NCBI RefSeq assembly: GCF_003991225.1
Contig: NZ_JTFC01000026.1
Coordinates: 62,001 to 126,000 of the forward strand
Length of the DNA: 64,000 bases
Direction: 5' to 3'
DNA from: Candidatus Kurthia intestinigallinarum
Lineage (GTDB): Bacteria > Bacillota > Bacilli > Bacillales_A > Planococcaceae
Part shown: piece after piece, positions 1 to 64,000 of the stretch
Layout: every line of letters starts with the position of its first letter
Position numbering within the stretch: the first letter of the stretch is position 1
Translations under genes and position numbers: made by a program
The notes under the pieces: model-generated
The model's database searches: none
Told to the model about the DNA's origin: nothing
The model's input: the letters and a program-made list of their open reading frames with translations, nothing else

Positions 1-1032
1 CTCAATTTTCATATATTTATTAACATGAACCGAGCCAACCTTCGCAAGTCGCCCTACATCATTACGTCCTAAATCAACAAGCATACGATGCTCTGCTAGT
101 TCCTTTTCATCTGCTAACAGCTCTCGCTCAAGCGCCTCATCCTCCGCAGTCGTTTTACCACGGCGACGTGTACCGGCAATCGGGTTTGTTGTTACAAGAC
201 GCTTGTTCACCTTCACAAGACTCTCTGGCGATGTTCCTAAAATCGTATAGCCATCAAAATCCAAATAATACATATATGGCGATGGATTACTTAGACGTAG
301 CTTACGATACAAGCTCATTGGATTGCCATTAAACGGAGCGGAAAAACGCTGTGATAGCACAATTTGAAAAATGTCGCCGCGCTTAATATGTTCCTGTCCC
401 TGTTTTACCATGTCACAAAAGTGTTCTTCGGTAATCGAGGAGGTAAAGGATACTTCGTCAAGTTCCTGCGGCGCAATCAGTGTTGGATGCTCGATTTGAT
501 GAATCATGCTATCAACAATATGTTCAAGCTCTGTTTTCGTTTTTCCCTCATCAAATAAGTCAATTGCAACGACCGATAACTTTTGCAGTACATGGTCAAA
601 AACGATGAAGCGGTCGAAAAATAATAAATGCATATCTGGCATGTCGAGTTCATCCTCTAGCATCTGCCCAATTTGCTCATGGTAAAAGGCTGTCTCATAC
701 CCTACATAGCCAATGGCACCACCATAAAATGAAAAGGGTAGTTGCTGCACATTCCCCGGAATCAATTCACGAATAACATCAAATGCCGGCTTTTTTTGCA
801 GGCTACGTGAGCCGTCCGCTTCAACAACGATGACTTCGTCTGCCGTTGAAATCAACTCTTTAATGGGATTCGCAGCAACAAATGAATAACGACCGCTTTC
901 CTCATGCTTTGCACTTGATTCAAATAAAATCTTTTTCTTGCCGTATAACGAATGATACAGTGAAATCGGTGTCACCATATCTCCCGGAATATCCTTTTGA
1001 ATAAAAACTTTCTCTCTCTGCTCTACTGTCAT
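1..1032 (-). CDS. trpE: anthranilate synthase component I (5' part, runs off the window)
   Basis: This encodes the chorismate-binding subunit that makes anthranilate from chorismate, using ammonia from the TrpG glutaminase, in the first step of tryptophan synthesis. The first 344 residues are present and the C-terminus lies beyond the left edge. Visible family motifs are LGTSPESLVKV near residue 270, AGTRRRG near 290 and ELAEHRMLVDLGRNDVGR near 310-330, all typical of the TrpE/PabB chorismate-binding fold. The ATG at 1032 is preceded by AGAGAGG. A Trp-specifier T-box leader immediately upstream favours trpE over pabB. It is transcribed leftward, presumably as the first gene of a trp operon. 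Confidence 0.93.
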   Translation of the reverse strand, partial: MTVEQREKVFIQKDIPGDMVTPISLYHSLYGKKKILFESSAKHEESGRYSFVAANPIKELISTADEVIVVEADGSRSLQKKPAFDVIRELIPGNVQQLPFSFYGGAIGYVGYETAFYHEQIGQMLEDELDMPDMHLLFFDRFIVFDHVLQKLSVVAIDLFDEGKTKTELEHIVDSMIHQIEHPTLIAPQELDEVSFTSSITEEHFCDMVKQGQEHIKRGDIFQIVLSQRFSAPFNGNPMSLYRKLRLSNPSPYMYYLDFDGYTILGTSPESLVKVNKRLVTTNPIAGTRRRGKTTAEDEALERELLADEKELAEHRMLVDLGRNDVGRLAKVGSVHVNKYMKIE

Positions 1033-1084
1033 GTGTTTCAATCCTCTCTAAACTAGCTCTCTCTGCTCGGTCATAGAGAAATCC

Positions 1085-1345
1085 ATCCATTAAAAAAGTC
1101 CTCTACCGCGCTCCTAAGAACGCGATAGAGGACGAATGGAATCCGCGGTACCACCTCGATTACAGCTACTCGCTGTCACTCATACATAACGGTGTACGAC
1201 CGGATTTCCCTACTGTCATTCAAGAAACCACTCTGAGGCCCATTCCTAGCAGACATGCTCCTAGGCTCACACCATTCCTAGGTCGCTCTTAGTCATGCGG
1301 TTGCTCGTACTCTCCCTCATCAACGTGTTTTATATCGTGATTGTA
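1085..1345 (-). promoter_or_regulatory. T-box riboswitch leader, tryptophan specifier, upstream of trpE
   Basis: On the minus strand the conserved T-box core AGGTGGTACCGCGG lies at about 1143-1158. It is followed by a terminator at 1092-1133 (arms GTCCTCTA.CGCG and CGCG.TAGAGGAC, then six Ts). Stem I carries the AGTA element near its base and a distal GGTG motif. The 3' side of the specifier loop reads GAATGGGCC, giving TGG (Trp) at 1240-1242. Uncharged tRNA-Trp is expected to favour the antiterminator and permit trpE transcription. The specifier agrees with the downstream gene. Confidence 0.93.
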
Positions 1346-1348
1346 GTC

Positions 1349-1377
1349 ATTATACAAAACATTGTCAGATATTTCAA
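1349..1377 (-). promoter_or_regulatory. sigma-A-type promoter of the trpE leader
   Basis: On the minus strand TTGAAA (1372-1377) and TATAAT (1349-1354) are separated by exactly 17 bases, just upstream of the T-box leader. The -35 box overlaps the last codons and stop of the upstream winged-helix gene, so no terminator separates the two. Confidence 0.75.
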
Positions 1378-2132
1378 TCTAATTTGGCATTTTCTGACTG
1401 GCGGCAAAATTTCAACATATAATGCACATAGCGCCGATTCGTCGTAATTTGATGTGTCAGCGATTCAGCAATGACCTCGAAAAATTCATTACCGCGGTCC
1501 GTACCGCGTAGTTCACGCTTTGTACGACGCTCATCTGGCCAACGTCCGATAATATAATCCTCTTCCTCAAGCTCCCATGAAACATTATATAAATAGCCGT
1601 TTGACGGCGCCCAGCCATATTGGTCGAGCATTTGCTTTTCGACTTCTGCCATTGAAAATGTCGTTCGTGTCTGCGCCATGCGGAAAATCATATAGCGCAC
1701 GATGTCTTTAATCGAAATCAATTTTGAAAAGTAGCTACGAAATTCCTCTGGTAATAAATGGTCCGGACGCGGCGGTTTATCGCCATTTTTCGTCAGCTCA
1801 TAATAGAAGCGGTCTAGTACAAGAACGATTTCGTAGAAGCGGTGATAATACAACTCTCGATATCTCGCAAGGCGTTGCTGCCCGATTTCTGTAATCGAGT
1901 AGCATACTTTTCTTCCTTCTAAATGTGAGGACATCGCGCCTTCCCCTTCTAAGTTTTTCGCAACGCGTGCGACATATTCGTACCCTACCGAGCGCCCAGG
2001 GAATGTATCTAAAAAACTAAAATACACTTCACGCGGATATTTCGGTCCTTTTTGTACTTCATATAAAAAATAAAGGGCAATCGTATCTTTAACGCTAAAT
2101 CCGACTGCTTGTTGGAATGTTTTCTCTTTCAC
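1374..2132 (-). CDS. PadR-like winged-helix DNA-binding protein
   Basis: This 252-residue protein starts at a GTG preceded by GGGAGTGA. The N-terminal part (about residues 12-90) resembles a winged helix: a helical segment with ALYFLYEVQKGPKYPREVYF, then a wing with EGRKVCYSITEIGQQRL, as in PadR-type regulators. The C-terminal half (about 130-235) looks like a second winged helix, with RTTFSMAEVEKQML and a basic ERRTKRELRGTDRG stretch. The gene lies 11 bases after the protease gene and could be cotranscribed with it. The target is unknown. The family assignment rests on pattern similarity only. There is no obvious terminator between this gene and the trpE promoter. Confidence 0.55.
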   Translation of the reverse strand: MKEKTFQQAVGFSVKDTIALYFLYEVQKGPKYPREVYFSFLDTFPGRSVGYEYVARVAKNLEGEGAMSSHLEGRKVCYSITEIGQQRLARYRELYYHRFYEIVLVLDRFYYELTKNGDKPPRPDHLLPEEFRSYFSKLISIKDIVRYMIFRMAQTRTTFSMAEVEKQMLDQYGWAPSNGYLYNVSWELEEEDYIIGRWPDERRTKRELRGTDRGNEFFEVIAESLTHQITTNRRYVHYMLKFCRQSENAKLD

Positions 2133-2143
2133 GCTATCACTCC

Positions 2144-3628
2144 CTAATGAATGGCCAGCTTAGCCGTTACTTTTGATGAAGAAAGGCCGCTTGTGTCATA
2201 GACAACCACGCTCGCTTTATACGTTTTTTTCGTTGCGAGCTTTTTCGTTGTAAAGCTAGAGGTTGTCGACTTCCCTACATACTGACCGTCTAAATAAATT
2301 TTAGCATACGCATAGTCCGGTGTGTTCTTTACATCCCAAGAAATACGCGCTTTTTTGTTTGTAGCAACGCGAAATTGAATATTTGTTGCCTGTGCAGGAG
2401 GTGTCGTATCGACTTTCGTAGCAAAAGTCGCTTCAACAGGCTCTGCCGCATCCCCTTGCGCATTTAATGCACGCACAGATACTAACTGCACCTCATCCGA
2501 CGTTAAATTTTTCAATGTGTACGACGTTTTTTTCGTCCGGGCGATTTCCTCGTCATGCAGCGAGATAATAAGTGAATCCCATGTATCCTCTGCCGATTTC
2601 GTAAATTTTAAAATCGCTGTATGATCCGTAATACCGCTTACCTTAAAGGATGACGGTGCAAGAGAGCTTTGTGGTTCGACATATGTATAATGCGGCATAC
2701 CATAGCCAAATGTCGTATCATAGCCTTCCACACCTAAATCTTTTGAGCTGGCAATCAATTTTTCTTTTAGTTGCTGCGGCGTACTATACGGATACTGCTC
2801 TTTTAATAATGCTACCATCCCTGTAATAAATGGTGTCGCAAAAGAGGTCCCACTTGCCGTATAAAGCTCGCCGTTGACCGCAATGGTTGGAATATTTTCC
2901 CCAGGTGCCACAAAATCGATGCCGCTTCCATAGTTTGCAAAGGTACTACGTTTATTTTTTGCTGAAATTGACGTCACTGCAATGACTTCTTTATAGCGCG
3001 CTGGATAAGTGACGCTTTTCATTTTATTATTCCCTGCAGATGCCACAACGACGATATTTTTCGCATAGGCTTTTTTTATGACGCGATGAAGAGCTGGAAT
3101 ATCACTTTGAAGCCCCGATGAAATTGAAATAATATCTGCCTTGTCCGAAATGGCTTGGTCTACCGCTTCAATTAATTCTTTAACATCGCCGTCCTCAGTG
3201 CCATCTTTATATTTATACGATGCAATGGTTACCTTCGGGGCAACACTGAAAATCGAAAAATCTTCATTGTCTTTAATAGGCTTTGCGCCAATAATGCCCG
3301 CAACGCCCGTACCATGCCCCTCTTCAAATCGGTCGAGCACATCGCCTTCATTGATTTTTTTCGTATAAGGATTGTCAGTCGTAAAACTATAGCGCTCCTT
3401 AACATTTGATAATAGTTTACTGTTTTTATTAACCCCTGTATCGATAATCGCCACACGAATACCTTTACCTGAATAACCATTGGCCCACGCCACCGGAATT
3501 GTTAATTTCTTTAGATGTTTCGTTGGTACTTCTTCTGTATAAAGCGGTTGTGCCTGCGCAACCGCTCCGAATGAAGGACCAGTTAAAACCGCACAGATTG
3601 CTGCTATCGAAATGATTCGTCGTCGCAT
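2144..3628 (-). CDS. secreted S8 (subtilisin-like) serine protease with C-terminal FN3-type domains
   Basis: This is an exported endopeptidase of the subtilase family, 494 residues from the ATG at 3628; AGGAGGG lies six bases upstream, so the longer upstream reading frame is not used. Residues 1-27 form a signal peptide ending near AQAQ. The catalytic triad is visible as Asp63 (AIIDTG), His105 (GHGTGVAG) and Ser262 (GTSFATP), with the oxyanion Asn200 (ASAGNN). No long inhibitory propeptide is present; the catalytic domain begins almost directly after the signal. Residues from about 330 to 494 look like two fibronectin type III-like modules, perhaps for wall or substrate binding. A short gap links it to the winged-helix gene downstream. 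Confidence 0.9.
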   Translation of the reverse strand: MRRRIISIAAICAVLTGPSFGAVAQAQPLYTEEVPTKHLKKLTIPVAWANGYSGKGIRVAIIDTGVNKNSKLLSNVKERYSFTTDNPYTKKINEGDVLDRFEEGHGTGVAGIIGAKPIKDNEDFSIFSVAPKVTIASYKYKDGTEDGDVKELIEAVDQAISDKADIISISSGLQSDIPALHRVIKKAYAKNIVVVASAGNNKMKSVTYPARYKEVIAVTSISAKNKRSTFANYGSGIDFVAPGENIPTIAVNGELYTASGTSFATPFITGMVALLKEQYPYSTPQQLKEKLIASSKDLGVEGYDTTFGYGMPHYTYVEPQSSLAPSSFKVSGITDHTAILKFTKSAEDTWDSLIISLHDEEIARTKKTSYTLKNLTSDEVQLVSVRALNAQGDAAEPVEATFATKVDTTPPAQATNIQFRVATNKKARISWDVKNTPDYAYAKIYLDGQYVGKSTTSSFTTKKLATKKTYKASVVVYDTSGLSSSKVTAKLAIH

Positions 3629-3668
3629 TGCCATCCCTCCTATTAGCCTTATTATACGAAATTTACAC

Positions 3669-3701
3669 AAAAAAAGAATCTGCTAGCGTGCAGATTCTTT
3701 C
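3669..3701 (-). terminator. terminator of the cobalamin/ECF operon
   Basis: On the minus strand an AAAGAATCTGC/GCAGATTCTTT hairpin is followed by seven Ts. The 5' arm overlaps the last codons of the ECF S-component gene. Confidence 0.8.
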
Positions 3702-4396
3702 ACTTTATTGCCAATTAGACCATATTTTATTTGAATACGCTCTAACTTTTCACCAATAGGTTTCGTTAACAGTAATAAAAAGACAACATTTGATACAGCG
3801 TAAGCAATTGTAAATGGTAGTGCCGTCCCAGCTGCTTGTAAATAACGCGTCCACGAAAATGCGCCATCATACGACATAACCGTCCAAATATCCATAATGA
3901 ATGAGAACAATACCCCGGCGATAATGCCGTATAAAATAAGACCGATTTTTGTCTCCATTAAAGAAGTTTTACCGAGCCAACCAGCAATGTAACCAATGAT
4001 GCCCCATGTAAACATTTGAAAAGGTGTCCACGGCCCTTGCCCAAATAGCATATTTGATGCGATGGCTGACACAGCCCCGGTTAAAAAGCCCGCTTCTGGC
4101 CCCATTTTAAAACCGGTAATCGCCGTAATCGCCGTCACCGGTTTAAACGCAGGTACCCACGCAAAAGCAACGCGCCCTGCGACGGAAATGGCTGACATGA
4201 CCGCGATAATCATAATTTCGCGCGCATGTGGCTTGCGGCGTTCAAATTGTAAGAAAAAGGGCACGCAAGCTAATAGCACGACGATCATCGAAATAATATT
4301 GTATTTATTATCTTTTAACAATGTTGCGCCGACTATTAGTAATAGTGGAATGGCGATAAAAATAATACTAAGTGAAACGAGTTGTTTAGCTTTCAA
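3683..4396 (-). CDS. ECF transporter S component, probably for cobalamin
   Basis: This is an integral membrane substrate-binding (S) subunit of an energy-coupling factor importer, 237 residues. I chose the TTG at 4396, which lies eight bases after GGAGGG and overlaps the stop of the ATPase gene. Roughly six hydrophobic segments are visible; the motif AFKPVTAITAITGFKMGPEAGFLTGAVSA resembles the central helices of vitamin S components, and ALP..IAYAVSNVVF precedes the last helix. The whole operon follows a cobalamin riboswitch, so the substrate is inferred to be cobalamin or a corrinoid. Characterised B12-specific ECF S components (CbrT type) support that such proteins exist. The exact subfamily cannot be fixed by eye. 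Confidence 0.8.
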   Translation of the reverse strand: MKAKQLVSLSIIFIAIPLLLIVGATLLKDNKYNIISMIVVLLACVPFFLQFERRKPHAREIMIIAVMSAISVAGRVAFAWVPAFKPVTAITAITGFKMGPEAGFLTGAVSAIASNMLFGQGPWTPFQMFTWGIIGYIAGWLGKTSLMETKIGLILYGIIAGVLFSFIMDIWTVMSYDGAFSWTRYLQAAGTALPFTIAYAVSNVVFLLLLTKPIGEKLERIQIKYGLIGNKVKESAR

Positions 4397-6059
4397 CGAG
4401 CACACCCTCCTCATAATATTGAATGAGTTGCGATGGCGTAATCGCGTGCTCAACGACGTGACGGCTCATACGGTGCGTAGCGGTCGTATAAAAATGATTG
4501 CCGCTATAAAAGGCGACGCGGTCATCTACCGACACGATATTACCATCGAAAAATAAGGCTGCGCGATCCGCAAACTCCGCTGAAAACTCGACATCATGAG
4601 TCACGATGAAAATCGTTAAGCCTTGCGCTTTTAACTGCTGTAAAATTTCGGCGAAAACGCGTTTTGAGGCGCCATCCATACCCTTCGTTGGCTCATCTAA
4701 CAATAAAATTTTTGGCTCGTTTAACAGCACTTTCGCGAGCGCGACCTTTTGCTGCTCACCACCACTTAAATCAAAAGGATGATGCTCAAGCACATGTTCA
4801 ATTCCGAGCTGTGCGACCATCGCGGCGATTTTAGCTTGTTTTTGTGCCTCCGGTATGGTCCAAATTGACGCTAAATCTTCAAATTCCTTGCGTACGGTTT
4901 TTGCGACAAAAATCGTTTGTGGATTTTGTGGTAGCACCCCAATAAACTGACGATATAACTCTTTTTGGCGATATTTTTTAAGCACACGCCCTTCAAGTAA
5001 CACCTGTCCACGATAAAGCGGCATTAAGCCAGCCATCACTTGCATTGCCGTTGATTTGCCCGAACCGTTTCCACCAAGCAACGTGAAAATTTCCCCACGC
5101 TCTAGCGTCAAATCAAATTCTTTTAAAATATCATGGCCTTTTGCTTCGTAGCGGAACCAGCCTTTTTTCACTTCTAAAATGGGGTCATGCGATACAGCTG
5201 AGTTTGGCATACGCGCCGTTCCTTGTACGAAATGCTTTGTTAGCCATGCGCGTCCTTCACGAATCGTTAGCGGAGCGTCATCTTGTAGCTGCAAGGCATG
5301 ATGAATACGCAATGGCGTCGGTAAACCGAGTAGCATCGGGTGCTCGCGGTCAATTGCTTGTAGCTCACTCGCAACGGCTTTCGGTGTACCGTTGGCGATT
5401 ATTTCACCTTGTTCAAGCATGACGACGCGGTCTGCAAGTGGATATACTTCTTCTAGGCGATGCTCGACTAATAAAATCGTTAAGCCGAGCTCTTTATTTA
5501 ATTTTTGCAGCGTTTGAATAAATTCCGTTGCCGCAATCGGGTCTAACTGCGATGTCGGTTCATCTAAAATTAAAACCTCTGGCTGCATGACCATAACACT
5601 AGCCAAATTAAGTAATTGTTTTTGACCACCCGATAAATGCATCGTATCCGCATGAAATAGCCCTTGGATACCAAAGAAATTCGCCATTTCCGCAACGCGT
5701 CGTCGAATCGTACTCGGCTCGACCCCTAAATTTTCGAGCCCAAATGCGAGCTCATGCCACACTTTATCGGTAACAAGTTGATTTTCTGGATTTTGTAGCA
5801 CATAGCCAATTTTCTCAGCTCGCTCACGTTCGGTCAGCGAATCGAGTGCTTGATTGTTTAAGAAAATGTCCCCGCTTCGTTCGCCATGGGGTGCAAGTTC
5901 TTGTTTTAATTGTTTTAATAATGTTGTTTTCCCACAGCCTGAAACCCCACAAAAAACGACAAATTCACCTTGTTCAATTGCTAAATTCAGCTGTTTTAAT
6001 GCAGGTCGTTTGGCGAGTGGATACGTGAAATCGAAATCTTTGAAGTTAATGAACGCCAT
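4386..6059 (-). CDS. ECF transporter fused ATPase (A1-A2 in one chain)
   Basis: This 557-residue cytoplasmic protein carries two ABC ATPase domains in tandem and powers the importer. Domain 1 has Walker A GVSGCGKTT (38-46), the LSGGQ signature (142-146) and Walker B VLILDEP. Domain 2 has GGNGSGKST (329-337), LSGGE (431-435) and ILLLDEP. Most ECF systems use two separate EcfA proteins; fused forms occur in dedicated, single-substrate (group I) systems, consistent with the S and T genes lying beside it. Its start, after AGGAGGTGCGCA, lies 64 bases inside the end of the T-component gene, suggesting translational coupling. Confidence 0.93.
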   Translation of the reverse strand: MAFINFKDFDFTYPLAKRPALKQLNLAIEQGEFVVFCGVSGCGKTTLLKQLKQELAPHGERSGDIFLNNQALDSLTERERAEKIGYVLQNPENQLVTDKVWHELAFGLENLGVEPSTIRRRVAEMANFFGIQGLFHADTMHLSGGQKQLLNLASVMVMQPEVLILDEPTSQLDPIAATEFIQTLQKLNKELGLTILLVEHRLEEVYPLADRVVMLEQGEIIANGTPKAVASELQAIDREHPMLLGLPTPLRIHHALQLQDDAPLTIREGRAWLTKHFVQGTARMPNSAVSHDPILEVKKGWFRYEAKGHDILKEFDLTLERGEIFTLLGGNGSGKSTAMQVMAGLMPLYRGQVLLEGRVLKKYRQKELYRQFIGVLPQNPQTIFVAKTVRKEFEDLASIWTIPEAQKQAKIAAMVAQLGIEHVLEHHPFDLSGGEQQKVALAKVLLNEPKILLLDEPTKGMDGASKRVFAEILQQLKAQGLTIFIVTHDVEFSAEFADRAALFFDGNIVSVDDRVAFYSGNHFYTTATHRMSRHVVEHAITPSQLIQYYEEGVLVES

Positions 6060-6913
6060 TTGCGCACCTCCTGTAATTCAAGTAATAATGGTAGTAACGC
6101 TAAGACGGCGTAGCTACTATAAACGATGAGCTGTGGCCACTGCCATGAGAGCCCACTAAACGTTGGGTAAAAATAAAAATCATTCCAATCGTGCCAAGAA
6201 GCAAACAGTTGGATAGCAAAAAATGAGGCAATTAATGCAAGTAGCGAGCCATCGCGTTTCGTAAAAATAAAAATCGAAAATGTTGAACGCCCTGAAAGCC
6301 CATAGCCACACGCCTTCATCGAATCTGCACTTTCAATGCCATTTTCAAGTGCCCATGATACTAAAATTGATAATACGCGCATCGCACTTTTAATGCGTTG
6401 CCACATGTTCCCAACACTTGGGTCCATACCAATCGCTTTTTGGGCATTCATAATTAAATGAAGTTGTTGCTTGAAACGCGGAATTAGGCGCATCGTCACC
6501 GAAATTAACAATGCAACTGCCGGTGAGATTTTACCGAATAAATAAATGAATTTATCGGTCGTCATGAGCTTGCTGAACGCATTAAACCAAAATAGTACCG
6601 CCAGTAGCATACAACTCATCGCCAAGCCATAAATGATTGCTTCAAGTGTAATTGGCTGGTAGTTGACGTAAAACAGCACGATTTCCCCGTCATGACTAAT
6701 CAATGGATTGATGAGCGCTGCAATTAGCGCAAATGGCACAAACCATTTTAAAGACGCCGTAAATGCGCGTGCATCAATGGCAACATTTAGTAAAATGGCA
6801 CAAATGAGTGAGATAATTAGTAACACAGGATGCATATAAAACATCGTCAATCCCGTAATGACCGCAAAATAACTAAATAATACGATTGGATGTAATGTAT
6901 TTAAACTATACAT
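5996..6913 (-). CDS. ECF transporter T component (transmembrane coupling protein)
   Basis: This is the membrane subunit that couples ATP hydrolysis to S-component toppling, 305 residues from ATG 6913 (GTAGGTGGCGCT just before it). It shows several hydrophobic helices in the N-terminal half and a cytoplasmic coupling region with ALENGIESADSMKACGYG at about residues 195-215. This corresponds to the EcfT coupling motif (usually ending in A-x-G or ARG-like); here a Cys sits at the usual Arg position. The gene lies between the DUF4430 lipoprotein gene and the ATPase gene, overlapping the latter. Confidence 0.88.
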   Translation of the reverse strand: MYSLNTLHPIVLFSYFAVITGLTMFYMHPVLLIISLICAILLNVAIDARAFTASLKWFVPFALIAALINPLISHDGEIVLFYVNYQPITLEAIIYGLAMSCMLLAVLFWFNAFSKLMTTDKFIYLFGKISPAVALLISVTMRLIPRFKQQLHLIMNAQKAIGMDPSVGNMWQRIKSAMRVLSILVSWALENGIESADSMKACGYGLSGRSTFSIFIFTKRDGSLLALIASFFAIQLFASWHDWNDFYFYPTFSGLSWQWPQLIVYSSYAVLALLPLLLELQEVRKWRSLTSKISISRIHSPNDLH

Positions 6914-6921
6914 AGCGCCAC

Positions 6922-7917
6922 CTACTGATCTGCAAGGCCAATATCGCGCCCTAAATTCGTCGTATAATGCCACGTAATTTTATCGCCATCTTTTATATCA
7001 TATGCTGATGCCCCGACACCAGGTGCTTTACCGTTAACGGCAAACATCCAGCCAGATAGGCTACCCGCTTGCTTTTCATAAATATGATTGATGCCTTCTA
7101 CATAAACAGAACCATAGCCTGATTCCCCTTCGCCTTCATATTCGAAGTGGATGCCATGTTTTTGCAAGGCTTTTCGCGTTGCCGTCCAGGCACTATCTCC
7201 TTTTTCAATCGTGTACGTGCCTGCTTTTAAAATAATGCCGTTTGACGGAACATATTTTGTGCTTTGCAGTGCTTCAGGTAAGCGATTGAAATGCTCCTGC
7301 TGCAGCAATGTATCCACGCGTACTGACACCGTCACCGTTTCTTTTTTATCTTCTTTTTGTGGTGTTGTCGGCTTCGGTTTCGCGGTATTATCAGGCGTCG
7401 GTTGCTTCACAGGTGCAGTTGTTGCAGGCTTTTGATGTTCGCTTGTTGTTTTATCCGCTGACGTGGGCTGTTTATTAGTAGTATCGGCCGCTGAAGTAGT
7501 AGATTTTTCATCCTGTGCAGTGGCTTCTTTTGGCGTTGCCGTTTTTTCTTCTGCCGCTGGTTTCGCGTCGTTCGTTTGCTGCTCCTCTGTTTTTGCTGGC
7601 GCTGCAGGTGTAGCTACCTTATCTGTATCTTCTATAATCTTTTCTTTATCAACCTGCTTATCGATAGCTTCCTTGTCATCCGGCTTTATTTCTGCTTTAT
7701 CCTTTCGTTCTTGTGCATCCTCGCTCGATTTCTGTTTGTTTGCAGCCTCTACGGGTTCTTGTTGTGCCGAACTCGTTTCATTTACTGTCGATGATGCAGT
7801 TGCAGCTTGCTCACTCTCTAAGCGCGCTTTTTCTTTTTCATATTCATCAACGGATTGCACGTTGCACGCACTAAGTAGCATCGAAGCGGCTAACATTCCT
7901 CCTAATAAGCGTTTCAT
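6922..7917 (-). CDS. DUF4430 (transcobalamin beta-domain-like) lipoprotein
   Basis: This 331-residue lipoprotein has a signal peptide with lipobox LLSAC; Cys18 should be lipidated. Residues 20-195 form a long low-complexity linker rich in Ala, Glu, Lys, Thr and Pro, which could span the cell wall. Residues about 200-325 form a DUF4430-type domain with SGWMFAVNGKAPGVG and KDGDKITWHYT, the module that corresponds to the C-terminal beta domain of vertebrate transcobalamin and intrinsic factor. It lies in the B12-riboswitch operon, after the barrel protein and before the ECF genes, so a role in capturing corrinoids at the cell surface is inferred. AAGGAGG precedes the ATG. Confidence 0.85.
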   Translation of the reverse strand: MKRLLGGMLAASMLLSACNVQSVDEYEKEKARLESEQAATASSTVNETSSAQQEPVEAANKQKSSEDAQERKDKAEIKPDDKEAIDKQVDKEKIIEDTDKVATPAAPAKTEEQQTNDAKPAAEEKTATPKEATAQDEKSTTSAADTTNKQPTSADKTTSEHQKPATTAPVKQPTPDNTAKPKPTTPQKEDKKETVTVSVRVDTLLQQEHFNRLPEALQSTKYVPSNGIILKAGTYTIEKGDSAWTATRKALQKHGIHFEYEGEGESGYGSVYVEGINHIYEKQAGSLSGWMFAVNGKAPGVGASAYDIKDGDKITWHYTTNLGRDIGLADQ

Positions 7918-7942
7918 CTAAAAATCCTCCTTATACGTCAAA

Positions 7943-7972
7943 GAGGGCGCTGGAAATTCCAGCCCCCTACAG
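7943..7972 (-). other. intergenic hairpin within the B12 operon
   Basis: On the minus strand GGGCTGGAA and TTCCAGCGCCC form a stem between the barrel-protein and lipoprotein genes. The sequence after it is not a T-run, so it is more likely an mRNA-stability or partial-termination element that lowers distal expression than a full terminator. Confidence 0.5.
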
Positions 7973-7984
7973 TGACAAAACTCA

Positions 7985-9535
7985 TTATTTTACACGTACT
8001 TTCAGCGTTTTTGATTTGTTGCCAGCCGTATCTTTCACCATTACTAACAATGCTTTTTTCGTTTGTTGCTTTGGAATTTTTACGCTGAATTTGCCTGTTG
8101 ATGATGCTTTCGTGCGATATTTTTTGCCGTTTACTTGAACGATTACTGTTGCATCTTTTTCAGCTTTACCAGTCACATATTTCGTACCTGCTTTTACCGT
8201 ATTCACTTTCGCCACAGCCGGTGCCGTTTTATCCGCTACTGTTACCGTTTTAACTTTTGAGGTATTGCCCGCAGCGTCTGTTACCGTCACGACTAATTTA
8301 GTGCCAGCTTTTTGCTTCGCAATCGCTAAATCGTAGCGTCCTGTGCCATCTGCTAATGTCGTTGCAAGCACTTTTTTACTAGATTTCACTGTCACCGTCG
8401 CATATTTCTCAGCTGTGCCTTTTAGCATTGTTGATTTATCCGACACTGCAGAAATCTTTGCGGCTACCGGTGCAGTTGTATCATAGTTAAATTTTGTTGC
8501 GTCCACTGCTGATAAATCATAGTATGGTGTTTGTTGTGCATATGCGGTTAGTGCTTGTGCAGCTTGTACGTTTGAGATTTGGTTCACTGTACCTTGTGCT
8601 GAGTTTTTAAACGCATGCTGTGCTTTATCATAACTTGTTAATAAGTTTGATACCGTCCATGCACCATTCGCTAACACAAACTGCTCGTGTTGCTGTGGAT
8701 TAATGCCAAGTGCTAATTGCGCAATAATAAGCTGTGAAACAGATTCTGGACTATCTCCTTTTGCCCATTCACTATAGAAGCCGGCCTGGTCGCTTAATTG
8801 TGACTGCATAAATGCCAAGCCTTTTGTGATGACCTTATCTACAGCTGGTTGTGTTTTATAGGGCGCAAGTGCTGTGATCGCCATTGCCGTTGAATCGACA
8901 TCGGCACCCGTTGCCCATTCACTTGATGAGCCCCATGAGAAGCCACCGTCTGAATAAGCTTTAGTTACAAGGAAGTCTACGATTGCTTCACGTGAGAAAT
9001 CCGCTTCATTCGCTTTAGGCACCGCATAATCGTTGGCATCAAGCGCTGTTAATAGCCAGTAGTAATCCATTTCTAATAGCTCAAATGCCGTATCTACATC
9101 GCCTTTTGCTTTTTGTTGTTGCGCATAAGCGACCATTTTTTCGATTAAGTTAACGCCGCCTACATTCGTTGCATCCTTGCCGATGGCTGTCACCGCAAGC
9201 ACAGTTGTTGCGTATTTACTAACAGCAGAAAAGCTTGCAAAATTATTTTTTGCTTCCGCTTCTACGGCTTGATAGTATGTATCGTAATAATTTTTCGCTA
9301 CAGGGAAATTGGCTTTCGCTAATGTCAGTACCGAGCTCCCTAAATCGGTTGTTGGTGTTTTTGCCATCGCGTACGTAAATGCCGACGCATCATTTAATGC
9401 TGCCGTATATGATACCGCCGATGCTGTATTGCTAGCGATTGGTGTGACTTCTTGTGCTTGTGCACTCCAAGCTGGCACAGCGCTTAATGTAAGTGCTGCC
9501 ACAACTGAAGATGCTACCCATTTGTTTTTGAACAT
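7985..9535 (-). CDS. secreted alpha/alpha-barrel (terpenoid cyclase/transcobalamin-like) protein with Ig-like domains
   Basis: This 516-residue exported protein has a signal peptide cleaved near residue 27 (SAQAQ). Residues about 45-350 are helical with repeats such as GGFSWGSSSEWATG (198-210), DVDSTAMAITAL (212-223) and SPESVSQLIIAQLALG, the pattern of the prenyltransferase/squalene-cyclase alpha-alpha toroid. That fold is also the N-terminal domain of intrinsic factor and transcobalamin. Residues 354-435 and 436-516 are two bacterial Ig-like repeats (TAEKYATVTV and KAEKDATVIV mark each). It is the first gene after the cobalamin riboswitch and is followed by the DUF4430 lipoprotein. I infer that the two proteins together form a surface corrinoid receptor. 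It lacks a lipobox or LPXTG anchor. Confidence 0.8.
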   Translation of the reverse strand: MFKNKWVASSVVAALTLSAVPAWSAQAQEVTPIASNTASAVSYTAALNDASAFTYAMAKTPTTDLGSSVLTLAKANFPVAKNYYDTYYQAVEAEAKNNFASFSAVSKYATTVLAVTAIGKDATNVGGVNLIEKMVAYAQQQKAKGDVDTAFELLEMDYYWLLTALDANDYAVPKANEADFSREAIVDFLVTKAYSDGGFSWGSSSEWATGADVDSTAMAITALAPYKTQPAVDKVITKGLAFMQSQLSDQAGFYSEWAKGDSPESVSQLIIAQLALGINPQQHEQFVLANGAWTVSNLLTSYDKAQHAFKNSAQGTVNQISNVQAAQALTAYAQQTPYYDLSAVDATKFNYDTTAPVAAKISAVSDKSTMLKGTAEKYATVTVKSSKKVLATTLADGTGRYDLAIAKQKAGTKLVVTVTDAAGNTSKVKTVTVADKTAPAVAKVNTVKAGTKYVTGKAEKDATVIVQVNGKKYRTKASSTGKFSVKIPKQQTKKALLVMVKDTAGNKSKTLKVRVK

Positions 9536-9542
9536 AAAAAAA

Positions 9543-9589
9543 TCCTCCCCTGATTTTTAGAATTTTCACGCAACAATTCTTAGGGAGGA
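9543..9589 (-). promoter_or_regulatory. hairpin sequestering the ribosome binding site, with terminator-like T-run
   Basis: On the minus strand TCCTCCC (9583-9589) pairs with the Shine-Dalgarno GGGAGGA (9543-9549), and an inner stem AGAATT/AATTCT extends it. Seven Ts follow directly before the ATG of the barrel-protein gene. The element could therefore act both as a terminator and as a translation block, and is probably the expression platform of the cobalamin riboswitch. Confidence 0.7.
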
Positions 9590-9652
9590 CAACTATATAT
9601 AATAAGCCAAAAAAGCTTGCAAAACAGCACTTCCCCTCGAAGTTTGTTAACG

Positions 9653-9816
9653 ATGTAGAAGCAGGTCTCCTGGCTCGTGGTCACTTTACTTTAGCTGCTT
9701 CTCATTACTTTATATCAAGTAACAATGCATCGTGCTAGTTCATCACACATACAGTAGCGGGGCTGCGTTGGCTTTTCACCAATCTTCCCTATTATCCCTC
9801 ATGGGCACTTCTACAT
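9653..9816 (-). promoter_or_regulatory. cobalamin riboswitch aptamer
   Basis: The minus strand carries the class-defining blocks in order: AAGTGCC, AGGGAAGATTGGTGAAAAGCC, GCAGCCCCGCTACTGT and the B12 box GAGCCAGGAGACCTGC (about 9661-9678). The P1 helix closes perfectly: ATGTAGAAG (9808-9816) with CTTCTACAT (9653-9661). It precedes the barrel protein, DUF4430 lipoprotein and ECF genes, and should reduce their expression when adenosylcobalamin or another cobalamin is plentiful. Confidence 0.95.
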
Positions 9817-9890
9817 ATTCAATTGTTCTATAGTATTCCATAAAAACGTTCGGATGTAAACGCTTTTTTTCTAGAGAAAATAAATAAAAT

Positions 9891-9938
9891 CGCCTAACCT
9901 CGACTTATTTTACGAATGAAATAAGTTGAGGTTAGGCG
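9891..9938. terminator. near-perfect palindromic terminator, probably bidirectional
   Basis: The arms CGCCTAACCTCGACTTATTT and AAATAAGTTGAGGTTAGGCG flank a short loop. On the minus strand T-rich sequence follows, ending transcription of the 50-residue gene before the riboswitch promoter region. Confidence 0.8.
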
Positions 9939-9955
9939 AATAGAGCGGTCGTACG

Positions 9956-10108
9956 CTAGACGGCGACTTCACATTTTTTATGCGTATTATAGGCATGTAG
10001 TTGCTCCTCTGTTAAGTTTTTTACGTACAAATGAAAATTCATCGACTGCAGTCCATACTGTTCACAAGCCTCGCAATAAATTCGATACCCTTCACGATAC
10101 ATATCCAT
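9956..10108 (-). CDS. small CxxC protein, 50 residues, function unknown
   Basis: A short open frame starts at ATG 10108 with AGAGAGG upstream and ends in a TAG just before a strong terminator, so it looks like a real monocistronic gene. The protein is soluble, begins MDMYREGYRIYCEACEQYG and carries one CEAC pair at residues 12-15 and a third Cys near the C-terminus (KKCEV). A zinc or redox site is possible. I do not recognise the family. Confidence 0.6.
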   Translation of the reverse strand: MDMYREGYRIYCEACEQYGLQSMNFHLYVKNLTEEQLHAYNTHKKCEVAV

Positions 10109-10224
10109 TTTTACCAATCCTCTCTGAATGTGTTAGTTGTTATATAACAAATATCTTTTATAAAAATAATATATAACAGTTTGAAACAGTCGTCAATGAT
10201 ATTTATCAGAAAATTTAAAAATAA

Positions 10225-10260
10225 ATAAAAAAAGAGCCCTGCCTCTATGGCTAAGCTCTT
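10225..10260 (-). terminator. terminator of the threonine/serine exporter pair
   Basis: On the minus strand AAGAGC and GCTCTT arms, with inner GCC/GGC pairing, are followed by seven Ts immediately downstream of the exporter genes. Confidence 0.8.
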
Positions 10261-10261
10261 G

Positions 10262-10720
10262 TCAATTGAGTGTTCTGGCCTTTTTTAAGCGCGTCATCAT
10301 TTTGCGATACATCTGTACTAATACTTCGGCGATTACAAGTCCCATTACGATTGCACCGGTAATAATTCCGGTTTTTAAAAAGAACTGTAGAGATTCATTG
10401 TATTCATTCGCTACAACATGACGCATTGCCTCATACGCTAAGCCCCCGGGTACAAGTGGGATAATACCCCCTACAACAAAAATCAGCATCGGTGTTTTGT
10501 GTTTAAATGCTTGGTAATGGGCCACAATCGAAATAATAAATGCCCCGCAAAACGATGCGGTGACACTGTCTACTTGCTGCTGAATCATCGCGTAATAAAT
10601 GAGCCACCCAATCATCCCAACGAGTCCACACGGAATGAGTGTTGATTTTGGTGCGTTGAAAATAATCGCAATGCCATAGGTAGCAACAAATGCACACACA
10701 AGTTGTAAAACATAATCCAT
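10262..10720 (-). CDS. threonine/serine exporter, C-terminal-type membrane subunit
   Basis: This 152-residue protein corresponds to the ThrE_2 (DUF3815) half of ThrE-like exporters. It is almost all transmembrane (about four to five helices), with the characteristic VGGIIPLVPGGLAYEAMR segment at about residues 84-101. It lies 12 bases after the other half, so the two products probably form one split exporter, as in YjjP/YjjB-type pairs. Substrate specificity is inferred from the family. Confidence 0.85.
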   Translation of the reverse strand: MDYVLQLVCAFVATYGIAIIFNAPKSTLIPCGLVGMIGWLIYYAMIQQQVDSVTASFCGAFIISIVAHYQAFKHKTPMLIFVVGGIIPLVPGGLAYEAMRHVVANEYNESLQFFLKTGIITGAIVMGLVIAEVLVQMYRKMMTRLKKARTLN

Positions 10721-10732
10721 AGCAAAGTCTCC

Positions 10733-11479
10733 TTAAAATAAAATAAGTACAAAGGCGATACCCGAACCAATCGCTAGGGCTGTAAGAGATGCCTCTGCGC
10801 CTTTTGTGACGCCGGATACAAAATGCCCCGCCATCATGTCACGCACCGCATTGGCAATCGGGACGCCTGGTACAAGCGGCATAACCGCGCCGATAATGAT
10901 TTTATCCTCTTCAAAGCCAAAGCCTATATAGAGCGCGAGTAGCGTCATTAAACCAACTGCAATGGATGCAGTAAATTCGGCAAAAAACTTCACCTTTGTA
11001 ATCGCATTTACGCGTAAGCAGACCCAGTGCCCGATGCCCCCCGCAATCGCTGCGGCTGGCATATCCCAAACGGAACCCATAAAAAGAATGACGAAGCAAC
11101 CACTTGCGATTGCTGCGTAAATAACTTGTGCAAGTTCTGAACGAAAAAGATTTTTATTTTCAAGCGTTTTTAATTGTTCATACGCTTCTTCAATTGATAA
11201 TTGATTTGCTGTTAGTGCACGAGAAATCGTATTAATTTCAGCGATTTTTGATAAATCTGTTGCGCGTCGTGGAATTTGTGCAATACGTGTCGGGCTTTCA
11301 TGACCAGCTGAAAAAATAATACCGGTTGGTGTCACAAAACTTTGTGCATCCTGATAGCCCTGTGAACGTGCCATGCGAAGCATTGTATCTTCTGCACGAT
11401 ACGTTTCTGCGCCGCTTTGCATGAGTAAGCGCCCTGCGAGTAAAAAGCAGTCCGCCGCAAAGACAGATGATGTATCCAT
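10733..11479 (-). CDS. threonine/serine exporter, N-terminal-type subunit (DUF1212/ThrE)
   Basis: This 248-residue protein begins at ATG 11479, seven bases after AAGGAGGG; the longer frame upstream lacks an RBS. The cytoplasmic part includes LLMQSGAETYRAEDTMLRM and a conserved TPTGIIFSAG segment, followed by five or so transmembrane helices with MPLVPGVPIANAVRDMMAGHF (about 200-220), hallmarks of the ThrE/YjjP family. It is paired with the downstream C-terminal-type subunit. It likely exports Thr, Ser or similar metabolites using the proton gradient. Confidence 0.87.
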   Translation of the reverse strand: MDTSSVFAADCFLLAGRLLMQSGAETYRAEDTMLRMARSQGYQDAQSFVTPTGIIFSAGHESPTRIAQIPRRATDLSKIAEINTISRALTANQLSIEEAYEQLKTLENKNLFRSELAQVIYAAIASGCFVILFMGSVWDMPAAAIAGGIGHWVCLRVNAITKVKFFAEFTASIAVGLMTLLALYIGFGFEEDKIIIGAVMPLVPGVPIANAVRDMMAGHFVSGVTKGAEASLTALAIGSGIAFVLILF

Positions 11480-11568
11480 CTTGTCCCTCCTTATAAAATA
11501 AAAGTAAGGAGCCAAAAAATCGCTGGCTCCTTAACATTATAGTAGTTATTTGTGGTTTTGATAACCCA

Positions 11569-12333
11569 TTATTTTGCAGGCATACGTGTTGCTGCATCAA
11601 GACGAATGAGTTCCGCATTTAAATACGCACTCTCAATCATATATTTCACCGTAAAGGCATATTCAGAAGGATCCCCTAAACGTTTTGGATATTCTGGGAT
11701 TTGGCGTAAGGAAGCAAGCGCATTTTCTGGCATTCCTTGCATCAGTGGTGTTTCAAATAATCCTGGTGCAATCGTATTAATACGAATATTTAAGCTTGCG
11801 AGGTCGCGGGCAATCGGTAAAGCCATGCTCGCAATGGCACCTTTACTTGCGCTGTATGCGGCTTGTCCCATCTGGCCATCAAATGCGGCAATCGAAGCGG
11901 TGTTAATGACAATTCCACGATCTGGATGCTCGTCCGTCGGCTCATTTTTAGCCATTTGTTCTACCGCAAGGCGCAATACATTAAATGTTCCAATTAAATT
12001 AATATCGATAATTTTCTTAAAGAAATCAAGCGACATCACGCCTTTACGACCAAATACTTTTGCGGGCGGTCCGATACCAGCACAGTTTACAGCGATATCT
12101 AAATGCCCGTGCTTCGCCATAATGGCGTCAATCGCTTGTTGCACTTGCTCTTCACTCGTAACATCAACTTTGTGGAATGTGCCGCCGATTTCTGTCGCTG
12201 CTTTTTGACCATTTTCTTCGTTGACATCAAAGATTTGTACCACTGCGCCGTTATCCGCTAGCATTTTTGCTGTCGCAAATCCTAGTCCTGATGCCGCTCC
12301 TGTTACAATCGCTACCTTTTGTTCAATATTCAT
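11569..12333 (-). CDS. SDR-family 3-hydroxyacyl-CoA dehydrogenase (HSD10-like)
   Basis: This 254-residue NAD-dependent dehydrogenase has the short-chain dehydrogenase motifs TGAASGLG (11-18), NCAG, an active-site Ser in NTASIAAF and YSASKGA (catalytic Tyr and Lys). The segment DRGIVINTASIAAFDGQMGQ and the tail RINTIAPGLFETPLMQGMP are typical of type-2 3-hydroxyacyl-CoA dehydrogenases (HSD17B10), which act on 2-methyl-3-hydroxybutyryl-CoA. It is the last gene of an operon with an acyl-CoA dehydrogenase and a CaiB-like protein, so a role in branched-chain acyl-CoA oxidation is inferred. Confidence 0.85.
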   Translation of the reverse strand: MNIEQKVAIVTGAASGLGFATAKMLADNGAVVQIFDVNEENGQKAATEIGGTFHKVDVTSEEQVQQAIDAIMAKHGHLDIAVNCAGIGPPAKVFGRKGVMSLDFFKKIIDINLIGTFNVLRLAVEQMAKNEPTDEHPDRGIVINTASIAAFDGQMGQAAYSASKGAIASMALPIARDLASLNIRINTIAPGLFETPLMQGMPENALASLRQIPEYPKRLGDPSEYAFTVKYMIESAYLNAELIRLDAATRMPAK

Positions 12334-12355
12334 TGTTCATCCCCCTATTAGCCTT

Positions 12356-13396
12356 CTATTTAGATTTCTCTGTAGATGTCTTAATAAAACGTAATGGTGA
12401 CACAAGTTGCATATTTTCAACAAGCCCTCTTGCTTGTGCATGGGGTTGCTGTGTGGCTTCTAAAAATGTTAATACAGGCGTGATGCAGAGTTCAGGCTCA
12501 TTCCTTAACATCGCTTGCCATTCCGAAAAATCATGCGCATAAATGGCCTGTGCGACCCGTTGTTTTTTCATCACATCATCGAGTTCAAACCAATTTGTAA
12601 TCGCTAAAACCTCACTCAAGCGTTGCTGGAATTTTGGTTCGAGTGACCCGACTCCCACATAGCGGCCATCTTTCGTTTCATAGTAGTCATAAAAGCTACC
12701 ACCATTTAACGCCTCCGCTTCTGGCTCGATCGTTTGATTAGTTGCGAGCTGCATCGGACCAAATAATGGGTGCAGTGACAACGCCGCATCGAGCATACTA
12801 ATATCGACTTGCTGTCCCTTACCTGTTGTCCCGCGTTCAATGACTGCTGCAAGTAAACCGATGACCGCATGAAGCGCGCCACCTGCTATATCTGCAAGCT
12901 GTAAGCTACTCGCTACAGGTCGCTCTCCGGCTCGACGTAAACTATTGGCTACACCAGATAAGGCTAAATAATTAATATCATGCCCGGCATGTTCCGCAAG
13001 TGGTCCCGACTGCCCGTAACCAGTAATTGAGCAATAAATTAGTTCAGGAAATCGTGTACTTAGCGTCTGATAATCTAACCCGAATTTCGCCATAACGCCC
13101 GGTCGAAACTGTTCAACTACAATATCATATTCTAATAACAAATCCTCAACTTCGCGCAAGCCTTCCACTGTTTTCAAATCAAGTGTCCGCGTGTTTTTGC
13201 CACGATGTAAATAGGCGTAACTCGCAGAAACCCCGCTATCAAGTTGTGGTAAGAGTTCCTTTACAACATCTGCTTTATTTGGTGCTTCAATATGTAATAC
13301 GTCTGCACCTAAATCAGCGAGTAGCATTGTCGCAAATGGCCCTGGCAATAACGTCGAAAAATCGAGTATTTTCAATCCTGCGAGTGGTCCCTGCAT
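12356..13396 (-). CDS. family III CoA transferase / alpha-methylacyl-CoA racemase-like protein
   Basis: This 346-residue protein belongs to the CaiB/BaiF family. It has the N-terminal GLKILDFSTLLPGPFATMLLADLGADV signature (8-34, quoted in part elsewhere as LPGPFATM), GHDINYLALSG with the conserved Asp140, and QVDISMLDA near residue 200. GHDINY is the form found in alpha-methylacyl-CoA racemases, where His/Asp act in epimerisation, so racemase is as likely as CoA transferase. It is about 346 residues, on the short side for CoA transferases and normal for racemases. It lies eight bases after the acyl-CoA dehydrogenase gene. Confidence 0.82.
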   Translation of the reverse strand: MQGPLAGLKILDFSTLLPGPFATMLLADLGADVLHIEAPNKADVVKELLPQLDSGVSASYAYLHRGKNTRTLDLKTVEGLREVEDLLLEYDIVVEQFRPGVMAKFGLDYQTLSTRFPELIYCSITGYGQSGPLAEHAGHDINYLALSGVANSLRRAGERPVASSLQLADIAGGALHAVIGLLAAVIERGTTGKGQQVDISMLDAALSLHPLFGPMQLATNQTIEPEAEALNGGSFYDYYETKDGRYVGVGSLEPKFQQRLSEVLAITNWFELDDVMKKQRVAQAIYAHDFSEWQAMLRNEPELCITPVLTFLEATQQPHAQARGLVENMQLVSPLRFIKTSTEKSK

Positions 13397-13404
13397 CGCG
13401 CCAC

Positions 13405-14571
13405 CTACTTTCCTAAAATATCATTGGCAATAATTTGTTTCATGATTTCGGATGTACCACCATAAATTCGTTGTACACGCGCATCAACAAAGGCACGTGC
13501 AATCGGATACTCCGTCATATAGCCGTAGCCACCGAATAATTGTAGGCAGCCATCAATAACTTCACCTTGTGCCTCTGAGCACGTCAGCTTCGCCATACTT
13601 GCCGTTGCTGTATCCAGTGTATCTTGCTCAATCAACGTCATGCATTCATCAACAAAGGCGCGGTGCATACGTACTTTCGTCTGCATTTCCGCGATTTTAA
13701 AGCGCGTATTTTGGAAATCACTAATTTTTTTCTTAAATGCCTCGCGCTCCTGTACATAACGGATGGTTTGCTCCATCGCGCCTTCCATCGCACCTTGTGC
13801 ACAAACAGCTAATGTTAAGCGCTCACGCGGCAACTCATTCATTAACACCGCAAAGCCTTCATTTTTAACGCCTAAAATATGCGAAGCCGGCAACACAACT
13901 TCATCAAAGAATAACTCAGACGTATCACATGAGTGTAAGCCGATTTTCTTTAAGTTTTTACCGCGTTCAAAGCCCGCAACTGTTGGGTCATCTAAAATGA
14001 ATAATGATGTTCCTTTTGATGCTTTCACAGATGTATCGGTCAATGCTGCGACAATAATAAAATCGCCTAGCTGGCCGTTCGTAATAAACGTTTTCGAGCC
14101 GCTAATACGGTATGAATCACTCGCTTCATCATATGTTGCGGTAGTTTTAATACCTTGTAGGTCACTCCCCGCACCGGGCTCTGTCATCGCAATGGCCCCA
14201 ACTAATTCACCTGATGCAAGCTTCGGTAAATACTGTTGTTTTTGTTCTTCTGTCCCTGAGCCTAGTACATAATGGGCCACGATATTTGAGTGAACTGATA
14301 AATTAATGGCGATAGCCGTATAGCCTAGTCGTGTCAATTCATCGATCACAAGTGATGAATAACGATACGAGACGCCTGTACCACCGTATTCTTCAGGGAT
14401 ATCGATACATAAAAGCCCCTCATCTCCTAATTTCGTCCATAAATCACGTGGTACACTGCCCGCATCTTCCCATTCTTCGTAATAAGGTGCAATATGTTTA
14501 TCCGCAAATCCTTGAATCGATTTTCGGAATAATAGTAAATCATCATCTTCTTGACGTCGTTTTGTTATCAT
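13405..14571 (-). CDS. acyl-CoA dehydrogenase
   Basis: This 388-residue flavoprotein introduces the alpha-beta double bond in acyl-CoAs and passes electrons to ETF. Family signatures are GAIAMTEPGAGSDLQGI near residue 125, FITNGQLGDFIIV near 160, QLFGGYGYMTEYP near 345 and RIYGGTSEIMKQII near 368-381, with the catalytic Glu expected in the last. It is the first gene of an operon with a racemase-like protein and an SDR dehydrogenase. A good sigma-54 promoter lies about 36 bases upstream of the start, so transcription should need the divergent activator. Chain-length preference is not readable; short branched substrates are inferred from the partners. Confidence 0.92.
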   Translation of the reverse strand: MITKRRQEDDDLLLFRKSIQGFADKHIAPYYEEWEDAGSVPRDLWTKLGDEGLLCIDIPEEYGGTGVSYRYSSLVIDELTRLGYTAIAINLSVHSNIVAHYVLGSGTEEQKQQYLPKLASGELVGAIAMTEPGAGSDLQGIKTTATYDEASDSYRISGSKTFITNGQLGDFIIVAALTDTSVKASKGTSLFILDDPTVAGFERGKNLKKIGLHSCDTSELFFDEVVLPASHILGVKNEGFAVLMNELPRERLTLAVCAQGAMEGAMEQTIRYVQEREAFKKKISDFQNTRFKIAEMQTKVRMHRAFVDECMTLIEQDTLDTATASMAKLTCSEAQGEVIDGCLQLFGGYGYMTEYPIARAFVDARVQRIYGGTSEIMKQIIANDILGK

Positions 14572-14606
14572 ACTTCATCACTCCTTCTATGCTTGTGCTT
14601 TATATA

Positions 14607-14624
14607 ATGCAAGAACCATGCCAA
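14607..14624 (-). promoter_or_regulatory. sigma-54 (-24/-12) promoter of the acyl-CoA dehydrogenase operon
   Basis: On the minus strand TTGGCATGGTTCTTGCAT matches the TTGGCACG-N4-TTGCA consensus with one change in the -24 box. The GG and GC dinucleotides are at the required spacing, and the element lies 36-53 bases before the start codon. Confidence 0.85.
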
Positions 14625-14652
14625 CAAATAATGCCTGTTTTGCAACAAAAAC

Positions 14653-14670
14653 TGTTCACTTTCGAGCACA
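14653..14670. promoter_or_regulatory. putative upstream activator site 1
   Basis: TGTTCACTTTCGAGCACA has TGT...ACA ends and is repeated in site 2, 30 bases away (three helical turns). Both lie between the sigma-54 promoter and the activator gene, the usual place for enhancer-binding-protein sites. Confidence 0.6.
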
Positions 14671-14682
14671 TTTTTGTAAAGT

Positions 14683-14700
14683 TGTTCACTTTTCTGTACA
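14683..14700. promoter_or_regulatory. putative upstream activator site 2
   Basis: TGTTCACTTTTCTGTACA shares its first ten bases and the terminal ACA with site 1. It lies 29 bases before the activator start codon and could also serve autoregulation. Confidence 0.6.
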
Positions 14701-14728
14701 ATATTGTAAAGAGTATGGAGGTGTACAT

Positions 14729-16789
14729 ATGTTTATTCGTGAATTTATGGTAGAAGATTTCCCTTTTTTAACGCGCGAGACAACTTTACAGCAAGCGATT
14801 CATTTATTTTTAGAAGCACCTGCTAATATGCTACCTGTTGTTAACGAAGCACAGGAACTGATTGGCATTTTGACGCGTAACCGGCTATTGCGCGCGATTA
14901 ATGAGCAATTACCGCTGTCACATCACATCGAAGCATTTGTAAAACGCGATGTTGTCTATTTAGAGGATGATGCAACAATTGAAGAGGCTAAGGAAGCGTT
15001 AATGAACAATAATGTCGGGCATGCGCCGATTTTGAATGCAGCCTATCAGCCGATTGGTTTATTGTCGACAGCACAAATTTTGACAGCCTATGATCACTTA
15101 TATGAACGCCTTGAAAATCAATGGCGACTCGTTATTGAGCATTTGCCGTTTGCGCTAGCGACATTTGATTTAAATAAAACGATTTTATCGCAAAATAAAA
15201 ATGCAAAAAAACTGTATAAAGAGTTAAGTGAAGCAGAACGCGAAGCGATTTTTTCTATTACGGATAATATGCTACGAGAGGAATTAGCGCCGATTCGCCA
15301 AAAGCTAACACTGCCTTCTCGTACACTACTTGTGCAGTGCTTTCCACTAAAGCGTAGAGAGCAGCATATCGGCATGGTCATCGTCGTTGAGGATTGGACG
15401 AATCTTGAAACGTTAACGAATGAATTGAAATTATCGAAAGAATGGCAAGCAAAGCTTCAGTCGATAATGGCACTTGCGTATGATGCCCTAATTTTAACGG
15501 ATGAGCAAGGACGTATTACGATGGTCAATAATGGTAGTTGTGAGCTCTTTCACACAGAGCAGCAGCGATTGCTTGAGCAACCGATTCGTTCATTACTGCC
15601 AGACCTGGATTTTGCGGGCGTTTTTGATAAAGGGCTCCACTATGTCAATACACCCGCGACAATTCAGGGAATGCAATGCCTTGTGACACTCATGCCGCTT
15701 GACACACAGCAGCAAACACTCGGCATCATTTGTAAAATTACGTATCGTGGCTTAAAGCAGCTCCAAAGCGCGCTTAAACGGGTGAACGACCTTGAAAAAC
15801 AAGTAACAAAATATGAAAGTGAAATTCAATCCATTAAAGGCACGAAATATTCGTTTGCGAGTATTGCCGGCACCTCAGATGTCATTACACAGGCGATTCA
15901 AGAGGCACAAGCTGTCGCAAAAAGTCGTTCCACTGTTTTATTACGTGGTGAGAGTGGTACCGGCAAGGAATTATTTGCGCACGGTATTCACGTTGCCTCT
16001 GCACAAACAGGGCATTTTGTAGAAGTAAACTGTGCCGCCATTCCTAAAGAGTTAATGGAATCGGAGTTTTTTGGTTACGAAGACGGGGCTTTTACGGGCG
16101 CGAAACGTGGTGGTCAAAAGGGGAAATTTGAAATTGCGCAAAATGGCACCTTATTTTTAGATGAAATTGGCGATATGTCACTCGATTTACAGGCGAAGCT
16201 CTTACGTGTCTTACAAGAAAAAGAATTCTCGCCTGTTGGTAGTGCGAAGAAAGTCATGCTGCAGACGAAAATTATCGCCGCAACAAATCGCAATCTAGAG
16301 CAAATGATTGCAGAAGGTACTTTCCGGCAAGATTTATATTACCGTTTAAATATTATGCAGATTCAAATTCCGCCGCTTCGGGACCGTTTAGATGATATTC
16401 CGGCTATTGTCGAAACCATTTTAAAAGGCTTAGCCGCGGATGGTTTTTATGTGCAAGGCATTATGCAAAATGCATTGTCTGCTTTAATGCAATATACGTG
16501 GCCCGGCAATGTACGAGAGCTTCATAATGTGCTCGAGCGTGCCGCTAACTTAGCAGTGGATGGCTGGATTACACGTGAGACATTGCCGTTATTTAGCAGT
16601 GAACAGATAACTGTTGTACAGCCCCGTATTACTCACGACAAATCAATGGCATCTATCTTAGCCGATAAGGAGCGGCAACTCATTGTTGAGGCACTTGCTC
16701 GCAATGGCGGCAACAAATCAAAAACGTGTAAAGAACTTGGCTATAGTCGCACGTGGCTTTACAATAAAATGAACGAGTATCAAATTTAA
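14729..16789 (+). CDS. sigma-54-dependent transcriptional activator (CBS-CBS-PAS-AAA+-Fis HTH)
   Basis: This 686-residue enhancer-binding protein starts at ATG 14729 after GGAGGTGTAC; the longer frame upstream overlaps the regulatory sites. Two CBS motifs fill about residues 7-122, PAS-like regions about 130-220 and 245-350, then a short coiled coil. The AAA+ domain has Walker A GESGTGKE (407-414), the sigma-54-contacting GAFTGA loop (near 452) and LFLDEIGD (near 474). A Fis-type helix-turn-helix (KSKTCKELGYSRTWLYNKM) closes the protein. It is divergent from the sigma-54-driven acyl-CoA operon, which it probably activates. CBS domains often bind adenine nucleotides, so it may read energy charge or a CoA/adenosyl ligand. 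Confidence 0.95.
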   Translation: MFIREFMVEDFPFLTRETTLQQAIHLFLEAPANMLPVVNEAQELIGILTRNRLLRAINEQLPLSHHIEAFVKRDVVYLEDDATIEEAKEALMNNNVGHAPILNAAYQPIGLLSTAQILTAYDHLYERLENQWRLVIEHLPFALATFDLNKTILSQNKNAKKLYKELSEAEREAIFSITDNMLREELAPIRQKLTLPSRTLLVQCFPLKRREQHIGMVIVVEDWTNLETLTNELKLSKEWQAKLQSIMALAYDALILTDEQGRITMVNNGSCELFHTEQQRLLEQPIRSLLPDLDFAGVFDKGLHYVNTPATIQGMQCLVTLMPLDTQQQTLGIICKITYRGLKQLQSALKRVNDLEKQVTKYESEIQSIKGTKYSFASIAGTSDVITQAIQEAQAVAKSRSTVLLRGESGTGKELFAHGIHVASAQTGHFVEVNCAAIPKELMESEFFGYEDGAFTGAKRGGQKGKFEIAQNGTLFLDEIGDMSLDLQAKLLRVLQEKEFSPVGSAKKVMLQTKIIAATNRNLEQMIAEGTFRQDLYYRLNIMQIQIPPLRDRLDDIPAIVETILKGLAADGFYVQGIMQNALSALMQYTWPGNVRELHNVLERAANLAVDGWITRETLPLFSSEQITVVQPRITHDKSMASILADKERQLIVEALARNGGNKSKTCKELGYSRTWLYNKMNEYQI

Positions 16790-16792
16790 TAT

Positions 16793-16828
16793 AAAAAAGC
16801 GCCCTGCCTTGCTTAGGACGCTTTTTTT
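16793..16828. terminator. bidirectional terminator
   Basis: AAGCG.CCT and AGG.CGCTT arms are flanked by A-runs on the left and T-runs on the right, between the convergent activator gene and a small membrane-protein gene. Confidence 0.8.
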
Positions 16829-17013
16829 GTTGCAAATTTTGGCTGAGAAGATGGATTGGACTTTTCTTCTTTATGATATTGAATAGCGGAATGTTTTAAA
16901 TAGCTCATCGCACGTTCTAAATCTTTTGCTTGTTGGCGTTGGTAAAGCCACATAAAAAGAAATGGGAAAATAGCAAAAATCACTATCGCTGAAATCATAA
17001 TTGTTAATGTCAC
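16813..17013 (-). CDS. small membrane protein, 66 residues
   Basis: I chose the GTG at 17013, five bases after GAAGGAGGAG; the upstream ATG would place the SD inside the coding region. One strong transmembrane segment lies at residues about 3-24 (LTIMISAIVIFAIFPFLFMWL), followed by a basic, charged cytoplasmic tail. The family is not recognised. Confidence 0.6.
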   Translation of the reverse strand: MTLTIMISAIVIFAIFPFLFMWLYQRQQAKDLERAMSYLKHSAIQYHKEEKSNPSSQPKFATKKAS

Positions 17014-17161
17014 CTTAATCTCCTCCTTCGAATTCATAACTTACTATTTAAATTTCCTCTTTTTTTCGATAAATAAACTAAAATATCTAAAAATTACGAC
17101 TTTTATTACGCGTATGTAACAAATATAACGCTTCATGACATTTTTCTGTGCCTTCAAACAT

Positions 17162-17193
17162 AAAAAACAGAAATCAGCGAATGACTTCTGTTC
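17162..17193 (-). terminator. terminator of the 85-residue membrane protein gene
   Basis: On the minus strand AACAGAAGTCA and TGATTTCTGTT form a stem followed by six Ts. Confidence 0.75.
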
Positions 17194-17201
17194 TTTCATA
17201 C

Positions 17202-17459
17202 TTATATTTCTGCTAAAATCATCATGATAATCGTACCAATTGCAATGAAAGCAGTCATTGCTTTCCAAGGTTTTACCCGTTGTTGCCCAAATAAAAATGG
17301 TAATGCAAATAAACCGATTAGTGCGCCAAACATCAATGCGCCAACAAAATGCACGCCCCAGTTAAGTGGTGCTAATAATTCTGTCATAACCGGTACCCAT
17401 AACCATGCCGTAAAGCCCCATACGATTACTGTGATGACTCCAATAAGTAGCTGTTTCAT
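17202..17459 (-). CDS. small integral membrane protein, 85 residues
   Basis: The ATG at 17459 (MKQLL) is seven bases after AAAGGAG; an ATG two codons earlier is too close. Three hydrophobic helices are predicted (about 4-26, 35-53 and 64-83), separated by short loops with QQRVKPWK. It is flanked by its own terminator and by that of the phosphatase gene. No family is recognised. Confidence 0.6.
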   Translation of the reverse strand: MKQLLIGVITVIVWGFTAWLWVPVMTELLAPLNWGVHFVGALMFGALIGLFALPFLFGQQRVKPWKAMTAFIAIGTIIMMILAEI

Positions 17460-17484
17460 TGTCATGCTCCTTTATTATGTAATA

Positions 17485-17520
17485 ATAAAAAATCCTCTAC
17501 GACTATTATACGTAGAGGAA
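17485..17520 (-). terminator. terminator of the phosphatase gene
   Basis: On the minus strand TTCCTCTACG and CGTAGAGGA arms are followed by six Ts, between the phosphatase stop and the next gene. Confidence 0.85.
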
Positions 17521-17526
17521 GGTCCT

Positions 17527-18270
17527 TTATTTTGTATAAAAGTGTCGAATCTCGGAAATTTGTGCCGCATTTAGCTGATGCTCTGCTAGGAAATACGCTT
17601 CGTATGTACCATACCGCGCTTTGATGGTGTCAAATACACGTGTTAAAAAGAGCGAATCACAACCTGCAAGTGCTTTTAATGTGGAATGATCACCTAGATG
17701 ATTCATCGCAAATACATACCAGCGCGGTGGATGCTCTTCAATATAGGCATTCGTTAATAAATACTCCTCCATAATTTTTTCTTCACTAACACCTAATAGT
17801 AAATAAATCAGCGCCGCGCCGACGCCTGTTCGGTCCTTACCAGCTGAGCAGTGATGTAGGAGCGGGACATTCTTAGCAGCTACTTGTTGAAGTAATACAC
17901 GATATACTTCATTATCAAATGGTAATTCCGCATAAAAATCAGCAAATAAGTCCGGTGTGATTTTTTCAAGTACCGCTTGATTTGAAAAAACTTCTTCCAT
18001 CGACATACGTTTCATCGCGTCTGTTGTATCCTTTCTTGCGGGAATACGGGTCATCTTAACACCAGGTAGAATAGGCGATGGTTGTTTTTCTGCTTCGACA
18101 TCATCGCGGTAATCAATCACCGTTTTGATGTTCATAGTTTGCAATGTCGCAATATCCGTAGCTGTTGCATCAGCTAATGCACCGCAGCGAAATAACAGGC
18201 GTTCCTTTACAACATGGCCATCTATCGTTTGTACGCCACCCATATCTCTAAAATTTGATAATTGTTCCAT
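17527..18270 (-). CDS. tyrosine/serine protein phosphatase (DSP-type, HCxxGKDRTG)
   Basis: This 247-residue cytoplasmic phosphatase starts at ATG 18270 after AGGAGGTG. The active-site loop HCSAGKDRTG spans residues 140-149, with nucleophile Cys141 and Arg147, and the N-terminal NFRDMGG motif (6-12) is typical of the Tyr_phosphatase3 (LipA/MptpB-like) family. Members dephosphorylate protein Tyr/Ser or phosphoinositides; the substrate here is unknown. It is monocistronic, ending in a terminator. Confidence 0.88.
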   Translation of the reverse strand: MEQLSNFRDMGGVQTIDGHVVKERLLFRCGALADATATDIATLQTMNIKTVIDYRDDVEAEKQPSPILPGVKMTRIPARKDTTDAMKRMSMEEVFSNQAVLEKITPDLFADFYAELPFDNEVYRVLLQQVAAKNVPLLHHCSAGKDRTGVGAALIYLLLGVSEEKIMEEYLLTNAYIEEHPPRWYVFAMNHLGDHSTLKALAGCDSLFLTRVFDTIKARYGTYEAYFLAEHQLNAAQISEIRHFYTK

Positions 18271-18317
18271 TTTTAACACCTCCTATGTCATTTATGTCAT
18301 AAATATTTTAAAAATGC

Positions 18318-18350
18318 AAAAAAAAAGGCTAACCAATTGTTAGCCTTTTT
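18318..18350 (-). terminator. terminator of the receiver-domain gene
   Basis: On the minus strand AAAAGGCTAAC and GTTAGCCTTTT arms are followed by nine Ts. The 5' arm includes the last codons of the gene. Confidence 0.85.
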
Positions 18351-18732
18351 GATTATATAATGCCGTAAACCCTTCTAATAAGCGCTTTTCAAAATGTGCT
18401 GTTTGTTCTTGAAGTAGCATTTGATAGCTTTTCACAACCGTATCATCTACTGTAGCAAGCGTTGTCGCAGATGTAGATAATAAAACAATTTCAGCCTGCG
18501 GATCACGTTGTCGAATTTCTTCAGCAAGTGCAAAACCCTCATCGTTTTCTAAATCTACACTTATGTAATAGACCTCTGCACGGTGTAATGTTAAAAACTG
18601 TTGTACAGATGTATGTTTTCTTGTCGTTAAAACGAATTCTACTTTCCAATCTGAAGTTTTCGCCAGACGCTCTAATGAGTTATGTACAAAATTAATTGTT
18701 GAATAGTTGTCGTCACAAATAACGATACGCAT
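18340..18732 (-). CDS. stand-alone response-regulator receiver domain (AgrA/LytR type)
   Basis: This 130-residue protein is a single receiver domain: RIVICDDN at 2-9 gives the acidic pocket, YYISVDLEN near 55-63 the phosphoacceptor Asp, and IVLLSTS the switch Thr/Ser region. There is no LytTR or other DNA-binding output domain, unlike AgrA or LytR. The usual Lys before the last helix is seen as VVKSYQ. No histidine kinase lies nearby. It may work by protein-protein contact. A terminator overlaps its end, so it is monocistronic. Confidence 0.7.
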   Translation of the reverse strand: MRIVICDDNYSTINFVHNSLERLAKTSDWKVEFVLTTRKHTSVQQFLTLHRAEVYYISVDLENDEGFALAEEIRQRDPQAEIVLLSTSATTLATVDDTVVKSYQMLLQEQTAHFEKRLLEGFTALYNQKG

Positions 18733-18918
18733 GTTAAATTCCTCCTACGTAACCTTTTAGCATTAGTTAATAATAGCATAAAAATATCAATAATATCTTA
18801 CTTAAAAGCATTAATTTATTACAAATATGATAAATTGATTACTTAATATATCAAACAAAGTACTTTGTATCTATTTTTATCATATACATTTTTATTAAAA
18901 AAACAAATATATTATACT
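18733..18918. other. AT-rich intergenic stretch
   Basis: It lies between the receiver gene start and the terminator of the large secreted protein. It is very AT-rich and should contain the receiver gene promoter; no gene or further hairpin was seen. Confidence 0.5.
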
Positions 18919-18966
18919 AAAAAAAGAAGAGATTATCCCAACATAGGACAATCTCTTCTTTTTTTT
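18919..18966 (-). terminator. terminator of the large metallophosphoesterase gene
   Basis: On the minus strand AAGAAGAGATT.TCC and GGA.AATCTCTTCTT pair, followed by seven or more T-rich bases. Confidence 0.85.
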
Positions 18967-18981
18967 ACTATTATTTAGTTG

Positions 18982-21900
18982 TTAATGGATACGAATCGAG
19001 CGTATGTTTGAATAGCTACTATAATATTTCTTGCCATTTTCTGTACGATAGCTACGCACTTTATACGTGTAGGTATTGCCCTTTTTCACAGTTTTGTCTG
19101 TGAATTTTACTGTTTTCGTATCAAGTGTTTTGATTTTTTTAAATAGCCCATCATTAGTTGAGCGATAGACAACATATTTTTCGGCACCAGTTACTTTTTT
19201 ATAACTTCCTGAAACTGTCAATCCTTTTTTCGTTAATGCAGCTAGGGTCGAGGTTGCCGGGCGTGGCTTCACCGCAAACGCCGATGATAATTCACTTTTT
19301 AGTACAATTCCATTTATTTCTGTTAATGCACGTATTTTATAATAATACGTCGTACCTGTCGCTAATTTTTTATCCGTTATTGCGGTTGCAGTTGTTGTCG
19401 CAACCTTTTCATACTCGCCATCTTTCTTTAATGCGCGGTATACTTCATATTTAGTTGCCCCATCCGAAGCTTCCCAAGATAATTTTGCACTATTATACGT
19501 AATTTTTGTTACTTGAAGTGTCGGTTGTGGAGGCGCGGTTACAAATTTCGCATAGACTGTTTTATCCTCCGAAAATTTTTCATTACGACTCACTTTTGTC
19601 GTAAATGCCGCATCATTATATAATCCCTCTAACACCGCATCTTCTTGCTTCGGCAGTGGAATTTCATACCCTGATTCTGCTTTTTGGCTCGCAATCACCT
19701 GTCCATCTGCCGTTTTAACGGTAATATTTTTTGCATAATCGGTCGTATCTGAACCAGTACCTGTCGTGAAGTTCCAAACAGGTGAGCGTTTTTCGCCTCC
19801 AAATTCATCCGTTACTTTGACATACCAACTATAGTTGGTGTTTGACTGCAGTCCACGCCAGCGCGCTTGTACCGTTTCACCATCTGCTACATCATATAAT
19901 TTATTGATTGGCTCATTTGTATACACATTGAAATGAATCGAATCTGTTGCGACCATCTTTTCTCTTGGTGCAATATCGATTGCCATTTCAAATTGATCTT
20001 TTTCTGGATAATCTTCTGGGTCATAGTAATTGTTTTTATTTAAATAGGGTGAATAAGTTTCTACGTTGATTTTATTACTAATCGGATTAACCTTTAGTAG
20101 ACGCAAGAAGCCTTGACCACCTTCAGCGCCACTTTGATAATCCATTAATAATTGATGTACTTTACGGTCTGTTCGGCCATCGCCGTCATCATCAATCGGA
20201 CTAATTAATATTTCCGCATCGGATAAGTGACCCGACAATACAGCCAAGACATTTTTATTCGGTTTTACGACCTTATCGAATAAATAATTTCCTGTATCTG
20301 TTCGCTTGCCATCAGTACCTAAATATTCATGGAAGTTTAAAATCGCTTTGCGCTCTGGGTATTTCTTCAGCACGCTATTCATCCAAGCAACTTCTTCTTC
20401 ACCAATTTCCCAGCCCATATACATCATGATATAGCTTGTTCCTTTTTCACTAATCAAATCATAATGTCCACGGTTATTTTTATAAGAACCACCGTAATAA
20501 TTTTTATTTACAAAGCGAGATTCCCCAAAATACTTATTATAATTTGTATAATCCGATTCTTTATGTGTCACACTCATAACATCATGATTCCCTGCTAATA
20601 CACCGTAAGGTACGCCTGCTGTATCAAGTGTCTGCATTGCTGCATCAGCTACTTTCCATTGTTTAGCACTATCATAGGTATCTACTAAATCCCCCGTATG
20701 GAAAACATATTTAATGTTTAATGGATTTGCTTGCTGTGCCACCCATTCCGTCATGCGCTTATAAATAGCTGGATAACTTTTTGAATAGTACTGTGTATCA
20801 CTCATCCATACAAATGAGTAATCAAATTGATTTGTGCTCGCAATTTCATCTTGTACCATCACTTGCACTTCGTTATAGCGTGTATATTGTGTGCCTTTTA
20901 CAACCGTATTTAATTTAAAATTCTTTTCGTTTTCAGCGATTTTCCAAATTTTCGCTTCCCATTTGGCGCGGTCATAATTCCATATATACATCGTTACTTT
21001 TCGACCAACGAGTGATTTCCCTTCCCAGTTCACTTCTATTTCATCTTCTGCTGTAACATTAGCATCTAAATTTAATTTAAAGCGATGATATGGGAATTTC
21101 TCGATACTTTTTGTCGTCACATAATTCCCATCTGTTGCTGCAACCGCTTCTTTATCATATACTTCGACCTCACCTAATGATGCAAGCTCATCTGGCGGCT
21201 CTTTTTCGGCATTATTTTCGACCACAGTCACATTATTGTTAATGGCCTCATAGGAGTAGCCGCGATTAAAGGCAACATCGACATTATCATTTGTTGGATC
21301 ACTTACTTTCACATTTAATAACGGTGCTGTATTTTCTGTTGTGCTATTTATTGTTGGACCGACTAATAGTGGTTCATACGGCATTTCTTCTTTTGTCGTA
21401 AACTTCACGGTTTTGCTTGCGCTATTGCCTAAGCGATCTGTTGCTTGGAAAACAATCGTATGCTCTCCCGCACTCAAAGCAGCACTCGATGTATCATATG
21501 GTAACTCAATCGGCTCGCCGTCTAGTGTTGCAGTTGCACCATCTGTCGCATTGGCATCAATAATCTCGGCATTAATTGTGAATGCACCTTTATACGTTTC
21601 TTTATTCGCAATCGAGCTATTAATCGTTGGCGCTGTATTATCAACAATGACTTTAGCTGTCTTTTTTGACTTGCCATTTTTCGAAACAATCGTATGCTCA
21701 CCATCTTTTAGCGTCGTTGTATCTAGCTGATACGTTTTCGCATTATATGCATTATCTGGAATTTCAAAAATCGGTTCAATAAAAGTTGGTGTATTCCCCG
21801 CATCTCCAATTTCAATAATTTTTGTCGGGTCCATATAATTTTTCGGATACAATGTCGTACCATCATTTAAAACAAGGCGCATATTTCGAACGAGTATATC

Positions 21901-23610
21901 ATTTAAATTGGCACCTGATGTATCAAATGCAGAATCCTTTGATCCTGCACGCACTTGAAATGTACGATTGTCTCCTTTTGTGAAATATTTTGATTCGACT
22001 GGTACGGTAATCGCTGTAAAATCATCATAGCGGTCATCGAACGTTTTTAATACCGTTTTGCCAATAGTTACTGCATTTTTATAATAATTTGCGGTTTGGT
22101 TCGTCTCAAATGCAAAGTAGGCACCCGCTGGTAATTCATATGTCATTTTCGATGTCACATCTGTACCATCAATCGTCATTTTAGAGGCTGTTGGTGTTTT
22201 TGAATGCATCGCCTTAATATTGACAGTTTTCGTTAGCAATGTGCTATTTTCCACATTCATTTGTAGTCCTGAAATTTTTTCATTTCCTAAAATTTCAATA
22301 GCACGAGGTGACGTTTTCGTCTGCTTGTCGCCATCCGATGCTACTACATAATATTTAAATAAAGAATGCCCAATTAAATCCGCACGTGGAATAATCGCAT
22401 GATACAATCCATCCGTACCTTTTTTCATATTTAATGGACGGTAATCTGCATCACCATTACGCTTATAATAAAATGTGGCCGTTTTGACATCGGTATCTGC
22501 ACGTAGCTCAAATGCTAAATGCGCATCCTCTTCTGTCGAAAAGTTTTCAGCTTCTGTATTATCATAAATAACTGGTGGGTAATAGGACTGCGCAAGCGTT
22601 ACCGATTGCGTTGGCACTTGGAAACCCTCCACTATACCTGGTGTACCTGCTGTCTCTTTCGATGAAATAATACGCATTCTTTTTTTGCCATCGATTGGAT
22701 ATGCATAAACAATTGCTTGATTTAGTCCAACATCAAGATTTTTCTCATCTTGATTGTAAAACGCTGTTGAAATATCTGTACGCGTATTTGTCGCAATCGC
22801 TACACCACGATAAGAGCCATTTGTTAAACCACTTCCTTCAATACGCACAACTTGTTTCCCTTCCTCTAGTGCTGTCTGATAATGTGCATTAAAATCTTGA
22901 ATACTTAGTTGACGGTTGCCATCATTTGTAATCCAAAAGACCATTGCTTTACCAGGTTCTAAATTCAAATCTCCTTTTTGCTGTACGGGCCATATTAAAT
23001 CACCCTTCGCTCCCTTTGAAGGATAACGATATTGGATATTATAATCTTTTAAATTAATCGTACTTGTTGAATTATTATAGACCTCAATATATTCATAGGC
23101 CTCTGTGTCGCCGATTTTTGTCGTACGAGCCATTACTTCTGTAATGAGTAATGACGGCACTTTTTCAGGTTTATATTCAGGCTGATTTTCATAAACCGTA
23201 AATTCATCTGAATATTCTTGGTCTCCGTTTACAGTTGCGGTCATATAATATGTAATATTTTGACCTTGGCGTAAGTCAGGAGTTAAAACGGCTTCATATT
23301 TGTTGTTTACTTGAACCATCTCAAGTTGTTTCCATTCGTTATCTAGCTCTGTATGGTAATTTAATACCACATTTGATACAGAAGATGAGTTAAACGTTGT
23401 TGAAATCGTTAAATCTTGTAATGGTCCGGCACTTTCTGGTGGGGTATGTATAAAAGAGGAAGTGCTATTGGGATTTATTATGGATGATAAATTTAATGTA
23501 TTAAATGGTATAGTTTGTTGCGCATTTGCTGCATGTCCTTCTGTTGCAATCAACGTTGTAGACGTAATAATAGCTGAAGCAGTTAATATATTTTTAACTA
23601 TTTTTTTCAA
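18982..23610 (-). CDS. large secreted metallophosphoesterase with lamin-tail, Ig-like and FN3 domains
   Basis: This 1542-residue exported protein starts at a TTG at 23610, eight bases after AGGAGG. A signal peptide ends near residue 28 (GHAANA). Residues about 150-310 form a lamin-tail domain (SLLITEVMAR...EYIEVYNNS). Several Ig/chitobiase-like segments follow to about 900. A calcineurin-type phosphoesterase lies at about 928-1190, with SDTQ, HTGDLVDT, AGNHD, FHEY and SGHLSD. The first metal motif is DTQ rather than DxH. An InlB-like YAKFV repeat precedes two FN3 modules (about 1365-1540). B. subtilis YvnB is a similar large secreted phosphatase. It probably releases phosphate from extracellular nucleotides or phosphodiesters. 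No LPXTG or SLH anchor was seen. Confidence 0.85.
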   Translation of the reverse strand: MKKIVKNILTASAIITSTTLIATEGHAANAQQTIPFNTLNLSSIINPNSTSSFIHTPPESAGPLQDLTISTTFNSSSVSNVVLNYHTELDNEWKQLEMVQVNNKYEAVLTPDLRQGQNITYYMTATVNGDQEYSDEFTVYENQPEYKPEKVPSLLITEVMARTTKIGDTEAYEYIEVYNNSTSTINLKDYNIQYRYPSKGAKGDLIWPVQQKGDLNLEPGKAMVFWITNDGNRQLSIQDFNAHYQTALEEGKQVVRIEGSGLTNGSYRGVAIATNTRTDISTAFYNQDEKNLDVGLNQAIVYAYPIDGKKRMRIISSKETAGTPGIVEGFQVPTQSVTLAQSYYPPVIYDNTEAENFSTEEDAHLAFELRADTDVKTATFYYKRNGDADYRPLNMKKGTDGLYHAIIPRADLIGHSLFKYYVVASDGDKQTKTSPRAIEILGNEKISGLQMNVENSTLLTKTVNIKAMHSKTPTASKMTIDGTDVTSKMTYELPAGAYFAFETNQTANYYKNAVTIGKTVLKTFDDRYDDFTAITVPVESKYFTKGDNRTFQVRAGSKDSAFDTSGANLNDILVRNMRLVLNDGTTLYPKNYMDPTKIIEIGDAGNTPTFIEPIFEIPDNAYNAKTYQLDTTTLKDGEHTIVSKNGKSKKTAKVIVDNTAPTINSSIANKETYKGAFTINAEIIDANATDGATATLDGEPIELPYDTSSAALSAGEHTIVFQATDRLGNSASKTVKFTTKEEMPYEPLLVGPTINSTTENTAPLLNVKVSDPTNDNVDVAFNRGYSYEAINNNVTVVENNAEKEPPDELASLGEVEVYDKEAVAATDGNYVTTKSIEKFPYHRFKLNLDANVTAEDEIEVNWEGKSLVGRKVTMYIWNYDRAKWEAKIWKIAENEKNFKLNTVVKGTQYTRYNEVQVMVQDEIASTNQFDYSFVWMSDTQYYSKSYPAIYKRMTEWVAQQANPLNIKYVFHTGDLVDTYDSAKQWKVADAAMQTLDTAGVPYGVLAGNHDVMSVTHKESDYTNYNKYFGESRFVNKNYYGGSYKNNRGHYDLISEKGTSYIMMYMGWEIGEEEVAWMNSVLKKYPERKAILNFHEYLGTDGKRTDTGNYLFDKVVKPNKNVLAVLSGHLSDAEILISPIDDDGDGRTDRKVHQLLMDYQSGAEGGQGFLRLLKVNPISNKINVETYSPYLNKNNYYDPEDYPEKDQFEMAIDIAPREKMVATDSIHFNVYTNEPINKLYDVADGETVQARWRGLQSNTNYSWYVKVTDEFGGEKRSPVWNFTTGTGSDTTDYAKNITVKTADGQVIASQKAESGYEIPLPKQEDAVLEGLYNDAAFTTKVSRNEKFSEDKTVYAKFVTAPPQPTLQVTKITYNSAKLSWEASDGATKYEVYRALKKDGEYEKVATTTATAITDKKLATGTTYYYKIRALTEINGIVLKSELSSAFAVKPRPATSTLAALTKKGLTVSGSYKKVTGAEKYVVYRSTNDGLFKKIKTLDTKTVKFTDKTVKKGNTYTYKVRSYRTENGKKYYSSYSNIRSIRIH

Positions 23611-23810
23611 TGAATAAACCTCCTATTGTCACAAATCCTCTCTATTATAAATGAAAAGTCATATTAATTCCCTTATTTTTACCAAAATAGTATTAAAATA
23701 AGTGCTAAAAAGAATAAACATTCGAACTAACATTAAGTAATTTTTTTGAAATAAGTTCATTTTGATGAAAAGATGGTTTTTAAAAGCGTGGATTTTTTAC
23801 TTTAATGAAA

Positions 23811-23880
23811 TGTTTTTTATTTTTATATATACTAGCGAGATATGTTTATTTTATTAAAAAGTAATATAAAAAGAGATTGA
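23811..23880. repeat. AT-rich repeat with ACTAGCGAG core, copy A
   Basis: A roughly 65-bp stretch reading TTTTTTATTTTTATATATACTAGCGAG and on, closely matched by copy B at 37011-37077. Here it lies upstream of the large metallophosphoesterase gene and just after the terminator of the acetyltransferase gene. The function is unknown. (Motif quoted in two parts: a T/A run, then TATACTAGCGAG.). Confidence 0.5.
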
Positions 23881-23900
23881 TTTATTATCAATCTCTTTTT
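23868..23900 (-). terminator. terminator of the N-acetyltransferase gene
   Basis: On the minus strand AAAAAGAGATTGAT and ATCAATCTCTTTTT arms are followed by T-rich sequence. Confidence 0.85.
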
Positions 23901-23909
23901 CGTGTACGG

Positions 23910-24650
23910 TTATTGATAAAAATACTGTTTTTTTGCCGCTTCTTTTTCCGTATCCGTCAAAGTACTCAGCGTTTTATGGCCATTTTTCATAATCGTTAAA
24001 TCATTGCCTGCTAACGTAACTGTACCATCTTCCGTACATTTCGTTAGCAATGGTCGTTTATTAAATACCGAGTCCTCGCTGTTTTCAATAATTTGCTGCG
24101 AATCAAGTAGTTGTGCTTGTGTAATCGGCTTTATATTAAAGCGATACGCAAGAACAAATTGTTCATCACGATAACGACGCTTCATATATAAATCATTCCC
24201 TTCAATACGGTAGTCACCGTTCGTCGATGACACTGTACGGCCATCTAAAGGCACTGCCATCAATGGAACATTATTACCAAACCCTGCATCAACAAGGTAC
24301 TGCTCCCCGTGTTCCTCTAGCAATATCAATGTATGCGTATAGCCAGTTTTTGAAAATTCTTCATGCAGTGCATCGTAAATAACTGCCGAAATTAGTTGCA
24401 CATGAAAGTCATTTTCCGTTAAAACCGTAGCTAATAGCGGATTAATTTCGTAGCACAGTCCACCGCGTTGTTGCTGTAAGATTTTCTTCGCTGTCCCTTC
24501 TTCCGATAATACCTCTGATGCCCCTTCGATAATATCCAAGTTTTCAAACGGTATATAGTCCGCGACATGTCGTAATAGTAGCGGCAAGTGTTTCATATCA
24601 ATTTTTGTTCCAGACAAGCGTATACGCGCTAAAAATGCTTCTGTTAACAT
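23910..24650 (-). CDS. arylamine N-acetyltransferase
   Basis: This 246-residue cytoplasmic enzyme transfers acetyl from acetyl-CoA to arylamines or hydrazines. The Cys-His-Asp triad is visible as Cys66 (RGGLCYEIN), His106 (YTHTLILLE) and Asp121 (VDAGFG). Length is slightly short of the 270-280 typical of bacterial NATs. The N-terminus MLTEAFLARIRLSG fits the family start. It is monocistronic with its own terminator. The physiological substrate cannot be told. Confidence 0.9.
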   Translation of the reverse strand: MLTEAFLARIRLSGTKIDMKHLPLLLRHVADYIPFENLDIIEGASEVLSEEGTAKKILQQQRGGLCYEINPLLATVLTENDFHVQLISAVIYDALHEEFSKTGYTHTLILLEEHGEQYLVDAGFGNNVPLMAVPLDGRTVSSTNGDYRIEGNDLYMKRRYRDEQFVLAYRFNIKPITQAQLLDSQQIIENSEDSVFNKRPLLTKCTEDGTVTLAGNDLTIMKNGHKTLSTLTDTEKEAAKKQYFYQ

Positions 24651-24694
24651 ATTATCACCTGCTTTATTAGTTTCTTTCTACAGTATAACGCAAA

Positions 24695-24729
24695 TTAAAA
24701 AAAGCCGAGGAATACATACCCTCCGACTT
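24695..24729 (-). terminator. terminator of the transglutaminase-like gene
   Basis: On the minus strand GTC.GAGG and CCTC.GGC arms (one bulged G) are followed by seven Ts. Confidence 0.65.
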
Positions 24730-24730
24730 G

Positions 24731-25513
24731 TTATTTTGCTGCATATGTTTTTAATGCTTTTGGGAAAGCACTTGTATTCCATTGATGATTTTTTGCTAAT
24801 TTCGCATCACTAATTAAGAAGTAATGATACTTATTAGCAGCTGAATCATCCCATGTTGTATCTAGGTTGTACCAATTGCCATTTAATTTTACTTTATTCC
24901 ATGCGTGATTCTCCCCGCCCGCAAATCCTGTTACATAGCGTACATCAATATCTAATTCTTTTAATAAATAATACGTTGTCATCGCATACCCTTGGCATAC
25001 CGCACGACCATCGTACATCACGCCATAAATCGAATAGCGATCTGCCTCACGACTATCGTATTTTGTTTGCCCAATGACATAGTTATGGACATTTTTCACT
25101 TGCTTATATGGTGAATTCGGATATTTTTTCTTAATTTTTTTCGCTACACGCTTAATTTTATCTAGCGCCTTCGCTTGCTTTGCCTTGCTCGTATAATACT
25201 TGACGTTAAACGTCGCTTCGCCGCCATTTTTACTACGATAAGATGTCACGGTATAACTTTTTACAACCGAATCAATTTCTGGTTTCTTTGCAATCGCATT
25301 TGGAATGAGCTGATTGACATATTTCGCAAAGTCATCGCCATTTCCTATATATTTGATTGTAAATGTTTTATCTAAATCGATTAAATGTTTTTCAACACTT
25401 GCTTTTAATTCCGTCATAGTCGACGGTGATTTGGCGCGCACCGATGTTAATTCTACTGTTCCTGCAATCAATAAACTTAAGCAACTTACTACAATAATTA
25501 ATAACTTCTTCAT
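24731..25513 (-). CDS. secreted transglutaminase-like protein
   Basis: From the ATG at 25513 (MKKLLIIVV) the protein is 260 residues, with a signal peptide ending near TSVRAKS. The core has Cys (GRAVCQGYAM), His (GGENHAWNKVKL) and Asp (WYNLDTTWDD), the Cys-His-Asp triad of the transglutaminase/protease-like superfamily, at about residues 170-235. Such secreted proteins act as peptidases or crosslinkers of the envelope; the activity here is unproven. The ribosome site is weak: AGAGG lies about 18 bases upstream, so the start could be revised. It is monocistronic. Confidence 0.82.
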   Translation of the reverse strand: MKKLLIIVVSCLSLLIAGTVELTSVRAKSPSTMTELKASVEKHLIDLDKTFTIKYIGNGDDFAKYVNQLIPNAIAKKPEIDSVVKSYTVTSYRSKNGGEATFNVKYYTSKAKQAKALDKIKRVAKKIKKKYPNSPYKQVKNVHNYVIGQTKYDSREADRYSIYGVMYDGRAVCQGYAMTTYYLLKELDIDVRYVTGFAGGENHAWNKVKLNGNWYNLDTTWDDSAANKYHYFLISDAKLAKNHQWNTSAFPKALKTYAAK

Positions 25514-25664
25514 AATATTTGTTACGTAATGCCTCTTTTCTGTTGATACCTTATTAGTGTAAAAGGAATTCAACAAAAAAGGACAAATTGTGCAAAAAAC
25601 CGTATTAAAATGATATAAATTTGATATTTTTTTACTTAAACGATGATTTCCCCTGTTCTTTTTA

Positions 25665-25790
25665 ATAAAAAAACAAGACTAGGACAAAACATGTCATTCT
25701 TCCAACGTTCGCAAAAAAACCGGAACCGCGCCACAGCACGTTTCCGGTTTTTTTATGCTCCTAGGAGCGGTTGTTTTTACATGTACGTCA
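25665..25790 (-). repeat. dispersed hairpin repeat, copy 1 (minus orientation)
   Basis: The core AAAACCGGAA...TTCCGGTTTT hairpin with GC-rich loop is flanked by GACGTACATG..AACCGCTCCTAGGAG on one side and ATGACAT..TTTGTCCTAGTC on the other. It matches copies at 35802 and 61906. It follows gnd on the minus strand and can serve as its terminator. Confidence 0.75.
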
Positions 25791-25811
25791 TAACTTCGTT
25801 TAATTAATCAA

Positions 25812-26708
25812 TTATTTACGTTCTACAGCGTGGCCGCCAAATTCATTACGAAGTGCTGCAACAACTTTACCTGTAAATGTATCATCTTCTTGTGAACGGT
25901 AGCGCATCATTAATGATAATGCTGTAACCGGAACGGCTGTCCCTAGCTCAAGAGCTGTCTCAACTGTCCATTTACCTTCACCTGAAGAATGCATAACTCC
26001 TTTAATTGTTTCTAGTTTAGGGTCTTTTGAGAATGCATTTTCTGTTAATTCCATTAACCATGAACGGATAACAGAACCGTTATTGAAGACATGCGCTACT
26101 TTTTCGTAATCATAATCATAATTTGATTTTTCAAGTACTTCAAAGCCTTCTGCGATTGCTGCCATCATCCCATATTCGATACCATTATGAATCATTTTTA
26201 AAAAGTGACCAGAACCCGCTTCACCTGTGTATAGGTAACCGCCTTCTACGCAAATGTCAGCGATGAAAGGTTCGATTGTAGCAAATGCCTCTGCATTGCC
26301 ACCAATCATCATACAAGCACCATTACGTGCGCCTGATGTACCACCTGATGTACCAACATCCATGAAGTGAATGCCTTGTTGTTTTAAATCATCCGCAAAT
26401 GCAATTGCTTCTTTGTAATGTGAGTTCCCACCATCAATTAAAATATCGCCTTCTGATAATAAACCTTTTAATGTTTCGATTGTTTGTACCGTAATATCAC
26501 CTGCTGGTACCATTAACCAAACGATGCGTGGTGTTTCTAATGCGTCAACCATATCTTCTAAAGATGCTTTATATGTGCCACCTACTGCTGTAAATTTTTC
26601 GCCTGCTTCTTGATTCACATCAAAAGCTGTTACCGTGTGTTTGTGATCCATTAAGTTTTCTGCTAAATTGAAGCCCATTTTTCCAAGGCCAACTAAACCA
26701 ATATTCAT
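25812..26708 (-). CDS. gnd: 6-phosphogluconate dehydrogenase (decarboxylating), short form
   Basis: This 298-residue enzyme oxidises 6-phosphogluconate to ribulose 5-phosphate with loss of CO2. The nucleotide fold has GLVGLGKMG (4-12); later motifs are DGGNSHYKE, FMDVGTSGGTSGARNG and FLKMIHNGIEYGMM. The short length matches the YqeC/GndA-like group, which is often NAD-linked, rather than the 470-residue Gnd. It is divergent from an RpiR-family regulator and near a gluconate permease, forming a gluconate-use module. Confidence 0.92.
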   Translation of the reverse strand: MNIGLVGLGKMGFNLAENLMDHKHTVTAFDVNQEAGEKFTAVGGTYKASLEDMVDALETPRIVWLMVPAGDITVQTIETLKGLLSEGDILIDGGNSHYKEAIAFADDLKQQGIHFMDVGTSGGTSGARNGACMMIGGNAEAFATIEPFIADICVEGGYLYTGEAGSGHFLKMIHNGIEYGMMAAIAEGFEVLEKSNYDYDYEKVAHVFNNGSVIRSWLMELTENAFSKDPKLETIKGVMHSSGEGKWTVETALELGTAVPVTALSLMMRYRSQEDDTFTGKVVAALRNEFGGHAVERK

Positions 26709-26775
26709 AAGGCATTCTCCTTTTTTCTCGTTATTTTCTTTTATTATACCGAATTTTTTTTCATTTTAAAACTAT

Positions 26776-26792
26776 TAATAAGAAATATTTTT
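26776..26792. promoter_or_regulatory. possible RpiR-family operator between gnd and the regulator
   Basis: AGAAATATTTTTTCT is a near-palindrome in the divergent gnd/regulator interval. A related GAAA-rich dyad occurs before gntP. The region is AT-rich, so this is tentative. Confidence 0.3.
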
Positions 26793-26845
26793 TCTAAAGT
26801 TGATTATGCTATAATAAATTTACTTTCATATAAAGGAGTTTTCGT

Positions 26846-27691
26846 ATGACGCAAAACACATTACGCAAAATTCAATCCATGTATCCTCGCTTAAGCGATA
26901 AAGAGAAAAAGATTGCTGACTTCGTGTTAGAAAACCCAGATCATATTATCCAAAATACAATCAATGGCGTTGCAGAGCAGCTTCATGTGGCAGATGCGAC
27001 AGTTTTCCGCTTCTGTAAACGCCTTGGCTTTAAAGGCTATCAAGCAATGAAAATTGCCTTAGCACAAGAAGCAATCGCCCCTTTAAAGCAAATTCATGAA
27101 GAAATTCAAGAGGGCGATTCGGAAGAAACAATTACATCAAAAATTTTCAAATCGAATATTCAAACGCTTGAAAATACCGAAAATATTTTAGAAGCACAAT
27201 CACTAGAGTCAGCAGTAGACCTGTTACATACCGCTTCTGAAGTTTATTTCTTCGGTACAGGTGGCTCGATGATTATCGCGATGGATGCTTACCATAAATT
27301 TGTACGTACAGGTGTAAAATGTTATTCATTTATTGATTCGCATTTCCAACTGATGGCGGCTAGTCAAATGAAACCTACCGATGTAGCGGTTATCGTCTCC
27401 CACTCTGGGAAAAATCGTGACACACTGAATATTGCACGCGTTGTACATGAATCGGGCGCTAAAATCGTGGCGATTACAGGCTTCCCAAAATCAAACTTGG
27501 CACAAATTGCCGAAGTATCCCTTTTCACAAGCTCCGAGGAGACGGAATACCGCTCTGAAGCACTTTCTAGCCGTATTGCACAGCTCAGCTTAATTGATGC
27601 GCTGTACGTCAATATTATGGTGCTACGTAAGGATACGTCGACAGATGCAATGAAAAAGGTACGTCACGCTATTTTAAATACCCGTATTTAA
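26846..27691 (+). CDS. MurR/RpiR-family transcriptional regulator
   Basis: This 281-residue regulator has an N-terminal helix-turn-helix (NGVAEQLHVADATVFRFCKRLGFKGYQ cut here to VADATVFRFCKRLGF, residues about 45-60) and a C-terminal SIS sugar-phosphate-binding domain (FFGTGGSMIIAMD, VSHSGKNRDTLNIA, AITGFP). It lies between gnd, read divergently, and gntP, read convergently, so 6-phosphogluconate or gluconate is the likely signal. ATAAAGGAG precedes the ATG. Confidence 0.9.
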   Translation: MTQNTLRKIQSMYPRLSDKEKKIADFVLENPDHIIQNTINGVAEQLHVADATVFRFCKRLGFKGYQAMKIALAQEAIAPLKQIHEEIQEGDSEETITSKIFKSNIQTLENTENILEAQSLESAVDLLHTASEVYFFGTGGSMIIAMDAYHKFVRTGVKCYSFIDSHFQLMAASQMKPTDVAVIVSHSGKNRDTLNIARVVHESGAKIVAITGFPKSNLAQIAEVSLFTSSEETEYRSEALSSRIAQLSLIDALYVNIMVLRKDTSTDAMKKVRHAILNTRI

Positions 27692-27722
27692 AAAAAAGAA
27701 TGTAAGCGTTTTACTGAAGAGG

Positions 27723-27768
27723 TTGAAAAAAAGGTCGGAACAATACTTAATTGTTCCGGCCTTTTTTA
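27723..27768. terminator. bidirectional terminator between the regulator and gntP
   Basis: AAGGTCGGAACAAT and ATTGTTCCGGCCTT arms are flanked by A-run and T-run, between convergent genes. Confidence 0.9.
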
Positions 27769-29109
27769 TTAAATAAATGCGTTAACGATAAGTGCAAGAA
27801 TAAACGCTGAGAATGATAATATAGTTTCAAGCGCTGTCCACGTTTTAAATGTTTCTTTAATTGTTAGACCTAAGTATTCTTTTACCATCCAGAAGCCGGC
27901 ATCATTAACATGTGAGAACATTAATGAACCTGCACCTGTTACAATAACAAGTAATTCTTTGTTGACACCCGTCATATGCTCAATAATTGGCGCTACAATC
28001 CCTGCTGCTGTTGTTAATGCAACTGTTGCTGAACCTGTCGCAATACGGATAAGCCCCGCAATAACGAAAGCTAATACAAGCGGTGATAAATCAAAGTTTT
28101 GTGCAAGGTTCCCGATTGTCGCACCAACACCAGAGTCGATTAAAATTTGTTTAAAACCGCCACCAGCACCAATGATAAGTGCGATAGAGCCGACTGGCAT
28201 AATACAGTCTTCTGTAAATTCTTTCATTTGTTTCTTCGTAATACCTAAACGATGTCCTAAGAAATAATACGCAGCAAATACTGAAATTAATAAGGCGATT
28301 AACGGACTACCAATAAAAGCAAATACATGTTCTGTGCCTTTACCAGCACCAATTAATTTTGTTAAATAACCAGCCATTGTACCAAATACCATTAAAATAA
28401 CGGGTAGTAAGATGATGAAGAATGACATACCAGTTGATGGCATTTGTGAGTCATCTTTATCTTCTATAATGATTGTTTTTGGTTTGCCTTCTGGTTTCAC
28501 ACGCTTGCTAATGAATTTGGCGAATAATGGACCGCCTAAAATACCTGCTGGAATGGCGATAATTAATGAGTACAATAATACTTTGCCCATATCAGCACCA
28601 TAAATACCAATAGCAGCGACAGCCCCTGGGTGTGGAGGAACTAAACCATGAACGATTGATAAACCAGCGATTGCAGGTAACCCAATCAGTAACAAGTTTT
28701 TCTTAGAAGCTTTCGCAATGGAAATAATTAATGGAAGAAGGATTAAAATTCCGACTTCAAAGAATACGGGAATTCCGATAATAAAACCTGATAAAAACAT
28801 TGCCCATGGCAAACGTTTTTCTCCGAATACTTTAATAAAGAAATTTGCGATTCGCAGTCCGGCACCTGATTCGGCAAGCATCTTACCTAAAATCGTACCT
28901 AACGCGATAATACCAATCAAGTGACCTAATGTACCGCCAACACCTGTTTCGTAAGCGGTAACAATTTTATCAAAGGACATGCCTGAGAAAATCGCCAAGA
29001 ATAAACTAGCAACAACTAAACTAATGAACGCGTGCCATTTGAAGACTGAAACGCCGACAATGACGATGACGATGGCTAATAATGTAATGAGTAATAAATA
29101 AGCGTCCAA
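27769..29109 (-). CDS. gntP: gluconate:proton symporter, GntP family
   Basis: This 446-residue permease imports gluconate or a related sugar acid with protons. It has about 12 transmembrane helices and family landmarks: GVGGTLGHLIGIIALGTILG, LVPPHPGAVAAIGIYGAD and SHVNDAGFWMVKEY near the C-terminus. It sits in a module with gnd and an RpiR regulator, but no gluconate kinase gene is visible in the window. A cre-like site and AT-rich dyads precede it. Confidence 0.92.
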   Translation of the reverse strand: MDAYLLLITLLAIVIVIVGVSVFKWHAFISLVVASLFLAIFSGMSFDKIVTAYETGVGGTLGHLIGIIALGTILGKMLAESGAGLRIANFFIKVFGEKRLPWAMFLSGFIIGIPVFFEVGILILLPLIISIAKASKKNLLLIGLPAIAGLSIVHGLVPPHPGAVAAIGIYGADMGKVLLYSLIIAIPAGILGGPLFAKFISKRVKPEGKPKTIIIEDKDDSQMPSTGMSFFIILLPVILMVFGTMAGYLTKLIGAGKGTEHVFAFIGSPLIALLISVFAAYYFLGHRLGITKKQMKEFTEDCIMPVGSIALIIGAGGGFKQILIDSGVGATIGNLAQNFDLSPLVLAFVIAGLIRIATGSATVALTTAAGIVAPIIEHMTGVNKELLVIVTGAGSLMFSHVNDAGFWMVKEYLGLTIKETFKTWTALETILSFSAFILALIVNAFI

Positions 29110-29142
29110 TTACTTCATCTCCTTTGGAATTGTAATTTTTAA

Positions 29143-29158
29143 AAATGTAAGCATTTTC
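29143..29158. promoter_or_regulatory. cre-like (CcpA) site upstream of gntP
   Basis: AATGTAAGCATTTTCATT fits the catabolite-responsive element consensus except for one central base (CA instead of CG). It lies about 40 bases before the gntP start, a usual place for glucose repression. Confidence 0.45.
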
Positions 29159-29388
29159 ATTAACGTTATTATACGAAAAAAATTTTCTTTTTTCAATATA
29201 AATAATTAAAAAAAATTCATTGCACTCTTGTGCTTCAAGAAAAAAATCTGTTTCTTGTGTACGATTTTTATATTCCCTTATTTATTTCTACTATTCATGA
29301 ACTATTTTTTCATATTGTCAAATAACAAAATTTTACTCATTTCTAAAAAAACGGTATGATAAGAGTAATCGAATAAGGAGTGATAACT

Positions 29389-30186
29389 ATGACATCATTA
29401 GCACAGCATTCAGAATCATTCGAACAGATAGGAAATCATGTAGGAATTTTAGTATTGCATGGCTTTGCGTGTACAACACAATCTGTACAACCGTGGGCAG
29501 AGGCTTTTGCCAAACGCGGTTACACGGTAAAAATGCCTATTTTAGCGGGGCATGGTACAACACCCGAGGATTTATACAATACGACGATTGAACAGCTTGT
29601 CCATAGCGCAACGGCCGCTTTAGAATGGCTACAAGAACGCACAGAGCACCAAGTTATTTGCGGGTTCGATTTTGGCGGCACAATCGCGCAACATCTTGCA
29701 CAACAATATCACGTAGATGGCTTACTGCTATTAAATGCAGCCTATCAATTACCTGCCAAAATGCTTGATAACGTTGAGGCGATCATTCAATCAAGCGACA
29801 CATACGGTCCTATCGGGACAGCTGACATCAAAAATCCACGCGCAACCGTTTATCGCTATGATAAATACCCTGTTGCATTAGCTCGTGAAATGATTATATT
29901 TACAAAAGATGTGGCTGCGCAATCAAATCGTATTCAAGCACCGCTCCTTGTTATGCATTCAACAGATGACCATGTGCTTCCACCTCAAACGGTTGATCAC
30001 TTAATCGCAACAGCTTCTTCAAAAGAAAAACATTTAATTATGTTACAAGATAGCTATCACTATGCGTTAGTTGACTACGATGCACCGCGTATCGTCGAGC
30101 AATCTCTCTATTTCGTTAAAGGGATTGATCCAGATCGTTACGCGCAGCCAATTGAAGAAAAACAAAAAAGAAAACGTCGTCGTTAA
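29389..30186 (+). CDS. alpha/beta hydrolase, Est30-like, with Asp at the nucleophile position
   Basis: This 265-residue protein starts at ATG 29389, eight bases after AAGGAG. It resembles thermostable carboxylesterase Est30: VLHGFACTT (oxyanion), LAGHGTTPEDL, a late Asp in HSTDDHVLPP and a His in DSYHYALVD. The nucleophile elbow, normally GLSxGG, reads GFDFGG with Asp94. An Asp nucleophile is used by epoxide hydrolases and haloalkane dehalogenases, but those have other features not evident here. The basic tail KQKRKRRR is unusual. So it may be an altered-function or inactive esterase. Confidence 0.8.
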   Translation: MTSLAQHSESFEQIGNHVGILVLHGFACTTQSVQPWAEAFAKRGYTVKMPILAGHGTTPEDLYNTTIEQLVHSATAALEWLQERTEHQVICGFDFGGTIAQHLAQQYHVDGLLLLNAAYQLPAKMLDNVEAIIQSSDTYGPIGTADIKNPRATVYRYDKYPVALAREMIIFTKDVAAQSNRIQAPLLVMHSTDDHVLPPQTVDHLIATASSKEKHLIMLQDSYHYALVDYDAPRIVEQSLYFVKGIDPDRYAQPIEEKQKRKRRR

Positions 30187-30192
30187 TTTTCC

Positions 30193-30235
30193 ACACAAAA
30201 AACCCGGAAACAATTGTTTCCGGGTTTTTTGTGTA
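30193..30235. terminator. bidirectional terminator between the hydrolase and parC
   Basis: AAAACCCGGAAACAATTG and CAATTGTTTCCGGGTTTT are perfect complementary arms between convergent genes. Confidence 0.9.
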
Positions 30236-30236
30236 T

Positions 30237-32657
30237 TTATTGTTGTTTGATTAGTGCGATATGCGTGATTTCTCCATCAGCATCACAATCAATCACAAAT
30301 TGACCATTTGAATAACGCTCTGCATGACGATATTTCGATACCGCTAACGTTTCCGGCTGACCTTTTTTCGTTTCAATTACGACTAAATCATCTTTTTCTA
30401 CACGACGCACATCAACAATACGATGTGGTTTTGATTTTAAGTCTCGTAAAATCGTTAAACCGCGTTTTGCACGACCTGTTAATTCAAAATCAGCAATACG
30501 CATACGTTTAACTGCCCCGCGATGTGTCACGATAAATACATCGCCCTGATCATCTGCATCGACAATAACAACCGATGCAATATAATCCCCATCTTTTAAG
30601 TTTGCTGCTTTAATACCTGCTGTTCGCGTGCTTGTTGGTGCTACCTCTTCCATTGGGAAGCGAAGCTCGTAGCCGTCATGGGTTACTAAAATAACATCTT
30701 TCGCGCTATCATCAACAATTTGTGCAAAAATTAACTCATCGCCTTTTTTCACATTCATTGCTTTATACGTTTTATTAAAACGTGTAATTAAATATTCTTC
30801 TAGTGCTGTTCGTTTAATTTGACCATTTCTTGTAACTGTCACAACGGAGCGTTTTGCCTTGAAATCCGTTACACCTTCAACCGAAATCAGCTGCTCGTCT
30901 GCATCAAGCGGTACAATACTTGAAATGTGTTGTCCAAGATCTTTCCAACGAATGTCTGGAAGATCATGAACGAGTTGTAAAATATAACGACCTTTATTCG
31001 TAAAGAGCATGACATGCTGCTGCGTATTAATGAAAGCTTGATAACATACGTGATCCGATTCTTTCATCGCTAATTCTTTTCCGTTAGATGATTTATATGA
31101 GCGTGGACTCGTACGTTTAATATAGCCATCTTCTGTTACAGATACGACTACTTCTTCATTTGGAATTAAAACATCCATATCCACTTTAATTTCTTGCACT
31201 TCTGCTTCGATAACGGAATGACGTGTTGTTTTAAAATCTTTTTTAATCGCTGTCAATTCTTTGCGTAATACGGCAATTAATTTTTTATTATCACCTAAAA
31301 TTTCTTCAAGTTCGCTAACTCGTTTTGTTAATTGTAGATGCTCTTCTTCAAGCTCTGTAATATCAGTATTAGTTAAACGATACAGTTGTAATGATACGAT
31401 TGCTTCCGCTTGTGTCTCAGAAAACGCAAATTGTTCTATTAAATTATGTTTGGCATCTTTTTTATCTTTTGATGCGCGGATTGCTTTAATAACTTTATCC
31501 AAAATAGATAAAGCTTTCATTAGCCCTTCTACAATATGTAGACGTGCTTTGGCTTTTTTTAAGTCAAATTGCGCGCGACGTGTAATAACATCTTTTTGGT
31601 GATTTACATACGCTTCCAACATTAATGGCAATGTCATCATTGTTGGTCGACGGTTATGAATCGCAATCATATTAAAGTTATAGGTTACTTGTAAATCCGT
31701 ATTTTTAAATAAGAATGGTAAAATCGGTGCTGCTGGTGCATCTTTTTTCATTTCAATAACGATACGAAGACCTTGGCGATCTGATTCATCACGCACTTCC
31801 GAAATATTATCTAGACGTTTATCTAAACGTAAGTCGTCCATTTTTTTCACAAGATGCGCTTTATTCACGTCAAACGGAATTTCTGTAATGACAATTTGCT
31901 CTTTTGACCCTTTTAATTGTTCAATGTCTGTTTTCGCACGTACGATAATTTTACCGCGTCCTGTTTCGTATGCCTTTTTAATGCCTTCTGCACCTTGAAT
32001 AATACCACCTGTTGGGAAATCTGGACCCGGTAATACCTTCATTAATTCATCAACTGTCACAGTTGGTTTTTTCAAATATAATAATGCAGCGTCAATGACT
32101 TCATGAAGTGCATGTGGTGGAATATCCGTTGCATAACCCGCAGAAATCCCGGTTGCGCCATTCACTAATAAATTTGGGAAGCGCGCAGGTAATACAGTTG
32201 GCTCTAAATCCTGATCATCAAAGTTTGGAATGAAATCAACTGTTTCTTTTTGTAAATCACGTAATAATTCAATTGAAATTTTTGATAAACGCGCCTCTGT
32301 ATAACGCATCGCGGCAGGTGGGTCACCATCAAGTGAACCGTTATTACCGTGCATTTCAATTAGTGGCATGCTTGATTTCCAATCTTGACTCATACGAACC
32401 ATTGCCTCGTACACACTTGTATCACCATGTGGGTGGTAGTTACCAATTACGTTACCGACTGTTTTCGCCGATTTACGGAATGGTTTATCCGCTAAATTCC
32501 CTTCATTGAACATCGCATATAAAATACGACGTTGCACGGGTTTTAATCCATCGCGTGCATCTGGTAGTGCACGGTCCTGAATAATATATTTACTATAACG
32601 ACCAAAACGGTCTCCAATCACATCTTCTAAAGGAAGATTTTGATAGCTCTCAGCCAT
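30237..32657 (-). CDS. parC: DNA topoisomerase IV subunit A
   Basis: This 806-residue subunit cuts and rejoins DNA to decatenate chromosomes. The catalytic Tyr lies in [12 protein letters not shown] near residue 123, and the quinolone region reads [12 protein letters not shown] at 75-86. Thr80 stands where most ParC proteins carry Ser80; Glu84 is retained. C-terminal beta-pinwheel repeats follow after about 490. The gene is two bases after parE and ends at a shared terminator. Against GyrA: it lacks a canonical GyrA box and follows the ParE-type gene. Confidence 0.95.
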
Positions 32658-32659
32658 TA

Positions 32660-34627
32660 CTAAACCTCTCCCTCTGCAATAAACTCATTTTCTAAAATAT
32701 TACTGTCTTCTTCCATACTGAAGTCAACATTGGATTCAATCCATTTACGACGGGGCTCTACTTTATCACCCATCAATGTCGAAACACCGCGTTCAGCGCG
32801 CTCTAAATCATTAATTGTTACACGAATTAATGTACGTGTTTCAGGATTCATTGTTGTATCCCATAATTGGTCAGCGTTCATCTCCCCTAACCCTTTATAG
32901 CGTTGTAGAATGTAGCCTTTCCCAACTTTTGCAATGGCACCATCTAAATCCTCATCTGTCCAAGCATATTCAATGACTTCTTTACGGCCACTACCTTTAG
33001 ATATTTTATATAAAGGTGGCAGTGCAATATATACTTTTCCTGCTTCAATAAGCGGGCGCATATAACGGAAGAAGAATGTTAATAATAGCACCTGAATATG
33101 CGCACCATCTGTATCGGCATCGGTCATAATGATTACTTTATCGTAAGCAGAATCTTCTACTTTAAAATCTGTACCAATCCCTGCTCCAATTGCATGAATA
33201 ATCGTCGCAATCTCTTCATTTTTTAAAATATCTTGCATTTTTGCTTTTTCAGTATTCACAACTTTCCCACGTAATGGCAAAATCGCTTGGAATGTACGGT
33301 CACGCCCCTGTTTCGCAGAACCACCCGCAGAATCCCCTTCGACTAAATACAATTCATTTTTCGACGCATTTTTTGATTGTGCAGGCGTTAATTTACCCGA
33401 CAAGATATTTGCTTGTTTTTTGTTTTTCTTGCCGTTACGCGCATCCTCACGTGCTTTACGCGCCGCTTCACGCACTTGTTGTGCACGAATTGCTTTACGA
33501 ACAAGTGATGCAGATAGATCTGCGTTTTCTTCTAAAATGTACATCAATTTTTGTTGAATCACACCATCGACTGCACCGCGTGCTTCACTTGTGCCTAATT
33601 TACCTTTTGTTTGGCCTTCAAATTGTAAAAGATTTTCAGGAATTCGCACCGAAATAATCGCTGCTAAGCCTTCTCGAATATCTGAACCATCTAAGTTTTT
33701 ATCTTTTTCTTTTAACAAACCAATTTTGCGAGCATAATCATTAAAGACGCGTGTCATCGCTGTTTTTGCACCGGTCTCATGTGTACCGCCATCGCGTGTA
33801 CGAACATTGTTGACAAATGACAGAATCGTTTCTGAATAGCCATCGTTAAATTGGAATGCAAACTCGACCTCAATTTCATCTTGAGTTCCTTCAATATAGT
33901 GAACGGGGTGTAATACGTCTTTATCTTCATTTAAATAAGATACGAAAGCTTCGATCCCATTATCATAGTGATATACTTCATGTTTTTCTGTTGCTTCTTC
34001 AATTAGTTCAATTTTTAAACCTTTTAGTAAAAAGGCAGATTCACGCAAACGCTCTGCTAAAATGTCGAAATTGAATTTTGTAACAGAGAAAATTTCTGGG
34101 TCTGGTTTGAAATGCACCATTGTCCCAGAATCTTTTGTTGAACCGATATGTTCTAATGTTGTAGCTGGCTTCCCGCCATTTTCAAAGCGCATATAATATT
34201 TTTCACCGTTACGATGAATTTCTAATTCCAATACACTTGATAAGGCATTTACAACAGATGAACCTACACCATGTAAACCACCACTTGTTTTATAGCCACC
34301 TTGACCAAATTTACCGCCGGCATGTAGCACCGTAAAAATAACTTCTGGTGTTGGTTTGCCAGTTTTGTGCATCCCTGTAGGTAAGCCACGTCCATGGTCA
34401 ATGACCGTAATCGATTGATCTTCATGAATTTTTACGATGATATGATTACCATATCCTGCTAATGCTTCATCGACTGCGTTATCGACAATTTCGTAAACAA
34501 GGTGATGTAGACCACGTCCATCCGTAGAACCGATATACATCCCTGGTCGTTTTCGAACCGCTTCTAATCCTTCTAATACTTGAATCGCATCTTCATTATA
34601 AGATGTCATTGTTTGTTTTGTTGTCAA
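32660..34627 (-). CDS. parE: DNA topoisomerase IV subunit B
   Basis: This is the ATPase subunit. I chose the TTG at 34627, about eight bases after AGGGGG; it gives 655 residues, the length of B. subtilis ParE, and the start [19 protein letters not shown] aligns with it. GHKL motifs are [10 protein letters not shown] and [15 protein letters not shown], and the Toprim domain has [14 protein letters not shown] and DADTDGAHI. It is transcribed with parC and divergent from plsY, as in B. subtilis (where yneT lies between; no such gene is present here). Confidence 0.95.
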
Positions 34628-34871
34628 AAAAATTCCCCCTAGAGCAAACACCCGTTCGTATTTCCTTAGTTTAACACTCATTATATCACTGTCAACTGCT
34701 CACGTCACGAATTGACTCACGCATTATTGTACTACAAACGTTGAATTGAAAGCAAAATAAGAATAGAATATGAAAGACAAATGTTCAATTGTAACCTGTT
34801 TATCATATATGCTAAAATAATTAGTATATATTATTAGCACCTACTACTAAAATTTAAAAGGAGCTCTTTGC

Positions 34872-35474
34872 ATGAACTTATTTCTTGTCCTTATCTTAGC
34901 TTATTTATTGGGTTCTATTCCAACGGGCTTATGGATTGGCCGTGCATTTTTTAAAACAGATATCCGCGAACACGGCAGCGGTAATTTAGGCGCCACGAAT
35001 ACATTTCGTGTACTTGGAAAACCAGCTGGTTCTATTACGATGGTCATCGATATTTTAAAAGGAACAGCAGCTACGCTATTACCTACATTAAGTGTTTTTG
35101 CTGGTAGTGGTGTACCACCGTTAGTTGCAGGTCTTGTAGCCGTTGTCGGACATGTATTCCCGATTTTCGCAAAATTTCGCGGAGGTAAGGCGGTTGCTAC
35201 ATCAGCTGGCGTTCTTTTAGGCTATCACTGGCCCGTTTTCCTTTTAATTGTCCTTGCTTTCTTGGTATGCTTAAAAGTGTTCAAAATGGTTAGCCTTGCT
35301 TCGATGTTTGGTGGCGTTGTTGCCTTTGTTTATGCCGTTGTACATTTTTTCATGACAGACGATTGGCTATTATTATTAATCATTACGTTATTAGCTGGTT
35401 TTGTTATTTATCGTCATCGTTCAAATATTCAACGCATTAAAGCTGGCACCGAACCAAAAGTCACTTGGCTATAA
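34872..35474 (+). CDS. plsY: glycerol-3-phosphate acyltransferase (acyl-phosphate dependent)
   Basis: This 200-residue membrane enzyme acylates glycerol 3-phosphate from acyl-phosphate, starting phospholipid synthesis. Family motifs are GSIPTGLWIGR (14-24), HGSGNLGATNTFRVLG (35-50), and KFRGGKAVATSAG (about 107-119). About five transmembrane helices are seen. AAAGGAGCTCTTTGC precedes the ATG. It is followed 19 bases later by the YneR-like gene, as in the B. subtilis yneS-yneR pair. Confidence 0.96.
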   Translation: MNLFLVLILAYLLGSIPTGLWIGRAFFKTDIREHGSGNLGATNTFRVLGKPAGSITMVIDILKGTAATLLPTLSVFAGSGVPPLVAGLVAVVGHVFPIFAKFRGGKAVATSAGVLLGYHWPVFLLIVLAFLVCLKVFKMVSLASMFGGVVAFVYAVVHFFMTDDWLLLLIITLLAGFVIYRHRSNIQRIKAGTEPKVTWL

Positions 35475-35493
35475 CAAAGGAGTGTTTTCCATC

Positions 35494-35787
35494 ATGAAAA
35501 TTGTTATTTCAAACGCTGCATTAAATTGGTTCAAAGAAGAAATGGATGCCGAGCCTTCAAGCTCGATTAAGTTTTTCGCGCGCTATGGCGGATCGAATCC
35601 ATTTCATGAAGGCTATTCAATTGGTGTCACATTTGATGATCCGATTGAAGAAGCTGTCATAAATGATGTAGATGGTATTCATTTCTTTATCGAAAACGAT
35701 GATTTATGGTTTTTTAATGACCACGATTTACATGTTGATGTAAACACTGAATTAGAAGAGTTAACGTATGACTATGTAAAACCATAG
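35494..35787 (+). CDS. HesB/IscA-like protein of the YneR type
   Basis: This 97-residue protein starts at ATG 35494 after AAAGGAGTG. It has the core-domain fold pattern of YneR: ISNAALNWFKEEM, then FFARYGGSNPFHEGYSIGVTFDDP and a C-terminal acidic sheet. Unlike IscA-type iron-sulfur carriers it contains no cysteine at all, so cluster binding through Cys is excluded. The neighbour plsY supports the YneR assignment. Function is unknown. Confidence 0.75.
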   Translation: MKIVISNAALNWFKEEMDAEPSSSIKFFARYGGSNPFHEGYSIGVTFDDPIEEAVINDVDGIHFFIENDDLWFFNDHDLHVDVNTELEELTYDYVKP

Positions 35788-35801
35788 CATCTTCTCTACA
35801 T

Positions 35802-35942
35802 AAAAAGAGACTTTGACATACGTGTAAAAATGACCACTTCTAGGAGTATAAGAAAAACCGGAATCGCGCAGTAGTGCGGTTCCGGTTTTTTGTTGTGAAC
35901 GCTTAAAAAAAATGGGGCGTTTTTTGTTCCGGCCCTTTTTTA
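35802..35942 (+). repeat. dispersed hairpin repeat, copy 2
   Basis: It begins AAAAAGAGACTTTGACATA, has the core hairpin AAAACCGGAATCGCGC/GTGCGGTTCCGGTTTT, then TTGTTGTGAACGCT, and ends in a second GTTCCGGCCCTTTTTT segment. It lies between convergent genes and can terminate both. Confidence 0.8.
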
Positions 35943-35954
35943 CTATGTAAGCAT

Positions 35955-36380
35955 TTAAGCTTGTTGTTCCGCAATTTCAATATATTTATTGAACCATTCT
36001 TCATTTATTTTTTTAAATGATACAGGACGGAAATTTTCTTTTTTCACAATAATATGCTCTGTTGTCGCTGTCGCAGCTACGGTACCATCTTCATGTAGTA
36101 CTTCGTAAGCGTAGACTGTTCGCAATTTATCTTGTGATTTTACCCATGTTTTAACAAAAGCCGGCTCCCCATAGCGAAGGGCTGCTTTATAGTTAATATT
36201 GACGTTCATAACTGGTGATACATAGCCTTTTTCTTCTACTTCAATGAAAGAATATCCAAGATCCGTAATGAGTTGTGAACGTCCTAATTCAAGCCACACG
36301 ACGTAATTGGCATGATAAACGACACCCATTTGGTCTGTTTCTGCATAGCGAATTTCGATTTCCTTTATACTTGTAAACAT
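35955..36380 (-). CDS. acyl-CoA thioesterase (4HBT, YbgC/YneP-like)
   Basis: This 141-residue hot-dog-fold enzyme hydrolyses acyl-CoA thioesters. The 4HBT signature RYAETDQMGVVYHANYVVW (11-29) has the conserved Asp16 and Asn25. GAGGTGACC precedes the ATG. Its place between the YneR-like gene and aconitase matches yneP of B. subtilis. The substrate is not known. Confidence 0.88.
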   Translation of the reverse strand: MFTSIKEIEIRYAETDQMGVVYHANYVVWLELGRSQLITDLGYSFIEVEEKGYVSPVMNVNINYKAALRYGEPAFVKTWVKSQDKLRTVYAYEVLHEDGTVAATATTEHIIVKKENFRPVSFKKINEEWFNKYIEIAEQQA

Positions 36381-36437
36381 AATTGGTCACCTCAGCACCC
36401 ATTATGACGCAGTTACCAGCAAAAGAAAAGACTTGAA

Positions 36438-37007
36438 TTAACGCGCTGCGGCTTCTTTGGCAACAAGTAAGCCAACGTATTTATTTTTCTTCCATATGCT
36501 TGACCACTGACTGTTAGGAACTGGCTGATTGCCGTCATATGGCGCAATTTCAATCGTAATACCAGGTTTTCCAGTCGTCGCCACAAACCAATCCTGTCCA
36601 GCGCCAGAACCATTTACAACGCCTGTAGTGTTGTCTGGGCGATATCCTGTCATTTGTTGAATCTGCGTCACGAGTGGTTGATGCTGTGCTAATTGCGTCG
36701 TATTTTGTTTGTATTTCTAGTACAATATTTCCCCTGATGAATGATAGGCAATATAGGTTTTAAAATTATGCGCTTTCACAAACTTCACCATGGCTTTTGT
36801 TTCAGGCTCTGACACAGCATTCGGGCCTTTATAAAACTGGTAAGAGCGTGCTCTAGGTGTTGTAGACGTTTGCTTCCATACAACATTGTAGTTACGATTC
36901 AAATCTACACCACAAATATTCGCTTTATAGCGCGCAAAGTTTTTACTATTGCCATTATAGGCTAACACTTTTGCGCGTTTTTCAGCTGATACCCTGCTTA
37001 ATTGTTT
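36438..37007 (-). pseudogene. broken M14 zinc carboxypeptidase (3' remnant with an in-frame stop)
   Basis: Two open segments (36717-37007 and 36438-36716) lie in one frame, separated only by a TAG at 36717-36719, probably from a Trp or Tyr codon. The first has GVDLNRNYNVVWK, a PKGPNAVSEPET-like YKGPNAVSEPETKAMV and YIAYHSSGEILY; the second has TGKPGITIEIAPYDG, holding the family's catalytic Glu. These match the second half of carboxypeptidase A/T-type (gamma-D-glutamyl) peptidases. The 5' half, including the HxxE zinc motif, is missing, and the frame closes upstream with a TAA at 37008. Confidence 0.85.
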
Positions 37008-37010
37008 TTA

Positions 37011-37077
37011 TAGGTTATTTTTTATTTTATATAGACTAGCGAGTTATTATTTTTTATAAAAATTATATAAAAAAAGA
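37011..37077. repeat. AT-rich repeat with ACTAGCGAG core, copy B
   Basis: The stretch reads TTTTTTATTTTATATAG then ACTAGCGAG and an AT-rich tail, about 80 per cent like copy A at 23811-23880 by eye. It lies between the aconitase terminator and the broken carboxypeptidase, at the point where the pseudogene is truncated. Confidence 0.5.
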
Positions 37078-37105
37078 AGATAAGGTTTGCACCTTATCTT
37101 CTTAC
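37069..37105 (-). terminator. terminator of aconitase
   Basis: On the minus strand AAGAAGATAAGGTG and CCTTATCTTCTT arms are followed by seven Ts. Confidence 0.9.
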
Positions 37106-37121
37106 AAGCATACGCTTTAAA

Positions 37122-39830
37122 TTATTTGTTTTCAGCTAATTTGTTACGTAATACCATTTGTAGGATACCGCCGTTACGGTAGTAATCTACTTCCACTTCT
37201 GAGTCAAAACGAGCTAATACGTCGAATTTAACTTCAGAACCGTCAGCTTTAGTAGCTGTTACAGTTAAGATATCGCGAGGTTTAACGCCTTCAGCGATGT
37301 TTACTGCGAATGTTTCGTCACCTTTTAAGCCTAGTGATTCAGCGTTGTCACCATTTAAGAATTGTAATGGAAGAACACCCATGAATACTAAGTTAGAACG
37401 GTGAATACGTTCGTATGATTCAGCGATAACTGTTTTAACGCCTAGTAAGTTAGTACCTTTGGCAGCCCAGTCACGAGATGAACCCATACCGTAGTCTTTA
37501 CCAGCTAATACTACTAAACCAGTGTTTGTTTCAGCATATTTCATTGCAGCATCGTAAATGTACTCAACATCACCTGTTGGCCAGTAAGTAGTGAAACCAC
37601 CTTCTGTACCTGGAGCGATTTGGTTACGGATACGGATGTTTGCGAATGTACCACGCATCATAACTTCGTGGTTACCACGACGAGAACCGTAAGAGTTGAA
37701 GTTACGGATTTCAACACCGTTTTCAATCAGGTATTTACCTGCTGGTGTTTCTTTACCAATTGCACCTGCTGGTGAAATATGGTCAGTTGTGATAGAGTCA
37801 CCAAACTTAGCTAATACGCGTAAACCAGAAAGTGTTTCGATATCTTCTGGAGTAGCAGATAAGTTTTGGAAGAATGGTGGGTTTTGGATATAAGTTGATT
37901 TAGTATCGAACTCATATAAAGTGTCAGTTGAAGTTTCGATTGCGTTCCAAGCTTCGTTAGCAGTGAATACAGTTTCATATTCTTTTTGGAATAGGTCACG
38001 AGTTACAACTTGGTTTAATACAGCGTTGATTTCATCAGTTGTAGGCCAGATATCATCGAAGAATACATCGTTGCCATCTTTGTCTTTACCGAATGAATCT
38101 TCACGTAGGTCGATATCAACTGTACCAGCTAATGCGTAAGCTACAACTAATGGAGGAGCAGCTAAGTAGTTAGCTTTTACAAGTGGGTGAACACGGCCTT
38201 CGAAGTTACGGTTACCAGAAAGTACTGAAGTTACGAATAAATCATTTGATTTGATTGCATCTTCGATTTCTGGAAGTAATGGACCTGAGTTACCGATACA
38301 TGTAGTACAGCCGTAACCTACAGTGTTGAAACCTAATTGATCTAGGTATTCAGTTAAACCAGAATCATTTAGGTAACCAGTTACAACTTTTGAACCTGGT
38401 GCTAATGAAGTTTTAACCCATTTAGGAACAGTTAAGCCTTTTTCAACCGCTTTTTTAGCTACAAGACCAGCAGCGATTAAAACGTATGGGTTAGAAGTAT
38501 TTGTACAAGAAGTGATTGCAGCGATTGCTACAGCACCTGCAGGGATTTCAACATCGCCTTCAGCGAATTTAGCTGTAGAAGATTTAGTGAATTCTTCTTC
38601 AGTTAAGCCGAAACCTTGTACGCCTGATGGAGCTACAACTACTTCGTGGTAGCGTTTTTTCATGTTTGATAATGGAATTAAATCTTGTGGACGTTTAGGA
38701 CCAGAAAGATTTGGTTCGATAGCATTTAAATCGATTTCTACTACTGAAGTGTAGTTAGGTTCTAAAGTTGGATCGAAGAACATGTTGTTCGCTTTTAAGT
38801 AAGCTTCTACAACAGCGATGTGTTCTTCGTCACGACCTGTTAAACGCATGTAGTTTAATGATTCTTCATCGATTGCGAAGAAACCACAAGTAGCACCGTA
38901 TTCAGGAGCCATGTTTGAAATTGTAGCACGGTCAGCTAATGGAAGACCTACAACGCCAGGACCGAAGAACTCAACAAATTTGTTAACTACGCCTTTTTTA
39001 CGTAATTCTTGAGTTACTTTAAGTGCTAAGTCAGTTGCAGTTGTGCCTGAAGGTAATTTACCTGATAATTTTACACCGATTACTTCTGGAACTGGGAAGT
39101 AAGAAGGTTGTCCTAACATACCAGCTTCAGCTTCGATACCACCAACGCCCCATCCAAGAACGCCGATACCATTGATCATTGTTGTATGAGAGTCAGTACC
39201 TACTACTGAGTCAGGGAATGTTTCGAATGTACCGTCAGCGTTTTCGTTAACGTGTACTACTGGAGCTAAATACTCTAAGTTTACTTGGTGAACGATACCA
39301 GTTGCTGGTGGTACTGCACGGAAGTTGTTGTAAGCAGTTTGAGCCCATTTTAAGAAGTTGTAACGTTCAGCGTTACGTTCGAATTCAAGGTCCATGTTTG
39401 CTTTAAGTGCACCAGCGTTACCGTATTTATCAACTTGTACAGAGTGGTCAATTACTAAATCAACTGGGATTGCAGGGTTGATTTCGTCTGGGTTACCACC
39501 CATGTCTTTCATTGCTGTACGTAGAGAAGTTAAATCTACTACTACTGGTACACCAGTGAAATCTTGTAATACTACGCGAGATGGTTTGAATGGTACTTCA
39601 CCAGTTGTGTCTGCTTCTTTTGTACCCCATTTTGCTAAGTTATCTACGTGCTCTTCTTTGATTACGTAGTTGTCATATTGACGTAATACTGATTCAAGTA
39701 ATACTTTGATTGAGTAAGGTAAGTTAGATACTTTTGCTACGCCTGCTTCTTCAATCGCGTTAAGGTTATAATAGTTGTACGTTTTACCATTAACTTCGAA
39801 AGATGCGCGGCTGTTGTGTAAGTTTGCCAT
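37122..39830 (-). CDS. acnA: aconitate hydratase
   Basis: This 902-residue [4Fe-4S] enzyme of the TCA cycle converts citrate to isocitrate (citB in B. subtilis). Cluster cysteines are visible in [11 protein letters not shown] (near 438) and [13 protein letters not shown] (near 504-507). [23 protein letters not shown] and [16 protein letters not shown] are further family signatures. Codon use is markedly biased toward preferred codons, as in highly expressed genes. GAGGGGGACC precedes the ATG. It may act as an RNA-binding regulator when its cluster is lost, as known for the family. Confidence 0.97.
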
Positions 39831-39954
39831 TATTGATGGTCCCCCTCTAATATGTTCATAATGAAAAGGTTACAAATTTTGTACTACTTTTCTCCAAAAC
39901 CAATGATACCGAACGACAGCACATAAGTAAATAAAATTATTTTTATGCGTTGTG

Positions 39955-39969
39955 ATAAGTTTTATTTAT
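39955..39969. promoter_or_regulatory. possible CcpC-type dyad upstream of aconitase
   Basis: ATAAGTTTTATTTAT fits the ATAA-N7-TTAT dyad known for CcpC control of citB. It lies about 130 bases upstream of acnA. The region is AT-rich and no ccpC is in the window, so chance is possible. Confidence 0.3.
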
Positions 39970-39976
39970 GACCTTG

Positions 39977-40369
39977 TTAGTGGATGAAGCGTTTCCGTTC
40001 ATTTTCTGATGGGATTTTGCATGTTTTACTAACTTTCGATAAGGAATATCTATTTTTCGCAACAATATCATACATCTGGTTACTGAATGCTTTAGGAATG
40101 TATTTTCCAAAATGCATAAAATGATATGGCTTTTTCAAATAACGCGCAACGAAAAAGATTGCCTGTGACTTTGTATAAATGACATTTTGATGCTTGACAA
40201 CGACTGTATTTAAATCCTTTACGAGCACTCCCGGTAATTCCTGTGCCGCTAATTCGCCTTGTAGCGGTGCAAATAGAAAACTTTCACTAGTTTCATGGTC
40301 TAAAATAAACTGAACAGCGGAAGAACAAAATCCACAGTCACCATCATAAAATAAAATTGGTCTACTCAT
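39977..40369 (-). CDS. DCC-family thiol-disulfide oxidoreductase-like protein (DUF393)
   Basis: This 130-residue protein has the DUF393 signature FYDGDCGFCSSAVQFIL with Cys12 and Cys15 in a DxxCxxC setting near the N-terminus. B. subtilis YuxK is of the same family. It continues with VARYLKKPYHFMHFGKYIPK in the middle. A redox role is inferred from the motif only. It is upstream of, and on the same strand as, acnA. Confidence 0.82.
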   Translation of the reverse strand: MSRPILFYDGDCGFCSSAVQFILDHETSESFLFAPLQGELAAQELPGVLVKDLNTVVVKHQNVIYTKSQAIFFVARYLKKPYHFMHFGKYIPKAFSNQMYDIVAKNRYSLSKVSKTCKIPSENERKRFIH

Positions 40370-40492
40370 TCATGCTGCCTTCCTTCAATATTATGGCCTC
40401 TAAAACACTCGTTTGACTGATTTTTACTACATAAGTAGTGAATTTTCAAAATTTACGAGCATTTTATCCACTTTCATTATACGAAATTATAC

Positions 40493-40537
40493 AAAAAAAA
40501 TCCACCTTCCTTCTATTATAATAGAAGGGAAGATGGA
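40493..40537 (-). terminator. terminator of the lut operon
   Basis: On the minus strand CCATCTTCC.TTCTATTAT and ATAATAGAAGGAAGGTGG arms are followed by eight Ts. Confidence 0.88.
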
Positions 40538-40542
40538 AAACG

Positions 40543-41247
40543 TTAACAATCTGTTAACACAATATAGGTCGCTTCTACTGGTCCATGAACCCCAACGACT
40601 AGTTTCATTTCAATATCCGCTGAATTACTAGGACCTGAAACATAATCGATAGCATGTGGTAATAACTCACCACGATCTACACGTTGCTGAATTGCTTGGG
40701 ATGCTTGTGTCATACGTGGTAGTAATGAGCTTTGTGGAATAATGGCGACAAATGCATGTGGTAATAAGCCAACCGCTTTCCCGGCCCCGTCTGCTGAATA
40801 CAACACAACCGTTCCCGATTCCGCTAACGCATATTCACTAAATACGAGGCCAATACGCGCAGCATTTGCTTCTGCAAAATTTTCTTCACGCGTTTTTTGA
40901 TTACTCCATGTATACACCGCCGTATTTTGCGCTGGCAATATTGTGGTGAATAACGGCGTTAAGGCATACTCTGCAAAGCGTGGATCATCCCAGACAGACA
41001 ACGGACCACCGTATTTGTTGACAACTTGCGCCACCGCTTCGGATAAATTTTCGCGTGTTGTTTCCATAACATCTGTATGAATGCGTGTGCACTGCTCTTT
41101 AAATGCCACGAGTAATTCCGCATTATTCATTGGCGTATAATGTTGCTCCTGTGGTCGATGTTGCCAGTTACGCGCTGGTTTTTTTGTCGTATTGACATCA
41201 CGCTGTAGTCGAGAGGCAAGTGTTGCTAAAAATTGTGTTTTTTCCAT
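40543..41247 (-). CDS. lutC: lactate utilization protein C
   Basis: This 234-residue protein belongs to the LUD/YkgG domain family: YALAESGTVVLYS, LLPHAFVAIIPQSSLL and YVSGPSNSADIEMKLVVGVHGP match the typical nucleotide-pocket and C-terminal motifs. With LutA and LutB it forms the iron-sulfur complex that oxidises L-lactate to pyruvate. Its start overlaps the lutB stop by one base. Confidence 0.93.
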   Translation of the reverse strand: MEKTQFLATLASRLQRDVNTTKKPARNWQHRPQEQHYTPMNNAELLVAFKEQCTRIHTDVMETTRENLSEAVAQVVNKYGGPLSVWDDPRFAEYALTPLFTTILPAQNTAVYTWSNQKTREENFAEANAARIGLVFSEYALAESGTVVLYSADGAGKAVGLLPHAFVAIIPQSSLLPRMTQASQAIQQRVDRGELLPHAIDYVSGPSNSADIEMKLVVGVHGPVEATYIVLTDC

Positions 41248-42677
41248 TATGCTTTCCCACCTTTATCACGTTTATCAAACCAATCACGTAAACTTTCCCT
41301 TTTAGGCGCTGGAAAGTCCCGTATATCCGTCCAAGCTTTTAATGGTCCCGGTCCTTTTGAAATCATATCATCTTTTGCAAATGGGCGAATGGCCGTTGCC
41401 GCAACTTTTGTGCCGAGACGATATAGTGGCGAACGCGAGGCACCAAATTCAAATAATTTCATCATCGCACCTTCCGCTACTGGCGCACGTCCTTCTTCTT
41501 CGACAATAACTTGGCGATGCTTTAATAATAATTCATGTAACGGAATTTTCACCGGACATACATCGGTACATGCACCACATAGGCTAGAGGCATAAGGTAA
41601 TTCTTTATAATCATCATAGCCTGCTAATAATGGTGTCAGTACCGCACCAATCGGCCCTGAATAAATCGAATTGTACGAATGCCCGCCGATATGACGATAC
41701 ACCGGACAAGTATTAACACATGCACCACAGCGAATACATTGCAGCACCTCTTCAAAGTCTCCACCTAAAATCGATGAACGACCATTATCCAATACAACGA
41801 GGTGGAATTCCTCAGGACCATCTACTTCATCGCGATGCTTTGGCCCTGTGACAATATTGACATAGCTCGATAATTTTTGCCCAACTGCACTACGTGTTAA
41901 CATACTTACTAATACATCGAGCTCCTCCATCGACGGCACAAGACGCTCCATCCCCATGACTGCAATATGCGTTTTTGGAATCGTTGTGACAAGGCCGCCA
42001 TTGCCTTCATTCGTAACTAAACAAATCGAGCCGCTATCTGCAACAGCAAAATTACAGCCCGTCACCCCTAAATCTGCCGTTAAAAATTCATCCCGTAAAA
42101 TACCGCGCACATAGCGTGCTAGTTCGCCCGCTTCGGATGTATTTTGTGGGTCATAGCCCAACTTTTCAACGAATACCTCTTTAATTTGGTCTTTATTTTT
42201 ATGCAATGACGGTGCAACAATATGTGATGGCTTATCGCCTTCTAATTGAAGAATATACTCCCCTAAATCCGTTTCAAGCACTTGGCAACCCTCTGCCTCT
42301 AATGCCTCATTTAAGCTAATTTCTTCGGTAACCATTGATTTTGATTTCACAATTTTTTTGGCGTTTTTTTGGCGTACGACCTTACGAATATACGCATTGG
42401 CGTCTTCTGCATCGCGAGCAAAATGTACATGACCACCTGCTTTTTCGACATTGCTTGCAAGCTCGTGTAAATAGTAATCTAAGTTTTCTAGCACATGCTG
42501 GCGAATTTCCTGCGCATGGTTTCGCCACTCTTCCCAGTCACCTAATTCCTCCACAGCATCTAGGCGCTTTGTATACAAATGATTTTGTGCAGATGCAACA
42601 GCACCTCGCATAAAATCATTTTGTAAATTTTCTTCTACATTATCATTAAATTTATGTTGGTTAAATTGAATCGCCAT
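41247..42677 (-). CDS. lutB: lactate utilization iron-sulfur protein B
   Basis: This 476-residue protein has an N-terminal LUD domain (with [22 protein letters not shown] near 205) and two ferredoxin-like [4Fe-4S] clusters, [16 protein letters not shown] near 310 and [14 protein letters not shown] near 360. It is the electron-transfer core of the LutABC L-lactate oxidation complex. GAGGGGG precedes the ATG. It is translationally linked with lutC. Confidence 0.95.
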
Positions 42678-42680
42678 TCG

Positions 42681-43406
42681 CTACACCCCCTCATGCTGCG
42701 TTAAAACTTCCGCAATATGCATCGTTGTCATTTTTTCACCACGACGATGCATACGCCCATTAATATTCATCATGCATCCTCCATCTGAGGCAATTAAATA
42801 GTCTGCATCGGTTTGCAGTGCACAATCTACTTTTTCATCGACCATTTGCTCTGAAATGTCGCCCATTTTCACAGAGAATGTGCCACCAAAACCACAGCAA
42901 TTATGCGCATTCGGCAGTTCTACAAGCTCTAGCCCTTTGACATGCTGTAATAAAATACGTGGCTCATCTTTGACGCCGAGTAAACGCGTCATATGACAAG
43001 ATGAATGATACGTCACGCGATGGGGAAAACTAGCTCCTACATCGGTTACGCCCAATACGTTGACTAAAAATTCTGTTAATTCATGCGTTTTATCAGCTAC
43101 AAGCTGTGCTTTCTTTGCATAAATGGGATCATCCGCAAAAATATGCGGGTATTCCTTAAACATCGTTGCGCATGAGCCAGATGGTGTCACAATACATTCT
43201 TCATGTAAAAATGTATCAATCATATGGCGCATCGGTTCCTTAGCATCTTTTACATACCCAGAATTATATGCTGGCTGCCCACAGCAAACCTGCCCTTTTG
43301 GAAAGGTCACCTCACACCCAAGTGACTCGAGTAATTGTACCGTTGCTTTCCCTACATTTGTTTGAAATACATCGACTAAACATGTCGCAAATAATGCCAC
43401 TTTCAT
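42681..43406 (-). CDS. lutA: lactate utilization protein A
   Basis: This 241-residue protein starts at ATG 43406 (GAGGGGG nine bases upstream). It carries two CCG domains, with [11 protein letters not shown] near residue 41 and [12 protein letters not shown] near 170, that ligate an Fe-S centre as in GlcF and HdrB subunits. It is the first gene of lutABC, for aerobic growth on L-lactate. No adjacent lutR regulator or lactate permease is present. Confidence 0.94.
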
Positions 43407-43528
43407 CAAACATTCCCCCTCAAAAATGGATAATTGGCTATATGACTAAGTATAACGCTGTCAATCATTGGAATACTTACTATTCCAAAAAAGAATAGTT
43501 CTTATCGTTATGCCTACTTTTCGGAATA

Positions 43529-43564
43529 CAAAAAGCAGGAAACGCTTTTTACGTTTCCTGCTTC
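43529..43564 (-). terminator. terminator of the 233-residue gene
   Basis: On the minus strand AAGCAGGAAACGT and GCGTTTCCTGCTT arms are followed by five Ts, upstream of the lut promoter region. Confidence 0.85.
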
Positions 43565-44264
43565 ATTTATGCATAAGCTGTGCCTCATAAGCGCGGTGTA
43601 ATTGCTGTTGTAGATTCAGTGTTAGCAATATGAATGGCTGATGCTGATACACGCGCCTCACAAGCTGATTCAGCCGTTCTGGCGCTGTAACGGCTAAAAA
43701 GCGTCTTGTTTGCTGGCTATCTACCGTTACTAAAAGAAGCTGGTCAATATCCGCTAAATCGCTTAATGCGCGCTCCGCCTGTAGCATAAAATCATAGCCT
43801 GGATACTGCTGTTCAAATCTCTCGATAATCGGCGCAATATACTTTTTTAAATTCGCCCATGTTTGCGGTTCATCGAGCCAGGTCATCGTATAGGCAATCG
43901 CCCATTTCAGTTCATAATAGGCTGGTTTATCCATTAACAACCTTGCATCCTCTGCCTCATACCACTGCTCAAAGTAGCAAAGCGCATCAATCATTACCAT
44001 ATGCTGTGGTAGTTGCTGCGTATGCAATGCCTGACGCAATGCATCAATTTTAGTGCACATTTCTGAGTTTGCTGTCGGCTCATATAATGCAAGATGCACA
44101 TGCGCACAGTCTGCTAAAATTTGTCGCACAATACTCACTTGCTGAAAACGCGGCAATTGCAATACCGTTTTAGCTTCATTCATATTTTGCCGTTCAAAAT
44201 CGTCTCGAAGCTGGAGTGATAGCTGCTGCTCTAGCATAAGTAGTTGTTCGATATGGTGTCGCAT
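43563..44264 (-). CDS. hypothetical protein, 233 residues, all-helical
   Basis: I chose ATG 44264 (MRHHIEQLL), six bases after GGGAGGTGG. The protein is soluble, rich in Leu and Gln, and appears entirely helical, with segments such as QLLMLEQQLSLQLRDDF and LNLQQQLHRAYEAQLM that could form coiled coils. No catalytic motif is seen. It follows the Sel1-repeat gene and may be cotranscribed and act with it. The family is not recognised. Confidence 0.6.
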   Translation of the reverse strand: MRHHIEQLLMLEQQLSLQLRDDFERQNMNEAKTVLQLPRFQQVSIVRQILADCAHVHLALYEPTANSEMCTKIDALRQALHTQQLPQHMVMIDALCYFEQWYEAEDARLLMDKPAYYELKWAIAYTMTWLDEPQTWANLKKYIAPIIERFEQQYPGYDFMLQAERALSDLADIDQLLLVTVDSQQTRRFLAVTAPERLNQLVRRVYQHQPFILLTLNLQQQLHRAYEAQLMHK

Positions 44265-44307
44265 ATGCGCCACCTCCCTTTTAACTGCTATTCCCGCTTT
44301 CATTTTC

Positions 44308-45162
44308 TTAAAAACGCGCTAGTTTTTCTTTTGCTTGTGTATCACCTTGTAATGCCGCACGTTGATACCAATATTTCGCCTTTTGTAAATTTTGCATCGT
44401 CCCAATGCCTTCTTCATAGCAAAAGCCCACATTGTATTCTCCTTCGACATCTTGCCCTGTTGCTGCTTGTAAATACCAGATGAACGCCTCATCAAATGCC
44501 GCACGTTGCATTGCTTTATGCCCTAAATAATTTGCCGCATATAAATCGCCATTATTTGCTGCCTGTTCAAACCAATAAAGAGAAGTCTCCTCATCTAGTT
44601 CAACGCCGACACCATTTTCAAACATATACCCAAGCGTAAACATCGACTCAGATACACCAAGCATTGCCGCTTTTGAAAACCAATGATATGCGATTTCATC
44701 GTTTTGCGGCACTGTTTCGCCGCGGAAATACATATCTGCGTAATTATTCATCGCATCTGCAAGCCCAGCCTTCGCCGCATACTCATAATACGAAAAGGCT
44801 TTTTCAATATTTTCATCAACACCAATGCCTTCATAATAAAAGTTTCCTAACCAGTACATTGCCGCTAAATAGCCGTTGTCTGCCGCAAGCTCAAAGCAAC
44901 TCACACTAAGCGCCATCATACCTATACCACGATATAAGTGTCCCAACTCATATTGCGCTTCTTTTTGATTCGCTACACTTTGCTGTAACAAGTTCACTGC
45001 CTCTGCTACTAGTACATCATCAATAAAGACAGGCTCGCTTTGATCACCGCTTGGATTTTGCAATTCTTGCTGCATTTTTTTAATTAACACATGGGTATCA
45101 CTATGTATAGCCGCGAGTTGTTGTTGTAGTAATTGCTCGCGTGTTTGCTTATTAAATTCCAT
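44308..45162 (-). CDS. Sel1-like repeat (TPR-type) protein
   Basis: This 284-residue soluble protein, from ATG 45162 (GAGGAG about ten bases upstream), has five to six Sel1 repeats, each with an A-x-x-x-LG-x-x-Y-x-x-G-x-G pattern: AMYWLGNFYYEGIGVDEN, EYAAKAGLADAMNNYADMYF, SMFTLGYMFENGVGVELDE, AANYLGHKAMQRA and GEYNVGFCYEEGIGT. Such repeats are scaffolds for protein-protein contact. Its start is not certain; a GTG four codons earlier overlaps the SD. Confidence 0.85.
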   Translation of the reverse strand: MEFNKQTREQLLQQQLAAIHSDTHVLIKKMQQELQNPSGDQSEPVFIDDVLVAEAVNLLQQSVANQKEAQYELGHLYRGIGMMALSVSCFELAADNGYLAAMYWLGNFYYEGIGVDENIEKAFSYYEYAAKAGLADAMNNYADMYFRGETVPQNDEIAYHWFSKAAMLGVSESMFTLGYMFENGVGVELDEETSLYWFEQAANNGDLYAANYLGHKAMQRAAFDEAFIWYLQAATGQDVEGEYNVGFCYEEGIGTMQNLQKAKYWYQRAALQGDTQAKEKLARF

Positions 45163-45210
45163 ACGTCCGCTCACTCCTCAATAAGTTGAGTATAGCACTT
45201 TATTTGCACT

Positions 45211-45243
45211 AAAAAAAAGAACCGCCCGAAGCGATTCCTTTTT
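45211..45243 (-). terminator. strong terminator ending the candidate noncoding RNA
   Basis: On the minus strand GGAATCGC-TTCG-GGCGGTTC forms a UUCG-capped hairpin followed by eight Ts. No coding gene lies within 440 bases upstream on that strand, so it must end an RNA. Confidence 0.85.
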
Positions 45244-45536
45244 ATGTGTTCTATTGTAAAACCCTTTGTTTGAACGCTGAACATATCGTATCTGCCCTTT
45301 TAAACACTATGTATAGGCTAAGATAACCCCTTATCTTAACGTACGATACGACATTTCAGTATTTCTTCCGTTGACAGAATGCTTACACCCCTTTTGTAAA
45401 AGCTCTGTCAAGCTGTTATGATACAGATTATTCAGAAGAAATATTCCATATCGGCATCAATAACGCTCGATCTCTCCCATAAAATCGATTGTTTATAAAA
45501 ATGTAATAAATATTCTTAATAGATGATGCCGTATGT
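45213..45536 (-). ncRNA. candidate structured noncoding RNA of about 320 nt
   Basis: The interval has its own promoter at its 5' end, a strong terminator at its 3' end and no convincing ORF. On the minus strand several nested stems can be read: TATTTCTTC/GAAGAAATA enclosing CTGT-ATCATA-ACAG and TTGACAGA...TCTGTCAA with inner CTTTTACA/TGTAAG; then CGTATCGTA/TACGATATG enclosing TTAAGATAA-GGGG-TTATCTTA. I could not match it to 6S, tmRNA, RNase P, SRP RNA or a riboswitch class. A 38-codon frame at the 5' end lacks an RBS. Confidence 0.55.
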
Positions 45537-45542
45537 TTTAAC

Positions 45543-45573
45543 ATTTTCTATTTTACCATCGAAATAGTTTATT
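45543..45573 (-). promoter_or_regulatory. promoter of the candidate noncoding RNA
   Basis: On the minus strand TGTACA and an extended -10 TGGTAAAAT are spaced by 18 bases, just after the end of the upstream 86-residue gene's transcript. Coordinates are approximate by a few bases. Confidence 0.55.
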
Positions 45574-45626
45574 TGTACAGTATTTTTTATAATTTTTTAA
45601 TTAATCTGTTATAAGACAATAATAAA

Positions 45627-45665
45627 AAGGCCACCTCATCGTCCCCTAGATTTGACAGCCCTTTA
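45627..45665 (-). terminator. weak terminator after the 86-residue gene
   Basis: On the minus strand AAAGGGC...GGCCTTTTT with inner TGTCA/TGA pairing forms an imperfect hairpin followed by five Ts. Confidence 0.45.
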
Positions 45666-45688
45666 TCCCTTATTTGATTGTAATAATA

Positions 45689-45949
45689 TTAAAATAATTT
45701 AGCAAAATCTCTTGCTTTTGAAGAAATGACTTGCTCGAATTGATGCATCTCAATGCGATCTGCATTATCGACTAATCGTTTTTCAACAATACCGCGCTCA
45801 TTAATCATTGCTTCGATTGGCTTTAATTGATTACGATGTAGTTTCATCATTAAGTGACCGTCCATCTCATATCGAATCCCTTTTGATGTTTTATCTCGTT
45901 GAATACTTGCTGCTTGTAACGATTGAATTGCTTCTACAAAGTTGTTCAT
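45689..45949 (-). CDS. hypothetical protein, 86 residues
   Basis: The ATG at 45949 (MNNFVEAIQ) is eight bases after AAAGGAG. The protein is small, soluble and charged, with a predicted beta centre (IRYEMDGHLMMKLHRNQLKPIE) and helical tail. Its place between leuD and a putative noncoding RNA gives no clue to function. The family is not recognised. Confidence 0.65.
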   Translation of the reverse strand: MNNFVEAIQSLQAASIQRDKTSKGIRYEMDGHLMMKLHRNQLKPIEAMINERGIVEKRLVDNADRIEMHQFEQVISSKARDFAKLF

Positions 45950-46115
45950 GCTGTACACTCCTTTTATTCATAAGATAGTCTACTATTGCCGTTTTCTTTT
46001 TTCGTAAAACACAGTGTTTTTCCTTTTTTAGGAATATCATGCATATAGTAGTGAATCTATTCCATTTCAATGCAAAAATACACATAAAAACCGTCTTCTC
46101 TTGTTTACAATCCTA

Positions 46116-46154
46116 CAAAAAAAGCAGGAAACCGTTGTATCCGTTTCCTGCTTG
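46116..46154 (-). terminator. terminator of the ilv-leu operon
   Basis: On the minus strand AAGCAGGAAACGG and CGGTTTCCTGCTT arms are followed by seven Ts, just after leuD. Confidence 0.9.
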
Positions 46155-46166
46155 CTTTATGCGTTA

Positions 46167-46757
46167 TTACACAAATGCCTTATGAGATTGTTCGTATTTC
46201 TTAATATACTCATCATATTGAATTGTTAACGAAATTTCATCCCAACCATTTAATAATGTCTCTTTATAATAGCCATCAATGTCGAAATGATACACTTTGT
46301 CACCTACCGTTACCGTTTGCTGCGCTAAATTAACAATAGCTTCCGTTGGATTTGCTTCTGCTGTCGCTAAAATCTCTTCCACTTCTGGAATCGATAATTC
46401 AATCGGTAAAATACCATTTTTAAAGCAGTTGTTATGGAAAATATCCGCATAACTCGGTGCAATAATCACATTAAAACCATAGTCTAAGATGGCCCATGGT
46501 GCATGTTCACGAGAAGAGCCACAGCCAAAGTTATCATGTGCGACTAAAATGCTTGACCCTTTGTATTGCGGCTGATTTAAGACGAAATCTTCAATTGGAT
46601 TTCCTTGTGCATCGAAACGCCAGTGATAAAAAACATATTGACCAAAGCCTGTGCGCTCAATACGTTTTAAAAATTCTTTTGAAATGATTTGATCGGTATC
46701 TACGTTTTTGCGATTTAATGGCGTTAATACACTGTTTACTTGATTGATTGGTTTCAT
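46167..46757 (-). CDS. leuD: 3-isopropylmalate dehydratase small subunit
   Basis: This 196-residue subunit completes isopropylmalate isomerase with LeuC. Family motifs are RKNVDTDQIISKEFLKR (17-33) and DNFGCGSSREHAPWAI (about 75-90), the aconitase swivelling-domain signature. It is the last gene of the leu operon, with 12 bases after leuC and a terminator following. Confidence 0.97.
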   Translation of the reverse strand: MKPINQVNSVLTPLNRKNVDTDQIISKEFLKRIERTGFGQYVFYHWRFDAQGNPIEDFVLNQPQYKGSSILVAHDNFGCGSSREHAPWAILDYGFNVIIAPSYADIFHNNCFKNGILPIELSIPEVEEILATAEANPTEAIVNLAQQTVTVGDKVYHFDIDGYYKETLLNGWDEISLTIQYDEYIKKYEQSHKAFV

Positions 46758-46769
46758 TCGGCTCTCCTC

Positions 46770-48176
46770 CTATACAGATGCTTTCATAATTTCTCGAACG
46801 TCAACGAAATGACCAGCGATTGCGGCTGCTGCGGCCATTGGAGGCGATACTAAATGCGTACGTGAGCCCGCACCTTGACGGCCTTCAAAGTTACGATTAG
46901 ATGTTGACGCACAGCGTTCACCAGCAGGTACCACGTCCTCATTCATCGCTAAGCACATCGAACAACCAGATTCGCGCCATTCAAAGCCTGCATTTAAGAA
47001 TACTTGATCTAACCCTTCTGCTTCTGCTTGCTGTTTGACAGAATAAGAACCTGGTACAACGATTGCACGTACACCATCATGCACTTTCTGTCCTTGGATA
47101 ACTGCTGCAGCTGCACGTAAATCATGTAAACGAGAGTTTGTACACGAACCGATAAAGACATGTTGAATGGCGATGTCCGTAATTGGGGTGCCTGCTTCTA
47201 AATCCATATATGTTAATGCTTTTTCAAGTGCTTGTTTATCTGATTCTTCTGCGAAGTCAGCTGCTGTTGGCACCGTTTGTGAGACGCCAACCCCCATAGA
47301 TGGGTTTGTGCCCCATGTCACGATTGGCTCGATTTCAGATGCTTGAATAATGCGAACTTCATCGTATGTGGCATCTGCATCAGACGCTAGTGATAACCAA
47401 TGTGTCGCAGCTTCTTCAAATTGCTGTTGTGGCGCGAATTTACGCCCTTTAAGATAATCAACGGTAATTTGGTCTGGTGAAATTAATCCCGCTTTTGCAC
47501 CCGCTTCAATCGACATATTACAAATCGTCATACGTTCTTCCATTGATAGCTTATGGATGGCATCACCAGTAAATTCAACGATATGTCCCGTCCCCATATC
47601 AATACCGAATTTCGCAATAATGGCTAAAATAATATCTTTTGCCGCAACACCAAAGCCTAATTCACCTTCAACGCGTACTTCCATCGTTTTCGGTTTATTT
47701 TGCCATAAAGTTTGCGTGCTGAGTACATGTTCTACTTCAGATGTTCCAATTCCAAAAGCAATGGCACCAAAAGCACCATGTGTCGATGTATGCGAGTCGC
47801 CACAAACAATTGCTTTGCCCGGCTGTGTTAAGCCCAGTTGTGGCCCAATAACATGGACAATCCCTTGGTCTGGGTGGCCCATATCTGCTAGCTCTATACC
47901 AAATTCCTTACAATTATCAGCAAGTGTCATAATTTGCTTTTTAGCAATCGGGTCATTGATGACTGGTAAATTTTGCGTTGGTACGTTGTGATCCATCGTT
48001 GCAAATGTTAAATCTGGACGACGCACTTGGCGATTGTTTAAACGTAAGCCTTCAAATGCTTGTGGACTCGTTACTTCATGGACTAAATGTAGGTCGATGA
48101 ATAATAAATCCGGTTTACCAGGCTCCTCATAAACGATGTGATTATCCCAAACTTTTTCAATAATATTTTTTCCCAT
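46770..48176 (-). CDS. leuC: 3-isopropylmalate dehydratase large subunit
   Basis: This 468-residue [4Fe-4S] subunit converts 2- to 3-isopropylmalate in leucine synthesis. Cluster Cys residues are visible in IGSCTNSRL (near 345) and [10 protein letters not shown] (near 404-407). [27 protein letters not shown] (cited from [17 protein letters not shown]) is a family signature. It lies between leuB and leuD in the operon. Confidence 0.97.
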
Positions 48177-48192
48177 ATGTCGTCATCCTTTC

Positions 48193-49287
48193 TTATAGTA
48201 GATTTGCTAATGTATCAGGTACATACGATGGATTAATTTCTGCAATAACTTTTTCTGTCCATTCATCTGTTGATAATGCGGCTGTTCCTTTTGCCGCCAT
48301 ATCGCCTGTGAAGAACCCTTGCTCAAATACGCGCGCAACAGCTTGCTCAATTTCTTTTGCTTCATCTGATAATTCAAACGTATATTGCAAAAGCATCGCC
48401 GCAGATAAAATCGTTGCAGCAGGATTCGCAATGCCTTGACCTGCAATATCTGGTGCTGAGCCATGGACTGGTTCGTATAAACCAAAGTTATCGCCACGCA
48501 TAGATGCAGAAGGTAGCACCCCTAGTGAACCTGTAATAACAGAGGCTTCATCTGATAAAATATCACCAAACATATTTTCCGTTACGATGACATCATAGGA
48601 AGCGGGGTTCGTAATTAATTTCATTGCTGTTGAGTCAACTAAGCTATGTTCTACTTCTACATCTGGGTAATCCGCTTTTTTCTCCTCAACAATTTGGCGC
48701 CATAAGCGAGATGTATCGAGTACATTCGCCTTATCTACCGATGTTAAACGTTTGTTGCGTAGACGAGCTAACTGGAAGGCATTGTCGACAATGCGCTCGA
48801 TTTCTTTACGGCTATATGTGAGTGTGTCGTACGCATTTTCCTCATCGCGGTTACGTTCACCAAAGTAGAGACCTCCTGTTAATTCACGCACGATTAGTAA
48901 ATCTACGTCCTTCACGTTTTCTTCTTTTAAAGGAGACGAGTGTAACATCGATGGAATCGCTTGAACCGGACGTAGGTTAGAGAATAAATCAAAGTGCTTA
49001 CGAATGCGTAACAAGCCTTTTTCTGGGCGTAAATCTGATGGGTTATTGTCCCATTTTGGCCCTCCAACTGCACCTAATAAAATCGCATCGCTCGCCTCAC
49101 ATAAATCAATTGTTTCTTGAGGTAGCGGATCATTGAATTGATCAATTGCCGCACCACCAATAGCACCTACTGCGATGTGGAATGTATGATTGTATTTTTG
49201 TGCGATAGCTTGTAGTACTTGTACAGCACTTGACACGATCTCTGGACCGATGCCGTCACCTGGTAAAGCCGTAATTTTCTTTTCCAT
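48193..49287 (-). CDS. leuB: 3-isopropylmalate dehydrogenase
   Basis: This 364-residue enzyme oxidatively decarboxylates 3-isopropylmalate with NAD. The ATG at 49287 (MEKKITALPGDGIGPE) follows AGGGAGA and gives the usual length; an ATG six codons earlier contains the SD in frame. Motifs: LLGAVGGPKWD near 75, LLIVRELTGGLYFG near 135, and NMFGDILSDEASVITGSLG near 240. Confidence 0.96.
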   Translation of the reverse strand: MEKKITALPGDGIGPEIVSSAVQVLQAIAQKYNHTFHIAVGAIGGAAIDQFNDPLPQETIDLCEASDAILLGAVGGPKWDNNPSDLRPEKGLLRIRKHFDLFSNLRPVQAIPSMLHSSPLKEENVKDVDLLIVRELTGGLYFGERNRDEENAYDTLTYSRKEIERIVDNAFQLARLRNKRLTSVDKANVLDTSRLWRQIVEEKKADYPDVEVEHSLVDSTAMKLITNPASYDVIVTENMFGDILSDEASVITGSLGVLPSASMRGDNFGLYEPVHGSAPDIAGQGIANPAATILSAAMLLQYTFELSDEAKEIEQAVARVFEQGFFTGDMAAKGTAALSTDEWTEKVIAEINPSYVPDTLANLL

Positions 49288-49359
49288 AAGAATGTCTCCC
49301 TTCAAAGTTAAACAGTATGTAATAGATGAGACTGCCCCGTTTGAGGCAGTCTCAAGTAG

Positions 49360-50898
49360 TTATGCTAATTCTTTTACGCGTAATTGCGCTTGAATAATTT
49401 CACGATTAATCGCATCAAGATACGCTTCAGCAGAAGCTTTCAAAACATCTTGTGCAGCGTCACGCCCACGATATTTACCATCTTTGTAAGCAATATTAAT
49501 CACTGCTTCACCTAATGCATCGCGGCCTGAGCCAACAGATGATACGCGATAATCTAAAATTTTCACCGGTTCCTCGACTAATTTTTCAAGTGTATTGAAG
49601 ATGGCTTCAACAGAACCTGAGCCAGTAGAAGCAACCGTTACTTCTTCACCCGAAGGTTTCGTTGCGCGTACCGTTGCAGTCGGAATATTTTCCGTACCAT
49701 ATTGTACTTGCACAGATTGTAAAACGTATTTCGGAATATCAGCTACTTCTAGCGTCTCATCCGTTAATAACGTCAATAAATCTTCTTCGGTAATTTCTTT
49801 TTTCTTATCTGCTAACTCTTTGAATGCAACAAATGCGTTTTGTAGACGATCATCTGCTAAATCAAAGCCCATCTCGATTGCCCGCTCTTTGAACGCATGA
49901 CGACCTGAGTGTTTCCCTAGCACAAGTGGCACTTTATTTTCACCGACAAGCTCCGGTGTAATGATCTCATACGTCTCTGGATTTTTCAGTACACCGTCTT
50001 GGTGAATGCCTGACTCATGAGCGAAAGCATTTTTCCCGACGATAGCTTTGTTTGGCTGAACAGGAGAACCTGTCAATTTGCTAACAAGGCGAGATGTACG
50101 TGTAATTTCCGAAAGATTAAGACCTGTTTCCGTCTGATAAATATCGTTACGAATGTGTAGGGCGACACCGATTTCTTCTAGTGAGGCATTCCCTGCACGT
50201 TCGCCGATACCATTGATTGTACATTCTACTTGACGTGCACCATTTTCAATTGCTGCAATCGAATTCGCTACAGCCATTCCTAAATCATCATGACAATGAG
50301 ATGAGAATTTCACTAAGTCGCTGTTTGGAATTTCTTCAATCAAGTATTTGAATAATGCACCGTACTCAGCAGGACTTGCGTAGCCTACTGTATCTGGTAC
50401 GTTAATCGTTGTAGCACCTGCCTTGATCACTTCATCGATGATGCGTACTAAAAATTCCTTATCCGAACGGAAGGCATCTTCAGCAGACCACTGAACAAGC
50501 GGGAAAAATTGCTTTGCATACTTTACAGCAGCAACACTCGCTTCAATCACTTCTTCAGGTGTTTTATTTAACTTATATTTCATGTGAATTGGACTCGTCG
50601 CAAGAAACACATGGATATGAGGGTTTTCAGCATGTTTAAGTGCTTCCCATGTCACATCAATATCTTTTTGCATCGCACGAGCTAATCCAGTCACAGTCGA
50701 ATTTTTCACTGTTGTTGCGATACGTGATACAGCTTCGAAATCGCCAGGTGATGAAGCCGGGAATCCTGCTTCAATAATGGTGACACCTAGACGTTCTAGC
50801 TGCTTCGCAATTTCAAGTTTTTCTCCAGTATTTAAGTTAATACCAGCTGACTGTTCTCCATCACGAAGGGTTGTATCAAAGATATCAATCTTCGTCAT
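49360..50898 (-). CDS. leuA: 2-isopropylmalate synthase
   Basis: This 512-residue enzyme condenses acetyl-CoA and 2-oxoisovalerate, the committed step to leucine. The HMGL-like barrel has [17 protein letters not shown] near the N-terminus and [18 protein letters not shown] near 200, with metal-binding His and Asp. The C-terminal allosteric domain (about 390-512) is present, so feedback by leucine is expected. It starts one base after the ilvC stop region, in the same operon. Confidence 0.97.
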
Positions 50899-50899
50899 C

Positions 50900-51949
<1,050 letters not shown>

Positions 51950-51962
51950 TTAGTATGTTAGT

Positions 51963-52478
51963 TTATTGTAAAAGCGATAGTTGTGTCTTCTGCTGAAGTT
52001 GCGAATCACGAACGAACGCTGTAACACCAGTACGTGTTAATTCTTTAATGCCATATGGCTTCACAAGCTCGATGAACGCATCGATTTTCTCTGGTGAGCC
52101 GACTACTTGATACGTTACGACATTTTTACCAATATCGATCACTTGCCCACGGAATGGGTCAACGATGGAGTTAATTTCACCGCGTAAATTCGGTGGCGCT
52201 ACGACTTTGATTAATGCTAACTCGCGAATAACCGTTGATTTATCTGTGATGTCATTTACTTTAATCACATCGATTTGTTTCGACAATTGTTTAACGAGTT
52301 GTTCAATTTTGCCTTCATCTTCTACATTCACGATGAATGTCATTTTTGAAATCCCCGGCTGTTCGGTGTGGCCTACTGTGATGCTCTCAATATTAAATTG
52401 ACGCTTCATCAATAGCCCGGTTACGCGGTTAAGTACCCCACTTTGATTAATTACTGTTACCGTAATGATACGTTTCAT
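51963..52478 (-). CDS. ilvH: acetolactate synthase small (regulatory) subunit
   Basis: This 171-residue subunit has an N-terminal ACT domain ([20 protein letters not shown] at 5-24), which binds valine for feedback control, and the C-terminal ALS_ss_C part ([15 protein letters not shown] and on). Its start overlaps the ilvB stop in ATGA, indicating translational coupling. Confidence 0.96.
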
Positions 52479-54226
52479 TCTTTTTCCACTCCAATCATCT
52501 CAGCTAGCCCTGCACCTGGTGCAACCATTGGTGTTACAAGCTCTAATTGTTTTACGCGGCAGTCAACTAATACTGGACCGTCGTAATCTAAGGCCTCTTG
52601 TAGTTGCGCTTTCGCTGTTGCTGGATCATCGATGATAAAGCCTTTTACATCATATGCCTCTGCTAGCTTTAAGAAGTCTGGTTGTACCGGCATTAATGAC
52701 GATGAGTAACGTTCATCGTAAAATGATTGTTGCCACTGTCGTACCATACCTAGACAGGCATTGTTTAGCATGATGACTTTTACTGGTAAATTAAATTCCT
52801 GTAATAACCCTAGCTCTTGTAGCGTCATTTGGAATCCTGCGTCGCCAACAACTGCGATAACTTGCTCATCAGGGAAGGCGAATTGCGCTCCGATGGCAGC
52901 TGGGAAACCGAATCCCATCGTACCAAGTCCACCGGATGTTACCCAACGATGATCTTTTTTGAATGAGAAATACTGTGCGGCGAACATTTGGTGTTGCCCA
53001 ACATCCGTTGTCACAATTGCTTCCCCATTCGTTAACTCATTGACTGCTGCTAGTACTTGCTGTGGTAACAGTACGCCTTGTTCATCTTCCTCGTACCAAT
53101 ACGGATATTGTGTACGCCAGTCATTCAGTTGCGTTGTCCATTCAGAGAAATCTGCTGTATCAAAATCTTGTTTTAATAATGCTTTTAATGCTTCTTTCGC
53201 GTCGGATACGATTGGTACATCTGTCGGTACATTTTTACCGATTTCTGCTGGGTCCACGTCGATGTGAATCACAGTAGCATTTGGTGCGAATTTTGATAAA
53301 TTCCCTGTTAGACGGTCATCGAAGCGGGCACCGATATTTAGTAGAACATCGGCTTCTGAAATCCCCATATTCGATGCGTACGTACCATGCATCCCTGCCA
53401 TACCGTAGAAGTTTGCATGATCATTATCGATTGTCCCTAAACCTAATAATGTATTTACGACTGGGAAGTTATGACGCTCGATAAATTCATTGAATTCTTG
53501 TTTAGCATCGGCTGCGAGTACGCCAGCACCTGCAAGAATAATTGGTTTTTTTGCGGTTTTTAATAGCTCTACCGCTTTTTTGATTTGCAAGTAATTGGGA
53601 CGTAATGTTGGTTGATAGCCTGGTAAGTTGATTGGCTCATCGACATACGCCTCGCTATCAAAGATGGCATTGGCAATATTTTTTGGGAAGTCAACGACAA
53701 CTGGCCCTTTACGACCTGTATTGGCAATATGGAATGCCTCTTTAATGATGCGTGGTACATCTTGTACATCTTTAATTTGATAATTATGCTTTGTAATTGG
53801 CTGTGTGATTCCTACGATATCTGCTTCTTGGAATGCATCCGTTCCAACGACCGTTGTGGCTACTTGACCAGTGAATACTACTAATGGAAGGGAATCCATC
53901 ATCGCATCCGTAATACCTGTAACTAGGTTTGTCGCTCCTGGCCCTGATGTAGCAATGACGACACCCGGTCTCCCTGTCACACGTGCATAGCCCTCCGCTG
54001 CATGGATTGCGCCTTGCTCGTGGCGTGCTAAAATGTGTTTGATTGGGTTGCGGTATAATGCGTCATATAATGGTAAGACTGCACCACCTGGGTAACCGAA
54101 AATAATATCAACATCTTGATCTTTCAGTGCTTCAATAAATACTTCTGCACCTGTTTTCGGTTTTGTCTTCGTTTCTTGCTCTTGTGCCTGTGTTGGATGA
54201 TTTGCTAGTTCAAGTTCTGCGCTCAT
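52475..54226 (-). CDS. ilvB: acetolactate synthase large (catalytic) subunit
   Basis: This 583-residue ThDP enzyme makes acetolactate and acetohydroxybutyrate. The catalytic Glu lies in [14 protein letters not shown] near residue 75, and the ThDP/Mg motif is [20 protein letters not shown]...LNNACLGMV (quoted in parts). The N-terminal extension of about 25 residues is longer than in some homologues. GGGAGGAGCC precedes the ATG. It is the first gene after the T-box leader. Confidence 0.97.
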
Positions 54227-54261
54227 TCGTATGGCTCCTCCCTATTCAGTTAATTATTCAC

Positions 54262-54545
54262 GAAAAAAAGTTTTCTCATGCCACGCAAAAATACATTGCT
54301 CCTCTTTGCGTAGGGATGAAAAAACTTTCATGGTACCACCCTGCTTCGCTATAAAGTCACCTTTATAGCCTTATGAATAGACGAATCTATTCTTTTAATA
54401 ACGAGTGCGAGCACCCGGAACGACCTAGTAGCATGAGGCGTTTAGTCATTCACTCCGAGGGGATGTCAGAAATAGCTGGCTACTGATTCACACCGGCCAT
54501 CAGCTCTCTGGAAAGTCCATATCTATTTCCTTTTACCTCTTCAAC
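54262..54545 (-). promoter_or_regulatory. T-box riboswitch between ilvD and ilvB, isoleucine specifier
   Basis: On the minus strand AGGGTGGTACCATG (54329-54342) is the T-box core; a terminator follows at 54262-54330 (CATCCC.TACGCAAA with TTTGCGTGG.ATG, then AAACTTTTTTT). The specifier region GACATCCCCTCGGAGTG aligns with the trpE leader's GAATGGGCCTCAGAGTG, giving ATC (Ile) at 54462-54464. No good promoter is seen between the ilvD stop and the leader, so it may be read as part of the ilvD transcript. Confidence 0.9.
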
Positions 54546-54577
54546 GCTTTAAATATTGAATTTTTAGAATTTTTTAA

Positions 54578-56245
54578 TTAAAACTTCATCGTACCGCCAG
54601 TTGATGCAGATGTTACTAAACTTGAGTAACGTGCTAACCAACCTTTTTTGATTTTTGGCTCAAATACTGGTAATGTTTCTGCGCGTTTTGCTAATTCCTC
54701 TTCCGCGACTTCAACATTAATCGTACGCGCTGGTAAATCAATTGTAATGATATCACCGTCATTGATTAGAGCGATTGGACCACCCTCTGCAGCTTCTGGT
54801 GAAATATGACCAATTGAAATCCCGCGAGATGCGCCGCTGAAGCGACCATCTGTAATTAATGCGACTTCCTTGCCTAGCCCACGCCCTTGAATAGCAGACG
54901 TTGGTGCAAGCATCTCTGGCATACCAGGGCCACCTTTAGGGCCTTCATAGCGAATGACAACAACATGTCCTGCTTGCACAGTACCATTATCAATCGCTTC
55001 TTGTGCCGCATCTTGTGAGTCAAAGCAAATCGCTTCACCGCGGAATGTTTGAATCGATGGATCAACTGCTCCGACTTTAATAACGCCGCCGTTTGGTGCG
55101 ATATTACCGAATAAAATCGATAAGCCGCCAACCTTACTATATGGATTATCCTTTGTACGAATCACATCTGTATTTGTAATTTCATCGTTCGCGACATTTT
55201 CACGAATTGTTTTACCTGTAACGGTAATACGATCGGGATGAATCGCGCCTGGAATTTTTGTTAATTCATTAATGATTGCTGAGATACCACCTGACAAGTG
55301 AATATCATGCATCGAGTAATTCGATGCTGGCATGATTTTCGCTAAATACGGTACGCGCTCTGCTACTGTATTAATGTCATTGATGTCGTAATCAATTTCT
55401 GCCTCATGTGCGAGTGCTAATGTATGGAGCACCGTATTTGTTGAGCCACCCATTGCCATATCTAAGGCGAAAGCATCGTCAATCGCTTCTTTCGTCACGA
55501 TATCGCGTGGCTTCACATCATTTTTAATCATATCAACTAAGTTACGTGCTGCTTGCTTAATCAACTCATGACGTTTATCGGATGTTGCAACGATTGTCGC
55601 ATTCCCCGGTACGGTTAAACCGACCATTTCCATTAATGAGTTCATTGAGTTCGCTGTGAACATCCCTGAGCAAGAACCACATGTTGGACAGGCATTTTGC
55701 TCGATATCAAGTAATTCTGATTCGCTCATGCGGCCACTTTTATAAGCACCGACACCTTCGAATACCGAAGTAAGGGATAATGGTTCGCCTTTTGATGAAA
55801 CACCAGGCTCCATTGGGCCACCTGTTACAAAGATAGACGGAACATTTGTACGAACAGCCGCCATCAACATCCCTGGTGTGATTTTGTCACAGTTTGGAAT
55901 GTAGAACACACCGTCAAACCAGTGTGCGTTAATGACTGTTTCTGCACTATCGGCGATTAACTCACGTGATGGTAATGAGTAGCGCATACCAATATGCCCC
56001 ATCGCAATCCCATCATCTACACCGATTGTATTGAACTCAAATGGAATCCCCCCTGCATCAATAATAGCTTGTTTTACTACTTTACCGAACTCCTGTAAAT
56101 GGACATGTCCGGGAATAATATCAATATACGAATTACAAATTCCGATAAACGGTTTGTCTAAATCTTTTGTTTTAACACCAGCCGCATAAAGTAAGCTTCG
56201 GTGAGGTGCACGATCGACACCCTTTTTAATCATATCACTACGCAT
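54578..56245 (-). CDS. ilvD: dihydroxy-acid dehydratase
   Basis: This 555-residue iron-sulfur enzyme converts dihydroxy acids to the 2-oxo acids of Ile and Val. The cluster motif [17 protein letters not shown] lies near residue 185, and [14 protein letters not shown] near 115 gives another Cys ligand. [19 protein letters not shown] is the C-terminal signature. It is the first gene of the ilv-leu cluster and is separated from ilvB by the T-box. Confidence 0.97.
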
Positions 56246-56378
56246 TCACGACACCTCTTCTATATCTAAGTAAGAAGCGTATCAGTTGCATCAACGTTAC
56301 TTGACGGCTGCTACTTCTTATAAAATCTATAAACGTTTGACTGTACCTCGTTTCAAATACGTTTATTAAATTGTTGTT

Positions 56379-56407
56379 ATCATAGTATGTATACTCTATG
56401 AAGTCAA
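56379..56407 (-). promoter_or_regulatory. sigma-A promoter of ilvD
   Basis: On the minus strand TTGACT (56402-56407) and TATGAT (56379-56384) are separated by 17 bases, about 135 bases before the ilvD start. The leader between can fold a TAAGAAG/CTTCTTA hairpin without a T-run. Confidence 0.75.
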
Positions 56408-56419
56408 CAGTCTATTTAG

Positions 56420-56434
56420 AATTATCAGACAATT
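56420..56434. promoter_or_regulatory. CodY-like box upstream of the ilvD promoter
   Basis: AATTATCAGACAATT matches the CodY consensus AATTTTCNGAAAATT at 13 of 15 positions, 13 bases upstream of the -35 box. A second A/T palindrome, ATTTTTCAAAAAT, lies near 56502-56514. CodY represses ilv-leu genes in related species when GTP and branched-chain amino acids are high. Confidence 0.6.
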
Positions 56435-56557
56435 AAAAAAATTATTCTGTACATTAAAGCGTTTACAAACGCATAATTACGCTTTTCTGCTCATTTTTGA
56501 ATTTTTCAAAAATTTTTTAAAAATTTTCATGCAATATATCGCGTAGGTCATTTTTAG

Positions 56558-57850
56558 CTAAATGAGAATTTTTCTCATATATTCAGTCATAAAAACGCTG
56601 TTAGGGTCGCATTGCTGTTGGTGTGTTAGAAATATATCAATATCGCTATACTGCTTTTTAAGCTCACATTGCGTGTAACGATTCATCTTCCCAAAATGCG
56701 CGCGTCCTCCGTATTTTTGTAAAAGATGGTCCATATAGCGAAAATAGCGCTTATACGGCATCCCTTTATACATATGGAACGCAAAAAAAGCACTATCTTG
56801 CTGCTGTGTGGGGCTTAAAATGCCCGCTTCGCCTTTTTGTGTGCGGCATTCAATCGGGAAATGCACATGAAAAAGCTCCCGCGACATCGTAAAATGAAGC
56901 TCTTCAAGAAATGCTTCGAAATAGTGTAATGGCATCGCATACTCACATTCTGCAAACTTCACTTGTCTTGGCGAGGCGAATATGCGATAGCTAACATCCT
57001 GTCTTGCCCCAATCGGCACGGCCTTAGCCGAAATTTTACTCACGAGGCTAGTTGTTTGTGGCATGCGCTTACAAAGGGACGACATGCCTTGTAACACTTG
57101 ATTTTCGATAAAATTGTCGAAAGGTTTTGTTGGCTGACGCTCTAACTGCTCATACGGAACTGCATTCATCACTTTTAATTGCATCTGCGACTGTCCTGGG
57201 AAGTAATACCATTCGGCGTGACGATTCGTTTCAATAATCGATTGAAACTGCGCTAGCGTATCCTGCACCGTTATACGTGACGATTCATAGGCTAAGCCAT
57301 ATACGGGCACAACTTTTATTGTAATCTGTACGACAATGCCAAATAAACCGAGCCCAATATGTAGCGACTGTGCTAACGGATCTTCACGCGTCACTTCTCG
57401 GTAATTTCCTTCGCCATCCACAAGCCCCCAGCGTGTCACCTGACTCGATAAAGAGCCAAGCGTAATACCTGTACCATGTGTCCCTGTACTTGTGGCTCCA
57501 GCGAGGGATTGCACATCAATATCGCCCATATTCGCAAGTCCATAGCCATGCTCCTCTAAGAGCGGTCCGATTTCATATAAATGCGTGCCTGCCCAAAACG
57601 TCGCCTCCTGCTTCAGCTTATCTAGCTGAATAAGCCCTCGCATACGTGTTAAGCTCACCCCTACGTCATCGGGTTTTGCGACACCGCTAAAGGAATGGCG
57701 AGCCCCCATTGCACGAATTGTTTGCTGCTTCTGTGTGACTTGCTTTATAAGTAAACTTACTTCTTCAATAGAAGCAGGCTCATAAATCATTGCCTTCGGT
57801 GTTGTAAATGTCCCTGCCCAGTTTGACCATCTTTCTTCTATAGAAAACAT
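56558..57850 (-). CDS. FAD-linked sugar-lactone/alditol oxidase-like protein
   Basis: This 430-residue flavoprotein is of the VAO/ALO family (D-arabinono-1,4-lactone oxidase type). The FAD-binding domain has AMGARHSFSGVA, with His52 the likely covalent FAD attachment site, and SLAGATSTGTHGTGITLGSL near 120; the C-terminal ALO domain ends with HFGKMNRY. Its start overlaps the upstream PLP-protein gene by 13 bases, with GGGGGGAAGG before the ATG. The substrate is unknown; the pairing suggests an amino-alcohol or hydroxy-acid-like compound rather than ascorbate-type sugars. Confidence 0.82.
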   Translation of the reverse strand: MFSIEERWSNWAGTFTTPKAMIYEPASIEEVSLLIKQVTQKQQTIRAMGARHSFSGVAKPDDVGVSLTRMRGLIQLDKLKQEATFWAGTHLYEIGPLLEEHGYGLANMGDIDVQSLAGATSTGTHGTGITLGSLSSQVTRWGLVDGEGNYREVTREDPLAQSLHIGLGLFGIVVQITIKVVPVYGLAYESSRITVQDTLAQFQSIIETNRHAEWYYFPGQSQMQLKVMNAVPYEQLERQPTKPFDNFIENQVLQGMSSLCKRMPQTTSLVSKISAKAVPIGARQDVSYRIFASPRQVKFAECEYAMPLHYFEAFLEELHFTMSRELFHVHFPIECRTQKGEAGILSPTQQQDSAFFAFHMYKGMPYKRYFRYMDHLLQKYGGRAHFGKMNRYTQCELKKQYSDIDIFLTHQQQCDPNSVFMTEYMRKILI

Positions 57851-59010
57851 TGTCCTTCCCCCCTATAGGTTGTCATCGGCCCAATATACGTATTATGACG
57901 ATAGCCATGTAATACTTGGAAACGCTCGCATAGCTCGCCCGCTTTCGCATGGCGTAGCACGATGGAATCCCCAATGGCATATTTATTTTTCGGCATTGCT
58001 AACGGTGTTTGCACTTCCCCTGCCCCTTCTGTTGCATAAAAAGCTAACTCGTCATCAGCGAGCACCGGCATTTTATCACTGCCTGTCGCGCCACTTGCGA
58101 TATAGCCGCCCCCATGCGCCACAATCGTTGTTTGTGAGGGCCTCCTTGTTGCACGGATCGCATAGCCCGCTGCAACTTCAAACGGCATATCGTCATAATA
58201 ATCAAAGAGTCCTGGCCGGTATAAACCGGAACCAATTGTTACCTCGCTCACTTCGGGACAGGTTGCGGTATACGCCATACTCCCCGTTCCACCACCATTT
58301 ACAAAGCGCAGCGGTCCTTGTTTTTTTTCGATATAACGAACAACCTTTTGACGACGCTTTTGCACCTCTTTTTTAGCACGCTGCTGTAGGCGACGAATAA
58401 CGGTGCCAGTCGCTTTATTCGCTGGACGATCACCTACACCAGCAATTTGTGCATCATAGCCCATCAAGCCGACAACATAAATATATGGACTGGGCAAAAT
58501 GGCGTCGATAAAGCGCGCCGTATCCTTCGCATTCGTTAGTGCTGACCGTCGCGTTCCAAAATAAAGCGATGGATATTGCTGGGACACATTTAAATCCATA
58601 CAAAGCGCAGCGGCAACATCTTCCTCCTCTGCTAGGCGCTTTAAAAAATCCACCTGTTCGACTGCATCGACCATAAACGTAATATCTTTCCCCTGATGAA
58701 TCCAGCGCATTAACTGGCGCACACTCTTTTCCTCAAGCGTCGGATAGCCTAATAAAAAGTGATCAAATCCTTGTTCGCATAAATAAGCGGTTTCGGCTGC
58801 TGTAAATGTCATCCACCCTGCAAAACGCTGGTCGACAGCACGCTCAATATAGCGTAGAACATCTGTTGAGCGAATCGATTTTGTAGCGATGCGAATGTCT
58901 TTGTCACCGCTTCCTGCAATCATCGTACGAATATTCGCATCTAGCGCATCTAAATCAAGCCACGCATACGGATGCTCAAATGTTTGAAAAACTGCTGGCA
59001 TTTTTTTCAT
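57838..59010 (-). CDS. PLP-dependent alanine racemase-fold protein (D-threonine aldolase/deaminase-like)
   Basis: This 390-residue protein, from ATG 59010 (GGAGGAG seven bases upstream), resembles the fold-type III amino acid deaminase/aldolase group: N-terminal PYAWLDLDALDANI, the PLP Lys44 in IRIATKSIRSTDVLRYI, GGGTGSMAYT near residue 250 and VAHGGGYIASGA near 305. Members act on D-threonine or D-serine-type substrates. It overlaps the FAD oxidase gene, so both act in one pathway. A strong terminator lies directly before its RBS. Confidence 0.8.
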   Translation of the reverse strand: MKKMPAVFQTFEHPYAWLDLDALDANIRTMIAGSGDKDIRIATKSIRSTDVLRYIERAVDQRFAGWMTFTAAETAYLCEQGFDHFLLGYPTLEEKSVRQLMRWIHQGKDITFMVDAVEQVDFLKRLAEEEDVAAALCMDLNVSQQYPSLYFGTRRSALTNAKDTARFIDAILPSPYIYVVGLMGYDAQIAGVGDRPANKATGTVIRRLQQRAKKEVQKRRQKVVRYIEKKQGPLRFVNGGGTGSMAYTATCPEVSEVTIGSGLYRPGLFDYYDDMPFEVAAGYAIRATRRPSQTTIVAHGGGYIASGATGSDKMPVLADDELAFYATEGAGEVQTPLAMPKNKYAIGDSIVLRHAKAGELCERFQVLHGYRHNTYIGPMTTYRGEGQCFL

Positions 59011-59026
59011 TGTCTTCTCCTCCATA

Positions 59027-59078
59027 AAAAAATCCTCTCACTAATCAAAGCATAAAGATGCTCTTAGGAGAGGATGAC
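59027..59078 (-). terminator. terminator/attenuator between the 39-residue ORF and the PLP-enzyme gene
   Basis: On the minus strand ATCCTCTC.CTAA and TTAG.GAGAGGAT arms, with an inner AGCAT/ATGCT stem, are followed by seven Ts. The next genes' RBS begins two bases later, so the enzyme genes are transcribed only by read-through or from an internal start. Confidence 0.8.
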
Positions 59079-59097
59079 TATTTGGTTGCACCACCTA

Positions 59098-59217
59098 TTA
59101 CACATTAACACCCGGAATCAGCGTTAAGTCTAATGCCAAATTTAACATGACGAATAAATGCAAGCCTGCTACTACAAATCCAATTGTGTTATATTTTTTA
59201 TTTGACATTTCGTACAT
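59098..59217 (-). CDS. small hydrophobic peptide, 39 residues
   Basis: A short frame starts at ATG 59217, seven bases after AAAGGTGGAG, and ends 20 bases before the terminator. The peptide has a single hydrophobic helix (TIGFVVAGLHLFVMLNLALD, residues about 11-30). It could be a small membrane protein or a leader peptide for attenuation of the downstream PLP/FAD genes. It has no run of a single regulatory codon, though Leu and Val are frequent. Confidence 0.55.
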   Translation of the reverse strand: MYEMSNKKYNTIGFVVAGLHLFVMLNLALDLTLIPGVNV

Positions 59218-59395
59218 ACGATTCTCCACCTTTCTCTTCATAACAATCATTTTTTGCTGTTTTATGATTATTATTTGTAAATATCATATACCTTGAAAAT
59301 AAAAAACGCAAACATTTTTTGTCGAAATTGTGACATTTTTTCAAAGTAGACATTTTTCGATAACTTGCGTACAGTAAAGACAGGAGGCGATACAG

Positions 59396-59944
59396 ATGAA
59401 TAAAGCATTAATCATCATTGATTACACAAATGATTTCGTTGCAACGGACGGCGCATTAACATGTGGTGCGCCCGGGCAAGCGCTCGAATCTTATATTACA
59501 AAATTAACGACACAATTTATTAACGACGAGCAATACGTTGTGTTTGCATGTGATTTACATGAAAAAAATGACCCGTATCATCCAGAAACTGCATTGTTCC
59601 CACCACATAATATTCGAGATACGGACGGACGAAAACTTTACGGTGATTTGCAAGCGGTTTATGAAACCTATGCGAACCGCAGTCATGTGAAATGGATGGA
59701 TAAAACTCGTTATTCTTCATTCGCTGGTACTGATTTATTATTACGACTACGCGAGCGTGGTATTAATGAGTTACATTTAGTCGGTGTTTGTACCGATATT
59801 TGTGTACTACACACCGCTGTTGATGCGTATAACTTAGGTTTTACAATTATTATTCATGAACAAGGTGTCGCAAGCTTTAATCAAGCCGGCCATGACTGGG
59901 CACTGGCACACTTCACAGGCTCTTTAGGAGCTACGGTTATTTAA
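59396..59944 (+). CDS. cysteine hydrolase, nicotinamidase/isochorismatase family
   Basis: This 182-residue hydrolase has the triad Asp9 (IIIDYTNDF), Lys103 (DKTRYSSF) and Cys136 (GVCTDICVLHTA). In Bacillales a protein of this size and motif set is usually a nicotinamidase (PncA-like) that deamidates nicotinamide; the metal-site residues DLHEKNDPYHPE (53-64) support this in part. AGGAGGCGATACAG precedes the ATG. Isochorismatase-like activity cannot be excluded. It is monocistronic with a terminator. Confidence 0.85.
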   Translation: MNKALIIIDYTNDFVATDGALTCGAPGQALESYITKLTTQFINDEQYVVFACDLHEKNDPYHPETALFPPHNIRDTDGRKLYGDLQAVYETYANRSHVKWMDKTRYSSFAGTDLLLRLRERGINELHLVGVCTDICVLHTAVDAYNLGFTIIIHEQGVASFNQAGHDWALAHFTGSLGATVI

Positions 59945-59987
59945 AAAAGACAGGAATCGCGCTTCTTACACGATTCCTGTCTTTTTA
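59942..59987. terminator. bidirectional terminator
   Basis: AAAAAGACAGGAATCG and CGATTCCTGTCTTTTT arms lie between convergent cysteine hydrolase and MFS genes. Confidence 0.9.
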
Positions 59988-61355
59988 CTGTGTGACAGCT
60001 TCTTTTTTAATTGTTAGCGCAAGTAATAAGGCGATAACCGCAAACACAAGCGTACCGACATAGACTGCCTGAATGCCAGTTGCGAACATATTAGCAGATG
60101 TAGCCGCAACCGTTGTAACGGTCACTACATTGAAAATGACGCCATAAATCGCCGCACCAAGTGATTGGCTAAACGTATTCGTAAATGAATTTAATCCTGT
60201 CGCTAAGCCAACATGCTCTTTTGAAACGGTTTTTTGAAGCGTAATAATTAGTAATGGCGCAATACAACCCATGCCTAAGCCCGTTAGTGCCGTTGCGCCA
60301 ATAATAAAGATGGCAGATGTATGTGCCGTTAGCTGCGCCATCATTAGCGTACCGATAATTAAAAATACCGTACCACTGACAATAAAATATTTATTGGCTA
60401 TTTTGCCAATAAAAACACCGATGCCCATCGCACCGAGTGTCCACATAATGGATAATGGTGTTAGCATCAAGCCTGCTACTGTCGCATTCTTACCTAGAAC
60501 ATTTTGCGCATAAAGTGGTACATATGCCGACATGCCGATGACGATGGCCATGGTGCAAAATGACAGTGCATTAATCGTCATTAGGCGACGATTTTTAAAG
60601 AGTTGTAACGGAATTAGCGGTTCACTTACACGCAGCTCTACTGCAATAAAAGCAGCTAGACAGATGAATACGATGCTATAGCAAACAATTTGCGTCGTCG
60701 TCCACCAATCCCCACTATTACTCCCCGTAATAATCGCGTACATTAAGCATAAAATGGCTACCGCGAATAAGACAGCACCCACATAATCAATTTTATGCTT
60801 CGTCACAACAAGCTGTTCCTCATAATAACGCGCAATAAAATAAATAGAACCAATTGCAAACGGTACATTTAATAAGAAAATATAATGCCATGATAAGCTA
60901 TCAATTAAAAAGCCACCAATTAATGGACCAACAACACCTGCAACGCCCCATACCATACTAATATAGCTTTGGCCTCGTGCACGGGCTTTTTCTGTTTCAA
61001 ATAATTCACTAACCATTGTCAGCGTAATCGGCAAAATTGAACCAGCGCCAACCCCTTGAATGGCACGGCATATAATGAGCATTACCATACTTTGTGATAT
61101 TCCACATAACAAGGATCCTACCGCAAATAAGGTAATCCCAATTATAATCATTTTTTTACGACCGAATAAATCGGCCAATTTCCCAAATAAAATCGCTGCA
61201 ATCGCCGATGTTAATAAATAAGCAGAATAAATCCAGCTAATTAATTCGACGCCATTTAGGTCAGCGGTGATGCTTGGAATTGCCGTTGCTACAATGGTCC
61301 CTTCAATTGCAGCAAGCGCAGTTGCCAATAAAATGGCAAGAAAAACATAGTTCAA
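59985..61355 (-). CDS. MFS multidrug exporter, DHA2 (EmrB/QacA-like) type
   Basis: This 456-residue permease starts at a TTG at 61355, eight bases after AAAGGAGG. About 14 transmembrane helices are seen. Motif A appears as GKLADLFGRKKMII near residue 60, motif C-like GGFLIDSLSW near 145, and IQGVGAGSILPI near 100. It probably exports drugs or other hydrophobic cations with protons. No adjacent TetR or MarR regulator is present. Confidence 0.88.
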   Translation of the reverse strand: MNYVFLAILLATALAAIEGTIVATAIPSITADLNGVELISWIYSAYLLTSAIAAILFGKLADLFGRKKMIIIGITLFAVGSLLCGISQSMVMLIICRAIQGVGAGSILPITLTMVSELFETEKARARGQSYISMVWGVAGVVGPLIGGFLIDSLSWHYIFLLNVPFAIGSIYFIARYYEEQLVVTKHKIDYVGAVLFAVAILCLMYAIITGSNSGDWWTTTQIVCYSIVFICLAAFIAVELRVSEPLIPLQLFKNRRLMTINALSFCTMAIVIGMSAYVPLYAQNVLGKNATVAGLMLTPLSIMWTLGAMGIGVFIGKIANKYFIVSGTVFLIIGTLMMAQLTAHTSAIFIIGATALTGLGMGCIAPLLIITLQKTVSKEHVGLATGLNSFTNTFSQSLGAAIYGVIFNVVTVTTVAATSANMFATGIQAVYVGTLVFAVIALLLALTIKKEAVTQ

Positions 61356-61512
61356 ACTCGACACCTCCTTTGTTATGGTACATTAATTTTGTATCTTTTT
61401 CTTTATTTTAACCAATTTATTATAAAAATATTTGTCATAGACCCATTTTTTAGGTATCATACAATTTGTTAACTCATATAATTATTTCGTTATAAAGGAG
61501 GTATACTCAAGT

Positions 61513-61896
61513 ATGTGGAAAGAATTTAAAGAGTTCGCGTTAAAAGGTAATGTATTAGATCTTGCAGTCGGTGTTATCATCGGGGCAGCGTTCGGTAAAA
61601 TCGTTACTTCTTTAGTAGAAAACATCATCATGCCAATCGTTACTTTACTAATTGGTAAAGTGGACGTTTCAGACTTAGCTTACAAAAGCATTAAATACGG
61701 TGCGTTTATCCAAAGTGTCATTGACTTCGTGATTATTGCATTTTCTATCTTCTTATTTATTAAAATTGTTATGTCGCTTGGAAATAAAATGCGTCGTCAA
61801 AATGAAGTTGTTGAAGAAGAAGCAGCAGCTGAGACACAAGAAGACGTGCTTAAAGATATTCGTGAATTATTACGTCAACAAAACGAACATAAATAA
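61513..61896 (+). CDS. mscL: large-conductance mechanosensitive channel
   Basis: This 127-residue protein forms the pentameric osmotic-safety valve. It has the conserved start [34 protein letters not shown] (quoted from [19 protein letters not shown]), two transmembrane helices (about 15-45 and 68-95) and an acidic helical tail. AAAGGAGGTATACTCAAGT precedes the ATG. It is followed by repeat copy 3, which acts as terminator. Confidence 0.97.
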
Positions 61897-61905
61897 GTAT
61901 GTAAC

Positions 61906-62040
61906 AAGAGGCTTTGACATATGTGTAACAACCGCTCTTGTGAGCATAAGAAAAACCGGAATCGCGCAGTAGCGCGGCTCCGGTTTTTTGTTGTGAACGC
62001 TAAAAAAGGAAAATGACGTAATTTGTCCCAGTCTCTTTTT
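61906..62040 (+). repeat. dispersed hairpin repeat, copy 3
   Basis: It begins AAGAGGCTTTGACATATGTG, has the core AAAACCGGAATCGCGC/GCGCGGCTCCGGTTTT and TTGTTGTGAACGCT, then ATGACG and TTTGTCCCAGTCTCTTTTTT. The ends GAGGCTTTGACA and TGTCCCAGTCTC are imperfect inverted repeats. It lies between convergent mscL and the Sco1 gene. Confidence 0.8.
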
Positions 62041-62609
62041 TATTTTGGCTGTATATGTGCTAAATCATTAAGGATTTCACTGACAGGTACTTGACCATAA
62101 CCATCATAGGATTTTCGAACAAAGCCCTGTTGGTCAACCAAATAAAAATTCGTCGCATGCATCATCTGTTGGCTCCCTTCCTCAAGCTTCACAATCGCTT
62201 TAAAGGATGTTGCTGCTAAAGTAGTAATAGCTGCTTCATCATAGCCCGTTAAAAGATGCCATTTCGATTTATCCGCTACCGGAAACTGATTTATGTATTG
62301 TGTAATTACAGCTGGCGTATCACGCGTAGGATCGACGCTAAAGCCAACAAGCGCATAGTCGTCCATGCCAGCTGCCTTTAATTCCTTTTGAAGCTTGACC
62401 ATATTCATCGTCATCGGCGGGCATACGGTCGTACAATTTGTAAAAAAGAAGTACGCAATAAATGGTGTGCCTTGAAGTGATGCTAAGCTCGTGTTTGTTT
62501 GATGCTGATTCGTATAGTTGAACTCTGCCACCTTCCAGTGCATATCCCCTCGAAACGAACTGCACCCCGCTAGTACGAGCAGACAAGCGATTAATCCCCA
62601 TTTTCTCAT
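62040..62609 (-). CDS. Sco1/SenC-family lipoprotein
   Basis: This 189-residue thioredoxin-fold lipoprotein (lipobox LAGC, Cys16) has the copper motif TNCTTVCPP with Cys59 and Cys63, and His151 (MMHATNFYLVD). Sco proteins deliver copper to the CuA site of cytochrome c oxidase or act as thiol reductants. The nearby ccdC and ccdB-like genes fit a role in respiratory-chain assembly. The gene ends inside repeat copy 3. Confidence 0.92.
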   Translation of the reverse strand: MRKWGLIACLLVLAGCSSFRGDMHWKVAEFNYTNQHQTNTSLASLQGTPFIAYFFFTNCTTVCPPMTMNMVKLQKELKAAGMDDYALVGFSVDPTRDTPAVITQYINQFPVADKSKWHLLTGYDEAAITTLAATSFKAIVKLEEGSQQMMHATNFYLVDQQGFVRKSYDGYGQVPVSEILNDLAHIQPK

Positions 62610-62634
62610 ATCATTCCCCCTTTAGTTAAGTATA

Positions 62635-62673
62635 TAAAAAATACCTCCATAGCGCATTCGCACTTGGAGGTAT
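62635..62673 (-). terminator. terminator of the 204-residue lipoprotein gene
   Basis: On the minus strand ATACCTCCA and TGGAGGTAT arms are followed by six Ts. Confidence 0.85.
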
Positions 62674-62681
62674 AGAAGCGA

Positions 62682-63296
62682 TTATTCTTTTGATACGTCA
62701 TCCGGAATTGATTTTGTTGCCAATACTTTTTGGGTATCGTTATCGACGAAATCAACTTTACTCTTTGGCTCGTCCCAGCCTTCTAAAATTTGATACGTTG
62801 CAATTGAAATAGCGATAGCACCAAAGACAGTCGGATCTTTTTGCTTATCAAATTTATCCCCGTCAACGAAAATTTTTACATGTTCATACATATCATCGGT
62901 ATCGACACCTTTAACCGATTCCATTGTTTTGCCTTCTGCTAATGCTGTTAGCGCACCGATAATGCCACTATTAATTTTTTCGCTTTGTTCTGCCATATTT
63001 TTTTCGCTCATTGTAAATTTCGTTTGTTCATCACTAACATCTGTATGTTCTACAGAAGCTGGATCAATTTCACTTGATAATCCTTCACGATTCAAGTAAA
63101 CATTCGGAATGACAAAAACTTTATTCATTGTAGCATCTGATGATGTTTTTGACGTTGTTTCTGCTGCTGATTGTTCGGTTGTCTCTGCTTGTTTCGCTGC
63201 ATCTTTTTCTTCTGTTGTCCCCGTCATATTGCTACTACACGCTGCTAATGACAGCGACAATACACCCGTTGCTACAAGTAAAAGCCCTTTTTTCAT
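62682..63296 (-). CDS. hypothetical lipoprotein, 204 residues
   Basis: A signal peptide with lipobox LAACSS (Cys20) is followed by a Thr/Ser/Glu/Ala-rich linker (22-52) and a soluble domain with SEIDPASVEHTDVSDEQ, ALAEGKTMESVKG and DMYEHVKIFVDGD. It should be anchored to the outer face of the membrane. The domain is not recognised. It lies between the Sco1 gene and ccdC, each with its own terminator, so it is monocistronic. Confidence 0.7.
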   Translation of the reverse strand: MKKGLLLVATGVLSLSLAACSSNMTGTTEEKDAAKQAETTEQSAAETTSKTSSDATMNKVFVIPNVYLNREGLSSEIDPASVEHTDVSDEQTKFTMSEKNMAEQSEKINSGIIGALTALAEGKTMESVKGVDTDDMYEHVKIFVDGDKFDKQKDPTVFGAIAISIATYQILEGWDEPKSKVDFVDNDTQKVLATKSIPDDVSKE

Positions 63297-63381
63297 AATG
63301 TAATCACTCTTCCTTACTGTTTCTATAGTCTCACCTATTCTAGCATACTTACTGAAAAAAATAGCGTATTCTGACGAAACG

Positions 63382-63414
63382 AAAAAAACCTGTCACAAGT
63401 TGTGACAGGTTTCT
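63382..63414 (-). terminator. terminator of ccdC
   Basis: On the minus strand AAACCTGTCACAA and TTGTGACAGGTTT arms are followed by Ts. Confidence 0.9.
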
Positions 63415-63420
63415 CCACAT

Positions 63421-63921
63421 TTACACTTCTTTTAATTGTTTTTCAAGTTTTTTAAATTGCACGAGCATCGCTAAACGCCACGGTAATAACATTGAAAAGG
63501 CCAATAAAAAGAAAATGCCGCCAAGCTCGCCTAAATGGAATGTACCACCTAAATAAATCTTCGCTACGGTACGGAAAATTAAAAGGCCTACTAACACGAA
63601 AATAAATGCTTTCGATGGTTTTAAATAAATATCTTGGGCGACTATTTCAAATTTTGATGTTTTAATTAAAATCAATGAGCATAATACACCGATAATCACT
63701 GTGATGGCTAAATGCTCCCAAGATAATCTGAAATACGGGAAAATATACATTAACGCCCCTGTTGACATCGCAACAGGTGGAATCATTATTTTTTTAGCAC
63801 TTGCTGGCTTTTTTGCTGATTTTGCACGCATCAGCATTGCACTCACACCCATAAAGACGACAAAAACGGTCGAGGCAATAACCCAAAACTGCGTTGGGAG
63901 TTCTTTTAAAAAGTCTAACAC
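63421..63921 (-). CDS. ccdC: CcdC-like membrane protein (cytochrome c biogenesis neighbour)
   Basis: This 166-residue protein has five to six hydrophobic segments and the family segments KKPASAKKIMIPPVAMSTGALMYIFP (quoted from KKIMIPPVAMSTGALMYIFP) and DIYLKPSKAFIFVL of the CcdC/YneJ (DUF1453) type. In B. subtilis yneJ follows ccdA and the CheY-like yneI/ccdB, and the same order appears here. CcdC is not essential for cytochrome c maturation in that organism and its role is unclear. Confidence 0.88.
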   Translation of the reverse strand: MLDFLKELPTQFWVIASTVFVVFMGVSAMLMRAKSAKKPASAKKIMIPPVAMSTGALMYIFPYFRLSWEHLAITVIIGVLCSLILIKTSKFEIVAQDIYLKPSKAFIFVLVGLLIFRTVAKIYLGGTFHLGELGGIFFLLAFSMLLPWRLAMLVQFKKLEKQLKEV

Positions 63922-63940
63922 ATTAATCTCTTCTTTCCAT

Positions 63941-64000
63941 TTATACTTCTACGAGTCGTTTTAATGTTTCTACTAGGCGCTCCTGTGTAAAAGGCTTTGT
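63941..64000 (-). CDS. C-terminal end of a CheY-like response regulator (YneI/CcdB-like), truncated by the window edge
   Basis: The last 19 codons read TKPFTQERLVETLKRLVEV, with the KPF signature of the receiver-domain end (conserved Lys at the phosphorylation site and helix 5). The stop lies 19 bases before the ccdC start. By synteny with B. subtilis this is the yneI-like single-domain response regulator. Confidence 0.75.
   Translation of the reverse strand, partial: TKPFTQERLVETLKRLVEV

Follow-up and report, generated by a model that had tools for sequence, protein, structure and literature searches.

Vitamin B12 capture outside the Gram-positive membrane seems to be poorly known, whereas Bacteroides offers characterised surface binders. 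We analysed a window of 64,000 nt from Candidatus Kurthia intestinigallinarum, in which the initial annotation had placed a cobalamin riboswitch, a secreted alpha/alpha-barrel (toroid) protein, a DUF4430 lipoprotein and an ECF transporter. Do these parts form one uptake system, in which the two surface proteins clamp cobalamin like the animal B12 carriers and hand it to the importer?

Operon structure

All parts were found on the minus strand within 3683–9816 by Rfam, Pfam and ORF evidence. Their order was riboswitch, toroid gene, DUF4430 gene, EcfT, EcfA1A2, S component and terminator (Table 1).

Table 1. Features of the operon, from the promoter-like site to the terminator-like hairpin
Feature	Position	Strand	Evidence
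Promoter-like hexamers TTTACA-17-AATACT, adjoining the 5' side of the riboswitch	9832..9860	-	Consensus scan, 9/12 matches
Cobalamin riboswitch aptamer	9643..9827	-	RF00174, 103 bits, E 1.2e-24
Leader hairpin, 3' arm with Shine-Dalgarno GGGGAGGA, then seven U	9537..9590	-	78-nt fold
Putative secreted alpha/alpha-toroid protein, 516 aa	7985..9535	-	ORF, Pfam, structure model
Intergenic hairpin in the barrel/DUF4430 gap	7918..7984	-	Computed fold
DUF4430 lipoprotein, 331 aa	6922..7917	-	PF14478, E 6.5e-17
EcfT, CbiQ family	5996..6913	-	PF02361, E 2.8e-9
EcfA1A2, 557-aa protein with two ABC ATPase domains	4386..6059	-	ABC_tran, two stretches
EcfS, CbrT-like substrate-binding membrane component	3683..4420	-	PF07155, above cut-off
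Terminator-like hairpin closing the S gene	3672..3701	-	12-pair stem, U run after it

The riboswitch match was full-length (model positions 1–189 of 189; gathering score 31.5). Its P1 stem, read by eye, had the nine contiguous Watson-Crick pairs described before (9816–9808 with 9661–9653). As a member of RF00174, the aptamer would be expected to bind adenosylcobalamin and to switch expression. The leader hairpin is a weak candidate for the expression platform: its fold (-16.4 kcal/mol, z -1.3) was equalled in stability by 23 of 200 shuffles, and similar pairing was seen by eye in some, not all, of 14 folded leaders. The promoter match upstream of the riboswitch is also weak, with 13 such sites in the region and a mean of 13.4 in shuffles, i.e. 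no excess. For the intergenic hairpin, the fold of 7918–7990 reached -24.1 kcal/mol (z -2.98; 1 of 200 shuffles equally stable). The terminator-like hairpin had a z of -4.8, and none of 200 shuffles was equally stable.

The importer and its cargo

EcfT, two EcfA domains and the S component were encoded together, which makes up the full T-A1A2-S set that had been annotated, and the order of these genes was conserved across the relatives' loci. The start of EcfT was set at MYSLNTLHP (6913) instead of the longer ORF start (6973), as inferred from the ORFs of relatives. EcfA1A2 matched TIGR04520 with 362 bits (cut-off 315). The longest ORF of the S component starts at 4453; the true start is probably near 4399–4420.

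When a profile of the S component (25 rows) was compared with the PDB, 6fnp_A was the best match (E 8.1e-19), and RibU came next (3.8e-5). 6FNP is ECF-CbrT of Lactobacillus delbrueckii, a proven ECF B12 transporter according to the available part of its description (PMC5997447). At the sequence level, this supports an importer of the B12 type, whose S component is nearest to CbrT among solved structures.

It is somewhat unlikely that, in place of cobalamin itself, the operon imports a corrinoid precursor or several cobamides (cobinamide, cobyrinate diamide, other lower ligands). The same partial source gives a Kd of 36 nM for cobinamide binding by CbrT versus 9 nM for cobalamin, and which vitamers such transporters accept is left undecided in the accessible text of a comparative survey (PMC6593275). 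The host could complete precursors by means of its cbi/cob genes. However, if the range is broad and cobalamin belongs to it, this is still compatible with the reading of the locus as a corrinoid uptake operon.

With its cbi/cob genes for B12 synthesis, the host apparently makes B12 itself. It also carries a riboswitch-led BtuFCD-like operon. The synthesis genes and this second operon were counted against the uptake reading, as they call the need for the importer into question. If the reading is true, even a bacterium that makes B12 would still spend resources on capturing it.

Among 101 genomes of the host's family, 33 had DUF4430 and 32 had CbiD. Both were present in 10 genomes, with 10.5 expected (Fisher p 1.0; cross-tables compiled by hand from the family-survey results). 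As the two co-occur at the rate expected by chance, scavenging only in auxotrophs was rejected. Among the DUF4430 carriers, CbiD was present in 9 of 14 genomes with the split type and in 1 of 19 others (p 4e-4, uncorrected for phylogeny).

Folds of the putative capture proteins

The toroid protein has a signal-peptide-like N-terminus, a toroid at about residues 40–350 and two Big_6 Ig repeats at 355–516 (Pfam, E 1e-31), which matched a biofilm surface protein in a profile search. The model of residues 26–354 was all-alpha with a mean pLDDT of 94.2, in line with the secreted alpha/alpha barrel proposed initially. Pfam gave no SLH match in this protein, and neither an LPxTG sortase motif nor a C-terminal membrane segment was seen by eye; a script found neither in the counterparts at loci L098–L107.

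A comparison of the barrel with transcobalamin had been suggested as a check. In the fold search, the five best PDB matches of the toroid model were transcobalamin, and terpene cyclases followed closely (2.3e-4 versus 7e-5 for transcobalamin; TM about 0.58). Transcobalamin thus ranked first, by a small margin. The Prenyltrans match in Pfam stayed below threshold (17.6 bits, cut-off 26.5), and the toroid sequence profile led to squalene-hopene cyclases in the PDB (E 4e-15). No eukaryotic cobalamin-binding family, such as PF01122 of Pfam, was found in the barrel of the window at E up to 0.1 or in 17 aligned barrel rows at 1e-3.

The DUF4430 protein exceeded the gathering score of PF14478 (62.2 versus 23.8 bits). 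It has the lipobox LSAC18, with Cys18 invariant in all 19 aligned rows, a linker of 177 residues rich in K, A, T and E, and a transcobalamin-type beta-grasp domain at about 196–331, the conservation of which was assessed over 67 rows. The lipoprotein with a long linker was thus recovered as described. Conservation was highest at S288–W290 and D325 of DUF4430 and, in the toroid, at 118–127, D214, T216, M218 and Q268. Its sequence profile returned nothing credible from the PDB; hence, neither the toroid nor the DUF4430 profile reached the animal carriers by sequence.

A natural toroid-DUF4430 fusion from Lysinibacillus, which is a paralogue and not the Kurthia pair, was modelled with a pTM of 0.80. 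All of its top 15 PDB matches were intrinsic factor, haptocorrin or transcobalamin (E 4e-11 to 2e-9), and the alignments of 456–489 columns spanned both domains. Compared with 5no0, an isolated transcobalamin beta domain, the TM was 0.83 by target length. Strands 425–430 and 433–439 of the model come after helix 410–420. Because the rmsd to the animal carriers was 7–12 A, the likeness covers the folds and not the domain geometry. The DUF4430 domain of the window was aligned to that of the fusion, and the homologous fusion model is its fold evidence. Carrier-like folds, as postulated for the locus, are therefore predicted for the toroid of the window and for both domains of the homologous fusion.

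A single-chain fusion of toroid and DUF4430 beside S and T genes occurred in one MAG (L138; L139 is a near-identical contig of the same MAG). No riboswitch match was found on the operon strand of this fused locus; one lay on the opposite strand.

Conservation and coupling

In the survey of 101 family genomes, 14 gave the top barrel matches (E ≤ 1.3e-56). In each of these 14, a cobalamin riboswitch lay upstream and a DUF4430 ORF some 1 kb downstream, so the make-up of the operon is not due to chance. From 153 confirmed relatives, the best 80 were taken; their 79 distinct loci made up the wider set, which leans to close relatives. Twelve of its loci (L098–L108 and L115) are the same as in the family survey, and they also gave seeds for the riboswitch sequence profile.

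In 66 of the 79 loci, a separate ORF with DUF4430 alone came no more than 2 kb after the toroid ORF. The conserved co-occurrence that the initial annotation had asked about was thus seen in both sets. Its view that the split into two proteins is unusual was rejected, as the split is the usual arrangement in this sample. Its points on carrier folds, a B12-type importer, a riboswitch in front and co-occurrence of the parts were supported.

The sequence profile detected the riboswitch in 42 of the 66 split loci, and in 30 of 54 when the 12 loci common to both surveys were left out. Most riboswitch matches (E < 1e-5) of the 79 loci were on the strand of the operon (63 of 68, or 50 of 54 when the shared loci are excluded), and composition-shuffled loci gave zero matches. 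In 55 of the 62 split loci that have a T gene, the DUF4430 ORF lay no more than 300 nt from EcfT, on its 5' side. Among the 66 downstream DUF4430 ORFs, 27 had a lipobox and 58 an N-terminal hydrophobic segment. This type of operon occurs in many Bacillota.

Partial correlations of distance matrices (52 loci) were 0.69 [0.57, 0.79] for toroid and DUF4430, 0.25 [0.05, 0.44] for DUF4430 and S, and -0.12 [-0.32, 0.04] for toroid and S. The toroid-DUF4430 value dropped to 0.36 [0.15, 0.56] when the Kurthia group was left out. In a strict subset of 35, toroid and EcfA correlated with 0.34 [0.10, 0.61], a link not expected from a simple chain. The signal is suggestive of a toroid-DUF4430-S coupling, and gene adjacency could be a partial cause.

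Toroid and DUF4430 might also be separate corrinoid receptors that act in series as a relay, with no common site. We consider this unlikely. That the two are separate chains, anchored in different ways (the toroid through Ig or SLH, DUF4430 through a lipid or membrane segment), would suit a relay, as would the extra toroid and DUF4430 copies in a number of operons. Moreover, a DUF4430-type domain alone can bind, because the isolated beta domain of human transcobalamin holds cyanocobalamin in PDB 5np4. The natural fusions, the match of the fusion model to animal carriers over both domains and the toroid-DUF4430 coupling speak against it. The fusion model and the distance correlation agree with joint clamping, which would be followed by hand-over to the S component.

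It is very improbable that the toroid is an enzyme or wall-binding adhesin (terpene-cyclase or glycan-hydrolase toroid type) that merely shares the operon: the squalene-hopene cyclase profile matches, the rank of terpene cyclases just behind transcobalamin and the biofilm-protein-like Ig repeats would fit, but the toroid recurs with DUF4430 and ECF genes of the B12 type downstream of a cobalamin riboswitch, transcobalamins are its best structural matches and toroid-DUF4430 fusions exist.

Proposed mechanism

Our main reading is a B12-repressed corrinoid uptake operon with two-chain transcobalamin-like capture, hand-over to a CbrT-like S component and ECF import; we put its probability at about 0.68. 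Capture and import of a corrinoid by the operon products are well supported, because the S component is nearest to CbrT, the toroid model finds transcobalamin first and the top 15 PDB matches of the fusion are all animal carriers. We infer that the ligand is a corrinoid, that both domains close on one molecule and that it passes towards the importer.

Judging from the riboswitch family, plentiful adenosylcobalamin would turn the operon off. When it is scarce, the toroid protein would be exported, and the DUF4430 lipoprotein would be set on the membrane with its long flexible tether. Together, toroid and beta-grasp domain would form a two-chain bacterial counterpart of transcobalamin and intrinsic factor and catch a corrinoid, on which they would probably close with one domain on each side. 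From the lipid-anchored DUF4430 protein, the corrinoid would then pass to the CbrT-like S component and be moved into the cell by EcfT-A1A2 at the expense of ATP.

A more daring variant, which we regard as doubtful, is that the apparently unanchored Kurthia toroid is released as a diffusible 'B12-phore' and picks up cobamides at a distance from the cell. The tethered DUF4430 lipoprotein would dock it, complete the binding site and deliver the corrinoid to S. If true, bacteria would have their own transcobalamin-plus-receptor system, in which DUF4430 couples carrier to importer.

Relation to known systems

The general idea of bacterial transcobalamin-like B12 scavenging was already published in 2007. 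Burroughs et al. reported that bacteria encode transcobalamin-like proteins and toroid proteins in operons with CbiO/CbiQ, and they suggested a role in B12 scavenging, as far as the available part of the article goes (PMC1796856). Their SLBB systems share with the present locus the DUF4430-type beta-grasp, alpha/alpha toroids, Ig-like fusions, surface location and operons holding an ABC ATPase and CbiQ. In that same part, bacteria with these operon genes are said usually to lack B12 synthesis, unlike this host with its synthesis genes. The proteins described there are toroid-SLBB fusions and solo SLBB domains, whereas the toroid here has no SLBB of its own. The word riboswitch is absent from their text, while the Kurthia operon is riboswitch-led.

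This analysis adds the connection to a riboswitch, an S component of the CbrT type, fold-level tests, one Rosetta-stone fusion, the suggestive toroid-DUF4430-S coupling and a host that apparently makes B12. We found no test in the literature of how such toroid/DUF4430 operons work. The partly available literature on Kurthia and cobalamin held nothing on point, and the accessible part of PMC2667541 did not mention such capture proteins. The operon brings carrier-like capture proteins together with a CbrT-like importer and a riboswitch in one unit, and would be a compact, testable system for Gram-positive B12 capture. It also bears on the proposed bacterial origin of the animal B12 carriers.

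Intrinsic factor, transcobalamin and haptocorrin consist of a toroid and a DUF4430-type beta domain, the same folds as those predicted here. They hold both domains in one chain, whereas Kurthia uses two genes, with a lipid anchor and long linker on DUF4430 and Ig repeats on the toroid.

ECF-CbrT has a clearly related S component (E 8e-19) and likewise an ECF module. In the available part of its description (PMC5997447), this module is shared with other S components and no extracellular capture protein is mentioned, whereas Kurthia has a dedicated T-A1A2-S set with two putative capture proteins alongside. The work on CbrT made use of an E. coli strain without btuF, btuC and metE.

BtuG and BtuH are surface B12 binders of Bacteroides (PMC6143338, PMC8941943), and BtuG is a beta-propeller working with an outer-membrane transporter (PMC6977713), each according to the parts available. 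They bind B12 at the surface ahead of a transporter, and their likeness to the Kurthia proteins is functional only. A bacterial structure from Ruminococcus gnavus, 3u7z, matched the DUF4430 part of the fusion with a TM of 0.76 by target length; it is a small single domain named 'putative metal binding protein' in its PDB title.

Gene set in the window

The initial annotation had described a riboswitch with a nine-pair P1 ahead of a toroid (barrel) protein, a DUF4430 lipoprotein and a complete ECF transporter, and all of these parts were present in the span (see table; P1 pairs judged by eye). The toroid region of the 516-aa protein gave only a sub-threshold Pfam match. In the lipoprotein, Cys18 was invariant (19 of 19 aligned rows), and a 177-residue spacer in which K, A, T and E are abundant separates it from the DUF4430 domain. 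Spacing, shared strand and terminator suggest a single transcript for the whole gene set.

Features of the gene set and its surroundings (window coordinates)
Feature	Position	Strand	Remark
Cobalamin riboswitch	9643–9827	minus	RF00174, 103 bits
Secreted toroid protein	7985–9535	minus	516 aa; two Big_6 Ig domains (Pfam)
Hairpin between toroid and DUF4430 genes	7918–7984	minus	fold of 7918–7990, z −2.98
DUF4430 lipoprotein	6922–7917	minus	331 aa; DUF4430 (Pfam)
EcfT	5996–6913	minus	
EcfA	4386–6059	minus	two-domain
S component	3683 to about 4420	minus	
Terminator 3' of S gene	3701–3672	minus	strong
S8 protease	2144–3670	minus	secreted, FN3 domain
PadR regulator	1374–2132	minus	
T-box leader	1125–1332	minus	122 bits
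T-box leader	54309–54553	minus	97.6 bits

The hairpin is stable, has no clear U run and might set the ratio of toroid to DUF4430 protein. Beyond the operon terminator lie the protease and PadR genes; homologues of both were found in 10 of 13 split loci (L078–L090; the L083 contig stops short of this region). Two T-box leaders were also found in the window.

Conservation of the gene set

The toroid protein was found at E 1.3e-56 or better in 14 of 101 genomes of the host's family, in one of these (G028) in pieces. Its closest named loci were those of Kurthia huakuii (87% identity) and K. massiliensis (62%), which makes Kurthia the most likely genus of the host. A genome search for the co-occurring parts, as proposed in the initial annotation, bore out their association: all 14 loci had a cobalamin riboswitch upstream of the toroid gene and, roughly 1 kb downstream in the same orientation, a DUF4430 ORF. 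EcfT, EcfA1A2 and EcfS followed in 13 (ORFs read by eye; ten HMM-confirmed as named loci, the window by Pfam), and the contig of the fourteenth stops after DUF4430. The riboswitch was also present in 7/7 fused- or SLH-type loci chosen from the same survey. In a Kurthia senegalensis-type genome, the toroid and DUF4430 ORFs were each fragmented, and riboswitch and ECF genes were found (L087:8011–10879, L108:10001–12869).

The wider sample comprised 79 distinct loci, kept from the best 80 of 153 relatives in a scan of GTDB genomes; 12 of them were family-survey loci again. Judging by the organism names, we take all 79 to be Bacillota. A toroid ORF followed by a separate DUF4430-only ORF within 2 kb was found in 66 of the 79 loci. 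The split into two proteins, previously regarded as unusual, is thus the rule in this sample. Among the 66 split loci, T was present in 62, A in 59 and S in 58, and 14 had a further DUF4430 copy within the toroid ORF. Of the 13 loci lacking the pair, several were on short or cut contigs, and others had different orders or fusions.

At E < 1e-5, the 79 loci gave 68 riboswitch matches (63 on the operon strand, five on the opposite strand); no match appeared in composition-shuffled loci even when E values up to 1 were admitted. The riboswitch was on the operon's strand in 42/66 split loci (30/54 minus the 12 shared loci). In this sample, riboswitch control of such operons is recurrent, though not seen at every locus.

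EcfA1A2 and EcfS were encoded in one ORF of about 800–1060 aa in 24 of the 79 loci (clostridial types and Paenibacillus; L144:13432–15909, L155:13499–16240 and 22 others). Such a link between S and the ATPases would restrict the free diffusion that S components are assumed to have. Large secreted proteins with a toroid and at least one DUF4430 domain are encoded upstream of the pair in loci of Lysinibacillus, Solibacillus and Bacillus ndiopicus (L115:3972–9878, L154:3686–9820, L169:8573–12412, L172:5856–9821), giving several putative capture modules for each importer.

Folds and likeness to animal carriers

The AlphaFold2 model of the window toroid (residues 26–354, 66-row alignment) reached a pLDDT of 94.2 and a pTM of 0.92. 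Its five best PDB matches were transcobalamins (E 7e-5 to 1.7e-4, TM 0.55–0.60), with terpene cyclases and farnesyltransferase beta close behind. In place of a two-chain complex, a natural toroid–DUF4430 fusion from Lysinibacillus contaminans (L119, 506 aa; alignment A6, 54 rows) was modelled as a single chain (pLDDT 85.6, pTM 0.80). All of its 15 best PDB matches were intrinsic factor, haptocorrin or transcobalamin (E 4e-11 to 2e-9, 456–489 columns, TM by target 0.55–0.64). The next match was an isolated transcobalamin beta domain (E 1e-4, TM 0.83), and terpene cyclases appeared at the same level. The models support the presence in the fusion of the same two domains as in animal carriers, broadly alike in arrangement; with an rmsd of 7–12 Å across both domains, they do not support an identical geometry. 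The transcobalamin-type fold claimed earlier was therefore upheld by the toroid model and, for both domains, by the homologous fusion, but not by sequence profiles: those of toroid and DUF4430 gave no match to animal carriers in PDB.

One Oscillospiraceae MAG encodes toroid, two hydrophobic segments (by eye) and DUF4430 in a single 554-aa chain (L138:9938–11602; L139, almost identical, is a second contig of this MAG). This fusion adjoins S and T genes, and the riboswitch match at the locus is on the opposite strand only.

Ligand

The S component is the most decisive evidence on the ligand. Its 25-row profile matched CbrT (6fnp_A) at E 8e-19 over positions 63–233 of 236, and RibU was a weaker match (E 4e-5). 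The CbrT study reports binding of cobalamin at 9 nM and of cobinamide at 36 nM (PMC5997447). Taken with the riboswitch and the carrier folds, the S-component match points to a corrinoid as by far the likeliest cargo.

Coupling and proposed mechanism

In 55 of the 62 split loci with T, no more than 300 nt lay between the end of the DUF4430 ORF and the start of EcfT. Across 52 complete loci, toroid and DUF4430 pairwise distances were correlated at 0.81 (partial correlation 0.69, bootstrap 0.57–0.79). The partial correlation was 0.25 (0.05–0.44) for DUF4430 and S, and −0.12 (−0.32 to 0.04) for toroid and S. This pattern suggests a chain of partners from toroid to DUF4430 to importer. When only a strict subset (35 loci) was used, the values were 0.82 (toroid–DUF4430) and 0.24 (DUF4430–S), but toroid and EcfA were also correlated (0.34, 0.10–0.61), which would not be expected from a simple chain. 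With the Kurthia group left out (42 loci), toroid–DUF4430 stood at 0.36 and DUF4430–S at 0.30. Neighbouring gene position may contribute to the correlations; the A and S genes, likewise adjacent, reached only 0.19.

Among 17 toroid proteins chosen for alignment, 13 had Ig repeats and four SLH domains as anchors. Hydropathy predicted a C-terminal membrane segment in 10/66 toroid proteins. A lipobox was found in 27/66 DUF4430 proteins and an N-terminal hydrophobic segment in 58/66. In the proposed mechanism, the toroid protein is outside the cell and DUF4430 sits on a membrane tether; the two would close on the corrinoid and pass it to S, with import driven by ATP. Such a putative two-protein clamp is likely.

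Comparison with published systems

The system is less surprising than first claimed. Burroughs et al. 2007 (PMC1796856) already describe bacterial transcobalamin-like beta-grasp domains with toroid and Ig fusions, in operons with CbiO and CbiQ, and propose both B12 scavenging and that the carriers of animals originated in low-GC Gram-positives. Two papers treat CbrUVT as an ECF transporter predicted to carry B12/corrinoids (PMC6593275, PMC8123684). Among the matches listed, mostly titles with the start of the abstract and mostly outside subscription journals, experimental work on bacterial capture proteins of this kind was not found. Our analysis adds riboswitch control, the CbrT-type S component, tests at the level of the fold, the prevalence of the split arrangement, the signal of coupling, and a host that appears to make B12. 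The uptake system is real and well conserved, and the functional case as a whole is convincing.

Host genome and B12 metabolism

Bacteria with these genes usually lack B12 synthesis according to the 2007 paper (PMC1796856), whereas the Kurthia-like host appears, from its gene content, to make B12 itself. Models for CbiL, CbiH, CbiF, CbiD, CbiJ, CbiE, CbiT, CbiA/CobB, CbiP/CobQ and CobT matched above the cut-off; CbiG, CbiC and adenosyltransferase matched below it, and CobU, CobS and CbiB were recognised by eye only. DUF4430 and CbiD occurred independently in the host's family (both in 10 of 101 genomes vs 10.5 expected).

The host also encodes MetH, methylmalonyl-CoA mutase and IcmF. Its genome contains one DUF4430 match and 10 cobalamin riboswitches above the cut-off. 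Riboswitches precede metE (gene identified by eye) and a BtuFCD-like set with matches below the cut-offs.
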